Source: Brachybacterium sp. Z12
GTDB taxonomy: Bacteria > Actinomycetota > Actinomycetes > Actinomycetales > Dermabacteraceae
Direction: 5' to 3'
Length of the DNA stretch: 64,000 bases
Assembly (NCBI RefSeq): GCF_014400405.1
Contig: NZ_CP060496.1
Location: 2,790,001 to 2,854,000 of the forward strand
Part shown: one piece after another, positions 1 to 64,000 of the stretch
Numbering within the stretch: position 1 is the stretch's first letter
Layout: every line of letters starts with the position of its first letter
Notes under the pieces: model-generated
Told to the model about the DNA's origin: nothing
The model's database searches: none
Seen by the model: the letters and a program-made list of their open reading frames with translations, nothing else
Translations under genes and position numbers: made by a program

Positions 1-33
1 CGAAGCGGGGTCAAGCACCAGGAGGAGACGACG

Positions 34-759
34 ATGGATGCTCGCACTGTGTGGATCACCGGCGCGGGGACAGGGATGGGCAGGGCCGCCGCGCTGGCCG
101 CCGCCCGCGACGGCCGTCCCCTCGCGCTGTCCGGGCGCCGGCCCGAGGTGCTCGAGGAGGTCGCCGAGGAGGTCCGTGCCCTCGGTGGGACCGCGCTCGC
201 AGTCCCCCTGGATGTCACCGACCGGCTCGCAGTGCGCTCTGCCGCCGCGCAGATCGAGGAGGAGCTCGGGGGCGTGGAGGCCCTGGTGCTCTCCGCAGGG
301 CTCAACGCCCCTCGTCGCTACTGGCGCGACCAGGACCTGGACGAGTTCGCCGCCATCACCGAGACGAACCTGCTGGGCCCGGTGTCGGTGATCGATGCCG
401 TGCTGCCGGGGATGCGTGCACGGGGCGAGGGCACGATCGTGGTGATCTCCTCCTACTCGGCGTGGCGCTTCTCCCCGGATGCCGGCGCCGCCTACAGCGC
501 GACCAAGACGGCGCTCGGCCCGCTGGTCGCGACGCTCAACGCCCAGGAGAACCGTCACGGAATCCGCGCCTGCCACCTGTGCCCCGGGGACGTCGACAGC
601 GACTTCCTCGACCGCCGGCCCCAGGTGCCGGGGGCACAGGAACGGGCGGCCATGCTGACCCCGCAGGACGTCGGCCGCGCCGTCTCGTTCGTGCTGACCA
701 GCCCGCCGCACGTGGTCATCGACGAGCTCGTCATCAGCCCGGCGAAGCCCGGCCCCTGA
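34..759 (+). CDS. SDR family oxidoreductase
   Basis: A classical short-chain dehydrogenase/reductase of 241 residues that would use NAD(P) to oxidise or reduce a carbonyl/alcohol substrate in the cytoplasm. The N-terminal nucleotide-binding glycine motif TGAGTGMG lies at residues 9-16. A Ser-Tyr-Lys catalytic set follows: the serine in VISSYS near residue 138 and YSATK near residue 153. The reading frame is intact and starts at an ATG seven bases after a GGAGGA ribosome-binding site. It stands alone upstream of a two-component operon on the same strand. The substrate cannot be told from sequence; the glycine motif and active site are clear, so the family is certain. Confidence 0.9.
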   Translation: MDARTVWITGAGTGMGRAAALAAARDGRPLALSGRRPEVLEEVAEEVRALGGTALAVPLDVTDRLAVRSAAAQIEEELGGVEALVLSAGLNAPRRYWRDQDLDEFAAITETNLLGPVSVIDAVLPGMRARGEGTIVVISSYSAWRFSPDAGAAYSATKTALGPLVATLNAQENRHGIRACHLCPGDVDSDFLDRRPQVPGAQERAAMLTPQDVGRAVSFVLTSPPHVVIDELVISPAKPGP

Positions 760-833
760 AGCGCGACGTCCCGAAGGTGACGAGTTCTCGGGTCCCCGCG
801 CGGAGACGTCGCGGGGACGGCTAGCCTGGCCCG

Positions 834-2107
834 GTGACCCAGCCAGTTACCGGCCCGTATTCAGCGGGTGACGCAGGACGACCGGGCACTGCGACGGGAG
901 CAGGACGAGCCCCCGCAGGCACTCGTGCGCTCGCCCAGCGCGCCCTGGGCGGCTGGGTCGCCGCCGCCCTGGTCACGATCCTGCTGCTGGTGGTGTCGGT
1001 CCCGATCTCCTCGGGGTGGACCGCGCCTCGACCGTGATCGCGGTGCTGCTGAGCCTGGCCGGCGGCCTGTCCGTCCGCCACCCCGTGGTCGGCGCCGTGG
1101 CCGCCGGCACCGTGCTGACTCTGGGGCTCGGCAACGGACCGGCACACATCGGCTCGGGGATCCTTGCCTCCCCGTCACCGTCGCCGCCTGTGCGGCCCGC
1201 GGCCACCTCCTCACCGCGATCGGGATGGCCGCCTGGCACGTGATCCCCCTGGCCGTCTCTGCCGTGCTGCGGGGGATGACCCCGAGTTCCTGATCTCCCA
1301 GGTGATGCTGTGGCTGGTGCTCCAGACCACTGCGGTCCTCGCCGGCACCTGGGGGCGCTCCCTCGCCTGGCGCGCCCGCGCGGAGAGATCACGACGTATC
1401 TCGGATCTCGCCGAGCAGCGACGGGCCATCGCCCGCGAGCTGCACGACACGGGCGTGAGGGCGATGACCCGCGTGGTGATGCTCTCCGAGAACGCCACCG
1501 TGCGCCCCGGCATCGAAGCCGCCGACGCCGCACAGTTCTCCCATATCGCCGCAACGGCGCGGGAGGCCGCCGAGGAGCTGCGCGTCCTGCTGGACACCCT
1601 GCGCACCGAGGACTCTGCGGGCATCCGCCTGCCCACGGCCGGTGAGCAGAGCGGCCCCGTCCGGCTGCGGAGCCTCGTCGAGGGCCTGCGACTGCGCCTG
1701 ATCGCTGAAGGATTCCATGCACAGGTCTCCCTCGACGGGGACGGGAACCTCCCCGTCCCCCGCCACGGAGTGCTGGACAGGTGCCTCCGCGAGATCGAGG
1801 CGAACGTGATCCGCCACGGCGACCGCTGTGTCCCGGTCGCGATCCTGGGCGAGCTGAGCACCCCGAGCCCGACCACGACGGCGGCCGCCCCAGGCTCGAT
1901 CTCCTGGTACGCAACGGCGTGGCTCCGCGCCTGACGAGCGCACCGCGCGGCGGCGCCGGCCTGGAGGGGATGCGCGAGCGCCTCGCACAGATCGGAGGCC
2001 AGCTGGAGACCCGGCGGGAGGGCGCCCTCTTCCTCACCCATCTCACCGCCGCCTGCACACTGGGCGAGGGTGAGCAGGACCAGGACCAGGACGTGACGGA
2101 TGCGTGA
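834..2107 (+). CDS. Two-component sensor histidine kinase, NarL partner type (four frameshifts)
   Basis: A membrane histidine kinase of the HisKA_3 type, pieced together across four one-base shifts near 1013-1016, 1170-1173, 1271-1275 and 1888-1891. All four lie in G or C runs and each is repaired by adding one base. The N-terminal third carries hydrophobic membrane segments. The phosphoacceptor box reads ARELHDTGVRAMTRVV, and the C-terminal part has the ATPase G-box remnant GLEGMRERL. The start is a GTG at 834. The stop overlaps the reading frame of the response regulator gene downstream, so the two form a signalling pair. The signal sensed is unknown. The breaks look like sequence error because residue composition and family match resume in each new frame. 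Confidence 0.75.
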
Positions 2108-2162
2108 GCGTGACGGAGGATCGGCCATGACAGCGGATGCCAGGACGACAGAAGGCAGGGAC

Positions 2163-2858
2163 ATGACGACGGTGATGATCTGCGATGACGACCCGATCGT
2201 GCGTGAGGCGCTGGGCAGCTACCTGGCGCGCGAGGAGGATCTGGAGGTCGTCGCCCAGGTGGGCACCGCCGACGAGGCCCTGAGGGTGCTCGACCTGGAT
2301 CCGGCGGACGTCGTCCTGATGGACCACACCCTGCCCGGCATGAACGGCATCGATGCGACACGCCTGGTGCGGGCTCGTCATCGCGGCACCTCGGTGCTGC
2401 TGATGACCACGTTCGGCACCGACGAGCAGGTGCGGGAGGCGCTCTCCGCCGGCGCGAGCGGTTTCCTGCTCAAATCGGCCAGTCCCGCGGCGCTCGCTGC
2501 GGCCGTGCGCGCCGCCCATGATCACGCCGGCACCGTGCTGACCCCGCAGCTGGCCGCGCAGATCACGGCCCACGCCGGTCACGCTCCCGCTCCCACCATC
2601 GTCGGCGGCGGGCCCACCCAGGAGCAGCTCGAGGACCTCGGCCTCACCGAGCGTGAGAGCGAGGTGCTCGCCCTGCTGTGCTCTGCGGAGTCCAACGCCG
2701 GGATCGCCCGCGCCCTGTCCCTGTCCGAGTCGACGGTGAAGTCCCACGTCTCCTCGCTGATGACGAAGCTCGGCTGCACCTCACGGCTGCAGATCGCCCT
2801 GAGCGCCTTCGAGCGCGGGCTGGTGGTGCCCCCGCAGCCACCGACCGTGACGGACTGA
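2163..2858 (+). CDS. LuxR/NarL-family response regulator
   Basis: A DNA-binding response regulator with an N-terminal receiver domain and a C-terminal LuxR helix-turn-helix. The acidic pocket is MICDDDP near the start and the phosphoacceptor aspartate is in VVLMDHTLPGMNG. LTERESEVLALL and the following SESTVKSHVSSLMTKL form the HTH. I chose the ATG at 2163 because the receiver beta-1 strand begins directly there; in-frame ATGs at 2100 and 2127 would add a poorly conserved N-terminus and overlap the kinase gene. It is the output partner of the upstream histidine kinase. A strong hairpin follows the gene. Its target genes are not identifiable from this window. Confidence 0.88.
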   Translation: MTTVMICDDDPIVREALGSYLAREEDLEVVAQVGTADEALRVLDLDPADVVLMDHTLPGMNGIDATRLVRARHRGTSVLLMTTFGTDEQVREALSAGASGFLLKSASPAALAAAVRAAHDHAGTVLTPQLAAQITAHAGHAPAPTIVGGGPTQEQLEDLGLTERESEVLALLCSAESNAGIARALSLSESTVKSHVSSLMTKLGCTSRLQIALSAFERGLVVPPQPPTVTD

Positions 2859-2901
2859 GCCCGGTCGGACCGAGCCTGCGCCGGGAGCTTCCCGGAGAAC
2901 G

Positions 2902-2945
2902 ATGAGGGCCCCGCTCCTGTGGAGTCACAGGTGCGGGGCCCTCAT
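2902..2945. terminator. Bidirectional terminator hairpin
   Basis: A 13-bp perfect stem (ATGAGGGCCCCGC paired with its complement), a bulge, then a 6-bp inner stem CCTGTG/CACAGG around a GAGT loop. It lies between the response regulator gene and the convergent tRNA-Thr gene, so it can stop transcription from both sides. Confidence 0.75.
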
Positions 2946-2953
2946 ACATGCGG

Positions 2954-3026
2954 AGCCGCCTATCGGAATCGAACCGATGACCTATTCATTACGAGTGAAT
3001 CGCTCTACCGACTGAGCTAAGGCGGC
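2954..3026 (-). tRNA. tRNA-Thr (CGT)
   Basis: A 73-nt cloverleaf on the minus strand. The acceptor stem is GCCGCCT paired with AGGCGGC. The anticodon stem ATTCA/TGAAT encloses the loop CTCGTAA, which gives anticodon CGT (threonine). The T-loop has GGTTCGATTCC. CCA is not encoded. Confidence 0.95.
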
Positions 3027-3147
3027 GTCTTCGCCGGTGTGCGGCGGACCGGTTCACTGTACGTGACCTGCGCCGGTCGGCGCAAAGCCAGTCACAGCGA
3101 TACCCGTCACCCTCGTCGGCCCCGCCGAGCCCTCAGTGCCCGCCTCG

Positions 3148-4760
3148 TCAGCACCTCAGCCCGTCCTCCGGGGTGGTGCCGTCGAGGAGGTAGGCGTCGA
3201 CCTGCTCCTCGATGCATCCGCCGGAGCGGCCGTAGGCGGTGTGACCGTTCCCCTCGAAGGTCAGCAGCACGGAGTCGTCGAGCTGCTCCGCGAGACTCTC
3301 CGACCAGGCGTAGGGGTCGCCGGGTCCCCGGTGGTGCCGATGACCACGATCGGACCGGCGCCCTCCGCCGTGATCGGTACTGGCTCCCGCAGCGGCGGCA
3401 CCGGCCAGTGGGCGCAGCTGTCCCCGCCGAGCATCGGCCCGAAGGTCGGGAACTCCTCACTCAGTCGTTCGGCCTCCTGCGCCACCCATTCCTCGTCGGC
3501 GATCCCGGGGTGGTCCAGGCAGTTCACCGCGGTGATCGCGAATGTCGAATTGGTGCGGTAGGTGCCGTCACCTGAGCGCTCGGCCGAGAGATCGGCGATG
3601 CGGAGCAGCGGGGCGCCGTCCCCGTTCATCGCAGCGGAGATCGACGTGCGTCCCATCTCCCACAGGCCGTCCTCGTACATCAGCATCAGCACGGCAGAGC
3701 GTGCCAGCGCCCCGGTGAGGGGCCGCTCCGGGTCGCCGGTGCCCAACGGTCCGGCGTCGATCGTGGCGAAGAGGGCATGCAGCTGCTGCTTCGCCTCGTC
3801 CTCGCTGCCCTTGAAGGGGCAGCCCGTGCCCACCTCGAGGCAGTTCGCGAGGAACGCCTCGGTCGCCTGCTCGAAGCCTCCCGCCTGCCCGGCCACGAAC
3901 TCGTTCATCGGCAGCGAGGGATCCACTGCCCCGTCGAGCACGAAGCGGCCCACCCGGTCGGGATGGAGCTCGGCATAGCTGGCCCCGAGGTAGGTGCCAT
4001 AGGAGTAGCCGAGGTAGTCGAGCTGCTCGGAGCCGAGCGCCGCGCGCAGCACGTCCATGTCGCGGGCGGCGGAGTAGGTGTCGAGGTAGGGCAGGACGTC
4101 TCCGGAGTGGGCTTCGCAGGCCTCGGCGATGCGGGCGCTCCACTCGTCGGTCTCCGCGGAGCCCGGTTCCCCGGTGGCGGCGAGGTACTCGTCGGTCTCC
4201 TCATCGCTGAGGCATTCCACGCCGGCGGAGCGCTGGATCCCGCGCGGATCGAATCCGACCAGGTCGTAGGCGCCGCGGATCTCGGGAGAGACCAGGTAGG
4301 GCAGGCTCTCGAGGAAGTTCACCCCGGAGCCGCCGGGACCGCCGGGGTTGGTGACCAGAGAGCCGGTCCGGTCCCCGGAGGCCGGGAGCTGCGCCACCGC
4401 GATCTCGATGTCCCCTGCACCCGGATCGTTCCAGGCCAGAGGGACGGTGACGGTGCCGCATTCGAGCTCCGGGCCGTCGACGCCCTCGCAGGGACCCCAC
4501 TCGATGTCCTGCTCGTAGTACGAGGCATAGGCGGGATCCTCCACGGGGTCCGAGTGCAGGTCCACGGCCGCGGAGGTGCCTAGCTCCTCGAGCTGCGGTC
4601 CCTGCTCCTCGGGGGCCGATGCGGTCGGGGCGCCGTCCGTCGCGCCCTCCCCGTCGGGCTCCGTACCGGAGGACGTGCAGCCGCCCAGGAGGAGCACCGC
4701 AGCGGCGGCCGCGGCGGCGATTCGGGAAAGGGGCCGTGAGGGAAGAACGGCAGGTGTCAT
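3148..4760 (-). CDS. Secreted alpha/beta hydrolase, TAP-like tripeptidyl aminopeptidase family (one frameshift)
   Basis: An exported lipoprotein hydrolase of the SCO7095/tripeptidyl-aminopeptidase type, which trims peptides from the N-terminus outside the cell. The first 28 residues form a signal peptide ending in the lipobox LLGGC. The oxyanion region is NPGGPGGSG. The nucleophile serine lies in GYSYGTYLG, and the catalytic aspartate is expected in the IGTTGDPATP segment. A one-base loss in the G-run at 3313-3316 (plus strand) breaks the frame just after GDPATP. Reading on in the next frame gives YAWSESLAEQL and then the catalytic histidine in GNGHTAYG, ending in the TAP C-terminal motif with paired cysteines at 3148. 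The total of about 537 residues fits the family. Confidence 0.85.
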
Positions 4761-4857
4761 GCGAAGTTCCTATGTCCGTGCGGGGGAAGCAGGAGCGGGC
4801 AGAGCGGGCGCGAGCCCGGCCATCCTAGGCCCCGCCCGCTCCCGCTCTCCTGAGCGT

Positions 4858-5592
4858 TCACCCCACCTCGCGCACCGCCCAGCGGCGGATGCCGACCACA
4901 GTCGGCACGATCACCAGGAGCAGCAGCGGCAGCAGATCGAAGGCGGTGCCGTCCCCTGCGGCCAGGGTCATGGCGGCGGTCTGCAGGTCCAGGGCCCGGA
5001 CGATGTCGGAGACCAGATCGGAGCCGAGCGCCATCGCGATGACCCCAGCAGTGGTGATGACGAACGGCGCCCCGATCGCGGCGACCAGCCCGAGCACGGT
5101 GGACTGCAGCACGATCCCCATCGCCAGGGAGAACAGCAGCGTGGCGACGAGGAGGGGCAGGTGGCTGGTCAGCACCTCGTCGAAGGTGGAGAAGACCGCA
5201 CCCTCCCCCATGAGCTCCCCACCGATCCAGGTGGTCGCGGCCGCGAGACCGAAGGAGAAGGCCACCAGCACGAGGAAGACCACGGTGGTGGCGAGCACCT
5301 TCGAGGTGAGCACCGAGAGTCGGCCGGGGCGCTGGAGCAGGGTGTTCTGGATCGACTGATCGGACCACTCCCCCGCCGTCATCAGCACAGTGATCACCGG
5401 GATGATCAGGCTCAGCGGAAGAGTGAGGAAGAAGACGGTGAAGCTCACGTCGGAGGTGCCCTCGGGCATCAGCGCGGGCTGGATGAGGCCGCCGAGGGCG
5501 GCGAAGCCGACCACGGCGATCAGAGACAGGATCAGCAGGATGGCGGCTCCGCGGGTGTCGAGGAAGCTGCGCAGGTCGATATCGGGTCGCAT
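4858..5592 (-). CDS. ABC-2 type transporter permease
   Basis: A 244-residue integral membrane protein with about six hydrophobic segments, the usual size for a half-permease of an ABC-2 exporter. The cytoplasmic stretch GEWSDQSIQNTLLQRPGR is typical of the ABC-2 family between the second and third segments. It lies 26 bases downstream of the ATP-binding gene on the same strand, with which it would form the exporter. A two-component system is divergently transcribed from this pair, an arrangement often seen for drug, peptide or antibiotic-stress exporters. The cargo is not identifiable. Confidence 0.85.
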   Translation of the reverse strand: MRPDIDLRSFLDTRGAAILLILSLIAVVGFAALGGLIQPALMPEGTSDVSFTVFFLTLPLSLIIPVITVLMTAGEWSDQSIQNTLLQRPGRLSVLTSKVLATTVVFLVLVAFSFGLAAATTWIGGELMGEGAVFSTFDEVLTSHLPLLVATLLFSLAMGIVLQSTVLGLVAAIGAPFVITTAGVIAMALGSDLVSDIVRALDLQTAAMTLAAGDGTAFDLLPLLLLVIVPTVVGIRRWAVREVG

Positions 5593-5618
5593 GGGATCTC
5601 CTGGTGGGTGCGGGCCGG

Positions 5619-6587
5619 TCAGCGGATCGGGGCCGGGGCGGGCTGGTTCTCAGCCTCGGCGGCCGCAGGCGGCGCCTCGAGCTGGCCGGTGAGAGCGAAG
5701 AAGACCTCTTCGAGGCCGTTGCCCTTGCTCGCACCCAGGGAGGTCAGCACCAGCTGCTCCCTGAGCGCCAGGCGTCCCATGTCCTCGGGGACGAGGCTCA
5801 CCTCGAGCTCGGTCTCGGAGCGGGGCTCGTAGGCGATGCCGTGCTTGTCCAGGGCGGTGCGCAGCGCCGTCGGATCGAGCGCGGTGACGCGGGTGCCCGA
5901 TTCGCTGGTGAGTTCCTCGAGGGTGCCCTCGCGCACCAGCCGTCCCTGGGAGATGACGACCAGTCGATCCACCGTCGCCTCGACCTCCCGCAGCTGGTGG
6001 CTGGACAGCAGCACCGTGCCGCCGGCATCGGCGAAGGAGCGCAGCAGCCGGCGCATCCAGCGGATCCCTTCCGGGTCCAGGCCGTTGGCGGGCTCGTCCA
6101 GGATCAGCACGGCGGGGTCCCCGACCAGGGCCACGCCGATCCCGAGCCGCTGGCGCATGCCGTAGGAGTAGCCGCCCACACGCTTGCCCCCGGCGCCCTG
6201 GAGGCCCACCATCTCGAGCACCTCGTCGGCCCTGGAGGCCGGCATGCCGACGGTGCGGGCAGTCAGCCGGAGGGTCTCCAGCCCGGTGCGCCCGCCGTGC
6301 AGGGCTCGGGCATCGAGCATCACGCCGACGGTGCGGGCGGGGTGGGAAAGGCTGCGGTAAGGCGCGCCGCCCACGAGGGCCTCGCCCTCATCGGCCCGCG
6401 CGAGCCCCGTGAGGATGCGCAGGGTGGTGGACTTCCCGGCGCCGTTGGGGCCGAGGAAGCCGGTGACGGTGCCGGGCCGGCACACGAAGCTGAGATCGTC
6501 GACGGCGGCTCGTGCGCCGTAGCGCTTGGTCACGCCGCGCACCTCGAGGGTGGGTCCGGCGGATGCGGAGGGGGTCGTGGAGGTCAT
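5619..6587 (-). CDS. ABC transporter ATP-binding protein
   Basis: A 322-residue ATPase that powers the downstream ABC-2 permease. Walker A is GPNGAGKST near residue 47, the signature is YSYGMRQRLG, Walker B is VLILDEPANGLDP, and the switch histidine follows in LLSSHQL. The C-terminal 90 residues are the extension common in drug/antibiotic exporter ATPases. The frame is intact and starts at an ATG whose upstream region (about 200 bases) is shared with the divergent histidine kinase gene, so both promoters probably lie there. Confidence 0.92.
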   Translation of the reverse strand: MTSTTPSASAGPTLEVRGVTKRYGARAAVDDLSFVCRPGTVTGFLGPNGAGKSTTLRILTGLARADEGEALVGGAPYRSLSHPARTVGVMLDARALHGGRTGLETLRLTARTVGMPASRADEVLEMVGLQGAGGKRVGGYSYGMRQRLGIGVALVGDPAVLILDEPANGLDPEGIRWMRRLLRSFADAGGTVLLSSHQLREVEATVDRLVVISQGRLVREGTLEELTSESGTRVTALDPTALRTALDKHGIAYEPRSETELEVSLVPEDMGRLALREQLVLTSLGASKGNGLEEVFFALTGQLEAPPAAAEAENQPAPAPIR

Positions 6588-6785
6588 GAGACGAGACTCC
6601 TCCTCCGCGCCGGAGCAGTGCCACCGCCCGGCGGTCAGGCGCGCGGTGACGAAGGTCGGGGGCCGGAGCCTCCGCCGGGCCGACGGGCTCGACCTCCGTC
6701 GATCCCGGGGCGACCTGCGGCCACTGCCCCACGATCGGCGGGGCCAGGGGCGGTGCCATCAGTGCAGCGCCATTACAGTGACCAC

Positions 6786-7919
6786 GTGGACGAACTGGGA
6801 GCGCCGAAGCGATATCGCTGGCAGGAGGTGCTGGTCCCCGCCGTGGTCACGGCCGAAGGGATCCTGCAGGGAGTGCTCGCGACCTCCACGACCGAGCTGT
6901 GGCGCCCGGCGCTGGTGATCGCCCTGGGGGCCGCGCTGCTGCTGCGCCACCGCCACTGGCGCTGGCTGCTCCCGCTGCTGCTGCTGCTCAACACGGCGGC
7001 GATGGCGGTCACCGTGCTGATCATCGTCACCTACGCCTACGCGACCCGCAGCCACAACCGGCTGCTCATCCTGGCCTTCGTCGTACTAGCCGTGACCACC
7101 GGTGCGCTGCCCTCGCTGCTGTGGATGAGCGTCGGCCCGTGGTTCGGGATCACGGGATTAGTCGTCGTCACCCTGGTGGTCACCGCCTCCGCCGCGTCCG
7201 GCATGTACACCTCGACCCGGCGCGCGCTGCTGAGCCAGCTGCAGCAGCGGGCCGAGCAGGCGGAATCCGGCCGCACCGTCGCCGAGGAGCAGGCCCGCCG
7301 TGCGGAGCGCACCCGCATCGCGCGGGAGATGCACGACATCGTCGCCCACAAGATCTCCCTGGTCGCCCTGCAGGCCGGCGCCCTGGAGGTCAACCCCAAG
7401 CTCGAGCGTGGGCAGGTGCAGCAGTCCGCCGCGCTGATCCGGCAGACCGCCACGACGGCGCTCTCGGAGCTGCGGGAGGTGCTGGGCGTGCTGCGCGGCG
7501 ACGGCGAGGAAGCCCCGCTGGCCCCGCAGCCCACCTGGGAGGACGTGCGGCGACTGGTGATCACCTCCCAGCACGCGGGGATCGCCGTGGACCTGTTCGA
7601 CTTCATCGACGACCCCGTCCCCGATCCGCTCGCGCGCACCGCCTACCGGGTGGTGCAGGAGGGGCTGACCAACATCCACAAGCACGCCCTGCACACCAAG
7701 GCTCGGGTGGCACTGATCGGCGAGCCCGGCACCGAGCTGGTGATCGAGGTCAGTAATGTTCTCCCCAAGGGGTTCACGACGGATCTTCCCGGGGCCCGGA
7801 TGGGCCTGTCGGGCATCGAGACCCGCGTGACACATGCCGGCGGCACCATCGCGTCGGGCCCCACCGATGACGGACGTTTCGAAGTGAGGGCGGTGGTCCC
7901 GTGGCCGACGGCGACGTGA
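6786..7919 (+). CDS. Sensor histidine kinase, HisKA_3 type
   Basis: A membrane sensor kinase of 377 residues. Four to five hydrophobic segments occupy the first 140 residues (for example RHWRWLLPLLLLLNTAAMAV), followed by a coiled-coil linker rich in Gln/Glu and the phosphoacceptor box REMHDIVAHKISLV. The ATPase domain contains VVQEGLTNIHKHA (N-box) and GARMGLSGIETRV (G-box). I place the start at the GTG at 6786 because the frame is open far upstream but has no protein-like character before it. The stop overlaps the start of the response regulator gene by 19 bases. It likely controls the divergent ABC-2 exporter. Confidence 0.88.
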   Translation: MDELGAPKRYRWQEVLVPAVVTAEGILQGVLATSTTELWRPALVIALGAALLLRHRHWRWLLPLLLLLNTAAMAVTVLIIVTYAYATRSHNRLLILAFVVLAVTTGALPSLLWMSVGPWFGITGLVVVTLVVTASAASGMYTSTRRALLSQLQQRAEQAESGRTVAEEQARRAERTRIAREMHDIVAHKISLVALQAGALEVNPKLERGQVQQSAALIRQTATTALSELREVLGVLRGDGEEAPLAPQPTWEDVRRLVITSQHAGIAVDLFDFIDDPVPDPLARTAYRVVQEGLTNIHKHALHTKARVALIGEPGTELVIEVSNVLPKGFTTDLPGARMGLSGIETRVTHAGGTIASGPTDDGRFEVRAVVPWPTAT

Positions 7920-8585
7920 CGCGTGTGGGACTGATCGATGACGACTCCCTGGTGCGCGCCGGGCTGGCGATGATCCTCGGGGCCGACCCCCAGATCGAGG
8001 TGGTCGCGCAGGGGGATGACGGCGCCGAGGCGGTGACGCTGGTGCAGAAGCATCGCCCCGACGTGCTGCTGATGGACGTGCGCATGCCGCGGCTCGACGG
8101 CATCGCTGCCACCGAGGCGGTCAGCGCCCTGCCGAATCCGCCCAAGATCATCATGCTCACCACCTTCGACATGGACGAGTACGTGTTCCAGGCCCCTCGA
8201 GGCCGGGGCCAGCGGCTTCCTGCTCAAGGACACCCCTCCCCAGGACCTGGCCCGCGCGGTGCACGTGGTCGCCGGCGGTGACGCGATGCTCTCCCCCACC
8301 ATCACCCGGCGGATGCTCTCCCACTTCTCGGAGGCCAATCCCGGCTCGCGCCAGGACCGTCACCCGGGTCTCGAGCAGCTCACCGAGCGCGAGACCGAGG
8401 TGCTCGGCGCAGTGGGCGCGGGCCTCTCCAATGCGCAGATCGGCATGCGACTGTTCATGAGCGAGGCGACCGTGAAGGCGCATGTGTCGAAGATTTTCGC
8501 CAAGCTCGACTGCACCAATCGCGTGCAGATCGCGATCATCGCCCACGAGGCCGGCCTCACGGACCTCGACGTCGACCAGGTCTGA
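7901..8585 (+). CDS. LuxR/NarL-family response regulator (one frameshift)
   Basis: Partner regulator of the preceding histidine kinase. The receiver domain begins RVGLIDDDSLVRAGL and the phosphoacceptor aspartate lies in VLLMDVRMPRLDG. A one-base gain in the C-run at 8193-8196 breaks the frame after DMDEYVFQA; reading on gives LEAGASGFLLKDTPPQDLA, which is canonical. The C-terminal LuxR HTH is LTERETEVLGAV followed by SEATVKAHVSKIFAKL. The kinase-regulator pair and the divergent exporter probably form one regulon. The total is about 228 residues, normal for the family. Confidence 0.85.
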
Positions 8586-8589
8586 GACG

Positions 8590-8690
8590 GCTGGCGCCTG
8601 GGCGGCGGGCGCTGGACGGGCGGGGCGCTGGGCGGTCGGGCGCGCGGGCGCTGGAGGGCGGCCGCGCGGGCGGGCGGGCGCTGGACGTCA
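8590..8690. repeat. G-rich low-complexity stretch with repeated GGGCGCTGG
   Basis: About 100 bases directly after the response regulator gene, made largely of G and C, with the core GGCGCTGG recurring about four times between runs of GGGCGG. The plus strand is strongly G-biased. No coding or RNA structure is evident. It borders the hairpin repeat array that follows. Confidence 0.6.
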
Positions 8691-8700
8691 CCGAACCTCG

Positions 8701-9065
8701 CCGCGACCCAAAAGGTTCCAGCTTCCTGGAACCTTTCTGGTCGCGGCCGCCCGAAGCTCGCGACCACTCCCGGTCACGTGGCGAAAGGTGCCAGGAGATG
8801 GCACCTTTCCCCTCGCGGCATCCCGATCGACCGGGCTCAGCCCCGCACTCTTAGCTGATCTCTCCCGCTCGTGCCTCGCGGCACGTCGACCAGCTGGCGC
8901 CCGAATCTCGCGACCGCTCCCGGCCACGTGGCAGAAGGTGCCAGAGGGATGGCACCTTTCGCCTCGCGGCAAGTCGATCTCCCCGCGCCCGACGAAGCTC
9001 GCGCCCCCTCCCGGCCCACATGGCAAGAGGTGCCAGGGGATGGCACCTTTAACCTCGCGGCATGT
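8701..9065. repeat. Array of four hairpin-bearing intergenic repeats
   Basis: Four stem-loops in a gene-free gap: 8711-8736 (11-bp stem AAAGGTTCCAG, loop CTTC, flanked by an outer 8-bp stem CCGCGACC/GGTCGCGG at 8701-8708 and 8739-8746), 8784-8808 (10-bp stem AAAGGTGCCA), 8935-8958 (9-bp stem AAGGTGCCA) and 9028-9048 (8-bp stem AGGTGCCA). The last three sit inside a longer conserved unit of about 80 bases: CTCGCGACC and CCCGGCCACGTGGC to the left, and CCTCGCGGCA plus GTCGATC to the right. A fifth partial unit without a hairpin (CCTCGCGGCACGTCGAC) lies near 8875-8891. The units differ by substitutions and spacing. Function is unknown; I see no gene in 8586-9068. Confidence 0.8.
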
Positions 9066-9068
9066 CGA

Positions 9069-9434
9069 TCAGCCCCAGCCGAGCTCGTGGAGCCGCTCGT
9101 CGCTGATGCCGAACAGGTGACCGATCTCGTGCAGCACCGTCACCGCGATCTCCTCCACCAGGTGCTCACGCGAGACGGCATGGCGCTGCAGTGGGCCGCG
9201 GAACACGAAGATCCGGTCGGGCTGCGCGTAGCCGTCGAACACGCTGCGCTGATCCAGCGGGATCCCCTCGTACAGGCCCAGCAGCTCGGCGCCGTCGGCC
9301 TGCTCCGGCAGCGGCTCCTCCTCGATCAGGATCGCGACGTTCGCCTGCGCGATCGCACGGGCGACCTCGTCGGGCAGCGAGTCCAGCGCGTCATCGACCG
9401 CCTCCTCGAACTCCTCACGACTGATCCGGATCAT
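9069..9434 (-). CDS. Metallopeptidase family protein, zincin-like (PF06262 type)
   Basis: A 121-residue small zincin-like protein. The zinc-binding motif HEIGHLFGISDERL (HExxH with a downstream acidic residue) is close to the C-terminus, as in the PF06262 family. The N-terminus MIRISREEFEEAVDDALDSL and VFRGPL also fit. I start at the ATG at 9434; the frame stays open upstream but the sequence there has no family character. The true substrate of the family is not established. It stands alone next to the hairpin repeat array and points toward it. Confidence 0.88.
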   Translation of the reverse strand: MIRISREEFEEAVDDALDSLPDEVARAIAQANVAILIEEEPLPEQADGAELLGLYEGIPLDQRSVFDGYAQPDRIFVFRGPLQRHAVSREHLVEEIAVTVLHEIGHLFGISDERLHELGWG

Positions 9435-9649
9435 GCAGCCATAGAACCACGCCCACCACAGGAACGGGGCACCCGGCCCCGCGGCGTCCGAGCGGGCGGC
9501 GGGGCGCCCGGCCCTGTGGGTGCCCGAGCGGGCACAGCACCGCGGCGAGGGGGCAGTCGTATGTCGGATGCGACGCATCGGTGGCGTTGAGGGAGGCGTC
9601 GGCCGCGTCAGATGGGTATGCTCTGCCTCGGGCAGTTCTGCTGCCCAGG

Positions 9650-9722
<73 letters not shown>

Positions 9723-9864
9723 CGCATCACGGTGCGGCGGAGACGCCTGCATCGGAGGCCACGGAGTGCGAGGCGGCTCACAGCCTGTTTGGTCGAGAGC
9801 CACCTGAAGTTCCGGTAGAGTTATCCACGTTGAAGCGAGCGGGAGTAGCGCGGAGACAACGTAA

Positions 9865-9938
9865 GGCCCTGTAGCTCAGTTGGTTAGAGTGCCGCCCTGT
9901 CACGGCGGAGGTCGCCGGTTCAAGCCCGGTCAGGGTCG
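9865..9938 (+). tRNA. tRNA-Asp (GTC)
   Basis: A 74-nt cloverleaf. The acceptor stem is GGCCCTG/CAGGGTC, the D-loop has AGCTCAGTTGGTTAGAG, and the anticodon stem CCGCC/GGCGG encloses CTGTCAC, giving anticodon GTC at 9899-9901. The T-arm is CCGGTTCAAGCCCGG. Confidence 0.95.
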
Positions 9939-10012
9939 CCCTTGAGAGAAGGCCTCGGAGCATGGTTCCGGGGCCTTTTCCGTTGCCGCGGCTCGCCCCC
10001 TACCCTCGAGGG

Positions 10013-11036
10013 ATGAGCACCACACTTCGCAACCACCGCATCCGCCTGGCCGCCCGCCCCCAGGGCGAGCCCGTCGCCGAGGACTTCACGCACGACGTGG
10101 TCGATGTCCCCTCCCCGAGCCCGGTCAGGTGCTGCTGCGCACCCGCTACCTCTCGCTGGACCCGTATGTGCGCGGCCGCATGAGCGATGCGAAGTCCTAC
10201 GCCGCTCCGATGGAGATCGGGGACGTGATCGTCGGCGGCACCGTCTCCGAGGTGGTCGAATCCGCGGCCGACGGCTTCGCGCCCGGCGACACCGTGCTGT
10301 CCTACGGCGGCTGGCAGGAGTACAGCCTCGAATCAGCCGGGCACCTGCGACTGCTGGACCCGGCCGCAGCGCCGGTGACCACCGCCCTGGGTGTGCTGGG
10401 CATGCCCGGCTTCACCGCCTACGCGGGTCTGCTCGCGATCGGGAAGCCGCAGCCGGGCGAGACCGTCGCGGTCGCTGCGGCCACCGGCCCCGTCGGCTCC
10501 GCCGTGGGCCAGATCGCGAAGATCCACGGCGCCCGCGCGATCGGCATCGCCGGCGGCGAGCAGAAGGTCTCCCGCCTGCGCGCGCTCGGCTTCGATGCGG
10601 CGCTCGACCGCCGGGCCCCGGACCTGGCCGGCCGGCTCGCCGAGGCCGCGCCCGACGGCATCGACGTGTACTTCGAGAACGTGGGCGGCCCGGTCTGGGG
10701 GACGCCGTACTGCCCCAGCTCAACAAGTTCGCGCGGGTACCGGTGTGCGGACTGGCCGCCAACTACAACGCGACCTCGCTGCCCGAGGGCCCCGATCGCA
10801 GCGGGCAGCTCATGGGCTCCGTGCTGGCCAAGAGCCTCACCCTGCGCGGCTTCATCCAGCTCGAGTTCGCGCCCACGATGTTCGAGGACTTCCTGCAGGA
10901 CATGACCGGATGGGTCGCCTCCGGTCAGGTCCAGCACACCGAGGACATCACCAAGGGTCTCGAGCGCGCCCCGGAGGCCTTCGCGGGGATGCTGCGCGGC
11001 GAGAACTTCGGCAAGGCGATCATCCAGGTCTCCTGA
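10013..11036 (+). CDS. NADP-dependent MDR oxidoreductase, CurA/prostaglandin reductase-like (two frameshifts)
   Basis: A zinc-independent medium-chain reductase of about 341 residues that would reduce alpha,beta-unsaturated carbonyls with NADPH. It begins MSTTLRNHRIRLAARPQGEP. The family stretch LSLDPYVRGRM follows, then the nucleotide-binding AAATGPVGSAVGQIAKIHGA and the VYFENVGG motif typical of the leukotriene-B4 dehydrogenase/CurA branch. One-base losses at 10123-10124 (GG) and in the G-run 10697-10701 split it into three frames; adding one base at each restores an uninterrupted protein ending GENFGKAIIQVS. It lies between tRNA-Asp and tRNA-Phe and appears to be a single-gene unit. Confidence 0.85.
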
Positions 11037-11147
11037 CCGGGGCCCCCACCTCAGCCCTCCGCGTGGCGTGCCTTACACCGCGCAGATCCGGTTGGTCGAG
11101 CACCTGCCCTCCCTGGTACTCTGAACCCCGGTCGCTTCGGCGACCAC

Positions 11148-11220
11148 GGCTCTGTAGCTCAGTTGGTAGAGCGTTCGACTGAAAATCGAAAGGTCACCGG
11201 ATCGACGCCGGTCGGAGCCA
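11148..11220 (+). tRNA. tRNA-Phe (GAA)
   Basis: A 73-nt cloverleaf. The acceptor stem is GGCTCTG/CGGAGCC and the anticodon stem TTCGA/TCGAA encloses CTGAAAA, giving anticodon GAA at 11181-11183. The T-arm is ACCGGATCGACGCCGGT. A terminator hairpin follows at once. Confidence 0.95.
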
Positions 11221-11226
11221 CCACCA

Positions 11227-11257
11227 CGAAGCCCCCTGGATCACCCAGGGGGCTTCG
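11227..11257 (+). terminator. Terminator hairpin after tRNA-Phe
   Basis: A perfect 13-bp stem CGAAGCCCCCTGG with its complement around an ATCAC loop, directly behind the tRNA. Two decayed copies of the right half follow (see the neighbouring repeat). Confidence 0.8.
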
Positions 11258-11330
11258 TCGTGTTCCCCTGGATCGCCCAGGGCGCTTCGTCACCCCACCC
11301 GCGCCCCTGGATTGCCCATGGGCTTCGTCC
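11232..11330 (+). repeat. Three tandem copies of a CCCCTGGAT...GGGCTTCGTC unit
   Basis: The unit CCCCTGGATCRCCCAGGG followed by GCTTCGTC occurs three times: about 11233-11259 (within the terminator), 11266-11290 and 11304-11329. The third copy has TTGCCCATGGG. The spacing is about 35-38 bases. This looks like duplication of a terminator half. Confidence 0.7.
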
Positions 11331-11382
11331 TGCCCCCACGACCTCGAGCAACCTCGAGTAGATACGCCCTATACTTAGCTCC

Positions 11383-11843
11383 ATGACGAACCTAGATACC
11401 GCTGCCGAAAGCGAGCCTCTCTGGCCGGCGACCTGGGCCCGCGCCCTGCTGCCCAGCGCGATCCTCGACTGCGTGGAGGACGCGCCGCTGCACGGCTATG
11501 CGATCGGTCAGGCTCTCGGCGCCCGCGGCTTCGGGGTCCCCGGGGCGGCTCGCTGTACCCGGCGCTCGCTCGCCTGGAGGAGTCAGGCTCGATCGTGGCC
11601 GAGTGGGTGCCCGGCCCGTCGGGCCCGGCGCGGCGGCAGTACACGATCACACCCGCGGGCCGGGAACATCTGGCACGGGACCGGACTGCGCTGGGAGCGC
11701 TCACCGCCGCACTCGGCGCCGAGCCTCCGGGCGACCGCAGCCCTCGCGCCGCCGCGGCCCCGGAGATCCGCGCAGCCCTCAGCCACGTGACCCCCACCCA
11801 CGATGCAGCGATCATGGCGGAAGGAGCGACCGGTGACCTCTGA
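11383..11843 (+). CDS. PadR family transcriptional regulator (one frameshift)
   Basis: A winged-helix repressor of the PadR type, about 153 residues. The HTH region has LPSAILDCVEDAPLHGYAIG and, after a one-base loss in the G-run 11542-11545, GSLYPALARLEESGSIVAEW and then PARRQYTITPAGREHL, which is the PadR wing. The stop codon lies inside the start of the next gene (GTGACCTCTGA, 11833-11843), so the two are translationally coupled and the regulator probably controls the membrane protein. PadR proteins usually repress neighbouring membrane or transporter genes and release DNA on ligand binding. Confidence 0.85.
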
Positions 11844-12759
11844 CGACCTCTCCCCCACCGCAGCAGACGGCCCCGCCGGCCCCGAGCTGGACCAGGTGCG
11901 GCACGCTTTCCTCACCGCCCGCGGAGACCAGGACGACCCGCGCTGGGCGGAGACCGCGCTCGTGGCCCTGGTGTTCGCCGATGTGCGGATCGACGCGGCA
12001 GAGGCATGCCTCATCGAAGCGGCGGGCCTGGTCCAGCAGTCCCAGGAGAGTCCCGAGCAGCTGTACGGGCCGGCCCGGGAGTGGGCGGCCGAGCAGGTGG
12101 AGTCCCTGCGCGGTGACGGTCAGGAGGTGTTCGAGGACCCGCTGCGGTTCGACCTGCGCGAGAGCGTGCTGACCGTGCTCGGCCTCGCCGCCGGCCTCAG
12201 CGCGCTGTTCGTCGCCAGCGACCTGCTCTGGCTGCTGCTCGGCTCCGGATCGGCGAAGGGGCTCACCGCCGGGCTCGCCCTGGCGCCACTGCTGCTGTCG
12301 GCCGTGCTCGTCGCCTTGATCCGCGTCTACAGCTGGTCCTCACGCCGCTTCGCCTTCCCCGTCATGGTCCTGTGGTGCGCGCTGCTCCTCGCGGTCTGCT
12401 CCGGCGGGACGGCCGCGGTGATCGTGCCGCTAGGGCAGACGGAGCTCCTGGGCAGCCGCTGGTGGATGATCGCGCTCGTCGGTGTGTACGGGCTGGCCGC
12501 GTACCTCGTCGCGACGGTGTGGCCCCCCCGTCCCGCCGCGCCGCGGCCGCTGACAGTCCCGGAGGTGCTCGCCGGCGGAGACGTCGGCGACCAGGAGTGG
12601 CTCGAGCGGGCGCGTGCGGTGCTGCGGGAGCGGGGCGATCTGCCCGAGAAGCGGATCTCGGCCGTGCTGCGGGAGGCGCAGGATCATGCCGCCGATCGTG
12701 ACGCGCGCCTGCTCGAGGAGTTCTCCTCCCCGAGGAGTACGCCGGCTCCCTCCCCGTGA
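11833..12759 (+). CDS. Membrane protein coupled to a PadR regulator
   Basis: A 308-residue protein I cannot assign to a named family. The first 100 residues are soluble and acidic, and five to six hydrophobic segments follow between about residues 110 and 235 (for example VLTVLGLAAGLSALFVA and MIALVGVYGLAAYLVATVW). The tail of about 70 residues is charged and helical. I choose the GTG at 11833, which overlaps the end of the PadR gene; an ATG at 11803 would lie deeper in that gene. Soluble-membrane layout plus PadR coupling resembles the DUF1700/DUF1129-like partners of PadR regulators, but that is inference from context only. Confidence 0.7.
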   Translation: MTSDDLSPTAADGPAGPELDQVRHAFLTARGDQDDPRWAETALVALVFADVRIDAAEACLIEAAGLVQQSQESPEQLYGPAREWAAEQVESLRGDGQEVFEDPLRFDLRESVLTVLGLAAGLSALFVASDLLWLLLGSGSAKGLTAGLALAPLLLSAVLVALIRVYSWSSRRFAFPVMVLWCALLLAVCSGGTAAVIVPLGQTELLGSRWWMIALVGVYGLAAYLVATVWPPRPAAPRPLTVPEVLAGGDVGDQEWLERARAVLRERGDLPEKRISAVLREAQDHAADRDARLLEEFSSPRSTPAPSP

Positions 12760-12781
12760 CCCGCGGGTGAAGCCCCGCCGG

Positions 12782-12970
12782 ATGACTCTGCTCTACGGCG
12801 CCGTCGCCGTGGGCTGGGCGGCGACGGGCTGTCTCGTCGGCGCGGAGGACGGCTGGGAGCCGGGTTGGCGCCTGGGGCTGTTCGCGGTGCTCGTCGTGCT
12901 CTGCCTGTGGAGCGCCTGGATGCATGCCCGCGACTGGAGGGCCGCCGCGCGCCTCGCAGCCGAGGAGTGA
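12782..12970 (+). CDS. Small two-segment membrane protein, unknown function
   Basis: A 62-residue protein with two hydrophobic segments (LLYGAVAVGWAATGCLV and LGLFAVLVVLCLWSAWM) and a basic/acidic C-terminus. A GTG at 12767 is an alternative start. It is 22 bases behind the PadR-coupled membrane protein and on the same strand, so it is probably in the same operon. Nothing in it reveals a function. Confidence 0.6.
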   Translation: MTLLYGAVAVGWAATGCLVGAEDGWEPGWRLGLFAVLVVLCLWSAWMHARDWRAAARLAAEE

Positions 12971-13082
12971 CGCGGACGCTCCTTGTTCGGCGTTCCGCCC
13001 CTGCCCGCACGACCGCGCGCCGTAGGGTGAGGGGGATCACGCACCCGGCATGTTCCGGGACCCGACCCTGTGGAGGACGACG

Positions 13083-14755
13083 ATGTCTGCCGAGAACCCG
13101 GATCTTCAGATCGCCCAGGCGGCGACCCTGCGCCCCATCACGGAGATCGCAGAGAAGGCCGGGGTGCCTGCCGAGGCTCTGGTCCCCTACGGCTCCTACA
13201 AGGCCAAGGTCGACGTGCGCAGGATGACGCCGACGGGGCGGACCGGGAAGCTCGTGCTGGTCTCGGCCATGTCCCCCACCCCTGCCGGCGAGGGGAAGTC
13301 GACCACCACGGTGGGCCTCGCCGATGCGTTCTCCTCCAGGGCCACCGCACGATGGTCGCGCTGCGCGAGCCGGCGCTGGGTCCGATCATGGGCATCAAGG
13401 GCGGTGCGACCGGCGGCGGTCACGCGCAGGTGGTGCCGATGGAGGACATCAACCTCCACTTCACCGGCGACTTCCACGCCATCCAGATCGCCAACAACAC
13501 CCTCGCCGCCCTCGTGGACAACCACATCCATCAGGGCAACGCCCTGGGCATCGACCCCCGCCGCATCCAGTGGAAGCGGGTGGTGGACGTCAACGACCGC
13601 GCCCTGCGCAAGATCACCATCGGTCTCGGTGGCCCCACTCAGGGCGTGCCCCGCGAGGACGGCTTCGACATCGTCGTCGCCTCCGAGATCATGGCCGTGC
13701 TGTGCCTGGCCACCGACCTGCACGACCTCGAGGAGCGCATCGGCCGCATCGTCGTGGGGTTCACCTACGACCGCGAACCCGTGAGCGTCGCCGATCTGCA
13801 GGTGGGCGGCGCGATCACCATGCTGCTCAAGGACGCCCTGCTGCCGAACCTGGTCCAGACCCTCGGCGGCACTCCGGCGCTGGTCCATGGCGGTCCCTTC
13901 GCGAACATCGCCCACGGCTGCAACTCGCTCGCCGCGACCCAGCTCGCGCTCTCGCTCGCGGACATCACCGTCACCGAGGCCGGCTTCGGCTCGGACCTCG
14001 GAGCGGAGAAGTTCCTGGACATCAAGGCGCGGCTCGGCGGGCTCTCCCCTGATGCCGGCGTGGTGGTCGCGACGGTGCGTGCGCTGAAGATGCACGGCGG
14101 GGTGGCCAAGGACGTTCTCGCAGAGGAGGACGTCGACTCCGCCCTCGCCGGCACGGCGAACCTCGCCCGCCACGTGCAGAACATGCGGAAGTTCGGGATC
14201 GAGCCGGTGATCGCGCTGAACCGCTTCCCCACCGACACCGAGGCGGAGCTCGAGGCTGTGCTGGGCTGGGCGAAGGAGCAGGGCTTCCGCGCCGCGCTCT
14301 CGGAGGTCTGGGCGAAGGGCGGCGAGGGAGGCCGGGCGGTGGCCGAGCAGGTGCTCGCTGCGATCGAGGAGGACGCACCCGATTTCCACCACCTCTACGA
14401 TCCGGCTGACGGGATCGAGGCATCACTGCGCACCCTGGCGCAGGAGATCTACGGAGCCGACGACGTGGTCTTCGAGGACCGCGCCCCCGCGCAGCTGCGG
14501 ATGCTGAAGCGCAACGGCTGGGACACCCTGCCGGTGTGCGTGGCCAAGACGCAGTACTCCTTCTCCGACGATCCCAAGGCACTGGGCGCCCCGACCGGGC
14601 ACCTGCTGCACGTGCGTGACCTGGTGCCGAAGATCGGTGCGGGCTTCGTGGTCGCGCTGACCGGCGCGATCATGACGATGCCGGGCCTGCCGAAGGAACC
14701 GGCGGCCCTGCGCATGGGCGTCACCGAGACCGGGGAGTCGATCGGCCTGTTCTGA
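13083..14755 (+). CDS. fhs: Formate--tetrahydrofolate ligase (one frameshift)
   Basis: ATP-dependent enzyme that joins formate to tetrahydrofolate to give 10-formyl-THF for one-carbon metabolism. It starts at the ATG at 13083 and is about 558 residues, the normal size. The ATP-binding loop is [18 protein letters not shown]. The frame breaks near 13335; reading on gives [16 protein letters not shown] and [18 protein letters not shown], both diagnostic. The C-terminus [10 protein letters not shown]-like stretch ([19 protein letters not shown]) is intact. The break sits between the P-loop and the substrate region, so the conceptual protein is complete once repaired. It converges with the Mrp operon with only 27 bases between. 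Confidence 0.93.
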
Positions 14756-14782
14756 GCCGGGGCCGGGGCGCGGCGGCGCGGG

Positions 14783-15372
14783 TCACTGCCGCGAGTCGCG
14801 CTCGGCGACCTTCTCGGCCTCGAGCTCGGTCTCGTCGTCGAGGTCGATGTCGATGACCTCCTCGTCCTCGACGTCGTCGGCGCGTTCCTCAGGCTCCACC
14901 CAGTTGGTGTCCGTGAGCGGCTCGACGGTCTCGGTGACCACGTTCTCGGGGAAGCGATCATGGGAGCCGTCGGCCATCCCGCGGTGGTCGTCGCCCTCCT
15001 CGTCGATGAAGCCGTCCTCGTCATCGTCGTCGTCACCGGCATCCGCCAGGCGAGGGCTGAGCTCGTCGAAGGCGTAGTCGCCGCCGCGCACGAAGCCGCG
15101 GCGGAAAGCGGCGCGGCCCACCATCACGCTGGAGACCGGCACGGTCAGCATCTGCGCGAGCAGGACCACGAGCAGGAACGCAGCGAGGGACCACGAGCGC
15201 GAGACCAGGGAAGCTCCGGCGAAGACCAGGATCAGGCCCAGCACCTGCGGCTGGATGCCGCGTGGATGCGCATCAGCACGCCGTCGAAGCGGTTGAGGCC
15301 GATCGCGGAGACCAGTCCCAGCAGCAGTCCGCCGCCGATCAGGACGGCGGCGATGATCTCGATGACCGTCAT
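14783..15372 (-). CDS. mnhG: Mrp Na+/H+ antiporter subunit G with a long acidic tail (one frameshift)
   Basis: The smallest-core Mrp subunit. The conserved part is about 100 residues: MTVIEIIAAVLIGGGLLLGL, then SAIGLNRFDGVLMRIHA, a one-base loss near 15259, then GIQPQVLGLILVFAG and a third membrane segment. It starts at the ATG at 15372 and overlaps the end of mnhF by four bases. After the conserved core it continues for about 95 residues of mostly Asp/Glu (DDDDDEDGFIDEEGDD and EDEEVIDIDLDDE), which is not part of the normal family. It is the last gene of the operon. Confidence 0.88.
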
Positions 15373-15935
15373 CGCTCCTCCTCCGTCCATCCGTCGTCCT
15401 GCGGGGGCCGGGGCTCATCCTCGAAGCCTCGCCAGCCGGGCTGCGCTCCGAAGCTGTCCTCGTCCTCGTTCTCCATCGGTTCCCCGGGGTGGGCCGGGTC
15501 CGAGAGGGGGTCTTCCTCGTCCAGGAGGTCGTGCTCCTCCTCGAACAGGACGCTGTTGCGCGGTTCGTCGTCCCAGCTGTCGCCGTCGGAGGGATCGGGG
15601 TGGATCGCCTCGTGGGGGCCGGTATCCGTGCGCGGCTCGACAGGGTGGGAGCTCCGACGGGTCTGGAGCGGCTCCTCCCGGGCCACGAAGCGCGCGAAGG
15701 TCACCGTGCCGATGAATGCCATGCCCGTCAGGCTCAGCATCGCGGGCCCCGCCCACGCGGCCTGGGAATCGGCGACGTAGAGGGCCATGCCCATGATCAC
15801 CAGCGTGACCAGCGAGTCGCTGGAGATGGCGCGGTCGAGGATGGTGGGACCGACGATCATGCGGTAGACGACGCCCAGCGCCGCCACCGCGAGCACGGCA
15901 CCGTAGATGACCAGGAGGAGCTCGAAGGCGCTCAT
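15369..15935 (-). CDS. mnhF: Mrp Na+/H+ antiporter subunit F with a long acidic tail
   Basis: A 188-residue subunit F of the Mrp antiporter, intact. The core, about 88 residues with three membrane segments, includes RMIVGPTILDRAISSD, the family signature. The remaining 100 residues are a Pro/Asp/Glu-rich, probably disordered cytoplasmic tail (FEEEHDLLDEEDPL, MENEDEDSF). Normal MnhF/MrpF is about 90 residues. Four-base overlaps join it to mnhE upstream and mnhG downstream, so it is translationally coupled within the operon. Confidence 0.92.
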   Translation of the reverse strand: MSAFELLLVIYGAVLAVAALGVVYRMIVGPTILDRAISSDSLVTLVIMGMALYVADSQAAWAGPAMLSLTGMAFIGTVTFARFVAREEPLQTRRSSHPVEPRTDTGPHEAIHPDPSDGDSWDDEPRNSVLFEEEHDLLDEEDPLSDPAHPGEPMENEDEDSFGAQPGWRGFEDEPRPPQDDGWTEEER

Positions 15936-16472
15936 CGCAGACCCGCCTCCTCGAGCACCTCACGGCGCCCGATCGCCCACAGCAGCCGCTCTTCTTGGGC
16001 GAGGACGGACGCCCGCGCCTTCTCGACCTCTTCGGCGGTGCCCGCATTGAAGGTGTGCAGGAACAGCATGCCGGTGGCGCGCTGCGCCTCGACCACCACG
16101 GATCCCGGGATCAGGGTGCACAGCACACCGGTGAAGGTGAGGAAGAAGTCCGAGCGGGAGGCCATCCGCACGGCGATCACGGAGCTGGGCGGCTGCGGCC
16201 CCCGGACGGACCGAGTAGTAGCCCACCTGGACGGCGGAGATCACCACGTCGAGCAGGAAGCGTGCCGCGAACAGCACGAAGCGCACCGGTCGCAGCGTCA
16301 GCTCATGGCCCGTCGGCGGCATCGGGAACAGCACGAAGACGAGCACGGCCACGACGATGCCGCCCAGCACGTTCTTCAGGTCCACGCCGCCCCACAGCAG
16401 GCACCACAGCGCCACCGCGACCAGGACCCATGCCCAGGAGCGCCGCAGATCGGTGAATCGTCGCAGGGTCAT
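15932..16472 (-). CDS. mnhE: Mrp Na+/H+ antiporter subunit E (one frameshift)
   Basis: Subunit E of the Mrp antiporter, about 180 residues. It starts MTLRRFTDLRRSWAWVLVAV and has the membrane stretch VLGGIVVAVLVFVLFPMP and then DVVISAVQVGYYSVRPG. One extra G in the run at 16199-16203 (plus strand) shifts the frame; removing it gives PQPPSSVIAVRMASRSD and LTLIPG-like TLIPGSVVVE, which are MrpE hallmarks, ending at 15932. Overlaps of four bases with mnhD and mnhF place it in the operon. Confidence 0.9.
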
Positions 16473-18049
16473 TCGTCCACCTCCTGCCCGTTGCCGTCGA
16501 GGCGGTGCCCGGCGTCATCGATCCGGTACTGCAGCTCTTCGGCGGCCTCATCCCCGAGGACCGCGCTGACGTAGGGGGTGCGCTCGAGGATCGAGCTCGC
16601 CGCGTCATCCGCGTACTCCATGATCGGGCCGGCCAGGACCGTGAGGGCCAGGGAGAAGGCGATCATCGCGGCGGTGGCTCCGCCCATCACCTTCGGCAGC
16701 GGCACGTCACGGGAGATGATCTCCTCGCTGGGCTCCTGCCAGAAGGCGCGGTTCCAGATCTTGGCGATCGCGTACAGGGTGAGCAGGCTGGTGATGACGC
16801 TGATGGCGATCAGGATCCAGCCCGAGGTCCGGTCGTACTGGATGCCGGCCTCGATCAGGCCGACCTTGCCGATGAAACCGGAGAACGGCGGGATCCCGGC
16901 GAGGTTCATGGCGGGGATGAAGAACAGCACCGCGATCACCGGGGCGAGCTTCTGCAGGCCGCCGAGCTTGATCAGGTTGGTGGTCCCGCCGCGGTGCTCG
17001 ATCAGCCCGGCGGCGAGGAACAGCGTGGACTGCACGGTGATGTGGTGCGCGACGTAGTAGATCGTCGCGCCCATGCCCAGCTGGGTGCTCATCCCGATGC
17101 CGAACAGCATGTAGCCCATGTGGGAGACGAGGGTGAAGGACAGCACGCGCTTGAGGTCGGTCTGTGCCACCGCGCCGAAGATCCCGATGATCAGGCTCAG
17201 CGCGGCGGCCGCGAGCAGCAGGTTCTGGATCTGGGAGGCCGGGAAGAGCAGAGTCTCCAGGCGGAGGATCGCGTAGATGCCCACCTTCGTCAGCAGGCCC
17301 GCGAACACGGCGGTCACGGGAGCGGGCGCGGTCGGGTAGGAGTCCGGCAGCCAGGCGCTCAGCGGGAAGATCGCCGCCTTGATCCCGAAGGCCACCAGCA
17401 GCATCAGCTCGAGGATCATGCGCACGCCGGGCTCGAGGCCGTCCAGCCTGACCGCCATCTCGGCCAGGTTGACCGTGCCGGTCGCGGCGTACACCGCGGC
17501 GACGGCGGCCAGGAAGATGATCGAGCTCAGCAGGGAGACGATCACATAGGTGGTCGCCGCGCGCACACGGCTGGCGGAGCCGCCGAGGGTGAGCAGCACG
17601 TAGCTCGCGGCGAGCAGCACCTCGAAGCCGACGTAGAGGTTGAACAGGTCGCCGGCGAGGAATGCCATGGACACCCCCGCCATGAGGGCGAGGTAGGTGG
17701 GGTGGTAGATCGCCACCGGGGTGCGTTCGATGTTCTCGCTGACCGTCTGCGCGCTCGAGTAGACCAGCACCGCGAGGGTGACGAAGCTGGAGACGAGCAG
17801 CATCAGCGCGGTCAGGCGGTCCGCGACCAGCACGATGCCCAGCTGCGGGGTCCAGTTGCCGATCTGCAGCACCAGCACGCCCTCGAGCGTGACGTAGTAG
17901 CCGAGCACCATGGCGACCAGGAAGATCGCCGAGAGGGTGAGGATCGCGACCCAGAGCTGGAGCTTGGTGTAGTGGCGCAGCAGCAGGGTGAAGGCGGCTC
18001 CGGCGAGGGGCAGCATCACCGGCAGGGCCAGGAGCAGTTCGATGCTCAT
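16469..18049 (-). CDS. mnhD: Mrp Na+/H+ antiporter subunit D
   Basis: A 526-residue subunit homologous to the proton-pumping membrane subunits of complex I. About 14 hydrophobic segments are seen. The conserved loop ASYVLLTLGG, the lysine-bearing GIKAAIFPLSAWLPDSYPTA, and SFTLVSHMGYMLFGIG identify the Mrp D branch. The frame is intact and starts at an ATG overlapping the end of mnhC by four bases. In the complex it forms one of two candidate ion channels for Na+/H+ exchange across the cytoplasmic membrane. It is one of few large genes in this window with no frameshift. Confidence 0.95.
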   Translation of the reverse strand: MSIELLLALPVMLPLAGAAFTLLLRHYTKLQLWVAILTLSAIFLVAMVLGYYVTLEGVLVLQIGNWTPQLGIVLVADRLTALMLLVSSFVTLAVLVYSSAQTVSENIERTPVAIYHPTYLALMAGVSMAFLAGDLFNLYVGFEVLLAASYVLLTLGGSASRVRAATTYVIVSLLSSIIFLAAVAAVYAATGTVNLAEMAVRLDGLEPGVRMILELMLLVAFGIKAAIFPLSAWLPDSYPTAPAPVTAVFAGLLTKVGIYAILRLETLLFPASQIQNLLLAAAALSLIIGIFGAVAQTDLKRVLSFTLVSHMGYMLFGIGMSTQLGMGATIYYVAHHITVQSTLFLAAGLIEHRGGTTNLIKLGGLQKLAPVIAVLFFIPAMNLAGIPPFSGFIGKVGLIEAGIQYDRTSGWILIAISVITSLLTLYAIAKIWNRAFWQEPSEEIISRDVPLPKVMGGATAAMIAFSLALTVLAGPIMEYADDAASSILERTPYVSAVLGDEAAEELQYRIDDAGHRLDGNGQEVDE

Positions 18050-18768
18050 CGCTCCCCCTGTCCATCGGTGTGCTCACGGTCGGTCTCGGTGGAGGGTCCT
18101 GCGCCGGGCACCCCACCCATATGGCGGGTGTCCCGCGCCGACTCCCCCGCGGGGCGTTCTCCAGCGGGACGGTCCGTGCTCTTCCCGTGCTTCTCCGCGC
18201 GTCGGCGGCCAGGCTTCGGGGGCAGCGGCTCCCCACCGGCATCGGCCTCCGTCGCGTCCTGCGGGACGTCCTCGGCGCTGGTGAGGTCCGAGCCCAGCGG
18301 GTCGTCGTCCTCCGGCGCGAACAGCCCCTGGGACTGTGCCAGTGCTCCTCGCCGGGACTCCTCGGTGAGGGCCTGTGACCAAGGAAGGTGCTCGGAGTCC
18401 TCGGTGCGGCGGCGACGACGGCGCAGCACGCGCCGGTCCTCGACGTCATCAGGGACCTCGTCGTGGCCGAACAGCTGCCAGGCGCGGTAGGCCAGTGCGA
18501 CACCGAAGGCGGTGATGCCCAGGGAGATCACGATCGCGGTGAGCACCATCGCGAAGGGCAGCGGGTCGGTCATGTCCTCGGGGTCTGCGCTGCCCTCGAA
18601 GGGCGGCAGCCCGGGGGCGCCTGCCGCGATGATGAACAGCACGTTCACGCCGTTGCCCAGCATCACGAAGCCCAGGATGATCCGGGACAGAGTGCGTTCG
18701 AGCATGAGGTAGACGCCGCAGGCGATGAGCACCCCGGAGATCAGGAGCAGCGAGAGACTAACGGGCAT
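18046..18768 (-). CDS. mnhC: Mrp Na+/H+ antiporter subunit C with a long charged tail
   Basis: A 240-residue subunit C, homologous to NuoK. The core has three membrane segments in the first 110 residues, including LERTLSRIILGFVMLGNGVN and LTAIVISLGITAFGVALAYR. Typical family length is 110-170. The remaining 130 residues start with a basic block (LRRRRRRTEDSE) and turn acidic and Pro/Gly-rich, without membrane segments. It starts at the ATG at 18768, and its first 11 bases overlap the C-terminal (MrpB) end of the upstream subunit A gene. Confidence 0.92.
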   Translation of the reverse strand: MPVSLSLLLISGVLIACGVYLMLERTLSRIILGFVMLGNGVNVLFIIAAGAPGLPPFEGSADPEDMTDPLPFAMVLTAIVISLGITAFGVALAYRAWQLFGHDEVPDDVEDRRVLRRRRRRTEDSEHLPWSQALTEESRRGALAQSQGLFAPEDDDPLGSDLTSAEDVPQDATEADAGGEPLPPKPGRRRAEKHGKSTDRPAGERPAGESARDTRHMGGVPGAGPSTETDREHTDGQGER

Positions 18769-21688
18769 CGATCTCCGCCTCCTGCTGCTGATCGATCTGG
18801 GCGCCCAGCGAGCGCAGGAAGTCGAGGATCACGCCGACGACCACGAGGTAGACGCCGATGTCGAAGATCAGGGCGCTGGGGAAGTGCAGCTCGCCCAGCA
18901 GCGGCACCTGCACCACCGGGGTGGCGCTGGCGAAGACCGTCCCGCCGAACAGCAGCGGGAGCACACCGGCCAGGACCGCGATCGCCATCCCGGCGCCGAG
19001 CACGAGGCCCGCCTGCACCGGTGCGGCCTCGCTCAGCTCGTAGCGGCCACCCGCGAGGTAGCGCAGCGCGAGGGCGAGCCCGGCCACCAGCCCGCCGGCG
19101 AAACCGCCGCCGGGCAGGTTGTGCCCCGCCATCAGCAGGTACACCGAGAACATCATGATCATCGGGAACGCGATGCGGGTGATCACCTCGAGCATCACCA
19201 CGACGCTCCGGGGCGAGGGTCAGCCCGGCGGAGAGCCAGGTCCGCCAGCGGTTGCCGCCGGCGACCTCATCGGGCCGGGCATCGAAGTCCAGAACGTTCT
19301 GCGGCAGCTCGGAATCCATCCGACGGGGCCAGATGGAGGCCTTGGAGTCCAGATCGCGCACCCTCGCTATGGGGCGTTCACGGCGGGTGACGAAGATCAG
19401 CGAGGCCACGCCCGTGGCCACCACCAGCAGCACCGAGATCTCGCCCATCGTGTCCCACACACGCGCATCGACCAGGGTCACGTTGACCACGTTGTGGCCG
19501 CCGCCGACGGTGTAGGCCGGCTCGATGAGCCCGCGGCCGAGGGCCTCGCGGTAGCGGGCGTCGGCTGCGTAGAGGGTCCCGCCGCACAGCACCACAGCGG
19601 TCGAGATCGCGATCACCCAGCGCCCCCAGGCGCCGATCCGCAGGGGCCGACGGGAGAAGTGGATCGGCAGGCGACGGAGCACCAGGACCAGCACCACGGT
19701 CATCGCGGTCTCGACCAGCACCTGGGTGGTGGCGACGTCCGGGGCTCCGGCGACCAGGAACAGCATGGCCACGCCGTATCCGGTGACGGTGATCAGGAAC
19801 ACCGCACGCAGGCGACGGCGGGAGCGAGCGGCGCCGATCGCGGCGAGCGCCACCACCGGCAGCAGGATCAGCTCGAGCGGGTGCTGGAACAGCACCAGGT
19901 TGTCCGGCAGCGGGGCCTGGCTCAGCGCCACCGGCGCCACCAGAGCGATCAGCACCACCAGCATCGTGCCCAGCGTGTAAGGCAGCGAGCCTCGCTGGAA
20001 CAGTGCGGTGGCCGCGATGGAGATGGCATCGGTGCCACGGAGGATGCGGCGGAATCCGCGCTCGGCATCGAAGGCGTCGAGCAGGCCGCCGTCCGCCCAG
20101 CGCTGCGGCGAGACCTTCTTCTGGAGCTTGGCGAAGGGCCGGGCGAGCAGGGACAGCCCGATGCCCAGTCCGAGCGTGACCACGGAGGCGAGCAGCGGGA
20201 TCCCGAGATGGGGGACGATCACCAGGTGCACGGCCTCGCCGGCTTCCGGGAGCATCGAGGAGTAGGTGCGCAGCACGTCCTCGAGCGGCGCGGCGAGGAA
20301 GGCGAGCGCCACCGAGAGCGCGGCCACGACGGCGGGCGGCAGCCAGTACAGCACCGAGATCTGCGGCTTCTCGACCCGCGGGGCGCCCGGTGCGGAACCG
20401 AAGGCGCCGACCACGAACCGCCAGGAGTAGGCGACGGTGAGGATGGACCCGGCGACCAGCGCGAACAGCAGCAGGCGCTGCCACCCGCCGGCGTACCAGA
20501 GCGCGGAGTAAATCGACTCCTTGGCCACGAAGCCGTAGAGCGGGGGTACTGCGGCCATCGAGGCAGCCGAGACGGTGCCGATCACCGCGACCACCGGCGC
20601 CACCCGGCCCACACCGGACAGGACGCGCAGGTCACGGGTGCCGAACTTCTTGTCGATGATGCCCACGACCATGAACAGCGGGGCCTTGAACACCGCGTGG
20701 GCGATCAGCATCGCGAGGCCAGCGAGCACGGCGTCGTGCGTGGCCAGGCCCGTGACCGCGGCCAGGAAGCCCAGCTGGGAGACCGTGCCGTAGGCGAGCA
20801 GCAGCTTGATGTCCGTCTGGCGCAGGGCGCGCCATCCGCCCACCAGCATGGTGGCGGCGCCGAAGGCCGCGAGCACCATGGTGACCACCTCGAGGTGGGT
20901 GAGCGCGGGGGCCACGCGGAGGATCAGGTAGACGCCGGCCTTCACCATCGCGGCGGCGTGGAGGTAGGCCGAGACCGGGGTGGGGGCGGCCATCGCGCCG
21001 GGGAGCCAGAAGTGGGTGGGCAGCAGCGCGGACTTGCTGGTGGCGCCGGCCAGGAGCAGCAGCATGGCGGTGATCAGGTACGGGCCGGCCTGCTCCCACA
21101 TCGGGTCGACCACGATCGCCGAGAGCCGCATCGTCCCGGCCTGCGAGGCGACCATCAGCAGGCCCACCAGCATCGCCAGGCCCCCGCAGTGGTGGAGATC
21201 AGCGCGTTCAGGGCGGCACGGCGCGACGCCTGTTTGTCCTGGTAGTGCCCGATCAGCAGGTAGGAGAAGACGGTGGTGAGCTCCCAGAAGGTGTAGATCA
21301 CCATCACGTCGTCGGCCAGCACCAGGCCCACCATCGCGCCGGCGAAGGCGGTCAGCACTCCGGCGAAGCGGCCCAGCCCGGGCTCGGTGTCCTGGAAGTA
21401 GCGCGCGCAGTACAGCAGCACGATCGCTCCGATGCCGGTGGCGATCAGTGCGAGCACCCAGCTCAGTGCATCCAGCCGGAAGGCGATGTCGATCCCGAAG
21501 GCCGGGATCCAGGGGATGGACTCTTCCCGCGGAGCGTCCGCAAGGGTGCGGGGATCGATCGTGGCGAGCCAGATGGCTGACGCCCCCGGCACCAATGCGA
21601 GGGGATAGAAGCCGTTACGGCCGACCCAGCGCACCAGCAGGGGTCCCACGAGCGCCGCCACCAAATGGGCGAGCAGCATCGTGAACAC
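18758..21688 (-). CDS. mnhA: Mrp Na+/H+ antiporter subunit A fused to MrpB domain (two frameshifts)
   Basis: The largest Mrp subunit, about 977 residues when repaired. The N-terminal two thirds resemble NuoL (DDVMVIYTFWELTTVFSYLL, SKSALLPTHFWLPGAMAAPT, AHAVFKAPLFMVVG). The MbhD/MbhE-like middle has AGAPDVATTQVLVETAMTVV, and an MnhB domain follows (MFSVYLLMAGHNLPGGGFAGG). One base is lost in the C-run 21181-21185 and one is gained near 19208-19213. The second shift lies between the A and B parts, so they might be read as separate genes; the absence of a fresh start site and the uninterrupted similarity favour an A-B fusion, as known in other actinobacteria. First gene of the operon. Confidence 0.88.
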
Positions 21689-21849
21689 GCAGATCTCCGT
21701 CCGGGCATGGGGATGAGGGGAGGGCCGGACTCATCTTACGGGAGGCCCTCTCCCCGTTCCCTGAATCATTTGTCACTCTCGCCCCTCAAGGCCTCGCACG
21801 CACCCCGGACCTCCGCCCCTCGTTCCCGGCTGCTCCGTAGAGTGAGCGC

Positions 21850-23202
21850 ATGGCCACCATCTCGGACCCGGGGGCGAGCGTGTCCGCGCCCCGTCCCACG
21901 CGCCCACCCGTTGTCCCCTTCACCCTGTGGGACGGAGGGATGTCGGCCTTCAGCTCGGTGATCCTCACGTTCGTGTTCGCGACCTATGTCGCCAGCGCGG
22001 TGGCCGCCGAAGGCGCTGTCGGCGATGAGGCGATCACGGCCGCCCAGGCCCATGGCTCGCAGGTGCTGACCACGTGGCAGTCGATCGGCGCGGTCGCGGT
22101 CGCGCTGCTCGCCCCGCTGCTGGGCAACCTCGCCGACCGCGGCGGTGCTCGCAACACCCTGCTGCGGGTCACCACGCTCGCCACCGTCGTGGTGATCGCT
22201 CTGATGCCTCTGGTGGCGCTGGACTCCGACTACCTGGTGCTCGGCGCGGCGCTGATCGCGCTGGCCGTGGTGTTCAGCGAGCTCGCCGGGGTGTTCGTGA
22301 ACTCCGTGCTGCCGGAGATCTCCACCCCCGCCAACCGCGGGCGTATCTCCGGCACGGCCTGGGCGGTGGGCTACTGGGGCTCGATCGTGTGCCTGGGTCT
22401 GGTGCTGGTGCTGTTCGTCATGCCCGGGACGGGGCTGCTCGGGATCACCGGGGAGAACGGCTGGAACTACCGGGCGATCCCGCTGTTCGTCGCCCTGTGG
22501 ATCCTGGTGGGCACGATGCCGCTGATGCTGCGGGCCCCGAAGCACCCCGCCTCCGCCCCGGGCGAGAAGTGGAACCCCTGGCAGGGCTACGCGCACATCG
22601 TGCGCCGCGTGATCCGCGCCTTCCGCGAGGAGCCGATCATGCTGCAGTACCTGGTCGCCTCCGCGATCTACCGCGACGGCCTGGGAGCCGTGTTCTCGAT
22701 CGCCGGCGTGCTGGCGGCGAACGCCTACGGCTTCTCGTTCGAGGAGATCATCATCTTCGGCATCGCCGCGAACCTGGTCGCCGGGATCGGGGTCTACGTC
22801 GGCGGCAAGTTCGATGACCTCGTGGGCCCCCGCCCCGTGATCATCGTCGGCAGCCTCGGAGTGATCGTGCTGGGCCTGGTGGTGCTGTTCTTCGGCTCGA
22901 CCCTGGTGTTCTGGATCGCTGGTCTGGCGATCTGCCTCTTCGTGGGTCCGGTGCAGTCCGCCTCGCGGAACCTGCTCACCCGTCTCTCGCAGCCCGGCCG
23001 CGAGACGGAGAACTTCGGCCTCTACGCGACCACCGGGCGGGCACTGGGCTTCCTGGGCACCGCCGCCTTCGCCGCGACGGTCGCCATCTCGGGAGAGACC
23101 CGCACCGGGATCCTCGGCATCGTGCTGGTGATGGCCGTGGGCCTGATCGCCTTCGTGCCGATCCGTCTCGGCGCCGCCGGCCGCGCCCCGGTCGCCTCCT
23201 GA
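21850..23202 (+). CDS. UMF1-type MFS transporter (Atg22-like)
   Basis: A 450-residue major facilitator protein with about 12 hydrophobic segments. LWDGGMSAFSSVILTFVFATYV at the start, GNLADRGGARN (MFS loop 2-3), GTAWAVGYWGSIVCLGLVLV and GPVQSASRNLLTRLSQPGRE match the UMF1 family, related to the yeast vacuole effluxer Atg22. The substrate in bacteria is not known. The frame is intact. It is divergent from the Mrp operon, with about 160 bases between. Confidence 0.88.
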   Translation: MATISDPGASVSAPRPTRPPVVPFTLWDGGMSAFSSVILTFVFATYVASAVAAEGAVGDEAITAAQAHGSQVLTTWQSIGAVAVALLAPLLGNLADRGGARNTLLRVTTLATVVVIALMPLVALDSDYLVLGAALIALAVVFSELAGVFVNSVLPEISTPANRGRISGTAWAVGYWGSIVCLGLVLVLFVMPGTGLLGITGENGWNYRAIPLFVALWILVGTMPLMLRAPKHPASAPGEKWNPWQGYAHIVRRVIRAFREEPIMLQYLVASAIYRDGLGAVFSIAGVLAANAYGFSFEEIIIFGIAANLVAGIGVYVGGKFDDLVGPRPVIIVGSLGVIVLGLVVLFFGSTLVFWIAGLAICLFVGPVQSASRNLLTRLSQPGRETENFGLYATTGRALGFLGTAAFAATVAISGETRTGILGIVLVMAVGLIAFVPIRLGAAGRAPVAS

Positions 23203-23235
23203 TCCCGCGGGCGGGGCGGGGCTCCGAGGCCGCGC

Positions 23236-24065
23236 TCAGGTGAGGTCGGCGGGATCGACGAGGAAGCCCTCGAGGTCCACGATGTAGCCGCCGACGCTCT
23301 CGGTGAGCAAGCCGGCGATCAGACCGATCCGCTGGTAGGCGAGCTGCCAGCGCTCGGCGGTCTCCGTCGAGGGGACTTCGATCGCGTCTTCCTCCGGGTC
23401 GGCCGTCAGGTGCACCAACTGATAGTCGACGGCGCCCTCGACCCAGTCCAGCGCGGACAGCGCAGCGGGGCGGGAGCTGAGCCCCACCCGCAGGGAGATC
23501 TCCTCCCCTCCGGCAGCGGGATGGTGGCGCTGTATCCGGTGCGGGTGGCCTCCTCCGGCACCTGGTCGAGCTCAGCGTCGGGCTCGAGCGGGGCGAGCAG
23601 CTGGGCGAGCGACTCGGGGGCCAGCGCATGCGGGCTGACGACCGTCAGGTCGCGCACCTGGAAGGGGTGCGGCTCCAGACGGACGCCCGCATCGGTGACG
23701 ACCGCCCCGTAGAGCCGTCGGCCCAGCGACCACGCAAGATCCAGGGCCTCGCGTTCGACGCCGAAGGGGATCCCCTCGGGGAATGCCCGACCGTAGCCGT
23801 GGGAGTCGCCCATCCCCTCGGGCAGGGGCACCTCCCGCTCCCGCGGGGTGTCCATGGTCCAGCGTCCTGCGCCGCGCGGCGAATGATCCGGCTCCAGGCG
23901 CACCTGATCGCTGAGCTCGATCGTGCCGTCCTCGCCGACGGTCGCCTCGGGGCGCACGTTGCGCACCATCGACAGTACGTCCTGCGGGTCGGTGTCGCGG
24001 GGCAGCTGCAGGCGGTGACGGGTGCGGGGCTCTTCGCCGGCCGACGACGGGACCGTGACGGTCAC
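23236..24065 (-). CDS. Conserved hypothetical protein coupled to dcd (one frameshift)
   Basis: A soluble protein of about 276 residues that I cannot assign. It starts at the GTG at 24065, overlapping the stop of dcd by four bases (GTGA). It breaks in the C-run 23515-23518; reading on gives [21 protein letters not shown] and ends [19 protein letters not shown]. No signal peptide, membrane segment or metal motif is seen. The tail half (residues 60-275) alternates short beta-like stretches, for example [21 protein letters not shown]. Coupling to dCTP deaminase suggests a nucleotide-related or housekeeping job, but that is inference only. Confidence 0.65.
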
Positions 24066-24654
24066 TGCTTCTCCTCCACGGGGATGCGGGTGCGATGGAA
24101 GTTCTGCGAGGAGCGGGACGGGGTCGGTCCGCGCTGCCCGAGGTAGCGGTTGAGGTTCCCGGCGCTGCCGTACGGGCGTTCGGAGGCGCTCGAGAGCCGG
24201 AAGAAGCACAGCTGCCCGATCTTCATGCCGGGCCACAGCGCCACCGGCAAGGTGGCCATGTTGGAGAGCTCGAGGGTGATGTGTCCCTGGAAGCCGGGGT
24301 CGATGAAGCCGGCCGTCGAGTGGGTCAGCAGGCCCAGGCGACCGAGCGAACTCTTGCCCTCGAGGCGGGCGGCGACGTCATCCGGCAGGGTGATCTGCTC
24401 ATAGGTCGAGGCGAGCACGAACTCCCCGGATGCAGCATGTACGCCTCGTCCGGGTCGACGGCGATCTCGCGGGTGAGGTCGGCCTGTTCGCGGGAGGGGT
24501 CGATCATCGCGTGCTTGTGGTTGTCGAAGAGCCGGAAGAACCGGTCGATGCGCACGTCCACGGAGGCGGGCTGGATCATCTCCTCGTCGAAGGGGTCCAG
24601 GCGCACTCGCCCGGCATCGATCTCGGCCCGGATGTCACGATCGCTCAGCAGCAC
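24062..24654 (-). CDS. dcd: dCTP deaminase (one frameshift)
   Basis: Deaminates dCTP toward dUMP/dUTP for thymidylate synthesis; about 198 residues. The start GTG gives [17 protein letters not shown], the family N-terminus. The motif [12 protein letters not shown] is intact. The frame breaks in the C-run 24424-24427; reading on gives [20 protein letters not shown], then [20 protein letters not shown] with the catalytic region and [13 protein letters not shown]. The C-terminal loop [17 protein letters not shown] matches the mycobacterial bifunctional DCD-DUT type, though I cannot decide whether this one also hydrolyses dUTP. It is coupled to the unknown gene downstream. Confidence 0.93.
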
Positions 24655-24863
24655 GGCGCCAAGACTAGCCTCACCACCTGGCCATCGGCAGTCCGTCCCA
24701 CGACCCGCGTGGCGAACAGTCGAGCGGCGACGCGGCACGGGAGGCCCTCCCCGGCCCGTCATGGACCCGGTTCGCGGAGCACCCGGCAGAAGGGGTATGC
24801 TGATCTGCGTTCGCTCGAGCGGCACGGTCCTGAGGGACTGAGGGCCAGGTCGGGCGGCACTTC

Positions 24864-24934
24864 GCGGGTGTAGTTCAATGGTAGAACTTCAGCTTCCCAA
24901 GCTGATAGCGCGGGTTCGATTCCCGTCACCCGCT
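24864..24934 (+). tRNA. tRNA-Gly (CCC)
   Basis: A 71-nt cloverleaf. The acceptor stem is GCGGGTG/CACCCGC and the anticodon stem TCAGC/GCTGA encloses TTCCCAA, giving anticodon CCC at 24896-24898. The T-arm is CGGGTTCGATTCCCG. It lies alone between dcd and a TetR gene. Confidence 0.95.
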
Positions 24935-25145
24935 CTCACAGACGCCGACCCCTTCCGGGTCGGCGTCTTTCGTCTCCCGCCCAGCACAGCCGCCCCTGGA
25001 CGCTCCTCCCCCGCTCCGGGCCCGCTCCTGGCCCGTCGGCCGCCGCGAGGTTCCTCGCCTGCTTCCCAGCCGCGTCGAGACGTGCACGTCAGAGGCGCGA
25101 CACCGACGGGTTATGTCGATCTTCGCGGAAGTGTAAGAATGCGGC

Positions 25146-25720
25146 ATGCCCAAGATCATCGGAGGTTCCCTCGAGGAGCATCGCGAGCGCACGCGCGAGA
25201 AAATCTTCGCCGCCCTCGCCGAACTGCTCGAGACCCAGCCGTTCGAGTCGGTCACGTTCTCACGGATCGCCTCGGCGGCCGGCGTGGGCCGCACCGCGAT
25301 GTACAACCACTTCCCCGACCGCGAGACCCTCCTGGTCGAGTATGCGATCCACGAGACGACGGACTACATCTCCCAGCTGCGCGCCGGGGTCAGCGATTCC
25401 GCCACCCCGCGCGACGCCGTGATCGCCTACATCCACACGCAGCTGGACCTCAACGTCTCCTTCCACGTCCCGCAGACCTCCGGCGGCGCGACGCTCTCCC
25501 CGAGACGGCTGCACGCATGCGCGACCACGTAGTGCTCATCGAGGACGTGCTGCGCACGATCGTCGCCGACGGAGTCACCAGCGGCGACTTCGCCGCCGAC
25601 CTCGACGTGGATGCCACCGTGCGCATCATCAACGGCCTGCTGGTGGGATCCTCCGCGAAGCGCTACTCCCGCGAGGCCCTGGAAGGCTTCGTGCTCAGAG
25701 GACTGGGCGCCCGCGCCTGA
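25146..25720 (+). CDS. TetR family transcriptional regulator (one frameshift)
   Basis: A TetR-type repressor of about 191 residues. The HTH is FSRIASAAGVGRTAMYNHFPDRETLL near residues 37-63 and the C-terminal domain is ligand-binding. A one-base loss in the C-run 25498-25501 shifts the frame after GGATLSP; the next frame gives ETAARMRDHVVLIEDVLRTI and IINGLLVGSSAKRYSREALE, the usual end of the family. It points toward the membrane-pyrophosphatase-like gene, with a strong hairpin between. A target cannot be named. Confidence 0.85.
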
Positions 25721-25762
25721 CCCCCGGCCCCGCTCCCCAGGACGACGAGCCACGACGACGAG

Positions 25763-25800
25763 CGCCCCGGTCGTTCCGCCGCAGCGGAGCGACCGGGGCG
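25763..25800. terminator. Bidirectional terminator between convergent genes
   Basis: A 17-bp stem CGCCCCGGTCGTTCCGC with one mismatch against its partner, around a CGCA loop. It lies between the TetR gene and the convergent pyrophosphatase-like gene. Confidence 0.75.
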
Positions 25801-25832
25801 TCGTCATGCACCTCCCGGCGGGGAGGCGGTGA

Positions 25833-28324
25833 TCAGTCGTCCTGCTCCGAGGTTTTCTTCTCTGACTTCTCAGCGCGGCGCTTCCTGCGCCGATCGCCCT
25901 TCGGCGCCTGGACGGGGACGGAGACCTGCTCGACGTTCTCGTCGTCGACCTCCCAGTCCATCGCATCCAGGCCCTCGTCAGTGCTCTCCTCGGCCCGGGC
26001 GAACAGGGGCCGAGCGATCTCGCCCTCACCGTCCTCCAGGTCCACCTCGGGCGCGGTCGCGGCGACCACCCAGCAGGTCAGCGCGATGATCAGGGCGAGC
26101 ACGGCGATGCCCCAGCGCAGGAAGGCGCTGGTGCCGTCGGTGTTCATCCCCACCACGGCGCTGACGGCCAAGGCGCTGAGCAGCGAGCTCGTCAGCAAGC
26201 AGGGGGAGCGCGACGGAACCGATCGCGGCTCGCAGGATGGCGGTCAGCACGGCGCCGCCGAGGGCACCGGAGTGACCCCAGGAGCTGCGGCCGCCGTAAC
26301 GGCCCGAGCCGATCACGGCGGCGGCGTTCTCGAGGGTCGAGGCTGAGCCGAGCATCCACAGGCCCAGGCCCGCTGCGGTGAGCACCACGCCCACCACCAG
26401 GCCCGGCAGCGCACCGGGACCGAGGCCGAAACCGGCCACCACCGGCATCAGCACGGCGAGCACCACGGAGGGCACGGAGGCGCGCCGCACCATCTCGGGG
26501 AGCTCGACCAGGTCGGTGTGCGGCCGTCCCTCGAGCAGCGAGGCGCGGGTCTCCACCACGGCGCTCGCACCGAGCTGGCGGGCACCGTCCAGCAGCGAGG
26601 AGGTCACCAGCAGCACCGTGATCACTCCCAGGCCGACGCCGCCCAGCAGCGTGAGGGAGGTGGGGGTCACCGCGTGCAGGGCACGGTCCTCCCAGACGGT
26701 CCCCGCACGGGGGCCAGCTGGAGGGCGGTGCCGATCGGTCCGAGCGTGCCGAGGGCGGTGAGGGCGCCGGCCAGCAGGAGCGCGGCGCGGGGGCCGTGCG
26801 CCGCGCCCGCCGCGGCATTGCGCATCCCGGTCTCGGCCTCGGGGCCGTCGGCGAGCGTCGAGGCCATCAGCGAGCCGGCATGCGCCGCCACCACGATCAG
26901 CGCCCCGAGCCCGGCATAGGTCAGCAGCGCGAGCGCGAGGGACGGCACCCCGGCGGAGAGCACCGCGATGACCGTGGAGATCAGCACCAGCAGGGACACG
27001 ACGCCCGCGGCAGTCAGCGCGGTCGAGCCCAGACCTGCGGTGAGGCCGAGAGCGCCGCCGGTGCGGCTGGTGCGGGCGGCCCGCAGGACCGTGCCGCCGA
27101 AGCGGTGGCCGGTGCCTCCGAGCAGCAGCACCGCGCCGAGCGCGGCGAGGACACCGAGGCCGAGGGTGCCCGCGACCACCACGTTCGGGGTGAGCGAGTA
27201 GAGGGTCAGCATGTCCAGGAAGGCGCTGGCGTACTGGGACTCGTCGGACTGCGAGACCCACTGCCCCATATCGGTCAGCGCCTGCTCGATCTGCGGCTCG
27301 AGCTGCTCGCGCGGGGTGGGTGTGCCGCCCGTGATCGCGGGGTCGGTGAAGTTCTCCTGCCCCACGTCCTCGAAGCGGAGGTTCTTGTAGAGCGAGGGGA
27401 TCCACAGCGCGGAGGCGGCGACCGCCCCGGCGCCTCCCAGCACCGAGGGGATCAGTCCCCCAGCCGCAGCGCGCCGCGCTCGTGGCCGGCCCGGCCCCGA
27501 TGCGGCACCACTGCGGTCACGGCAGCGGCCAGCATCGCCGTGCCCAGCCCCAGGAGCACCACGATGAAGCCCTCTGCAGCGAACACGGGCACACCCAGCA
27601 GCACCCCGACGCCGGTCGCGGCGGTGGCCAGGGCCACCAGATCGGCGCTGAGCGCGCCGCCGCGCCGGAACATGCGTGCGCTGCGCAGATGCGGCCCGCC
27701 GAGGTTCGCGGGATCGTCGGCGTCGAGATCGTGCTCGTCGGAGCCGACCAGGAACGCGGAGGCCGAGGCCGAGGCCTCGAACGGCGCGGCGGAGACCCGG
27801 ATCGCCAGCGCGGAGATCGCGGCGCCCGCGGCCAGGGCCATCAGCGCCGGACCGGCGGAGGCCTGCAGGAACCACACGATGATGACGACGGGGAGGATCG
27901 CCAGCGCGAGCGAGCCAGTGACGGCGAGTGCGCCGACCCGCGGGATCAGGTTCGCACGCCGCTCCGGGTCCAGTCCGAGGACCGCCAGCTGCACGGCGAG
28001 GCCGCGCCAGGCCGCGAGCGGGCCCAGCGCGATGCCGACCAGCAGCAGCGCCGAGCGCAGGATCCTGTCATCGGTGGTGCCGGGTGCGAGGTACAGCAGC
28101 ACCGCGACCGGCAGGCCCACCCACAGCATGAGCGATCCGGAGGAGAGCAGCTGCGCGCCGAGTCGGCGGCCGAGGCCCTCCTCGACCTCCGCGCTGTCCT
28201 CGTCGCGCTGCAGGCGGCTGGGGACGACGGCCCCGACGACGAGCGCCGTGATCGCGAGCGCGCCGAGCACCAGCAGGGTGACGGCGAGGTCGTCGCCGAG
28301 GGGGAATTGCGTGATCAGATCCAC
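25833..28324 (-). CDS. Membrane-bound pyrophosphatase-like protein lacking catalytic motifs (three frameshifts)
   Basis: A 16-segment-like membrane protein of about 830 residues, repaired at 27457-27461, 26701-26704 and 26202-26206. I align it to H+/Na+-pumping pyrophosphatases (HppA family) along its length: AAISALAIRVSAAPFEASA (residues 169-187) sits where the family has GGGIYTKAADVGADLVGK, DADDPANLGG (201-210) where it has EDDPRNP, ALGLTAGLGSTALT where it has IIAGLAVGMESTALP, and VLMPVVAGFGLGPGALPGL and SSWGHSGALGGAVLT where it has GDTVGDPFKDTSGP. The fold matches but nearly all the Asp, Lys and Asn residues that bind PPi and Mg2+ are gone; only DDP remains. Hence it is probably not a pump. 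The C-terminus adds an acidic then basic tail of about 65 residues. The family motifs are quoted from memory. Confidence 0.75.
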
Positions 28325-28432
28325 GAGAGAGCTTCCGACGACGGGGCTCGGCGGACCGAGCAGGGAGACGCACCGGAGCAGGGCTCCGGCGGCCGAGGAT
28401 AACGGAGGCGGATGACCGCGGCGGTCACCGGC

Positions 28433-30452
28433 TCAGGCCAGCAGCGAGAGGTCGAGGTGATCCGGGCCGCCCTCGACGACCTGGATCGGGACCCCCAGTC
28501 CTGCTGGTGCATGTGGCAGGCGGGGAATTCGATCGAGGGATCAGCGTCGCAGGAGGCGGCGCGGGCGCTGACGTGCAGGACGCCCTCGGTGTAGGCCGGG
28601 TCCAGCTCGAGCGTGCGCTCCAGGGCGGTGTCCACACCGCTCCCGGAGGTCAGCATCGAGGTCGGCGTGGTCGAGATGGTGACCTGGGTCGAGGGGCCGA
28701 GGGAGTCGTCGAGCTTGTGCCCGGGCGGCGGGGTGAACAGCACGCGCACGGTCAGCGGGCCGGGGCCCACCTCGGTGACGGGCCGCTCGGAGCGCTGGGC
28801 GCCGTGGTCGATCATGCGTTCGGCGGCCTTGGCGACCGGCACCCAGGTGATGCGGTGGGTGCCGGACTCGACGACGATCAGCTGCCCGATGCCGTCGATG
28901 GGTGGGCCGACGATCGCGTCCGAGGGCTCCTTGAGGTCGGTCGCGACGGTGACCACGTGTGCCTGGCCGGGAGCGGCCCCGTCGGCTCCCTCGGTGCCCG
29001 AGGTGCTCGGCTGGTCCGCGAGACCGATCACCCCGCTGAGGGCGGTGATGCCGCCGGTGGTGACGCGTTCCCCGTCGGTCGCGGGCGCCTCGACGATCCG
29101 GATCGCGCCGTTGTAGGTGTCCGACACGGCGATGCGGCCGTCGGGCAGCGCTGTCACGCCGAGCGGGTGCTGGAGGCGGGCGGTGTCGGCGGGGCCGTCC
29201 ACGTGCCCGAAGTCGAACAGGCCCTGCCCCACCAGGGTGCTCACGCGCATGGTGTGCGGGTCGAGCACGCGGATCGCGGAGGTCTCGGAGTCGGCGATGA
29301 CGATGCGGCCGTCGGGCAGCTCGTCGAGGCCGGAGGGCTGGGCCCACCAGGAGGTGACCGCAGGGCCGTCTACCAGGCCCTCCTGGGTGGTGCCCGCGAG
29401 CACCATCAGCGCCCCGCTCACCGGGTCGAAGGTCCACAGCTGGTGGACGCCCGCCATCGCGATCACGGCACGGTTCAGCACCTGGGACCAGGTCAGGTCC
29501 CAGGGGTGGACAGCGAATAGTCGCGCGCATCGCCCTCGCCGCGGGGCAGCGGCTCGCCCTGCATCCACTGCGCACCGGTGCCCGCGACCGTGATCGCCTC
29601 GGTCGCGGTGCGGGAGCGCAGCAGACGGTCCTGGCCGATCTTCACACCGCGCAGGCGATGGTTGGCGGTGTCGGCGACCAGCAGGTCGTAACCGACCTCG
29701 GCCGCGACCTGGTCAGGCAGCGCGAGGACGCCGTTGGGCTCGGCGAACTGTGCGGTCTCCTCATCGCCGTCGGCGTGGCCGCGCGCACCGGTGCCGATGA
29801 TCGCGTCGACCGTCACGCCGTCGTTCTGGAAGACCACCAGGCGGTGCTGGCCGGCGTCGGAGATCACCAGGCGGCCGTCGGGGAGGACCGTGAGCTTCGA
29901 GGGGAAGCGGAGGGTCTGCGGGGTGCGCTCGGTGAGCACGGTGGGTGCGGGGCCGCGGCGCAGGGAGCCATCGGCCTCGCCCTCGGCCACGAGCTGTTCG
30001 ACGAGCCGGTCGATATTGGCGGCGTGCCCTTCCCCGGAGAGGTTGCCGGCGATGCGGCCGTGGGTGTCCAGCACCATCAGGGTGGGCCAGGCGCGGGCGC
30101 CGTACGCGGTCCATGTCTCGAGCTCCGGGTCGTCGATCACCGGATGGCTGACCTCATAGCGCTCGATATTGGCGGCCAGCGCCTCCGGGTCCTTCTCGAA
30201 CTCGAACTTCGGCGAGTGGACACCGATGACCACCAGCTCCTGCTCCCACTTCTCCTCGAGCGGCCGCAGCTCGTCGAGGACATGGAGGCAGTTCACGCAG
30301 CAGAAGGTCCAGAAGTCGAGCAGGACGATCTTCCCTCGCAGCGACTCGAGGTCGAGCTCTGCGCCTCCGGTGTTCAGCCAGCCGCGCCCGCGCAGGGCGG
30401 AGCCGTGGGCGCGGGCGGTCAGGGGCGCGGAAGGATCGGACGATGTGCTCAT
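28433..30452 (-). CDS. NHL-repeat thioredoxin-like protein, NHLRC2-like (two frameshifts)
   Basis: About 673 residues, cytoplasmic (no signal peptide). The N-terminal thioredoxin-like domain has the CxxC motif in FWTFCCVNCLHVLDELRPL at residues 47-65. An NHL beta-propeller follows (FPSKLTVLPDGRLVISDAGQ, YDLLVADTANHRLRGVK, ADSETSAIRVLDP), and a beta-rich C-terminal domain ends LEFPACHMH-like IEFPACHMHQQDWG. This is the NHLRC2 layout. One base is lost at 29503-29506 and one at 28492-28496; the protein closes VPIQVVEGGPDHLDLSLLA. It lies 108 bases upstream of the pyrophosphatase-like gene on the same strand, so the two could share a transcript. The enzyme role is unproven for the family. Confidence 0.85.
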
Positions 30453-30525
30453 GGGGTCCAGTGAACACCGAATCGGCGCCGCGGGGCCAACTCGCGTGAC
30501 ATGCGTGGACATCCGGGCCGGTGGA

Positions 30526-31209
30526 TCACCAGCTGGCGATCCAGGCTTCGAGGTCCGGGTCGGTCAGGGAGGACAGGGCGAGATCGGCCGACGGGGCGGT
30601 GAATCCGGCGGTCGGGACGGCGATCAGGCGCAGGCCCGCGTCGCGGGCGGACTGCGCCCCGGTGCCGGAGTCCTCGAAGGCGAGCACCTCGGAGGGCTCG
30701 GCGCCGAGCGCACGGGCCGCGGCGGCGTACATGTCCGGGGCGGGTTTGGGGCGCTCGACCGTGTCCGAGGCCTCGAGCACCGTGAAGTGCTCGCGCATGC
30801 CTCCGAGGGTCAGCTTGTCCTCGAGGGATTCCAGCCAGGAGTTCGAGGCGCAGCCCAGCGGCACCTTCGCTCCCGTCAGGCGGAGGATCTGTGCGGCGCC
30901 GGGCATCGTGCGGATGCCGGAGCCGAGCTCGGCATCGAACACGCGGTGCAGGTCCGCGAGGATCTCCTGCTCGTCGTGCCCGGAGCGGCGGGCGATCAGC
31001 TCCGCGGCGACCTCGATGGTCGCGCCGTGCAGCACGTCCCCGTCGCCCTCACGCAGCTGGGCGCCGTGCGCGGCGACGACACGGTCCTCGGTGCGCTGCC
31101 ACACGGACTCGGTGTCCAGCAGCAGCCCGTCGCAGTCGAAGACGATGGCGCGCGGGGTCCAGTCGCCGAAGGCTTCAGCGAAGCGGGCCGGGATCGCGGC
31201 CCCCGTCAT
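30526..31209 (-). CDS. HAD family phosphatase, beta-phosphoglucomutase-like (copy 2)
   Basis: A 227-residue HAD hydrolase. The nucleophile motif is IVFDCDGLLLDTESVW near residue 20. The motif 2 serine/threonine follows in GCASNSW, the lysine in RPKPAPDMY and the acidic motif in AFEDSGTGAQSA. The cap domain is the four-helix type of beta-phosphoglucomutase and phosphoglycolate phosphatase-like sugar phosphatases. It starts at the ATG at 31209, overlapping the stop of the upstream copy by four bases. The two copies are clearly paralogous and sit in one operon; the exact sugar phosphate cannot be told. Confidence 0.9.
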   Translation of the reverse strand: MTGAAIPARFAEAFGDWTPRAIVFDCDGLLLDTESVWQRTEDRVVAAHGAQLREGDGDVLHGATIEVAAELIARRSGHDEQEILADLHRVFDAELGSGIRTMPGAAQILRLTGAKVPLGCASNSWLESLEDKLTLGGMREHFTVLEASDTVERPKPAPDMYAAAARALGAEPSEVLAFEDSGTGAQSARDAGLRLIAVPTAGFTAPSADLALSSLTDPDLEAWIASW

Positions 31210-31910
31210 CGACGCGGCTCCCAGCCGGCGATCCACTGGTTCAGCACCGGGTCGGAGAGGGAGACCAGGCGGCGCGGCGAGCGCGGCTCCTGGCCGGGGA
31301 TCGAGGGGACGGCGATCAGCTGCAGACCGGCCGCCAGCGCGGCCTCGGCCCCGGTCTCGGAGTCCTCGAAGCCGAGGCAGTCGGCGGGCTCTGCGCCGAG
31401 CGCACGGGCCGCGGCGAGATACATGTCGGGGGCGGGCTTGGGTGCCGGGACGTCCTCGATCGCGATCGAGGCGTCGATCACCTCGGCGATCCCGAGCTCG
31501 GCGAGCTTGAGGTCCAGCATGTCGCGCGGGGAGTTCGAGGCGACCGCGACCGGGCGCAGCGCGGCCATGGCGCGGAGCACCTCGATCGCGCCCGGCAGCG
31601 GGGTGAGCCGCTCATCGATGTGCTCGCGATGCGCGGCCACCAGCTCCTCGCCCACCCGGTGCGGGTCCTTGCCCACAGCCTCGGCGATCGTCATGACGAC
31701 CACCTCGACGGCGCGCCCGGTGATCGCCCGTCGGGTCTGGGGGTCCAGGGACACCCCGTGCTGGGATAGGTACGAGTCCTGCAGTGCGACCCACTGCCCC
31801 TCGGTGTCCACCAACAGCCCGTCGCAGTCGAAGATCACGGCGCTGGGCGTCCAGTGCGGCGGCCACTGGTCCAGCGGGGAGGAGGGAAGTGCGGCAGGCT
31901 CGGAGGTCAT
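31206..31910 (-). CDS. HAD family phosphatase, beta-phosphoglucomutase-like (copy 1)
   Basis: A 234-residue HAD hydrolase, paralogue of the next gene. The nucleophile motif is VIFDCDGLLVDTEGQWVAL, the motif-2 residue is in AVASNSPRDML, KPAPDMYLAAARALGAEPAD carries motif 3, and GFEDSETGAEAALAAG motif 4. I start at the ATG at 31908-31910; an upstream ATG at 31940 would only add an unconserved segment. The pair probably arose by tandem duplication, as the KPAPDMY...ARALGAEP stretch is nearly identical in both. Confidence 0.9.
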   Translation of the reverse strand: MTSEPAALPSSPLDQWPPHWTPSAVIFDCDGLLVDTEGQWVALQDSYLSQHGVSLDPQTRRAITGRAVEVVVMTIAEAVGKDPHRVGEELVAAHREHIDERLTPLPGAIEVLRAMAALRPVAVASNSPRDMLDLKLAELGIAEVIDASIAIEDVPAPKPAPDMYLAAARALGAEPADCLGFEDSETGAEAALAAGLQLIAVPSIPGQEPRSPRRLVSLSDPVLNQWIAGWEPRR

Positions 31911-31987
31911 GCTGACCAGGGTATCCACTCTCGCCTGCACGAGCGCTCCACGGTCCGCCGCCGCACTCCCCTGCTGTCCCGCGGCTA

Positions 31988-33277
31988 TCAGGCGCCGGCT
32001 GCGGCCAGGCCCTGCTCGATGTCGGCGAGGATGTCGTCGATGTGCTCGATACCGACGCTGAGGCGCACGAAGCCCGGCTCGATGCCCGCGGCGCGCTGCT
32101 CCTCCTCGCTCAGCTGGGAGTGGGTGGTCGAGGCGGGGTGGATCACGAGGCTGCGCACATCGCCGATGTTCGCCACGTGCGAGTGGAGGGTGAGGGCGTC
32201 GACGAAGCGCCGGCCGGCCTCGAGACCGCCGGGCAGGACGAAGCCGAGCACGCTGCCCGCGCCGCGCGGGAGGTACTTGTCCGCGGTCGCCTTGTACGGG
32301 GAGGAGTCCAGCGACGCCCAGGTCACCGAGGCCACGCGCTCGTCGGCCTCGAGGAAGTCGGCCACCTTGCGGGTGTTCTCCAGGTGGCGCTCCATGCGCA
32401 GCGGCAGCGTCTCCAGGCCCTGCCCGATGAGGAAGGCGTTGAACGGGGACACCGCCGGGCCCAGGTCGCGCAGCAGGTTGGTGCGGGCGCGGGTCGCGAA
32501 CGCGGCGGGCAGACCCGCGAAGACGAGGCCGTTGTAGGACTCGTCCGGCTCGTTGAACTGCGGGAACTTCTCGGCGTGGGCGGCGAAGTCGAAGCTGTCG
32601 CCGTCCACGATCACGCCGGCGATCGAGGTGCCGTGGCCGCCGAGGAACTTGGTGGCGGAGTGGACGACCACATCGGCGCCGTGCTCGAGCGGACGCAGCA
32701 GGAAGGGGGTCGCGACGGTGTTGTCGACGATCAGCGGCACCCCGACCTCATGGGCGACATCAGCGATCGCGCGCAGGTCGGGGATGTCCTGCTTGGGGTT
32801 GGGGATCGACTCGACGAAGAACGCGCGGGTGGTCTCATCCGCCGCGGCGCGCCAGGACTCGGGATCGGTGGGGTCGGCGACCCACTGCGCGGTGATCCCC
32901 AGGCGGCTGAGGGTGTACTTGAAGAGGTTGAAGGAGCCGCCGTAGAGGCTCGGCGAGACGGCGATGGAGTCGCCCGCGCCGGCGAGGTTGAGGATCGACA
33001 GGGTGATCGCGCTCTGCCCGGAGGCGAGCAGCAGACCGGCCGCGCCGCCCTCGAGCGCGGCGACCCGGTCCTCGACCGCTCCCTGGGTGGGGTTGTTGAT
33101 GCGGGAGTAGATATGGCCGGGCTCGGTCAGCGCGAAGCGGTCCGCAGCGGACTCGGCCGTCGGGAACACGAAGCTGGTGGTCTGGTGGATCGGCAGTGCC
33201 CGCGACCCGGCATCGGAGTCGGGGGTCTGGCCGGCATGGATGGTGAGGGTCTCGAACTTGTGGGTCTGCTCGGTCAT
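31988..33277 (-). CDS. metY: O-acetylhomoserine aminocarboxypropyltransferase/sulfhydrylase
   Basis: PLP enzyme of methionine synthesis that joins O-acetylhomoserine with sulfide (or a thiol) to homocysteine. It is 429 residues and intact. The N-terminus FETLTIHAGQTPDSDAGSRA is typical, YSRINNPTQGAVEDRVAALE the substrate region, and the PLP lysine is in HSATKFLGGHGTSIAGV. The C-terminal HPASTTHSQLSEEEQ (arginine-binding loop) ends in SVGIEHIDDI. I begin at the ATG at 33277, preceded by an AGGAGGAG ribosome site; the frame continues open further up but without homology. I looked for, and did not see, a SAM riboswitch upstream. Confidence 0.93.
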   Translation of the reverse strand: MTEQTHKFETLTIHAGQTPDSDAGSRALPIHQTTSFVFPTAESAADRFALTEPGHIYSRINNPTQGAVEDRVAALEGGAAGLLLASGQSAITLSILNLAGAGDSIAVSPSLYGGSFNLFKYTLSRLGITAQWVADPTDPESWRAAADETTRAFFVESIPNPKQDIPDLRAIADVAHEVGVPLIVDNTVATPFLLRPLEHGADVVVHSATKFLGGHGTSIAGVIVDGDSFDFAAHAEKFPQFNEPDESYNGLVFAGLPAAFATRARTNLLRDLGPAVSPFNAFLIGQGLETLPLRMERHLENTRKVADFLEADERVASVTWASLDSSPYKATADKYLPRGAGSVLGFVLPGGLEAGRRFVDALTLHSHVANIGDVRSLVIHPASTTHSQLSEEEQRAAGIEPGFVRLSVGIEHIDDILADIEQGLAAAGA

Positions 33278-33450
33278 GGCGTGCTCCTCCTGGGACGGGT
33301 GATGTGCCCAGCCTGGCCCGCCCGAGGGCGGCACGCCGAGGAACATGAACGCGGATGAACACGCGCCGTCGGCGCAGGCGCTCAGGCCGGCAGCTCGAGC
33401 ATCTCACCCTGCCAGCGGCTGCGCCGCTACAGTCCAGGAGTGTCCGGGGC

Positions 33451-34425
33451 TCAGCCAGCTGAGGCGAGAGCGGCCACGGCGGAGCGGATCCCGGCCGGGT
33501 CGCCGACCCTCCGGGCATCACGCGGGAAGCGCTCGAGCGTTTCTCGTGCGGCGGCCACCTCGGCACCGGCCAGCAGGGCGACCAGGGCCGCGCGCACGCT
33601 GCCCTCCGCGGCCTCGAGCACCTGTGCCGCGTGCTGCGGGCTCGCGCCGCTGGCCTGCACCAGCATCCGCACGGTGCGGGCCACGAGCTTCGCGTTGGTG
33701 GGCCGCACGTCGATCATCAGGTTCCCGAACGTTGTGCCGAGCCGCACCATCGTCGCGGTGGACAGGGCGTTCAGGGTGAGCTTCTGCGCGGTGCCCGCCT
33801 TCATCCGGGTGGATCCGGTGACGACCTCCGGGCCGACGTCCAGCAGGATCGGGTGATCGGCGAGGCCGGCGAGCGGGGCCTGCGGGTTCGCGGAGATCAG
33901 CGCGGTGGGCATCCCGGCCGCTCGTGCCGCCTCCAGTGCGCCGCCGACGAAGGGGGTGCGCCCGCTCGCGGCCAGGCCGATCACCACGTCCCCGGCGCGG
34001 CAGCGGGCGCGCACCAGCTCGGCCCCGGCCTCGGTCGAGTCCTCGGCGCCCTCGACCGCGGTGAGGAAGGCGCCGTCACCGCCGGCCAGGTGCGCGGTGA
34101 CCATCGAGGAGTCGGCGTTGAAGGTGGGGGCGAGCTCGACGGCGTCCAGCACCGCGAGGCGCCCGGAGGTGCCGGCGCCCAGGTAGTGGACCGTGCCGCC
34201 TGCGGAGATCGCCTGCACGCACACCTCGACCAGGGCGGCGATCTGCTCCGCCTGAGCCTGGACGGCCGCGGCGACGGTCGCCTCTTCGCCGAGGATCACC
34301 TCGACCATCCCGCGGGCGTCGAGCGCGTCGAGCTCCGCGCTGGCGGGGTTGCGCTCTTCGGTCGGAGAGGCGAGGTCGACGAGGCTCACGTCGAGGGGCG
34401 TCGCGTCCCGCTGGGGGTTGGTCAC
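33451..34425 (-). CDS. murQ: N-acetylmuramic acid 6-phosphate etherase
   Basis: Cleaves the lactyl ether of MurNAc-6-P to GlcNAc-6-P and D-lactate in cell-wall sugar recycling. About 324 residues, intact. The SIS domain includes GAGTSGRLAVLDAVELAPTF with the catalytic glutamate region, and GLAASGRTPFVGGAL. The MTGSTRMKAGTAQK-like motif (VTGSTRMKAGTAQKLTLNA) is diagnostic. I prefer the GTG at 34425, since the upstream 50 residues are unconserved; an ATG at 34498 is the alternative. It is divergent from the sugar kinase gene, which acts in the same pathway, and both would share the intergenic promoter region of about 190 bases. Confidence 0.93.
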   Translation of the reverse strand: MTNPQRDATPLDVSLVDLASPTEERNPASAELDALDARGMVEVILGEEATVAAAVQAQAEQIAALVEVCVQAISAGGTVHYLGAGTSGRLAVLDAVELAPTFNADSSMVTAHLAGGDGAFLTAVEGAEDSTEAGAELVRARCRAGDVVIGLAASGRTPFVGGALEAARAAGMPTALISANPQAPLAGLADHPILLDVGPEVVTGSTRMKAGTAQKLTLNALSTATMVRLGTTFGNLMIDVRPTNAKLVARTVRMLVQASGASPQHAAQVLEAAEGSVRAALVALLAGAEVAAARETLERFPRDARRVGDPAGIRSAVAALASAG

Positions 34426-34618
34426 GTCGGGCTCCTGGGGGTCGGGGTGGGGAGTCAGCGCCCCGCCTCCGGACCGTCGTCGGTCCTCCGGGCGGGACAT
34501 GCCGTGCTCGGACCCAGCGTAGCGAGATCTCATCGCTGCGCCGCATCGCTGCGGCCGGGAACCGGGCGACACGCCGCGTGGGCACGCCTAGCATGTGGGG
34601 TCCAGACGAGGGGAACAG

Positions 34619-35692
34619 ATGAGCGCATCCGATGCACCACCGCCAGGCCGGCAGCCTGACAGCACCGTCCGCGCCGACCGCACCGACCGCACCGACCGCA
34701 CCATCGCGGAGCCGGGAGCGTCCGCGCCGGCTCCGCTGCTGATCGCGGGGGACATCGGCGGGACCAGCTCCCGCCTCGCTCTCGCACAGCTGGACGGCGC
34801 GATCGTCGCCGAGGCGGAGGGGCCGGGAGCGAACCTGCGCTCCTCGGGGACCGATGCGCTCGACAACATCGCCCGGACGGCCGAGGAGGTCCTGGCCCGC
34901 GGCCGCCGGGAGGGGCACGACGGGGAGGTCGCCGCGGTGGCGCTCGGGATCTCCGGTGCGGGACCGGCGCGGGCGGCGGAGGTGCGCCGCGCTGTCGGCG
35001 AGCGCCTCGCCGGGCTCGGCATCGGCCCGGAGCGGATCCTGATCACCGATGACCTGCACACGGCCTTCCTCTCCGGCGGCGTCGGGGACGACGGGCTGCT
35101 GGTGCTCGCGGGGACCGGCGCGGTCTCGGTCCGCTTCCGAGGGCGGGAGGCCGTGGATCGCCGGGACGGGATGGGCTGGTTGCTGGGCGACATCGGTTCG
35201 GCCGTCTGGCTCGGGCGCCGCACGCTCGAGGCGGTCGCCGCGGACATCGACGGCCGCGGCCCGCGCACCCGGCTCACCGAGGAGGTGGGGCAGATGCTGG
35301 GACTGGATCTGCGGGCCGGGGACGATCCGCCCTCCCCCACCGGTGACCCGCGTCAGGACCTGATCCGGGCCCTGGACGAGCAGCTTCCGGCCGGCGCTCC
35401 GGCGGCGCTGGGCCGTTTCGCCCGACTGCCCGGGAACGTCGCCGAGGACCCGGTGGCCCGAGAGATCCTCGACCTCGCGATCCGCCATGTGCTCGAGACC
35501 GTGCAGGCCCTGGATCCCGGCTCCGCTCTCCCGGTGGTGCTCGCCGGCTCCGTGCTGACCGGGCCGGGGCCGCTCCACGAGGCGGTCGCCGCGGCGCTGC
35601 GCTCCGAGGGGCGCTGCTTCCGCGCCGCCCCCACCGGGATGCCCGGGGCGTTGCTCCTGGCCAGCGAGCGGGCCGCTACCCTTCTGCTATGA
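34619..35692 (+). CDS. BadF/BadG-type N-acetylglucosamine (MurNAc) kinase
   Basis: A 357-residue ASKHA-fold sugar kinase of the BadF family, which includes eukaryotic NagK and bacterial MurK. The phosphate-1 loop is [14 protein letters not shown] near residue 43, the phosphate-2 loop is [11 protein letters not shown] near residue 163, and [12 protein letters not shown] is the adenosine motif. The first 40 residues are a low-complexity leader with a short tandem repeat of DRT. It starts at an ATG 26 bases after a purine-rich stretch, diverges from murQ and overlaps the next gene by four bases. Product phosphate site (1 or 6) is not decided. Confidence 0.85.
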
Positions 35693-36471
35693 GCGACTCC
35701 GCGGCGGCCCCCGTCGCGCCGCCGGCCCGCCGACGGCGACGTCTCCCCCGCCACCGCAGGTCTCTGCGACGCCGCCTGCTCTCGGAGAACCTGCGCCTGC
35801 TCACGGCGCTGCTGCTCTCCGTCGTGATCGGGCTCGGCATCGTGCTGGCCCTCGCCGCGAACCTCACCGGGATCGGCTCCACCGAGATGGAGCTGCCGCT
35901 GCTGCTGATCCTGCTCATCGTGGTGATGTCCGTGTACTCGCTGGCCTTCGCGGGACTGACCCTGTGGGCGCTGACCGATCAGCCCCGCCACCGCATGCTC
36001 GCCGCCGCCAGACTGCCCCGGGCCCGCCGGCACGTGCGCTTCTACCGCTGGTACATGGGCCGCTCGAGCTCCTTCAGCGAGGTGATGCAGATGCTGATGA
36101 TGGCGGTGATCGCCGCGCTGCTGCTCATCGTCCCGCCGCCCGAGGTGCCGATCGCCGCGCTCCTCGCGCTGACCGCGGTCGCGGTGGTGACGGCGTGGAT
36201 CGGCACGGTCGTCACCTTCGCCGCCGAGTACGCCGCCGAGGACTCCCGCGGCACGGCGTTCACCCTGCCGGGGACCACCGGTCCGGAGAGGACGATCGGG
36301 GACTACGTCTACGGCGCCGTGCTGATCCAGGCCTCCTCCGGGACCGGCGATCTCACCCCGCTGACCGCTCCCGCGCGGCGCCTGGTGCGCCACCACGTCA
36401 TCCTCGCCCATGTCACCAGCACCATCATCGTCACCCTCGGGGTCTCCGCGGTGGTCACCGCCGTGGCCTGA
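35689..36471 (+). CDS. DUF1345-like membrane protein
   Basis: A 260-residue membrane protein with five to six hydrophobic segments. The N-terminus is very basic ([19 protein letters not shown]), placing it in the cytoplasm. The C-terminal segment [20 protein letters not shown] and [19 protein letters not shown] resemble the end of the DUF1345 family, with weaker similarity elsewhere. Its start overlaps the kinase stop by four bases (ATGA), so the two are co-translated. The function is unknown; a role in the amino-sugar pathway would be a guess. Confidence 0.7.
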
Positions 36472-36635
36472 TCCCGCGGCGGCTCGCCGACGTCCCGTCG
36501 GTCACGCTCGCACCGAAGCGGCGCCCTGCGACCGGCGCGGCGATAGGATGGCCAGCGTCCGCCCGCTGCTGAGCCGGGTGCCCGGCTCCGCCCCGGGCAC
36601 CGCGTGCCGTCCGACTCGGAAGAAGGCTTCCCTCG

Positions 36636-38063
36636 ATGCCCGATCTCCACGCCCAGATCCCCACCCGCGAGAAGGTGCTGATCATCGGCGCCGGGCCCGC
36701 CGGCCTCGCCGCCGCTGCGGCGCTCAAGGCTCTGGAGGTCCCCTTCGACCTGGTCGACCGCGCCAAGCACGTCGGCGGGATCTGGGACCCCGAGCGGGAG
36801 GATTCCCCGGTGTGGCCCACGATGGAGATGATCTCCTCCCGCGAGCACACCCAGTTCGAGGACATGCTGCAGCCGGTCTCCTACCCGGGCTTCCTCTCGC
36901 CCACCCAGATGGCGAAGTACCTGCGTGCCTACGCGGCCCGCCACGCCCTGACCGAGCATTTCCGCCCGAACACCGCCGTGCGCTCCGCACGCCCCTTCGA
37001 GGAGGGGGTGTGGCAGGTCGAGCTGTCCACCGGCGAGATCGGGATCTACCGCGCGGTCATCTCTGCGCACGGCATCTCCGAGCGCCCCCACCGCCCCGAC
37101 TGGGCGCAGGACGTCCCGGCCTCGGTGCAGGTGATCCACTCCAAGGACTGGAACGGGGCCGACGGGCTCGAGGGCAAGCGGGTGCTCGTGGTCGGCTCGG
37201 GCCAGTCCGCCGCCGACATCGCGGTCGATGCCGCCCGGCGTGCGCTCGAGGTGCGCTGGTCGATGCGCACCGGCCACTGGGTGGTGCCTCGCCGCATCGC
37301 AGGGATCCCCGGTGACGTCGCCGCCTCCCGCGAACCCGCCACGCTCGGCGGGCTCAACGCGAAGATCGCCGAGACCGTCATCCGCCGCACCGTCGGCGAT
37401 CCCTCAGCAGCGGGTCTGCCGGCACCGGAGGCCGGTCTGCTCGAGGATGCCGTGATCGTCTCGGACGATGTGCTGGACCGGGTGCGCGAGGGCCGCATCA
37501 CCCCGGCCGGCGAGGTCACCGGGATCGGTGCGGACGGCATCGTCACCCATCTGGCCACCGGCTCCCGCGCCGGGCACCAGAGCTTCGCCGCCGATCTGAT
37601 CGTGCTCGCCACCGGGTATGAGTCAGGGGCCGATCATCTGCCCCAGGACGTCGTGCCCCGCACCGCCTCCGGTGACCTCGACCTGTTCCTGGGCGCCTTC
37701 GCCCGGGGCCGCGACGACCTGGTGATCCTCGGCCAGCAGCGCGTCTCCGGCGGGGCCCTGCCGATCCTCGTCGAGCAGGCGGACATCGCCGCCTACATGC
37801 TGGCCGCCACCCGGGCCGGCTCCTCCGGCGCGCTCGAGAGGTTCCGCCGCCTCCGCGCCGGGGCCGACTCGGCAGTGCCGGTGACGCCCACCTCCCGCGG
37901 CGGGGGCGTGCTGGGGCGCCTCGGCGGCGTGTTCGGTGCGCACCGGGTCACCCCGCGCTCCGCCGCTCCCTCGGACCGCTCCGGTGCGGAGCAGCTGGTG
38001 CCCGCCGCGGACCGCGACACCCTCCTGGCCCGGCTCCGCTCGGTGCGCGGCCTGTTCGCCTGA
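36636..38063 (+). CDS. Flavin-containing monooxygenase (FAD/NAD(P)-binding)
   Basis: A 475-residue flavoprotein of the FMO type, which inserts an oxygen atom using NADPH and O2, or oxidises a thiol/amine. FAD motif GAGPAGLAAAAALKAL is at residues 17-32, a second dinucleotide motif is VVGSGQSAADIAVDA near residue 189, and LATGYESGAD near 325 is the C-terminal FAD contact. It is intact and starts at an ATG 22 bases after GGAAGAAGG. The C-terminal 60 residues are low complexity. The substrate is not known; the gene stands alone. Confidence 0.88.
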   Translation: MPDLHAQIPTREKVLIIGAGPAGLAAAAALKALEVPFDLVDRAKHVGGIWDPEREDSPVWPTMEMISSREHTQFEDMLQPVSYPGFLSPTQMAKYLRAYAARHALTEHFRPNTAVRSARPFEEGVWQVELSTGEIGIYRAVISAHGISERPHRPDWAQDVPASVQVIHSKDWNGADGLEGKRVLVVGSGQSAADIAVDAARRALEVRWSMRTGHWVVPRRIAGIPGDVAASREPATLGGLNAKIAETVIRRTVGDPSAAGLPAPEAGLLEDAVIVSDDVLDRVREGRITPAGEVTGIGADGIVTHLATGSRAGHQSFAADLIVLATGYESGADHLPQDVVPRTASGDLDLFLGAFARGRDDLVILGQQRVSGGALPILVEQADIAAYMLAATRAGSSGALERFRRLRAGADSAVPVTPTSRGGGVLGRLGGVFGAHRVTPRSAAPSDRSGAEQLVPAADRDTLLARLRSVRGLFA

Positions 38064-38129
38064 TCCACCCGACCGCCTGACCGTCGCTCGGCCCGTCGAT
38101 CCCCTCGGGGCGGCGGGCCGAGTCTCGTC

Positions 38130-39919
38130 TCAGTCGCGCTCGTTCGCGCGGCCCGTGCGCGGCAGCAGCGCGACCACCGCCGTGACGGCCACGACCACGA
38201 CCACCGCGATGCCGGCTCCGTGCTGGTCCGCGAGCGCATCGGCCCACCAGGTGCGGCCGGTGGCGCCGAACCAGCTCGCCGCGAGCAGCCGATCGGTCAG
38301 CAGCAGCATGGTGCCCGCGCCGAGCCCCAGCAGCAGCGGAGCGGCGAGCGCCAGCAGCTGCTGCCAGGACGGGGCCTTCGGGGGCAGCGCGCGGGCGGCG
38401 AGCGCGGTGAGCGCTCCCCGGCCAGGGCCAGCATCTGCAGCGCCAGGTGCGCGGCGTGGCCGTCGAGCGCGACCCGCAGGAAGGGGCTGACGTACCCGGC
38501 GATCAGCACCACGGGGCCGAGCAGGGTGAGCAGCACGGCCAGCCACCAGCGGCCCCCGATCAGGCTGCGCAGCCGCTGCGGCACGGCGCCGATGCTGCCC
38601 AGCAGCGCCCCCACCGCAATCATCAGCAGCAGATGCTGCAGCACGTGGGCGGAGACCAGCACCTTGCTGTACACGTTGAGCGGGCCGCTGGTCAGCAGCA
38701 CCAGCGCTACCGCGGCCACCAGCAGGCTGCGGCTCTGGGCACGGGGGCGGCGCGGCGCTGTGGGTCGCCACCAGACCAGCACCATCACGCAGGCCAGGGC
38801 CATGCCGAAGGGGTCGGGACGCCAGGCGGTGAGCACGTTCAGCAGCTCCGGCGCCGCCGGCAGCGGATAACCGGTGAGCACCCCTGCGGTGCCGGCGGGC
38901 GGGACCCCCGCCTCCGCCGGCGGGGGTGAGGAGCTCATCGCGGCGGCGAGCGCGACCGCGAGACCCATCAGGGCGAGCTCGAGGATCGCCAGGCGCCGAT
39001 AGGTGGCCCGGGCATGACGCTCCCCGGCGACAGGCACGGTGCCGAAGCCGATCGCGATCTGTCGCCGCTGGAGGGCGCCGAGGCCGGCCAGCAGGAACAG
39101 CAGCACTGCCTTGGCGACGCCCAGCTGCACATAGGCGCTGGTGAGGATCTCCCGGGATGATTCATCCGCACGGCGAGCGCCCACACCCCGCTCAGACCGA
39201 GCGCCACCCAGCAGATCAGCGCCAGATGCGAGTAGCCGCGCACCACGGCGGCGTCGTCGCGCCCGCGATCCGGGAGGAGCTGCAGAACGGCCAGGCCGCC
39301 CAGCCAGATCCCCACGGCGAGCAGGTGGATGAACATGGTCGAGGTCCCCACCTCGTGGGTCTCGTCCCCGGCGGCATGGCCCGTCATCCCGGCGGCGAAG
39401 GTGACCAGCCCGGCAAGCACAGCGACCGCACGGGCGATGGCCACCGAGGTGCCGAGCACCGCGACGGTGGTGGTGGCTGCGGCGATCACCAGTCCGGTGA
39501 GCAGCCAGATGCCCAGATCGGTCTCGAGGAAGACGCTGAGGTCGGAGCCGAAGCGCGGCGATCCCACCGGCTGACCGGTCGCCACCGCGTAGGAGAAGGC
39601 GAGCGAGGCGCCGCGGGCGAGCGTGGTGACACCGGCGGCGATCCCCACCACGAGCAACACTCGGGTGCGGTCCGCGGCGTCCCGCAGCAGCCAGCCGGGA
39701 TCACCGCGCGCCGCCGAGGGTCAGGGCGGCGGCGAGATCGGCGATCGTCGCCGCGACCGGTGCACCGCGCCGGGCGATCGGCCCGGCGTCCATGAGCACG
39801 AGGTTGTCCCCACCCGCGGCGTCGGCGGCGAGCACCGACAGCGCCGTCAGCAGGGCGAGTGAGCCCACCAGGGCCAGGATGATCCGCGGGCGCGGGATGC
39901 GTGAAATTCGGGTGCTCAT
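38130..39919 (-). CDS. CopD-CtaG fusion: copper resistance/cytochrome oxidase assembly protein (three frameshifts)
   Basis: About 597 residues and up to 15 membrane segments. The N-terminal half is a CopD-like copper import domain (GIWLLTGLVIAAATTTVAVLG, LHLLAVGIWLGGLA-like FIHLLAVGIWLGGLA). The second half is CtaG/caa3-type assembly protein (LVSAHVLQHLLLMIAVG, then GYVSPFLRVAL and TDRLLAASWFG). Shifts lie at about 39710 (net gain), 39166 (loss) and 38416-38419 (loss). It starts at the ATG at 39919, overlapping the stop of crcB2 by four bases. Its role would be copper handling for cytochrome oxidase at the cytoplasmic membrane. Actinobacterial genomes often carry this exact fusion. Confidence 0.82.
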
Positions 39920-40325
39920 GAGGCGATCACCAGTCCCAGCCACAGCGCGGCCATCCCTCCGCCGGCGCTCAGCATCAGATAGGCCAAGGAGAGGGAGAAG
40001 GTGGTGCGACGCACCAGCTCGACGATGTCGAACGCCGCGGTGGACAGCGTGGACAGGCCTCCGCAGAACCCGACCGCCAGCATCAGGTTGACGAGCTCCC
40101 TGGCCCCGGTGGCAGCGCCGAATCGGGCGACCACCAGGCCCAGCAGGAAGCAGGCGATCACGTTGGCAACGAATGTGGTCCAGGGGCGGAACCGTTCGGG
40201 GTCTCCGCTTCGCGCGCCGCCATCAGGCGGACGCCCAGCTCGCCCAGGCCCCAGCGCGCCACGGACCCGAGGCCGCCGCCGAGGCCTACCAGCAGTGCGG
40301 CCAGCAGAAAAGTCCCCACGCTCAT
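39916..40325 (-). CDS. crcB: Fluoride efflux channel subunit CrcB (copy 2, one frameshift)
   Basis: A 136-residue Fluc channel subunit when repaired. MSVGTFLLAALLVGLGGGLGSVARWGLG at the start and NVIACFLLG carry the conserved Asn; GFCGGLSTLSTAAFDIVEL is the pore motif. The frame breaks in the C-run of the minus strand at 40198-40201; the missing base restores ETPERFRPWTTFVANV. In actinobacteria, two unlike CrcB proteins usually form a dimeric channel, here with the upstream neighbour. Four-base overlaps with both neighbours. Confidence 0.88.
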
Positions 40326-40753
40326 GCCGCGCCCTCCTCGCCCGCGACACGGCGTGCCCGAGGCCGCTCGGCGAGGCGCCGGCCCACCAGCAGCCCCACC
40401 ACCAACGCGCCGAGGCAGAGCAGCACGGTCTCTGCCCCGTAGATCAGTGCCAGGATCGGGAAGCCCGCGCCGATCATCGCCGAGCCCTCCAGGACCACGG
40501 CGGAGAAGGTCGTGAACCCGCCGCACAGGCCGGTGCCCAGCAGCGGGCGCATCCATGGCCGGCCGGGGCGCACCTCGAGCACGCCGTTGAGCGCGCCGAG
40601 CGCCAGGCAGCCCAGGAGGTTGACCCAGAAGGTCGCCCAGGGCAGCTCGACCAAGGTGGGGGTGGTGACGGTGGGCACCAGCACCGTCAGGGAGAAGCGC
40701 AGGATCGCGCCGAGCGCGCCGCCGGCCGCGACCAGCAGCGCGATGTGCCACAC
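40322..40753 (-). CDS. crcB: Fluoride efflux channel subunit CrcB (copy 1)
   Basis: A 143-residue Fluc protein with four membrane segments, intact. Conserved: WATFWVNLLGCLALGALNG (Asn of the pore), then LGTGLCGGFTTFSAVVLEG. The start is the GTG at 40753. It overlaps copy 2 downstream by four bases. The Arg-rich C-terminus (GRRLAERPRARRVAGEE) faces the cytoplasm. I searched upstream for the fluoride riboswitch consensus and did not find it. Confidence 0.9.
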   Translation of the reverse strand: MWHIALLVAAGGALGAILRFSLTVLVPTVTTPTLVELPWATFWVNLLGCLALGALNGVLEVRPGRPWMRPLLGTGLCGGFTTFSAVVLEGSAMIGAGFPILALIYGAETVLLCLGALVVGLLVGRRLAERPRARRVAGEEGAA

Positions 40754-40755
40754 CG

Positions 40756-40896
40756 CTATCGGGGGCGCACGGGCCCGGAACCCAGGGTCTTGGAATCGGC
40801 GACGTCCTCGAAGCGCAGGGCCGCCATCTCGACCGTGTGCATCCGCGGGTCGTCACGGCGCGGGCTGTACGGCGCAGGAGAGGGGCTGGAGGTCAC
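40756..40896 (-). CDS. Possible small ORF upstream of crcB
   Basis: A 46-codon frame ending two bases before the crcB start, beginning at a GTG at 40896. It ends AALRFEDVADSKTLGSGPV followed by a basic tail. It has no ribosome site that stands out. Spacing suggests a coupled leader or a small conserved peptide, but the evidence is thin; it could equally be chance. Confidence 0.3.
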   Translation of the reverse strand: MTSSPSPAPYSPRRDDPRMHTVEMAALRFEDVADSKTLGSGPVRPR

Positions 40897-40972
40897 CGCC
40901 ACAGCGTACCGACGACCGCACCGGCCATGCTCAGCCGGTGCGCGGAGGCGCTCAACCCCACATCTGCGGGGA

Positions 40973-42424
40973 TCAGCCCCACACGAGCCCCAGGGAGGGG
41001 TCCTCCAGCACGGCGGAGATGTCGCGGAGCAGTTCCGCACCCAGCGCGCCGTCGATCAGGCGGTGGTCGAAGCTCAGGGAGAGGGTGGCGACCTGACGCG
41101 GCACGATCTGCCCGTCGACCACCCAGGCCTTCTCCTTGATCGCGCCGACGCCGAGGATCGCGGACTCGCCCGGGTTGAGGATCGGGGTGCCGGAATCGAT
41201 GTCGAAGACCCCGTAGTTGGTGACGGTGATGGTGCCGTCGCGGGTGTCGCGCAGGGAGGTGCGGCCGGCGCGGGCGGTGCGGGCCAGATCGCTGATCCCC
41301 TCGGCGAGCTCCCGTAGCGTCATCAGGTGCGCGTCCTTGAGGTTCGGCACGATCAGGCCGCGCGGCGTGGCCGCGGCGATGCCGAGGTTCACGTAGTGCT
41401 TGTAGACGATCTCCTGTGCGGGCTCGTCCCAGGAGGCGTTGACCTCGGGGTTGCGGCGGATCGCCACCAGCAGCGCCTTCGCGATCACGGCGAGCGGGCT
41501 CACCTTGACGTCGGTCCATTCGCGGGAGGCGCGCAGCTGCGCGACGATCTGCATCGCCTGCGTCATGTCGATCTCGTTGAACACCGTCACATGCGGGGCG
41601 GTGAAGGCCGAGGCCACCATCGCCTCGGCGGTGCGCTTGCGCACCGAGCGGATCGGCACCCGGGTGGTGCGCTCATCGCTGGTGACTCCGGAGAAGGGCT
41701 GGTCGCGCAGGCTCTTCATCGCGCCCCCGAGACCCTCCGGGGCCTGCGGGGACTCCTCGGGGAAGTAGGCGCCGTCGGTGTCGCCGCCGATGGCACGCTG
41801 CTGTGCGGCGATCACGTCCTGCCGGGTGACGGTCCCCTCAGGGCCGGTGGCCAGCACGTCGTGCAGGGCGATGCCGAGGTCCCGGGCAAGCTTGCGCACC
41901 GGGGGCTTGGCCAGGATGCGGCCGATGGGCACCTGCTGGTCGTCGTCGGACTGCGCGGGTTCGGCGCGGCGCCGGCGGCGGCGCTGCGGAGCGGAGCTGG
42001 TGCCGTAGCCGACCAGGTTCTTCGGCTCCTCCGTCACCGATGCCTCTGCGCGAGCGGTGACCTGCTCGGCCAGCTCCTCGGCCGACGGGTCCGGCTCGGG
42101 CTCGGTGGAGGCGGTGCCCGCAGGTGCCGGGGCGGCGGACGGCGCGGGGCCGCCCGAGGTGTCGACCTGCAGCAGTCCCTCGCCCACCGGCACCTCGTCA
42201 CCCACCTTCACCAGGATCGCGACGACGGTGCCGGCGACGTGGCTGGACAGCTCGACGGCGCTCTTGGCAGTCTCCACCTCGACCACCGGGGCGTTGATCT
42301 CGATGCGATCGCCGACGGCGACCTTGATCTCGAGGATCTCCGCCTCGGTGAGACCCTCACCGGGATCGGTGAGGGGGATCGTCACGATCGAGGGGGAGGA
42401 ACCTGCGGGGTCGGCGGCATTCAT
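40973..42424 (-). CDS. Dihydrolipoyl acyltransferase, E2 of a 2-oxoacid dehydrogenase complex
   Basis: Transfers the acyl group from E1 to CoA through a lipoyl arm. 483 residues, intact. Lipoyl domain: residues 14-90 with lipoylated lysine in VETAKSAVELS. A Pro/Ala/Glu linker follows, then the E1/E3-binding domain (ILAKPPVRKLARDLGIALHD), and the catalytic domain ending with SFDHRLIDGALGAELLRDI, whose His and Asp form the active site. The gene follows E1beta by 33 bases and completes the complex except E3. Branched-chain versus pyruvate specificity cannot be decided; the separate E1 alpha and beta genes favour a branched-chain complex. Confidence 0.93.
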   Translation of the reverse strand: MNAADPAGSSPSIVTIPLTDPGEGLTEAEILEIKVAVGDRIEINAPVVEVETAKSAVELSSHVAGTVVAILVKVGDEVPVGEGLLQVDTSGGPAPSAAPAPAGTASTEPEPDPSAEELAEQVTARAEASVTEEPKNLVGYGTSSAPQRRRRRRAEPAQSDDDQQVPIGRILAKPPVRKLARDLGIALHDVLATGPEGTVTRQDVIAAQQRAIGGDTDGAYFPEESPQAPEGLGGAMKSLRDQPFSGVTSDERTTRVPIRSVRKRTAEAMVASAFTAPHVTVFNEIDMTQAMQIVAQLRASREWTDVKVSPLAVIAKALLVAIRRNPEVNASWDEPAQEIVYKHYVNLGIAAATPRGLIVPNLKDAHLMTLRELAEGISDLARTARAGRTSLRDTRDGTITVTNYGVFDIDSGTPILNPGESAILGVGAIKEKAWVVDGQIVPRQVATLSLSFDHRLIDGALGAELLRDISAVLEDPSLGLVWG

Positions 42425-42457
42425 GGTCGTGATCCTTTCACGCGGGGTGCGCGTCCG

Positions 42458-43443
42458 TCAGTGTTCGAGCAGGCGGTCCACGCCGTCGAGCACGCGGTCG
42501 AGGTCGGGGAGGTAGGCGTGCTCCATGCGCGCCGGCGGGTAGGGCAGGTGGTAGCCGCCCACGCGGAGCACCGGCGCCTCCAGGTGGTAGAAGCACTGCT
42601 CGGAGATGCGCGCCGCGATCTCACCGCCGAGGCCGCCGAGCACGGGGGCCTCGTGGACGATCATGAGCCGGCCGGTGCGGCGCACCGACTCGGCGATCGT
42701 CGGAAGTCCACCGGGGCCAGGGAACGGGCGTCGATGACCTCGAGGTCGATGCCCTGCTCGGCGGCCGCCTCGGCGCTCTCGAGCACCAGCGGGATGCTCG
42801 GCCCCCAGGCCAGGACGGTCGCGTCGGTGCCGGGGCGCACCACCTCGGCCTGCCACGGGGAGAGCTCGGGACGGTGATCGGGGTCCACATCGCCCTTGAC
42901 CCAGTAGCGGCGCTTGGGCTCGAGCATGATCACCGGGTCCTCGCACTCGATGGCCTGGCGGGTCATCCAGTACGCGTCCTGAGCGTTGGAGGGTGCGAGG
43001 ATCCGCAGCCCCGCGGTGTGCGCGAACAGCGCCTCGGGGCTCTCGGAGTGGTGCTCGACCGCGCCGATCCCGCCGCCGTGCGGGATGCGGATGACGATCG
43101 GCATGTTCACCGCCCCGGAGGTGCGGTTGTGCATCTTCGCGACCTGGGTGGTGATCTGGTTGTACGCCGGGTAGACGAAGCCGTCGAACTGGATCTCGAC
43201 CACCGGGCGGTATCCGCGCACGGCGAGGCCGACGGCGGTGCCGACGATGCCGGCCTCGGCCAGGGGCGTGTCCACCACGCGCTGGGCGCCGAACTCGGCG
43301 TGGAGCCCGTCGGTGACGCGGAAGACACCGCCGAGCACGCCGATGTCCTCACCCATCATCATCACTCTGTCGTCCGCCGCCATGGCGTCGCGCAGGCCGG
43401 CGGTGATGGCCTTGGCGATCGGGAGCGTGGTCGCGGTGCTCAT
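42458..43443 (-). CDS. 2-oxoacid dehydrogenase E1 beta subunit (one frameshift)
   Basis: The beta subunit of the thiamine diphosphate E1. About 329 residues. MSTATTLPIAKAITAGLRDAM and GEDIGVLGGVFRVTDGL match the family, PLAEAGIVGTAVGLAVRGYRPV follows, and VEHHSESPEALFAH carries the active-site region. The frame breaks at 42702-42703 after SLAPVDF; the next frame gives PTIAESVRRTGRLMIVHEAP and the C-terminal domain to RLLEH at 42458. The gene begins four bases inside the end of E1alpha. Confidence 0.92.
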
Positions 43444-44611
43444 GCGTTCCTCTCCTGATCCTCGCCTGCGTCATCGTCCTCGAACTGGGCGATGTACTCG
43501 AGGTACTCCGCACGCTCGGCGTCGACGATCGGATGGGGTTCGGCGTAGGGGTGGCCGAACATGCGCACCGGGTCGGGATCCTCCATGCCGTGGATGTGGT
43601 GGTGCAGCTGCATCGCGAGGTCGTGGGCCTCCTCGTCGCAGCGGGTCACGAACGACTCGTCGATCTCATCGATCTGGTCGAGGTGGCCGCGCAGGCGCAG
43701 ATCGGATCCTTGGCGGCCCACTCCTCCTCCTCGGCCGCAGGGCGGTAGCGGGAGGCGTCGTCGCTGGTGGTGTGAGCGGCCATCCGATAGGTGAGGGCCT
43801 CGACGAAGACGGGGCCGTCGCCGGAGCGTGCCGAGTCCAGCGCCGAGCGGACCGCTCCGAGGACGGCGAGCACGTCGTTGCCGTCGACCCGCACCGAGGG
43901 GATGCCCCAGCCGCGGGAGCGCTGGGCGAGCGGGACGCGGGACTGCACCTGGGTGGGCACCGAGATGGCCCACTGGTTGTTCTGGGTGTAGAACACGACC
44001 GGCGCCTGGAAGGAGGCGGCGAAGGTGAAGGACTCCGCGACCTCGCCCTCGCTCGAGGCGCCGTCGCCGAACAGTGCCAGCACCGAGGTGTCGGTGGAGA
44101 CGTCGCCGGTGCCGACCACCCCGTCGCGCTGCAGGCCCATCGCGTATCCCACGGCGTGCGGGGCCTGGGAGCCGAGCACGATCATGTACGGGTGGGTGCG
44201 CAGCTGGTTGGGATCCCAGCCGCCGTGGCTGATGCCGCGGAACAGCTCCAGCAGCCGCCATGGCTCGATGCCGCGGGCCCAGGCGACCCCGTGCTCGCGG
44301 TAGGTGGGCACCAGATAGTCCTGCTCGCGGGCGGCGTGGCCGGCGCCGATCTGCGCGGCTTCCTGACCGAGCGCGCTGGCCCACAGGCCGAGCTGCCCCT
44401 GGCGCTGCAGGGTGGTGGCCTCGAGGTCCGCGGCGCGGATCATGACCATGTCGCGGTAGTAGCCGCGCAGCCTCTCGGGCGTGGCCAGGCCGCTCTGCTC
44501 GAGCACCGCGTCGAGCTCGTCGTGCGGGGTGCGGGTGCCGTCGGCCGCGAGGAGCTGGACCATCGGCTCGTCGGCTGCGACGTCGGGGATCGTGGAACGG
44601 AAGACACTCAC
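43440..44611 (-). CDS. 2-oxoacid dehydrogenase E1 alpha subunit (one frameshift)
   Basis: The thiamine-diphosphate-binding subunit, about 390 residues. The ThDP motif starts at FGDGASSEGEVAESF and ends at VVFYTQNNQWAIS, the GDG..NN pattern. The substrate channel has SRGWGIPSVRVDGNDVLA and the phosphorylation-loop equivalent TYRMAAHTTSDDASRY. A one-base loss near 43702 interrupts the C-terminus after AAKDPI; the next frame reads LRLRGHLDQIDEIDESF to ERNA. It is the first gene of an E1alpha-E1beta-E2 operon. Confidence 0.93.
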
Positions 44612-44693
44612 GGTCGCGAGCGTAACCTACGGTGCCGTAAGTTCCAAGGCGGACCGCCGCCGCGAGCACGCCGCGCGGAGGCGGTCCGCCGTC

Positions 44694-45554
44694 TCAGGTC
44701 CGCCGGGCCTCGAGGGCCGCCCGGGTGCGGTGCAGCGCCTCCTGGCCGGCATCCGGGAGCTGCGCGGCGACCGCGATCAGCAGGCAGTCCGCGATCGCCA
44801 GCTGGGCGATCCGGGAAGACGTCGCACCAGCCCGGAAGGACGGCTCCCGCGAGGCGGTGAGCAGGGTGTGATCGGCGCCCCGGGCCAGCGGGCTGGCCGG
44901 GGCGCCGGTGATGGCGAGCGTGCGGGCACCGCCCTCGGTCGCGAGCGCGAGCGCATCCAGCACATCCGTGGTGCGACCCGAATCCGAGATCCCGACCAGG
45001 CAGTCCTGTGCCCCGAGCCCGGCGACGGCCGGAAGCGCATCGTGGGCGCTGGTCAGGGCGTGGGCGGAGAAGCCGAGCCGGGTGAGCTTGTACTGCAGGT
45101 CCATCGCCGCCAGTCCCGAGGCGCCCGCGCCGACCAGCACGATCCGCCGGGAGCCGGTGAGGATCGCGGCGACCTCCTCGAGGACGGCGAGGTCCAGCAG
45201 CCGCACCGTGTCCCGCACCGCCCGGGCATCGGCGGCGGCGATGCGGGAGACGGAGACGGCCAGCGGGTCGGCCGCGTCGATCGCGATCGGGAAGAGCAGC
45301 TCCGCATCCTGGGCCACGGCACGTGCGGTCTCCTCGACCAGCGCGCGGCGGAAGTCGCGGTAGCCGGAGAAGCCGAGCTCCCGCGCGAAGTTGACCACCG
45401 AGGACTGGGCGCAGGTCGCCGCCGCGGCGAGCTGATCGATCGTCAGGCCGGCTGCGGCGACGGGATCGGCCAGGACCACGTCGGCGATGCGGCGCAGCAC
45501 GGGTTGGAGGTCGTCGCGCCGGCCGCGCAGCCGCGGCAGGACCGGGAGCCTCAC
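44694..45554 (-). CDS. MurR/RpiR family transcriptional regulator
   Basis: A 286-residue regulator with an N-terminal HTH_6 domain (LTIDQLAAAATCAQSSVVNF, ELGFSGYRDFRRALVEE) and a C-terminal SIS sugar-phosphate-binding domain (RIVLVGAGASGLAAMDLQYKL, GISDSGRTTDVLDAL). It starts at a GTG overlapping the stop of anmK by four bases, so it is the last gene of the sugar import/recycling operon and is likely its own regulator. MurR relatives bind MurNAc-6-P; the ligand here is inferred from neighbours. Confidence 0.9.
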   Translation of the reverse strand: MRLPVLPRLRGRRDDLQPVLRRIADVVLADPVAAAGLTIDQLAAAATCAQSSVVNFARELGFSGYRDFRRALVEETARAVAQDAELLFPIAIDAADPLAVSVSRIAAADARAVRDTVRLLDLAVLEEVAAILTGSRRIVLVGAGASGLAAMDLQYKLTRLGFSAHALTSAHDALPAVAGLGAQDCLVGISDSGRTTDVLDALALATEGGARTLAITGAPASPLARGADHTLLTASREPSFRAGATSSRIAQLAIADCLLIAVAAQLPDAGQEALHRTRAALEARRT

Positions 45555-46766
45555 GACGCTGCCTCGGGCTGCGTGAGCAGGAGTCGGCCGACGGGGAGGC
45601 GATCCGCGGCCGTGCTCTCGAGTGCGAGCAGGCCGTGCGGCGGGGTGAGGGCGCCGAGCACCACGGGCCGGCGGGCTCCGGTGTGGGCGGTGCCGTCAGG
45701 CCGCTCGAGCGTGCCGGGCAGCCCCTGGGCGCCGAGGTAGCCGAGCAGCGCGATCAGCAGCGCTTCCTTGCCGTCGGCGGGGATGTCGAGCTCGTCGGCG
45801 CTCAGCAGCGGCAGCGGCGCCAGGTGGGCGGCGAGCCGTTCACGCAGCAGCGGGTTGCGGATCCCTCCCCGGAGGCGACGACCCGGTGGGCCCCCAGCTG
45901 CTCGATCCCGCGCGCGATGGTGACCGCGGTGAGCTCGACCAGGGTGGCCAGGAGATCGGGGAGCGTCAGCGCTGTGAACGTCTCCTCCCCAGCAGTCGGC
46001 GCACGTAGTCGCCGTCGAAGTGCTCCCTTCCCGTCGAGCGCGGCAGCGGACGGGCGTAGAACGGTTCCTCGAGGAGGGTGCGGAGCGCGGCGGCGCTCAC
46101 CGTGCCGGTGCGGGCGAGCGCGGCGTCGACGTCGGCGCTGCGCCCGGTCGCGGCATGCACGGCGGCGTCGAGCAGGGCGTTGCCGGGGCCGAGGTCCCCC
46201 GCGATCACCTCGCCCGTGCCGACCAGGGTGAGGTTGGAGATGCCGCCGATGTTCAGCACCGCCGTGGGGATGCCGTCAGCGCCCAGCAGGAGCTGGTCGA
46301 GGATCGGGGGGGCGAGCGGGGCGCCCTGTCCTCCCGCGGCCACATCGGCGGTCCGCAGATCCGCCAGGACGGGCAGCGAGGTCGCGGCCGCGATCCGGGA
46401 GGCGTCCCCGATCTGCAGCGTGGCGTGCACGGTGCCGTCGGCGCGCACATCGTGGTGCAGGGTCTGGCCGTGGGTGGCGACCAGATCGGCTCCGCCGTGG
46501 CGCGCGAGCACGCGAGCAGCGGCGTCGGCGAAGGCCTCCCCGACCTCGGCGTGCAGGCGGTTCCAGGTGGCGACATCAGCGGGTGCGGGCGGGAGCACTG
46601 CGCGCAGCGCCTCCTGGGTCGCCGCGGGCCAGGGCTCCTCACCCGTGTGGACCACATGCCCGCGCAGGGTCGAGGGGTGCTCGCTGTCGCGGGTGAAGTC
46701 GACCAGCGCTACGTCGATTCCGTCGAGGCTGGTCCCGGACATCATTCCCAGCACTCGCATCCGCAT
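45551..46766 (-). CDS. anmK: Anhydro-N-acetylmuramic acid kinase (two frameshifts)
   Basis: Opens the 1,6-anhydro ring of anhydro-MurNAc and phosphorylates it to MurNAc-6-P, an essential step of peptidoglycan recycling. Starts MRMRVLGMMSGTSLDGIDVAL, the diagnostic motif. ATHGQTLHHD, LNIGGISNLTLVG and GPGNALLDAAVH follow. One-base losses at 45987-45990 and 45867-45870 interrupt the C-terminal third; repaired, it reads ETFTALTLPDLLATLVELTA, then the SGGGIRNPLLRERLAAHL region, and ends ARRPVVLGALTPP and LLLTQPEAAS. About 406 residues. The substrate product goes to MurQ, coded about 10 kb away. Confidence 0.9.
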
Positions 46767-48223
46767 CAGCGTGCCCCCTCGAGCATGAGCTGCGCGGCGG
46801 CGCGCATCATGGTGCGGCCGCCGCCGTGGGCGAGGACCAGGCGGCGATGGTCGGGCGCGGCGTCGGGGACGCCGGTGTGGACCACGATCGCCTCGGGCCT
46901 GCGCTCGAGCAGCTCGGCCAGGTGCCGGCCCTCCTCCGCATCGCTGCGCGGCAGCCGGGTCAGGATGAGCAGCTGCGCGGCCCCGCCGATCTGATCGGGG
47001 TAGTCAGGCTCCTGGGCCTGCACCCCGCATTCGCGCAGAGCATGGACCAGCTGCTGGGAGCGGGCTCCGGAGGCGTGCTGGGCGCGGAACCTCACGTCGA
47101 CCACCGCGGCGGGGCCGAGCTCGAGCGCCGCATGGCGGCCGCGGACCGCGAGGGAGGCCGCTTCGGCGCCGAGCTGCTCGGCCTGGCGGATGGCGTCCGC
47201 GAGCGGCATCGGGGGACGAAGCGGCGGCGCGTGCGCAGGGTGCGCAGGATGCCGCGGGTGCGCTGCGCGCGCTCCTGCAGCGCTTCCCGTGCGATCCGCC
47301 CGGAGTCCACCGCTTCGATCAGGGCGTCATGCGCATCCCGCAGCATCTGCTGGTCATCTCGGCGCAAGGAGGAGCCCAGGCACAGCAGATCGGCGCCGGC
47401 CTCGATCGCCCGCACCACCGCCTCGCCGTAGCCGGGATCCTCCGCGACGGCGCCCATGTCCAAGGCGTCGGTGATCACCAGCCCGTGGAAGATGCCCCCG
47501 GCGACGCGGTCCAGCAGCGGCCGCGACAGGGGGAGATCGAGGCGGGGCCCTCGCCGTAGGCGGGGACCAGCACATGGGCGGTCATCACGCTGTCGAGCCA
47601 GGGCACGATCCGCCAAGGAGCGAGGTGCTCCCGCTCGAACTGCTGGGCATCCAGATCGATCAGCGGCAGCGCGGTGTGGGAATCGGCCGCCGTCGCGCCG
47701 TGACCGGGGAAATGCTTGGCGCAGGTGGCCAGCCCCGCTTCGACCAGCCCGGCGGCGAAGGCCCGGGCATGGGCGGCGACCCGATCGGGATCGTCGCCGA
47801 ACGCCCTGGTGCCGATGACCGGATTCGCCGGGTCGGTGGAGACGTCGAGCACCGGGGCGAGGTCGAGGTCCAGGTCGCAGGCGGCCAGCAGGTCACCCAG
47901 CACGTTGCCGACCTTGCGGGTCAGCTCGGTGTCATCGACCTCCCCAGCGCCCAGGCGGTGGGCAGGGACGAGCCGGTGGTGGACTGGATGCGGGTGACAT
48001 CCCCGCCCTCCTCATCGATCGCGACCACGCAGTCGTCGGCGCGCGCATGCACCGCCCGTGCAAGACGCCCGGTGGTCTGCGGGTCGGGGGTGTTGTGCCC
48101 GAACAGGATCACGGAGGCGAGCCCCTCATCGAGCACCTCCCCCACCCAGTCGGGCAGCTCGGTCCCGGTGAAGGGGGCCATCAGCACGCCGAGCGCGTCG
48201 GTGTCCCAGGAGACAGTTTCCAT
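46766..48223 (-). CDS. nagZ: Beta-N-acetylhexosaminidase, GH3 (three frameshifts)
   Basis: Cytoplasmic GH3 hexosaminidase (no signal peptide seen) that removes GlcNAc from muropeptide disaccharides. About 486 residues after repair of one-base losses at 47942-47945, 47544-47547 and 47211-47215. FGHNTPDPQTTGRLAR and VVAIDEEGGDVTRI match the N-domain; CAKHFPGHGATAADSHTALP contains the Asp-Ser-His catalytic dyad and nucleotide-sugar loop; GLVITDALDMGAVAE carries the nucleophile Asp. The C-terminal 140 residues form an extra alpha/beta domain, longer than in one-domain NagZ. It follows the sugar permease by only three bases. Confidence 0.88.
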
Positions 48224-48226
48224 GCC

Positions 48227-49054
48227 TCAGCCTTTCACGGCGCCGGCGGTCATGCCCTTGGCGAGGTTGCGCTGGACCAGCACGAAGAAGATCACCACGG
48301 GGAGCGTGATGATCGTCGAGGCGGCCATCACCGAGCCCCAGTCCGCGGTGTTCTGGGTGAAGAAGGTGCGCAGACCCACGCCGACGGTGTACTTCGAGCT
48401 GTCCTGCATGAAGGTCAGCGCGAAGATGAACTCGTTCCAGGCGGTGATGAAGGAGAACACCGAGGTCGCGACCAGCCCGGGGGCGACCAGCGGCAGCAGC
48501 ACGGAGCGGAACATGCGGAACCAGGAGGCGCCGTCGATGTACGCGGCCTCCTCCAGCTCGCGCGGGACCGCCGCGACGAAGCCGCGCAGGTTCCAGATCG
48601 CGAACGCGAGCGAGAAGCCCAGGTACACGATGATCAGGCCCAGCAGGGAGTTGAGCATGTTCAGCGTCCGCGCCTGGAGGAACAACGGGATGACCAGCGC
48701 CTCGAGCGGGACCATCTGCACCATCAGCACCATGATCAGAACCTGGGTGCGCAGGCGGAAGCGGAACCGCGCCACCGCCACCGCGGCCAGCAGCGCCACG
48801 ATCGCGGACAGCACCACGGTGCCCACGGCCACGATCACCGAGACCCGCACGTAGCGCAGGAAGCCGGCGTCGACCAGCACGTAGCGGAAGTGGTCGAGGG
48901 TGAAGCCGCTGGGCAGCAGGCTCGCTCCGCGCGAGAGGGGGCTGGTGTCCACTGCGGTGGAGACCATCCAGTAGAAGGGGAACAGGCTCAGCGACATGAG
49001 CACGACCACGCCGATCGCCTTGCCGGCCGTGGAGGCGGGGGTCCGACGGTTCAC
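48227..49054 (-). CDS. Carbohydrate ABC transporter permease, MalG type
   Basis: A 275-residue inner-membrane permease with six hydrophobic segments. The EAA loop EEAAYIDGASWFRMFRSVLLP binds the ATPase, and LTFMQDSSKYTVGVGLR is typical of sugar-1 (CUT1) MalG proteins. It begins at a GTG at 49054 that overlaps the stop of the MalF-type permease by four bases. The operon lacks its own ATPase gene, so a shared ATPase such as MsiK is likely. The sugar is inferred from nagZ and anmK just downstream. Confidence 0.92.
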   Translation of the reverse strand: MNRRTPASTAGKAIGVVVLMSLSLFPFYWMVSTAVDTSPLSRGASLLPSGFTLDHFRYVLVDAGFLRYVRVSVIVAVGTVVLSAIVALLAAVAVARFRFRLRTQVLIMVLMVQMVPLEALVIPLFLQARTLNMLNSLLGLIIVYLGFSLAFAIWNLRGFVAAVPRELEEAAYIDGASWFRMFRSVLLPLVAPGLVATSVFSFITAWNEFIFALTFMQDSSKYTVGVGLRTFFTQNTADWGSVMAASTIITLPVVIFFVLVQRNLAKGMTAGAVKG

Positions 49055-50028
49055 AGCTCCTCCTCCTTCATCAGCGTGCGGATGTAGACCACCGAGATCA
49101 CCACGAGCAGCGCCGTCAGCAGCACCGCGATCGTGGAGCCCATGCCGTACTCGCCCTGGGCGAAGGACTGGGTGTACGACCACACGCCGAGGTTCATCAC
49201 CGAGCGGGTGGTGCCGTCACCACCGGGCATCAGGAAGATCTGCACGAACACCTTGAAGTCCCAGATCGTGGAGAGGATCACGCAGACCGCGATGATGGGA
49301 CGCAGCGTGGGGACGGTGACGTTCCAGAAGCGTCCCCATGCGCTCGCGCCGTCCAGCGCGGCGGCCTCGTAGTGCTCCTGCGGGACGGTCATCAGGCCCG
49401 CCAGCATCGTCACGGCGATGAACGGGAAGCCGTGATAGACGACGTTGATCGTGGCGATCGCGTAGAAGGTCCACCGGTTGGTGAACCAGTTGTAGCTGCC
49501 CGCCTCCATGATCCCGAGCCCGTCGAGCGTCGAGATCACCAGCCCCGACTGCGGGTCGAAGAGCCAGACGAAGATGTAGGTGCCGGTCAGCGCCGGGACT
49601 GCCCAGGCGACCATGACCGCAGTGGTGGAGATCGAGCGCCACACGGTGCCCAGGGAGTTCAGGAACAGTGCGACGACGGTGCCGACGATCATCGTCAGCA
49701 CCACGCACACGACCGCGAAGCCGACGGTGTTCGGCAGCACGATCTTCCACAGGAAAGGATCCGTGAGGACCTGGATGTAGTTGTCCAGCCCCACGTAGTC
49801 GGTGTCGCCACGCAGGAGGTTGCGCAGCTCGTAGTCCTGCAGCGACAGATTCAGCACCCGCAGCATCGGCCACAGGAGCAGCACCCCGAGCACGATCAGG
49901 CCGGGGGCCAGCAGGAGCCAGGGGGCGGCGGCACGGCGGAGGCGGCGCCCCAGCGGGACGGTGCGGCGGGTGAACCCCTCCGCACCGTCCTGCCGGGTCT
50001 TCGCGCCGGCGGTCGAGGTCGGGCTCAT
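49051..50028 (-). CDS. Carbohydrate ABC transporter permease, MalF type
   Basis: A 325-residue CUT1 permease, intact. Six membrane segments start at RRAAAPWLLLAPGLIVLGVL; the EAA loop is YEAAALDGASAWGRFWNVTVP. WLFDPQSGLVISTLDGLGI is a periplasmic-face loop common to this branch. The start overlaps the end of the binding-protein gene by four bases. With the MalG-type subunit it makes the heterodimeric channel. Confidence 0.93.
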   Translation of the reverse strand: MSPTSTAGAKTRQDGAEGFTRRTVPLGRRLRRAAAPWLLLAPGLIVLGVLLLWPMLRVLNLSLQDYELRNLLRGDTDYVGLDNYIQVLTDPFLWKIVLPNTVGFAVVCVVLTMIVGTVVALFLNSLGTVWRSISTTAVMVAWAVPALTGTYIFVWLFDPQSGLVISTLDGLGIMEAGSYNWFTNRWTFYAIATINVVYHGFPFIAVTMLAGLMTVPQEHYEAAALDGASAWGRFWNVTVPTLRPIIAVCVILSTIWDFKVFVQIFLMPGGDGTTRSVMNLGVWSYTQSFAQGEYGMGSTIAVLLTALLVVISVVYIRTLMKEEEL

Positions 50029-51318
50029 TCGGAGAAGAAGCCGTCCATCTCGGCGGCGGCGGTGTCAGCCGCGTCCTGGACCGGGGTGCCCTCGAGGATG
50101 GTGCCCACCAGGGTGCTCATGGTCTTGGCGCCCTCGATCTTGCCCCAGGACGGGGTGACCGGGACGGTCTTGCCGCCCTCGGTCATCTGCTGCGCGAAGA
50201 CCGCGGTGAGCTCGTCGCCGCCCGCGACGACCTCGTCCATCGCCTCGATGGTGCCGGGGAAGTAGTTGGTCTCCTCGGCCCAGCGGGTGGCGAAGTCGCC
50301 GGTGGTGACCAGCTTGATGAGCTCGAAGGCGAGCTCGGGCTCCTGGGTCTCGGTGAAGCGGCACATCAGGGAGCCGCCGAGGAAGGACGGCGCGACGGGA
50401 CTGTCCTTGGCCGGGATGGTGAAGGCGACGAGCTTCTCCGCTAGCTCGGGGTTGTCCGCACGGATCGTGGCGGGGACCCAGGAGCCGGTGATGAACATCG
50501 GCACCTTCTCCTGGAGGAACTCGGCGAGCGCCTCGGTCTCCACCCAGGTGGTGGCTGCCGCGGTCGAGGAGTTGTGCTTCAGCGCGAGGTCCGTGTACCA
50601 GGTCAGCCCCTCGACGGCCTCCGGGGAGTTCACGGTGGCGGTCCAGGTGCCATCGGCCTCTTCGGCGATCTCGCCGCCGGCGCCCAGATGAAGGCGGCGT
50701 GGCGGAGAAGATGCTGGACCCGGGGACGGGGAAGGAGATCCAGTCCGGGTTGTGCTCCTCGAGAGTGGTGATCATCGTGAGCAGCTCGTCCCAGTTCTGC
50801 GGCTGCGAGTTCACTCCCGCCTCCTCGAGCATGTCCCGGTTGCCGAGGATCGAGCGCACACCGGCGTACCAGGGCATCCCGTACATCGCACCCTCGAGCG
50901 TGCCCGCCTCGACCAGACCCTCGACCAGGCCGTCGGCGAGGCCTGCCGCCTCGATGTCCTCGGTGAGCTCGTCCAGGCCTCCGGCGTCGGCGAACTCGGG
51001 CACCCAGGTGGTGCCGACCTCGGCGACATCGGGGCCGGTGCCGCCGGCCATGGCGGTGACGAACTTGTCGTGGGCGCCGTCCCAGGGCTGCACCTGCACA
51101 TCGAGCGTGGCGCCGGTGGCCTCGGCGAACGCGGCCTTGAGCTCCTCGATGTAGGTGTCGGCGCTGGCGTTGGTGCCCTCCATCAGCCACATGGTGATGG
51201 TCTTGCCGTCACCGTCCACCTCTCCGCCGGAGCCGCCGGAGTCGCCTCCGCAGGCGGCGAGGGCGAGGGCGGCCGAGCCTGCCGCACCAGCGGCCAGGAC
51301 GTGTCGTCGAGCGATCAT
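50025..51318 (-). CDS. Extracellular sugar-binding lipoprotein (two frameshifts)
   Basis: The solute-binding protein of the importer, about 432 residues. Signal peptide MIARRHVLAAGAAGSAALAL ends in the lipobox LAACGG, so it is a lipoprotein. The CUT1 fold shows in GPDVAEVGTTWVPEFADAGGL and MYGMPWYAGVRSILGNRDML. Two one-base losses near 50682 and 50700 disturb about 20 residues; the chain resumes as AAGGEIAEEADGTWTAT and ends DTAAAEMDGFFSE. It is the first gene of the importer operon, preceded by operator-like sequence. Confidence 0.88.
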
Positions 51319-51375
51319 GGATGACTCCTTCGTCGGTTCTCCGACTCGGCTCCACCCAGGAGACCGGCCGATGAG

Positions 51376-51420
51376 AAAACTTCATTCCAATGCGTGACGG
51401 GAGTGAAGTTACCACTTCTG
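51376..51420 (-). promoter_or_regulatory. Operator-like inverted repeats upstream of the sugar-importer operon
   Basis: Two nested inverted repeats lie 58-100 bases upstream of the binding-protein start: AACTTCA at 51378-51384 with TGAAGTT at 51404-51410, and GAAGT at 51405-51409 with ACTTC at 51414-51418 around TACC. They are AT-richer than the surrounding sequence. The position suits an RpiR-family operator. A weak -10-like TATAAC occurs at about 51462-51467 on the minus strand. The remaining part of the 51319-51631 gap holds only the hairpin at 51569-51608; I see nothing else. Confidence 0.45.
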
Positions 51421-51568
51421 GGGCGTCTTGCCATCCCCCGGGCGCTGCCGAGCTCCGACTGTTATACAACCCCCTTGCCTAATGGGCGGGGCCGCAGTCC
51501 GGGCAACCACATGCTGCGCACGGGACGGGCTGCCGCCCGCGAGGACGGCCAGGAACGTCCTCCCCGAA

Positions 51569-51608
51569 GACTGCGGGCCCGACACCATGAGGTGCCGGGC
51601 CCGCAGTC
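51569..51608 (-). terminator. Terminator hairpin downstream of the Gfo/Idh gene
   Basis: An 18-bp stem GACTGCGGGCCCGACACC with one A-C mismatch, loop ATGA, 23 bases after the stop of the oxidoreductase gene and upstream of the importer operon. It would separate the two transcripts. Confidence 0.75.
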
Positions 51609-51631
51609 GGGTCAGATCGGATCACATCGGG

Positions 51632-52922
51632 TCACTCGATGACGGTGCCCTTCGCCGCCTCCTGCGCGGCGTACAGCGCCTCGAGGTCGATCGGCTCCTG
51701 GTCCGCATCGAGGTCCTGGACCGGCAGCGGGCAGTCGCCGAGGTCGCGGATCTCGAGCCGCTCGCCGGCCTGGTTCATCGACTGGTGCGCGATGACGCCG
51801 GGCAGGGTGTAGCGGGCGGCCTGCCAGGCGTTGACCATGGGCTGCATGCCGTCGACCACCGCGCGGGCGAAGTCGTCGACCAGGAAGTGGTGGGCGCCCT
51901 CATGCCCGTTCGGCATGCCCTGGAACTCCTTGGGCAGGCGGGGCTGGTTGTGGGCGGCCGCGGCGCCGGCCACGAAGGCGTCACGCAGCGTCGGGGAGAC
52001 GTCCGCCAGGCGCGGATCATCCAGGCTCATAGTGGCCTGGGTGCTGATCAGATCGGTCACCTCGAGCACGCGCCGCTTGTCGTGCCAGTAGGTGACGTCG
52101 ATGGTCTCCTCGAAGCTCGACTCCTCGCCGAAGAAGCGGAAGCGGGACTCGCGCTTGTGGCTGGGGTAGCCCACGCGGCGCAGCTCGTTGGTGCGGAAGG
52201 CGCCGCCGTTGTCCATCCCGAACAGGGCGAAGGCGTTGGAGACGTCGTTGCCGAACATCGAGACGTCCTTGTCGAACACGCCGTCGCCGCGGGTGTCGGG
52301 ACGCCCCAGCGCCGAGACGGACACGGCGTGCCGCTCCCCCAGCACGCCGAGGATCCCGCCGATGGAGTGGGTGGGGTACAGCAGCGGCGGGTAGGAGGCG
52401 GTGGCCTTCCAGTTCTCGCCGCCGGAGTACTTGTAGGCGTCGTAGAAGCCAAGATCCATGTCGTGGACGTAGTCGCCTTCGGCGTAGAACACCTCGCCGA
52501 AGGCCGGAGCGGTGGATGCGGCGGGCCAGCACCACGGCGGCGTTGTACTGGCTGGTCTCGCCCATCATGTAGACCAGGCCTGTGCGCTGGACCTCTTCGG
52601 TGATCTGGCGGATCTCGTCCTCGTGGATCGCCATCGGCACCGCGGAGTAGACGTGCTTCCCGGCGCGCAGTGCGGCGAGCGCGTGCTCGCCGTGGGTCCA
52701 GCGCTGGGTGAAGATCGCGACGGCGTCGACGTCCGAGGCGAGCAGGTCCTCGAGGGTCTCGAAGCGCTTGGCGAATGCCACGCCCCGAGCTTCGACCGCG
52801 TCGATCCGCTCGGGGACGGAGTCGACGGCGTAGAGCGCATCGATCTCGGGGTGGGCGGCGAAGAGCTCCGCAAAGTGGGAGCCGAACTGTCCGATCCCGA
52901 CGATCCCCAGCGTGAACGACAT
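51632..52922 (-). CDS. Gfo/Idh/MocA family oxidoreductase (one frameshift)
   Basis: An NAD(P)-dependent sugar oxidoreductase of about 430 residues. The Rossmann motif GIVGIGQFGSHFAELFAAHP starts at residue 5, and AGKHVYSAVPMAIHEDE corresponds to the conserved EKP-type substrate motif, here altered (YSAVP). The frame gains one base near 52506-52510; repaired, GFGEVFYAEGDYVHDM continues the substrate domain. The gene carries an AGGAGG ribosome site embedded in an AT-rich patch. It faces the same way as the sugar-importer operon just downstream, suggesting a role in the same sugar's catabolism. Confidence 0.88.
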
Positions 52923-52930
52923 ACTTCCTC

Positions 52931-52947
52931 CTTGAAATTAAACTATG
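52931..52947 (-). promoter_or_regulatory. AT-rich operator-like patch overlapping the ribosome site
   Basis: The minus strand reads ATAGTTTAATTTCAAG immediately before the AGGAGG ribosome site of the Gfo/Idh gene. In a genome of about 70% G+C, this 14-base AT-rich stretch is unusual. It could be an RpiR-family binding site or a -10 region; position favours an operator. Confidence 0.35.
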
Positions 52948-53054
52948 GGGGAACGTTACGCCAGATCGCGACGGCGCGGCAAGCCCTCACCGGCAGCACC
53001 CGCACGACGTCCGTTCCCCTTGCCCTGCGGTGACGGCGGTCGCACACTGTCGGC

Positions 53055-53504
53055 ATGGCTGAACCGGAACCAGGCATCTCCGACATCCCTTCCTGGCGTC
53101 GCCACCACGCTGCGGCCCGCGCACACTACGACGCGGTCGCTCGGAGCGTGACGGACGCCGACGCGCCGACCCCCTCCGGCACCTGGACCGCCGCCGAGGT
53201 GCTCGCCCACGTGAGCGAGGGGCATGACGCGGCCGACGGGGAGATGGTCGATCACCTCGTCCAGCTGCAGATGCTGACACTCGATCTCGCAGTCCACACC
53301 TGGGACCTCTCACGCTCCCAGGGGCTCGAGCCCGCCACGGACGAGAACCTGCACCGAGCACTCCACGCGGCGTTCGCGCCGCACACGGCGCTCATGGCCC
53401 AGGAGGACGCCTTCGCCCCGCCGGTCCCCGTCGGCCCCGGGGCTGCGCCGCTGGAACGACTCGTCGGCCTGTGCGGCCGGGACCCGGCATGGTCCCGACC
53501 GTGA
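53055..53504 (+). CDS. Shortened TIGR03086/maleylpyruvate isomerase-fold protein
   Basis: A 149-residue protein related to the mycothiol-dependent maleylpyruvate isomerase fold. The N-terminal GTWTAAEVLAHVSEGHDAA matches the metal-binding His region, and LDLAVHTWDLSRSQGL plus PLERLVGLCGRDPAWSRP match the end of the family. Family members are usually 180-200 residues; about 40 residues between these blocks appear to be missing, without a frameshift. The C-terminus falls in a 48-base tandem repeat. It may be a shortened active protein or a decayed one. Confidence 0.65.
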   Translation: MAEPEPGISDIPSWRRHHAAARAHYDAVARSVTDADAPTPSGTWTAAEVLAHVSEGHDAADGEMVDHLVQLQMLTLDLAVHTWDLSRSQGLEPATDENLHRALHAAFAPHTALMAQEDAFAPPVPVGPGAAPLERLVGLCGRDPAWSRP

Positions 53505-53561
53505 AATCGACCCCGACCTCGATCGCGAATTCACTCGTGGTCCCGACTGTGAACCCGACCC
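53490..53561 (+). repeat. Two-copy imperfect direct repeat, 48-base period
   Basis: TGGTCCCGACCGTGAAATCG at 53490 recurs as TGGTCCCGACTGTGAACCCG at 53538, with GACCC continuing both. The first copy contains the stop codon of the shortened TIGR03086-like gene; a further GTCCTGGTCCCT pair follows to 53594. Confidence 0.6.
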
Positions 53562-53594
53562 TGGGCTGCGTCCTGGTCCCTGTGTCCTGGTCCC

Positions 53595-54923
53595 TTACAG
53601 CCGGCGCCAGCGCCCCGAGCGCCAGACGTCGCGCCACAGCGGGACCTCGCGACCCTGCGCCGACATTCTGCGCCGCAGCGTGCGGCGGGTGAGCAGCATC
53701 CCGATCACCCCGACCGCAAGCATCGGCAGCTGCACCGCGAACGCGAGCCGGAACGCTTGGAGGTCGTAGTTCCCGTCGGGCCGCAGCAGGTCCAGCACCA
53801 CGCCGATGAGCAGGATCGCGAGCAGGCCGCCGATGAAGCCGCCCATGATCACCACGCCGGTCGCGGTTCCCAGCCGGTGGCGGGCCAGGTCTGTGCGCGG
53901 GAAGTCGAAGCCGACGCTGCTGGCCGGCCCGCCGATCGAGAAGCCGGAGACCAGCACGATGAGCAGCCAGATCGGGGCCGGTCCCGGCCACAGCACCAGC
54001 GCGAGCAGGGGCACCACGATGGTGGCGACGATCAGCAGCACCAGGGTGGAGCGGCGCAGCGGGTGGCGCTGGGTGAGGGCGCCGATCAGCGGGCCGCCGA
54101 TGATGGCGACCACCACCAGCACGGTCATCACCGCCGAGGCCGCGGGCCGGCTGAGCCCCTCCCCTGCGGTGAGATACGGGTATCCCCACATCATGGAGAA
54201 GGAGATGCCCGTGAAGCCGGCGGTGAAGTGGGTGAAGAAGCCCAGCTGGGTGGAGGGGTGACGGATGATCCGCGCAAGCACCAGCGGGATCTTGGTGAGG
54301 TCCTGCTTCACCCGCGGGCGAGGAATACCGGGCGGGGTCGCCCGCACCACCAGCAGGGCCAGCATCGCGGCGACCGCGCTCACGGAGGCGGCCGAGGTGA
54401 AGGCTGTGCTCCAGCCGGCAATGGTCAGCACGGCCACGAAGGGCACTGCCGAGGCGATCTGCCCGACCTGCCCGAGGATGCCGGTCAGCTGGGTGAGGAC
54501 CGGGACCCGCGCCGCGGGGAACCAGGCCGGGACCAGTCGGATCGCGCTGGAGAAGGTCAGCGCATCGCCCGCGCCGAGGATGATGCGGGCCCCCATCGCG
54601 ACGCCGATGGTCTCCGTCTGGGCCATCAGCAGCTGCCCGCCGCCCATCAGGAGCGCCCCAGCGACGAGGGTGACGCGGGAACCGTAACGGTCCAGCAGCA
54701 GCCCGGCGGGGATCTGACAGATCGCGTAGACGGCCAGCTGCAGCACCACGAAGGTGGAGACGATGGTGGCGGAAGCGCCGAAGCGTTCGGTGGCCTCGAG
54801 CCCGGCGACCCCCATCGTGGTGCGCTGCAGGACCGCGATCGAGTAGGCGGTCACCGCAGCGACCCACACCACGTAGGCGCGGGCCCCGCCGAGGACGGGG
54901 GCGGGCGCGGCGGGGGTGCTCAT
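53595..54923 (-). CDS. MFS transporter
   Basis: A 442-residue major facilitator with 12 hydrophobic segments. The loop 2-3 motif is GLLLDRYGSRVTLVAGALL; motif 5-like LGAGDALTFSSAIRLVPAWF lies in the first half. It is intact and starts at the ATG at 54923. It has the look of the nitrate/nitrite or sugar-phosphate/anion branch, but no substrate is evident. It is divergent from the trp leader. Confidence 0.88.
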   Translation of the reverse strand: MSTPAAPAPVLGGARAYVVWVAAVTAYSIAVLQRTTMGVAGLEATERFGASATIVSTFVVLQLAVYAICQIPAGLLLDRYGSRVTLVAGALLMGGGQLLMAQTETIGVAMGARIILGAGDALTFSSAIRLVPAWFPAARVPVLTQLTGILGQVGQIASAVPFVAVLTIAGWSTAFTSAASVSAVAAMLALLVVRATPPGIPRPRVKQDLTKIPLVLARIIRHPSTQLGFFTHFTAGFTGISFSMMWGYPYLTAGEGLSRPAASAVMTVLVVVAIIGGPLIGALTQRHPLRRSTLVLLIVATIVVPLLALVLWPGPAPIWLLIVLVSGFSIGGPASSVGFDFPRTDLARHRLGTATGVVIMGGFIGGLLAILLIGVVLDLLRPDGNYDLQAFRLAFAVQLPMLAVGVIGMLLTRRTLRRRMSAQGREVPLWRDVWRSGRWRRL

Positions 54924-55182
54924 GGTGGTCCTTCGTGGAGGTGGGGAGGGGTCTGGGGCAGTCGGACCGGGCACCTCGGGCGCCCTTCCCGCAGCGGCAG
55001 GGACCCGACCGCTCCCGAGGCTATCGACGCCAGCGGCCGGAGTGGTAGTGGTGTCCGCCCCTTGCCGCCGGTGAGAACCGTCGTCCCCCCTGGCTCACGA
55101 TCCCCTCCCCGGCGCAGGCCCTCACGATCCACAGGCCGGACCGTGCCTCACGACGGCTCCACCGCGGGCTATCGTTCCTGCC

Positions 55183-55218
55183 ATGCGCCTCGCGACGATC
55201 AGCTGGTGGACCGCCTGA
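55183..55218 (+). CDS. trpL: trp leader peptide with tandem Trp codons
   Basis: An 11-residue peptide MRLATISWWTA encoded at 55183-55218, ending TGA. The two adjacent TGG codons (55204-55209) are the sensor: ribosome stalling there when Trp-tRNA is scarce changes the RNA fold downstream. Followed by attenuator stems and trpB. The match to the classic trp leader layout is direct evidence; regulation is known for the family. Confidence 0.88.
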   Translation: MRLATISWWTA

Positions 55219-55278
55219 GGGCGGTCCCCTGTCGCATGCGCTGACACAGAAGCCGCCCGCTGCCGGGCGGCTTCTTCC
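55208..55278 (+). promoter_or_regulatory. trp attenuator (pause, antiterminator, terminator)
   Basis: Pause stem GGACCGCC 55208-55215 with GGCGGTCC 55220-55227. The terminator stem is GAAGCCGCCCG 55249-55259 with CGGGCGGCTTC 55264-55274 and a short TTCC tail. GGGCGG at 55219-55224 can instead pair with CCGCCC near 55253-55258, forming the antiterminator. The pause stem overlaps the end of the leader peptide, as expected for stalling at the Trp codons. Confidence 0.85.
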
Positions 55279-55323
55279 TGCAACGGAGCAGCCCGGGACG
55301 GGCCCGTACCCCTGAGGATCCTC

Positions 55324-56629
55324 ATGACCGCCATCGCCCCGCACACGGCACCCTCGGCAGACCCTTCGTCGGCCGCCCCCGCACCCTCGCCGAGGCCACC
55401 GACCTCACCCGCTCCCCGCAGTTCGTCGGCAACTCCGGCGGCCGCTTCGGGCAGTACGGCGGCGCGATCCTGCCGCCGCCGCTGGTGGGCCCGATGGCAG
55501 AGGTCGCCTCGGCCTACGAGGAGGCCCGTCACGACCCGGAGTTCTATGCCGAGTACACGCGCCTGCTGCGCGACTACGTGGGCCGTCCCTCCCCGATCTC
55601 CCCGCGGATCGTCTCTCCGACAGCCTCGGCGGGGCCCGCATCCATCTCAAGCGCGAGGATCTGAACCACACCGGCGCGCACAAGATCAACCACACCGTCG
55701 GCGAGGCGCTGCTGGCGAAGCGGATGGGCAAGCGCACCCTGATCGCGGAGACCGGCGCTGGTCAGCACGGGGTGGCGCTCGCGACGGCCGCTGCGCTGGT
55801 GGGGCTCGAGTGCGAGATCCACATGGGTGCGGTGGACGTCGCCAAGCAGCACCCAAATGTGGTGCGGATGCGCCTGCTGGGCGCGAAGGTGGTCTCCGTC
55901 GAGGCTGGTCAGCAGACCCTCAAGGAGGCCGTGGACTCTGCCTTCGGCGTCTACGCCGCGGATCCGGAGCGGTACCTCTTCGCGATCGGTTCCGTGGTGG
56001 GCCCGGCCCCGTTCCCGGATCTGGTGCGCGACTTCCAGTCCGTCGTGGGCCGCGAGACCCGCGCCCAGTTCCTGGCCGCGCATGGCCGCCTGCCCGATGC
56101 GGTGATCGCCTCGGTGGGCGGGGGCTCGAACGCGATGGGCGCCTTCACCGCCTACCTCGAGGACCCGGGCGTCCGCCTGATCGGTGTGGAGCCGGGTGGT
56201 CAGGGCGATGAGCCCGGCCAGCACGCGGCCACGATGACCTTCGGCCGCCCCGGGATGCTGCACGGGATGGAGACCCTCGTCCTCCAGGACGAGGCGGGCG
56301 ATCCTGGCGAGGTCCATTCGATCGCCTCGGGCCTGGACTACCCCGGCGTGGGCCCGCAGCACGTGCACCTGCGCGACGCGGGCCGGGTGGAGTACGTCAA
56401 GGAGGGCGACGACGCGGTGCTGGATGCCTTCCAGCGGCTCAGCCGCACCGAGGGCATCATCCCGGCGCTGGAATCTGCCCACGCCCTGGCCCGCGCGATC
56501 CGCCTCGCCCCCACGCTGCCCGCGGAGACGAACCTGCTGGTGAACCTCTCCGGCCGCGGCGACAAGGACATCGACTACGTGGCCGAGAAGCTCGGGATGA
56601 GCGGGGAGGCCGACGAGGTGGTGCGCTGA
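55324..56629 (+). CDS. trpB: Tryptophan synthase beta chain (two frameshifts)
   Basis: PLP enzyme that joins indole with serine to tryptophan. About 436 residues. Repairs at 55362-55364 (one C lost) and 55601-55604 (one C lost) give [40 protein letters not shown], then [20 protein letters not shown] and the PLP lysine in [49 protein letters not shown] and [15 protein letters not shown] follow, the last being the Ser-binding end. The trpA gene is absent; the gene stands alone behind its leader. Confidence 0.92.
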
Positions 56630-56670
56630 GGCGCGCCGCGCCGGCGGCGGTCTGACGATCCTGCCGGGCC

Positions 56671-57762
56671 TCAGCGCTCGCGCCAGGCCCCGGCGATCTC
56701 GATCAGGCGGTCGTTCGCCTCCTGCTCGGCGATCGTGGCGCGCACCCCGTCGGTGCCGTAGGCGCGCAGCACCAGCCCGCGCGCGTCGGAGAACTCGGCG
56801 AACTCGGCGCTGCGCTCCCCCAGCGGGAAGTAGACGAAGTTGCCTTGGCTGGCGGGAAGCTCCCAGCCCTGGGTGGCGAGCGCGCGCATCACCCGGGAGC
56901 GTTCGTCGCGGATCCACCCGGCGCGGTGGTCGAGCTCGTCCTGCACCTCAGGGCGCAGGCTCACCAGCGCTCCCGCCTGGGCGGGGAGGCTCGCCCCGAA
57001 GGGCACCGTGACCTGGCCGAGCGCACGGGCAAGGCGCGGGTGCGCCACCGCGTAGCCGATCCGCAGCCCTGCCAGGCCCTGCAGCTTGGAGAAGGTGCGC
57101 AGCAGCACCACGTTGCCGTGGCGGCGGAAGAGCCCGGCGGTGCCGAGCACGGTGGCGGGGTCGTGGAACTCCCGGTAGGCCTCGTCGATCGCGACCACCA
57201 CGTGGTCGGGCACGCGGGCCAGGAAGCCCTCGACCTGCTCGGTGGACAGCGACGGCCCGGTGGGGTTGTTCGGTGTGCACAGCAGGATCAGCCGGGTGCG
57301 GTCGGTGACCGCCGCCGCCATCGCCTCGAGGTCGTGCTCGCCGCTCGCCGTGAGCGCCACCGGCACGGGCACCCCGCCGTGGGAGCCGACCAGGATCGGG
57401 TACGCCTCGAAGGACCGCCAGGCGAAGACCACCTCGTCGCCGTCACCGACCAGTGCCCGTACCAGGTCTCCGGAGACCGCCACGGAGCCCGTGGACAGCG
57501 AGACCTGGGAGGGATTCACGCCGTGTTCCGTCCCGAGCGCGGTGCGCAGCTCCTGCGCGGCCGCATCCGGGTAACGGTTCGCTCCCTCGAGCGAGGCGAC
57601 CACGGCGTCCCGCACCGCTTCGACCGGTGGGAAGGGCGATTCGTTCGAGGAGGCCTTGTAGCGCACGACGCCGTCATCGGCGGCGGGCTTGCCGGCGACG
57701 TAGGCGGGCAGGTTCTCCAGGGCAGGGCGCAGGCGGATGTTCTCGGCGGGCTGATCGGACAT
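56671..57762 (-). CDS. Histidinol-phosphate/aromatic aminotransferase (class I/II)
   Basis: A 363-residue PLP aminotransferase of the HisC/aromatic type. It is intact. SSNESPFPPVEAVRDAV and NRYPDAAAQELRTALG form the N-domain, STGSVAVSGDLVRALVGDGDEVVF follows, and PNNPTGPSLSTEQVE, AIDEAYREFHDPA and the PLP lysine in RTFSKLQGLAGLRIGYAVAHP are typical. Its 3' end converges with trpB, 41 bases away. It could act on histidinol phosphate or on phenylpyruvate/tyrosine; I cannot decide. Confidence 0.9.
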   Translation of the reverse strand: MSDQPAENIRLRPALENLPAYVAGKPAADDGVVRYKASSNESPFPPVEAVRDAVVASLEGANRYPDAAAQELRTALGTEHGVNPSQVSLSTGSVAVSGDLVRALVGDGDEVVFAWRSFEAYPILVGSHGGVPVPVALTASGEHDLEAMAAAVTDRTRLILLCTPNNPTGPSLSTEQVEGFLARVPDHVVVAIDEAYREFHDPATVLGTAGLFRRHGNVVLLRTFSKLQGLAGLRIGYAVAHPRLARALGQVTVPFGASLPAQAGALVSLRPEVQDELDHRAGWIRDERSRVMRALATQGWELPASQGNFVYFPLGERSAEFAEFSDARGLVLRAYGTDGVRATIAEQEANDRLIEIAGAWRER

Positions 57763-57899
57763 GATGCCAGGGTATGCCGCTGCGCAGCCCGGTGACGGAG
57801 CGGTCCGACGGGAGTCCTGGTGCGGGCTGCAACGCCCTCACCCCGCATGAGGGGGATAACCCTGATGCGCTGTCCAGCCTCTGGGCGGACAATGGGGCC

Positions 57900-58313
57900 A
57901 TGAGATTCCTCGGTCACATCATCGTCACCGGCCTCGCGCTGTGGGTCACCGCTCTGATCCTGCCCGGTATGCACCTGGGCGACGACAGCGCCACCACGCT
58001 CACCCAGGTCCTCACCATCGCGGCGATCGCGCTGATCCTTGCGCTGATCAACGTGATCGTGAGGCCGATACTGTCCTTCCTCACCCTCCCCATCACCTGC
58101 CTCACGCTGGGACTGTTCCAGCTGGTCATCAACACACTGATGCTGCTGCTCGCGAGCTGGGTGTCGGGCCTGTTCGATCTGACGCTGGCGTTCGACAGCT
58201 TCTGGTGGGCGCTCGGGGCCGGCGTGATCATCGGGATCCTCTCGGCGATCGTCGAAGGGGTCACCGGTCTGCGCAACGACAGGGGTGACCTCGCCCGTTC
58301 GACCGGCGAGTGA
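57900..58313 (+). CDS. Phage-holin-4_2/YvlD family membrane protein
   Basis: A 137-residue membrane protein with four hydrophobic segments: HIIVTGLALWVTALILPGM, ALILALINVIVRPILSFLT, CLTLGLFQLVINTLMLLLA and WWALGAGVIIGILSAIVEG. The pattern, including NVIVRPILSFLTLPI, is that of the PF04020 family, named after holins but common in bacterial chromosomes without a phage role. Its start is the ATG at 57900. Confidence 0.85.
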   Translation: MRFLGHIIVTGLALWVTALILPGMHLGDDSATTLTQVLTIAAIALILALINVIVRPILSFLTLPITCLTLGLFQLVINTLMLLLASWVSGLFDLTLAFDSFWWALGAGVIIGILSAIVEGVTGLRNDRGDLARSTGE

Positions 58314-58377
58314 GCTGCCCGGTCCGCGAGCGGGACATCGACGGCGCGGAGGGTGCCAATTCTGGGAGGATGGGCCC

Positions 58378-59796
58378 ATGGCTCATTCCTTCGCGGACAT
58401 CACCCCGCAGATCGCCCTGACCCCGCTCGACGGCCGCTACCGCGCGCAGATCGCGCCGCTGGTCGACCATCTCTCCGAGGCGGCACTGAACCGCTCCCGC
58501 CTGGTGGTGGAGACCGAGTGGATGATCCACCTGCTCGATCAGCAGGTCATCCCCGGGCTGCGCACCCTCACGGACGACGAGCGTGCCCTGCTGCGCGCCA
58601 TCCCCGAGGACTTCGGCGCCGAGGGCATCGCCGAGCACGCCGAGATCGAGCGCGAGACCGTCCACGACGTCAAGGCGATCGAGTACTACATCAAGCGTCG
58701 CCTGGCAGGCTCCTCGCTCGAGCCGCTCGCCGAGGTGGTGCACATCTACTGCACCAGCGAGGACGTCAACAACCTCTCCTACGCCCTGATGGTCAAGGGC
58801 GCGGTGGAGCAGGTGTGGCTGCCGGCGCTGCGCGAGGTGATCGCGGATCTCACCGCCCTCGCGAAGGACGCGGCAGAGGCGCCGATGCTCTCGCGCACCC
58901 ACGGCCAGCCCGCCACCCCGACCACGCTCGGCAAAGAGATCGCCGTGTTCGCGTACCGCCTGGGCCGGCAGGAGCGCCGGATCGCGGCCGACGAGTACCT
59001 CGGCAAGATCAACGGCGCGACTGGCACCTACGCCGCCCACGCGGTCTCGGTGCCCTCGGCGGACTGGGAGCAGGTCTCCCGCAGCTTCGTCGAGCATCTG
59101 GGGCTGACCTGGAACCCGCTGACCACGCAGATCGAGTCGCATGACTGGCAGGCCGAGGTGTACGCGGACATCGCCCGCGCCGGCCGGATCCTGCACAACC
59201 TGGCCACCGACGTGTGGACCTACATCTCGATGGGCTACTTCCGTCAGCGCCTCTCCGCCCAGGGCGGCACCGGCTCCTCGACCATGCCGCACAAGGTCAA
59301 CCCGATCCGCTTCGAGAACGCCGAGGCGAACCTCGAGATCTCCGGGGCGCTGCTGGACTCGCTGTCCTCGACGCTGGTCACCTCGCGCCTGCAGCGGGAC
59401 CTCACCGACTCCACCACCCAGCGCAACATCGGCCCCGCGATCGGGCACTCGCTGCTCGCGATCGCGAACATCCGCAAGGGCCTCGCAGGGCTCGACGTCG
59501 ACGCCGACGCGATGGCCGCCGATCTCGACGGGAACTGGGAGGTGCTCGGCGAGGCCGTGCAGTCGGTGATGCGCACCCTCGGCGTCCAGGGCGTCCCCGG
59601 CCTGGACAATCCCTACGAGCGGCTCAAGGACCTCACCCGCGGCCACCGCGTCGACGGCGAGGGCATGCGCGAGTTCATCGGCTCGCTGGGCCTGCCGGAG
59701 GCGGAGCAGCAGGAGCGGCTGCTGGCGCTGAGCCCGCACACCTACGTCGGCTATGCCGCGGGCCTGGTCTCCCGCCTGGACGACAAGCAGGCCTGA
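58378..59796 (+). CDS. purB: Adenylosuccinate lyase
   Basis: Cleaves fumarate from adenylosuccinate and SAICAR in purine synthesis. 472 residues, intact. HDVKAIEYYIKRRL, then SEDVNNLSYALMVK and RTHGQPATPTTLGKEIAVF carry active-site residues; the fumarase/aspartase signature is GSSTMPHKVNPIRFEN. It starts at the ATG at 58378 after a GGAGGA box; frames extending upstream have no homology. Confidence 0.95.
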   Translation: MAHSFADITPQIALTPLDGRYRAQIAPLVDHLSEAALNRSRLVVETEWMIHLLDQQVIPGLRTLTDDERALLRAIPEDFGAEGIAEHAEIERETVHDVKAIEYYIKRRLAGSSLEPLAEVVHIYCTSEDVNNLSYALMVKGAVEQVWLPALREVIADLTALAKDAAEAPMLSRTHGQPATPTTLGKEIAVFAYRLGRQERRIAADEYLGKINGATGTYAAHAVSVPSADWEQVSRSFVEHLGLTWNPLTTQIESHDWQAEVYADIARAGRILHNLATDVWTYISMGYFRQRLSAQGGTGSSTMPHKVNPIRFENAEANLEISGALLDSLSSTLVTSRLQRDLTDSTTQRNIGPAIGHSLLAIANIRKGLAGLDVDADAMAADLDGNWEVLGEAVQSVMRTLGVQGVPGLDNPYERLKDLTRGHRVDGEGMREFIGSLGLPEAEQQERLLALSPHTYVGYAAGLVSRLDDKQA

Positions 59797-59825
59797 CCAG
59801 GGCGCAGACCGGTCCGGTCACCTGC

Positions 59826-59881
59826 CGACCGTTGCGCAGTGGGCGCTCTGAGCTGTCGGAACGCCCACTGCGCAACGGTCG
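59826..59881. repeat. Perfect 20-bp inverted repeat between convergent genes
   Basis: CGACCGTTGCGCAGTGGGCG at 59826-59845 and its exact complement at 59862-59881 surround a 16-base spacer. It sits between purB and the SDR gene that converge on it. It could serve as a terminator for both, but it lacks a T-run, and the arms read like a repeat element. Confidence 0.85.
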
Positions 59882-59900
59882 ACGAGGTTCGGACCGCCCC

Positions 59901-60625
59901 TCAGCCGATCTCGCGGGGCCGCAGGTCGATGGTCGCGATGACGGCGTCCTGCGGGACGCGCAGCGCGAAGCCGATCGCCGCGGCGACCGTGGCGGGGCGC
60001 AGGTACCGCTCCGTCTCGTAGGCCCCGTCCTCCGCCGCACGCAGCTCATGCTGCATATCGGTGTCGACCCGGCCCGGATGCACCGAGCTGACCCGCACCC
60101 CGTGGCCGAGCTCCTCCTGCCGCAGCGCATCGGTCCAGGCGCGCAGCGCGAACTTCGAGGCGGAATAGGCGCCGCGCTCGCCCTTGGCGTTGTATCCGGA
60201 GCCCGAGTTCACGGCGACGACCGTGCCCCGTGCCTCCCGCAGCGCAGGCAGCAGCAGCCGGGTCAGCTCCGAGACGGCGGTGACGTTGACTGCGAAGTTC
60301 TGCTCCCAGTCCGCGGCGCTCAGCTCTTCGACGCTGCCGTTGACCAGGATGCCGGCGGAGTGCACCACACCCGCGAGCCCGCCGGGCAGGTCCAGCGCGG
60401 CCACAGCGGAGGCCGTCGCGGCATAGTCCGTCAGCTCGGCCACGAACACCTCGGCCGAGGGCAGCTCGGCGGCGAGCGCCGCCAGGCCCTCTTCATCGCG
60501 CCCGCCGAGGATCAGGTGATGGTCCGCCGCGAGCTCCTGGGCGACGGCGCGGCCGATCCCCGGTTCGCACCGGTGATCAGGACTGCAGGGCGGGAGGAAC
60601 GGGGAGAGGGGTGCTCTGTCGTCAT
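59901..60625 (-). CDS. SDR family oxidoreductase (one frameshift)
   Basis: A short-chain dehydrogenase of about 242 residues. VLITGANRG plus, after a one-base loss at 60558-60561, IGRAVAQELAADHHL forms the nucleotide-binding TGxxxGIG motif. VVHSAGILVNGSVEEL (NAG equivalent), VVAVNSGSGYN and AYSASKFALRAW (YxxxK) follow. It starts at the ATG at 60625. It probably acts alone; the substrate is unknown. Confidence 0.88.
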
Positions 60626-60682
60626 GCTCCGAGTCTGACACGAGGCCGACCTGCCGGGCCCTGCAGGTGAGAGCATGACCGG

Positions 60683-61443
60683 GTGGAATCGATGACCCCG
60701 AGCCGAGCCTGGCTGCATGCCGAGGTGCTGATCGTGCTCGGCCTGTCGCTGGGGCGCAGTGCCGTGTACTCCCTGCTCGCCCTGGCGCAGGCGCTCGCGG
60801 CTGGCCCGCTGTCGGAGCAGTCGACCGCGCTGAACAGCTCTCTGCGCGAGGACCCCTGGCTGGATCTGCTCCACCAGCTGCTGACGGTCACCTTCGCCCT
60901 GGTGCCGGTCGCGCTGGTGGTGCTGCTGCTGACCCTCACCGCCGGATCGCTCCGGCAGGCGCTGCAGGATCTGGGGATGGACCTCGGCCGCCCGCTGCGA
61001 GACCTCGCCCACGGCGTGCTGCTGACGGCCGGGATCGGGGTGCCGGGCCTCGCCATCTACTACCTGGGCAGGCTGCTGGGAGCCACCGTCGAGGTGATCC
61101 CGGCGGCGCTGGACACCCACTGGTGGACGCTGCCGGTGCTGGTGCTCCACGCGGTGAAGAACGCCGTGCTGGAGGAGGTGATCGTGGTCGGCTACCTGTT
61201 CCAGCGGCTGGAGCGGCTGGGCTGGTCCGCCCGACGGATCATCATCGTCTCCGCTGTGCTGCGCGGGGCGTATCACACGTACCAGGGGTGGGCCCGGGGC
61301 TCGCGAACCTGGTGATGGGGCTGGTGTTCGGTGAGTGGTACCGCCGAACCAGGCGCACGCTGCCCCTGGTCATCGCGCACACCGTGCTGGATGTGTTCGC
61401 CTTCGTGGGCTACGCCCTGCTGCGGGACGTCATCTCCACCTGA
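60683..61443 (+). CDS. CPBP family intramembrane metalloprotease (one frameshift)
   Basis: An eight-segment membrane protein of about 253 residues with the three ABI/CPBP motifs: NAVLEEVIVVGYLF, AYHTYQGW and IAHTVLDVFAF. A one-base loss near 61289-61293 separates motif 2 from LANLVMGLVFGEWY; repaired, GWGPGLANLVMGL is continuous. The start codon GTG at 60683 is followed by an in-frame ATG at 60692. CPBP proteins process prenylated peptides or act in immunity to bacteriocins; the role here is unknown. Confidence 0.85.
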
Positions 61444-61481
61444 GCCCCGCCAGGGGCCGCAGCGGCAGCACCCTCAGCCGT

Positions 61482-61808
61482 TCAGAGGATGTACGCCTCG
61501 CCGTCCCCGTCGGACTCGATCGGCAGGCCGGACTCGAACCACATGTCCATGCCGCCGGCGACGTTGATCGCCTCGTAGCCGTTGGCGTTCAGCCACTGGG
61601 CGACCTGGAAGCTGCGGCCACCGCCGCGGCACACGATGTACAGCGGATCATCGGTCTCGGGCAGCTGCTCGAGGTTCTCCATCAGCGAGCTGGCCGGAAG
61701 ATGCTGGGCGGCGGCGGCATGGCCCGCATCCCACTCGTTCTGCTCGCGCACGTCGATGAGGTGCGCGCCCTCGGGGATGGCGTTCGGGGCGACGTTCTCG
61801 GGATTCAT
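61482..61808 (-). CDS. Rhodanese-like domain protein
   Basis: A 108-residue single-domain rhodanese. The active-site loop is VCRGGGRSFQVAQ with the catalytic cysteine, and HLIDVREQNEWDAGHAA is the N-terminal motif. It transfers sulfane sulfur or senses thiols. Intact. It lies between the CPBP gene and an ABC permease with no obvious partner. Confidence 0.92.
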   Translation of the reverse strand: MNPENVAPNAIPEGAHLIDVREQNEWDAGHAAAAQHLPASSLMENLEQLPETDDPLYIVCRGGGRSFQVAQWLNANGYEAINVAGGMDMWFESGLPIESDGDGEAYIL

Positions 61809-61920
61809 GATTCCAGCCTAGCGGCCGCCCCGGCACCGGTGGACGCAGGACGACGGACGACCGATCCGGGAAGCGATCGGTCGTCCGTCGGCGACGCTGG
61901 AGCTCGGCCGCGGAACCCGC

Positions 61921-63268
61921 TCAGGCGGCCCGCACCGCGTAGCGCCTCACCAGCGGTGAGCCCACCAGCACCGCGGCGATCACCAGGGCGTAGGCGCCGA
62001 GCACGCAGAGCAGATACTGCACCGCCATCATGGGGTCGCTCGGGGCGCCTCCGAGGAAGGTCGTCAGCACCAGAAACGCGGTGCCGGTCGCGATCAGCGA
62101 GCTGAGTCCCACGGGGACCGCGATCTCGGCGAGGCGGGCACGGTGCAGCTGGCCCACCTCGGCGCCCGCGATGTGCTGGGCGCGCAGGCGCGGAGCCTGG
62201 TCGATCACGCGGGCGGTCTGGGAGACCCCGGTGCTGACCGCGGCGAGCACCGCAGCGATCCCCAGGGTGAGGAGCCCGCCGGTGGTCATGGCGGTGAACA
62301 TCATCGCCTCCTCCGGGTTGGTGGCCTCGCCGAGAGTGGCGATCATCGTGAGGAAGCCGGCGATGACCAGGGCGAAGGTGATGCCGGAGACAGCCCTCCA
62401 GCCCGCTCGCGGGTCGCCGGCCAGGCGCCGTGCCCCCACCATCAACGAGGGGATGGGCGCGATCTTCGCGAGCGCCAGCGCGGTGATCCACACGATGAAG
62501 GGCCCCACGACGTTGATCCCCGCCACGATGGCGGCGACGAACAGCACCATGATCACGATCGCGGCCATCCCGCCCCCGGCCCCGCCCATGAGGGCGGCGC
62601 CGATGTTCATGAACACGATGAAGCCGAGGATCAGCGCACCCCAGAGCACCACACGCATGACGGACATGCGCACCACCCGCGAATCTCGGGCCACCCAGCG
62701 GGCTGAGCACGACCCCGGCGAGGGACACGGCCGCCGAGCCGACCGCGGTCAGCACGAGGGCGACCACCAGCACGGGATACGCCCACACCGGCAGCAGCAG
62801 ATCGGCGACGGTGAACGGGGCGATCCCGAAGTCGAGCCGGGTCAGGGCCGGGGTCACCGCCACGTGCGCTCCGAGGCCGAGGATCGCCCCCAGCAGCGAC
62901 TGGGCGGCCACGTCGAGCACCGCCACCGAACCGACCTGACCGCTGGTGCCGCCGACCAGGCGCATCGCAGCCAGGTCCTGCTCGCGGCGCGCCAGGGACA
63001 GCCGTGCGGCGGAGCCGCCGAGGCCGACGGCGCTGGGCACCAGCAGCACGGAGGCGATGAGCGCGCAGATCGCGAGGAACGGCATGATCGACGCCTCGCC
63101 GGTCATCGGAGCCTCGCCCGCCGGGATCCGGCCGACGAAGGCTGCGGCGCCGCCGAGCACCGTCGCGGTGATCGCGGTCGCCGCGGCGAAGGCGATCACC
63201 GGCAGGACGTCGGCGAGGGCGCCGCGCCGGCGCAGCAGCAGCGGGGCGGAGGCGAGCAGGGCGTTCAT
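61921..63268 (-). CDS. FtsX-like ABC transporter permease (one frameshift)
   Basis: About 449 residues with nine to ten hydrophobic segments. The N-terminal half starts with a four-segment FtsX-like region (VIAFAAATAITATVLGGAA, LAAMRLVGGTSGQVGSVAVL, a cytoplasmic FtsX signature). The frame gains one G at about 62690-62697; reading on gives VARDSRVVRMSVMRVV and another membrane bundle (FALVIAGFLTMIATLGEA). It is paired with the ATPase gene just upstream, overlapping by four bases, and would export lipids, peptides or drugs. Confidence 0.85.
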
Positions 63269-64000
63269 CGGCCCACCACGCTGGTCTCGTCGGCGGCTGC
63301 CGGGCGCCGGCCCGCCGCGGTGGTCTCGTCGGCGGCCGCCGGGCGCACGAACTCCTGATCGATGCGGCCATCACGCATCGCGACGGTGCGGCGGCAGACC
63401 GCGGCCACCTTCGCGTCATGCGTGACCATGACCAGGCTGGCGCCGGAGTCCTGGCATGAGTCCACCAGCACCTGCAGCACCGACCGGCCGGTGACCTGGT
63501 CGAGCGCACCCGTGGGTTCATCGGCGAAGACCACCGAGGGCCGACCGGCCAGCGCGCGGGCGATCGCCACCCTCTGTGCCTGCCCGCCTGAGAGCTGGGT
63601 GGGGCGGCGGTCGTGCATGCCTGCCAGGCCCAGCCGGTCCAGCCACGAGGCCGCCTCGGCTGTCGCGGAGCGGCGGGAGGTCCCGCCGAGCATCCTGGGC
63701 AGGATCACGTTCTCGATCGCGGTCAGCTCCGGCAGCAGTTGCCCGTCCTGGAAGACGAACCCGAAGTCGCTGCGACGCAGCCGGGTGCGGCGCCGGTCTC
63801 CGAGGGTCGCGATGTCGGTGCCGTCATGGTGCACGGTCCCTGAGGTGGGTTCGAGGATGCCGGCGAGGATGTGCAGCAGGGTCGTCTTGCCGCATCCGGA
63901 CGGGCCCATCACGGCGATCGAGTCAGCGCGGGCGATGTCGAGGTCCACGCCGTCCAGGGCGCGAGTGGTGGTGCCACCGGTCCCGTAGGTCATCAGCAGG
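63265..64000 (-). CDS. ABC transporter ATP-binding protein, MacB/LolD type (N-terminus cut by window edge)
   Basis: ATPase partner of the FtsX-like permease. The reading frame continues to the window edge, so the N-terminus is missing. Walker A is GPSGCGKTTLLHILAG, the signature is LSGGQAQRVAIARALA, Walker B is VVFADEPTGALD and the switch histidine lies in VMVTHD. After the domain, the last 30 residues hold a short tandem repeat RPAAADETxxxGR that is not part of the family. It overlaps the permease by four bases. Confidence 0.9.
   Translation of the reverse strand, partial: LLMTYGTGGTTTRALDGVDLDIARADSIAVMGPSGCGKTTLLHILAGILEPTSGTVHHDGTDIATLGDRRRTRLRRSDFGFVFQDGQLLPELTAIENVILPRMLGGTSRRSATAEAASWLDRLGLAGMHDRRPTQLSGGQAQRVAIARALAGRPSVVFADEPTGALDQVTGRSVLQVLVDSCQDSGASLVMVTHDAKVAAVCRRTVAMRDGRIDQEFVRPAAADETTAAGRRPAAADETSVVGR

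Follow-up and report, generated by a model that had tools for sequence, protein, structure and literature searches.

Membrane pyrophosphatases (mPPases) are primary ion pumps that are defined by their catalytic motifs. Actinobacterial members have 17 transmembrane helices, and mPPases otherwise have 16. An inactive membrane enzyme is known from another family, as iRhoms are inactive rhomboid proteases that serve as regulators (PMC3149277). In the open-access literature that we searched, including term searches of PMC3198990 and PMC10211241, we found no report of an inactive mPPase paralogue.

A second group of proteins relevant to the locus described here is that of NHLRC2 and SOQ1. NHLRC2 homologues occur in animals, plants, and bacteria, share a CC(I/V)NC motif, and are of unknown function (PMC6107167). 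NHLRC2 is essential in mammals, and the human protein has no insulin-reductase activity. The plant protein SOQ1 joins a HAD domain, a transmembrane helix, a thioredoxin-like domain, and NHL domains (PMC6107167). As for the bacterial homologues, the same paper reports no conserved gene neighbours in seven genomes, and one actinobacterium in which a HAD gene stands just before the homologue. In the open-access literature that we searched, we found no account of an NHLRC2/SOQ1 system whose membrane part is a dead mPPase.

Here we describe a gene of Brachybacterium sp. Z12 that touches on both subjects. It occupies positions 25833-28324 of the minus strand of the window, by which we mean the whole stretch of 64,000 nucleotides that was analysed, and we refer to its product as pseudo-mPPase. 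It resembles HppA (PF03030; structures 4AV3 of T. maritima and 4A01 of V. radiata) in its end-to-end homology, its hydropathy, and 92 common conserved columns. It differs from HppA in retaining only 2 of 23 catalytic and gate positions, in an enlarged loop between helices 8 and 9, in a charged tail, and in 44 new polar or aromatic columns. As in SOQ1 and NHLRC2, HAD and thioredoxin-NHL parts occur together, here in adjoining genes, with the membrane part after them. Unlike SOQ1, the parts belong to four separate genes, and the membrane part is a many-helix and almost certainly dead pump rather than a single helix. The gene neighbours are conserved, whereas none were in the seven bacterial genomes treated in PMC6107167. 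As in iRhoms, which act as regulators (PMC3149277), a membrane enzyme fold is apparently retained without catalytic residues, but the fold is another one and the partner of the pseudo-mPPase is only putative. An earlier note on this DNA had proposed the degenerate mPPase fold; what we add to it is the putative operon partner and the motifs that the protein has gained.

State of the gene in Brachybacterium

In the window, the pseudo-mPPase gene is read in four overlapping frame pieces (about 27455-28324, 26709-27470, 26197-26715, and 25833-26207, all on the minus strand), and hence through the three one-base shifts already described in the earlier note, whereas relatives carry intact orthologues in a single frame. 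The four pieces were analysed as they stand, unjoined. By comparison with the genes of congener G002, the window also has its thioredoxin-NHL gene (28492-30452), its TetR gene (25146-25720), and a putative dCTP-deaminase-like gene (24065-24654) in two frames each, and its MFS-like and Cys/Met-metabolism genes in one frame each. The genome assembly consists of a single contig of 3.51 Mb with a completeness of 85.7. Such a completeness in one contig, together with conserved genes that are split beside whole ones, suggests that the assembly is indel-rich. Because the neighbours are broken too while two others are whole, because of this completeness, and because 31 of 38 congeneric genomes have the gene in one frame, the breaks in the window gene are very probably assembly errors.

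The 38 Brachybacterium genomes, including that of the window, carry at least part of the gene in 37 cases. It is full-length and in a single frame of roughly 800-950 codons in 31, broken in three (G000, G022, and G039), and cut at contig ends in another three (G001, G005, and G006). It was not found in G050, where the thioredoxin-NHL gene itself ends at a contig end. In the near-complete genomes G022 (L058/L006) and G039 (L118), the gene lies in two frames.

Homology to membrane pyrophosphatases

The relationship to mPPases is best seen with profiles. Two of the four window pieces matched the Pfam family H_PPase (PF03030), with E-values of 1.9e-4 and 5e-6, both below the cut-off. Scanned singly, 21 of 28 relatives matched PF03030 with an E-value of 0.1 or lower (7.5e-13 for the best of them), and the degenerate gene scored above the curated cut-off in 12 of the 38 genus genomes, in three of them only when neighbouring stretches were added. 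The search thus reaches significance in relatives, while the pieces from the window itself stay below the cut-off. Against the NCBIfam equivalogs of sodium-translocating pyrophosphatase, the two relatives scanned reached 54.8 and 52.7 bits with the best model, far short of its cut-off of 912. Alignment with hhalign of a profile of 28 relatives to one of 16 canonical mPPases gave a probability of 99.9 and an E-value of 1.3e-35 over 681 columns. Among PDB sequences, the pseudo-mPPase profile matched eleven mPPase sequences, one of them 4AV3 of T. maritima (E-value 2.7e-14), and no protein of another kind up to an E-value of 1.

Column hydropathy agreed between pseudo- and canonical mPPases with r 0.835 over 731 common columns, a value equalled by none of 691 circular shifts (maximum 0.316). 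The 92 conserved columns common to both include TSRTG, GFGLG, and GG.GS..H. Run on only seven rows (three intact orthologues and the four window pieces), AlphaFold2 returned a pLDDT of 35.9 and a pTM of 0.29, too low for the model to be of use. By profile and hydropathy, the pseudo-mPPase is a homologue of mPPases across its whole length, and the end-to-end resemblance that had been claimed for it is borne out by the 681 aligned columns.

Loss of the catalytic site

We compared 23 catalytic and gate positions, numbered by the V. radiata mPPase and counted on the alignment. The choice of these positions draws in part on PMC5150537 and PMC9408878 and otherwise on general background on mPPases. 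The window protein retains two of them, namely the equivalents of D269, which is the first D of DDP, and of D507 in the TM11-12 loop, the latter with an uncertain alignment since it adjoins a deletion in that loop. The segments AAISALAIRVSAAPFEASA, HLRSARMF, and SSWGHSGALGGAVLT, which had been named as standing in place of the family motifs, were all found in the in-frame pieces together with DDP. The earlier note gave DDP as what survives of the EDDPRNP motif and did not mention the Asp of the TM11-12 loop. The former TM5-6 catalytic loop (27656-27751, minus strand) now has the pattern LVGxDEHxxxxDDPxNLGxPHLRxARMxRRG, with Leu, Arg, and Arg in place of D279, D283, and D287. The former TM15-16 catalytic loop (26218-26304, minus strand) reads GRYGGxxSWxHSGALGGAVLTxxLR, in which an Arg replaces the canonical Lys at the K730 equivalent.

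The same losses are found throughout the relatives. Among 26 full-length sequences (the 28 aligned relatives minus the truncated L008 and L082), none kept K250, D257, K261, E268, D279, D283, D287, D500, N534, K541, K694, K695, D723, K730, D731, N738, or K742. The gate Glu of TM6 is also absent from all 26, its column being Ala in 25, and the Asn699 column, taken as 16.46, has Asn in none. D507 is kept in 25 and D269 in 17. Across all 28 aligned relatives, scattered remnants are limited to D253 in three, D691 in one, and D727 in one, the same counts as in the full-length set. In the 25 Asp/Lys columns that show no variation among 25 canonical sequences, 99 of the 700 cells are retained by the 28 relatives. 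The equivalents of D279, D283, D287, D723, and D731 and the Lys equivalents of K250, K261, K541, K694, K730, and K742 are missing in 28 of 28, so that the loss is not a local matter of sequencing. By counting, we take D287, D731, and K541 to be the residues D6.43, D16.39, and K12.50; all three are lost. In active mPPases, D6.43 and D16.39 activate the nucleophilic water and K12.50 belongs to the switch (PMC5150537).

From the sequences at hand, the pseudo-mPPase is nearly certainly dead as a PPi-driven pump. An unconventional but still active pyrophosphatase could be imagined from the retained DDP and the one TM11-12 Asp; it is extremely improbable given the loss of the Asp pair that activates the nucleophile (6.43 and 16.39), of K12.50, and of most equivalents of the metal-binding Asp residues, and given a soluble PPase in 37 of the 38 genus genomes, including that of the window. 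Two genomes, G020 and G038, had two soluble pyrophosphatase matches each.

The residues that took over the old site allow for another reading, in which the catalytic cavity has become an Arg-rich and metal-free receptor for an anionic ligand, such as PPi, polyphosphate, a phosphorylated metabolite, or a phospholipid. Arg occupies the D287 equivalent in 24 of 26 relatives, the K730 equivalent in all 26, and the D283 and K541 equivalents in about 70% of them, and two HAD hydrolases are encoded alongside. However, the conservation of the 23 former site columns, taken as a set, does not exceed that of other columns (it was equalled or surpassed in 9300 of 10000 random draws). This speaks against a ligand site having been kept, and we consider such a receptor improbable. 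As far as sequence can tell, the earlier proposal of an mPPase fold without a PPi- and Mg-binding site, turned perhaps into a regulator, scaffold, or carrier, stands. None of the three things that the earlier note had listed as telling against it was found: PF03030 is matched significantly by relatives, the catalytic aspartates are missing in relatives, and the losses are common to them.

Gained residues and remodelled loops

The pseudo-mPPase has also acquired conserved residues of its own. In 80% or more of the 26 relatives, 44 columns share a polar or aromatic residue that is not the majority residue of the canonical proteins; these comprise 16 Arg, 9 Trp, 9 Asp, 6 Glu, 3 Tyr, and 1 His. 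New motifs include WEDR..H in the TM12-13 loop, RY.....W in the TM15-16 loop, and W....Y at the end of TM8. The enlarged TM8-TM9 loop (27213-27395, minus strand) has the pattern PS.Y..LRF ... PR..L.PQI..A..DM..W....DES and is predicted to be extracytoplasmic, its sidedness being read from the canonical topology. The conserved C-terminal tail (25833-26048, minus strand), first acidic and then basic, follows EVDLEDGEGEI..PLF.R..EE...LDAMDWE and is predicted to be cytoplasmic. Canonical topology and a 17th helix would together place the loop outside and the tail inside. The pseudo-mPPase of genus g16 is still more diverged, as L111 and L112 do not have GRYGG..SW.HS and L113 keeps part of it (GRYGGVGSFAEAS).

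These gains bear on the possibility that the mPPase scaffold now serves as a transporter or channel for another solute, its neighbours being merely co-regulated. The many-helix hydropathy pattern is retained, and 31 of the 44 new columns are charged, 11 of them within hydrophobic segments. Yet the other 20 lie outside those segments, to which 63% of the protein belongs; the ion-gate Glu, the 16.46 Asn, and the K541-equivalent Lys are lost; and an energy source is not apparent. We consider this reading fairly unlikely. A thiol relay from the thioredoxin domain to the membrane protein was also considered and is unlikely, since the pseudo-mPPase has no well-conserved cysteine: it has a mean of 1.1 Cys per protein, and the best column, the sole one at half or more, has Cys in 15 of 26.

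Taxonomic range, phylogeny, and selection

Beyond Brachybacterium, the pseudo-mPPase was found in other genera of Dermabacteraceae, namely g16 (4 of 4 genomes), g17 (1 of 1), and g18 (1 of 1). In the profile search, the single genome of g19 (G058) had a canonical mPPase and no pseudo-mPPase, and the two genomes of g20 had neither. In G058 (L116), the canonical frame goes on into an acidic C-terminal extension of low complexity that is roughly 580 residues long. The family-wide profile search missed the gene of G053 (g16), which was seen behind the thioredoxin-NHL gene on reading the locus; we therefore rely on an absence in the search only for genomes whose locus we read (G059 and G060). At the level of the order, a DNA pattern for GRYGGxG[ST]W[GA]H was found in 27 of 396 genomes, all of g1 and g17, and a reversed control in none. 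The pattern misses the window genome, in which the motif reads GRYGGRSSWGHS, one residue different. The eight order-level search matches were all canonical mPPases. A PF03030 scan of 149 Actinomycetota genomes found no other long degenerate mPPase, at a sensitivity that would miss a divergence like that of g16. The sole weak long-frame match among these 149 genomes besides that of the window, a frame of G450 with 20 bits, reads like a methyl-accepting chemotaxis receptor, matches neither profile, and was discarded.

In a FastTree phylogeny of 70 sequences, the 39 pseudo-mPPases formed one clade with a support of 1.0 and a stem of 1.39 substitutions per site. The tree was rooted on L044, and five of the seven outgroup loci fetched were used. 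L044 itself, from G013, is a divergent mPPase that is 32% identical to the reference canonical protein and has the catalytic motifs; we found no usual-type mPPase in that genome. The pseudo-mPPase is an mPPase paralogue that makes up one clade, which in our searches did not extend beyond Dermabacteraceae.

Of the 38 genus genomes, 18 have a canonical-type mPPase, with the divergent one of G013 counted among them. The other 20, including that of the window, have none, and 16 of these are at least 90% complete; all 20 carry a pseudo-mPPase, two as a contig-end part only. This distribution weighs on the idea that the protein is a regulatory or dominant-negative subunit and forms dimers with the canonical enzyme. 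mPPases are homodimeric (PMC5150537), and 17 genus genomes have both genes, but the many genomes in which the pseudo-mPPase has no canonical partner largely refute such a subunit, which we regard as very improbable.

Selection on the gene was estimated from pairs of relatives. Among 11 relatives (55 pairs), the pseudo-mPPase had a median dN/dS of 0.40 and a maximum of 0.48, against a median of 0.20 and a maximum of 0.28 for 10 canonical Brachybacterium sequences (45 pairs). For the six least diverged pairs, the ranges were 0.20-0.29 and 0.12-0.21, respectively. The pseudo-mPPase is thus under purifying selection that is looser than, and about half as strong as, that on the canonical mPPase.

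A decaying pseudogene or an assembly artefact would agree with the four frames in the window, with the broken genes of G022 and G039, and with a dN/dS about twice the canonical one. The intact orthologues refute decay for the family: a single open frame persists in 31 of 38 genus genomes, dN/dS does not exceed 0.48 in any of the 55 pairs, the family has conserved columns of its own, and the window neighbours are broken in the same manner. We give this explanation hardly any credence; the sequences suggest that the pseudo-mPPase is kept and changed, not decaying.

Gene neighbours

Directly upstream of the pseudo-mPPase gene lies a gene of NHLRC2/SOQ1 type with thioredoxin and NHL domains, read in two frames; its span (28492-30452, minus strand) is that of the match to the congeneric protein. 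Its translation contains CCVNC, so that a thioredoxin-like CC(I/V)NC motif is followed by NHL repeats, as is the case for NHLRC2 and SOQ1. Further upstream, on the same strand, are two HAD-family hydrolases, B (30526-31236) and A (31206-31940), both of PF13419. The Pfam names are HAD_2 for both HADs and Thioredoxin_8 and NHL for the middle gene. On the other side, a TetR-family regulator (25146-25720, plus strand, in two frames) is convergent with the pseudo-mPPase gene; it flanks the claimed module without belonging to it, and its family was assigned on the orthologue in L056.

This arrangement is highly consistent. A co-directional thioredoxin-NHL gene stands directly before the pseudo-mPPase gene in 40 of 40 loci read, which represent 39 distinct genomes, as L023 and L123 are the same contig. 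In 39 of these loci, two HAD genes lie upstream of the thioredoxin-NHL gene; L114 has a single one. The gap between the thioredoxin-NHL and pseudo-mPPase genes was measured in 38 loci, which left out the window and L118, where no start could be set, and ranges from -4 to 160 nt. Of the g16 loci, three have a gap of -4 and one has a gap of +4. Meanwhile, both g20 genomes have the order HAD-HAD-thioredoxin/NHL followed by TetR, with the pseudo-mPPase missing between, which indicates that the HAD-thioredoxin-NHL module can do without it. In seven loci from outside these genera (L143-L149), HAD genes were beside the thioredoxin-NHL gene in none.

The conservation of other flanking genes was assessed for the ABC, Cys/Met enzyme, TetR, dCTP-deaminase-like, and MFS-like genes and one long frame. 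L111 keeps none of them, L112 none except for a 27% ABC match, L113 and L115 one each, and L114 four; both L111 and L112 still have the thioredoxin-NHL and HAD genes. As L111-L113 and L115 lose most of the other flanking genes and keep the thioredoxin-NHL gene, the link between pseudo-mPPase and thioredoxin-NHL outlasts general synteny in g16 and g17, and less clearly in g18.

A putative membrane partner for HAD and thioredoxin-NHL proteins

The pseudo-mPPase has lost nearly all catalytic residues, yet the gene is kept, with conserved motifs of its own, beside a thioredoxin-NHL gene; a new role at the membrane is therefore probable. In all likelihood, the protein is functional and neofunctionalised. 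As to the nature of this role, we tentatively favour, at somewhat less than an even chance, a neofunctionalised pseudoenzyme that is the membrane partner of the HAD and thioredoxin-NHL proteins. The partnership is read from gene order, in loci that all come from the descent of one family. Since SOQ1 joins a HAD domain, a transmembrane helix, a thioredoxin-like domain, and NHL domains (PMC6107167), the order HAD-HAD-thioredoxin/NHL-membrane protein looks like a split version of its parts.

As a membrane partner, the multi-helix pseudo-mPPase would serve HAD and thioredoxin-NHL proteins that are apparently cytosolic, much as plant SOQ1 has one transmembrane helix to link its HAD and thioredoxin-NHL domains across a membrane. 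The new conserved extracytoplasmic loops (TM8-9 and TM12-13) may take in a signal or an envelope partner, and the remodelled cytoplasmic loops (TM5-6, 13-14, and 15-16) with the acidic tail may dock the thioredoxin-NHL or HAD proteins. There would be neither PPi hydrolysis nor pumping by the mPPase mechanism. The sides of the membrane assigned to the loops and tail, and with them a protein that senses outside and docks inside, are what the canonical topology would predict.

A more specific and more doubtful proposal is that the dead ion pump is the transmembrane transducer of a bacterial, split system of the SOQ1/NHLRC2 type. The TM8-9 and TM12-13 loops, with their new residues, would receive signals from outside, and the movements that once served pumping, uncoupled from PPi, would control the cytosolic HAD and thioredoxin-NHL proteins. 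As far as our literature searches show, neither a pseudoenzyme in the mPPase family nor a conserved operon of bacteria with an NHLRC2 homologue at its centre has been described before, so that this system, if real, would be the first of each.

These findings have implications for both protein families. They provide a handle on NHLRC2 and SOQ1, as a bacterial homologue consistently adjoins two HAD hydrolases and one membrane protein, and the function of this set is therefore open to simple gene removals. For the mPPases, a clade that is without nearly all catalytic motifs and is nevertheless kept suggests that the mPPase scaffold can serve something else.
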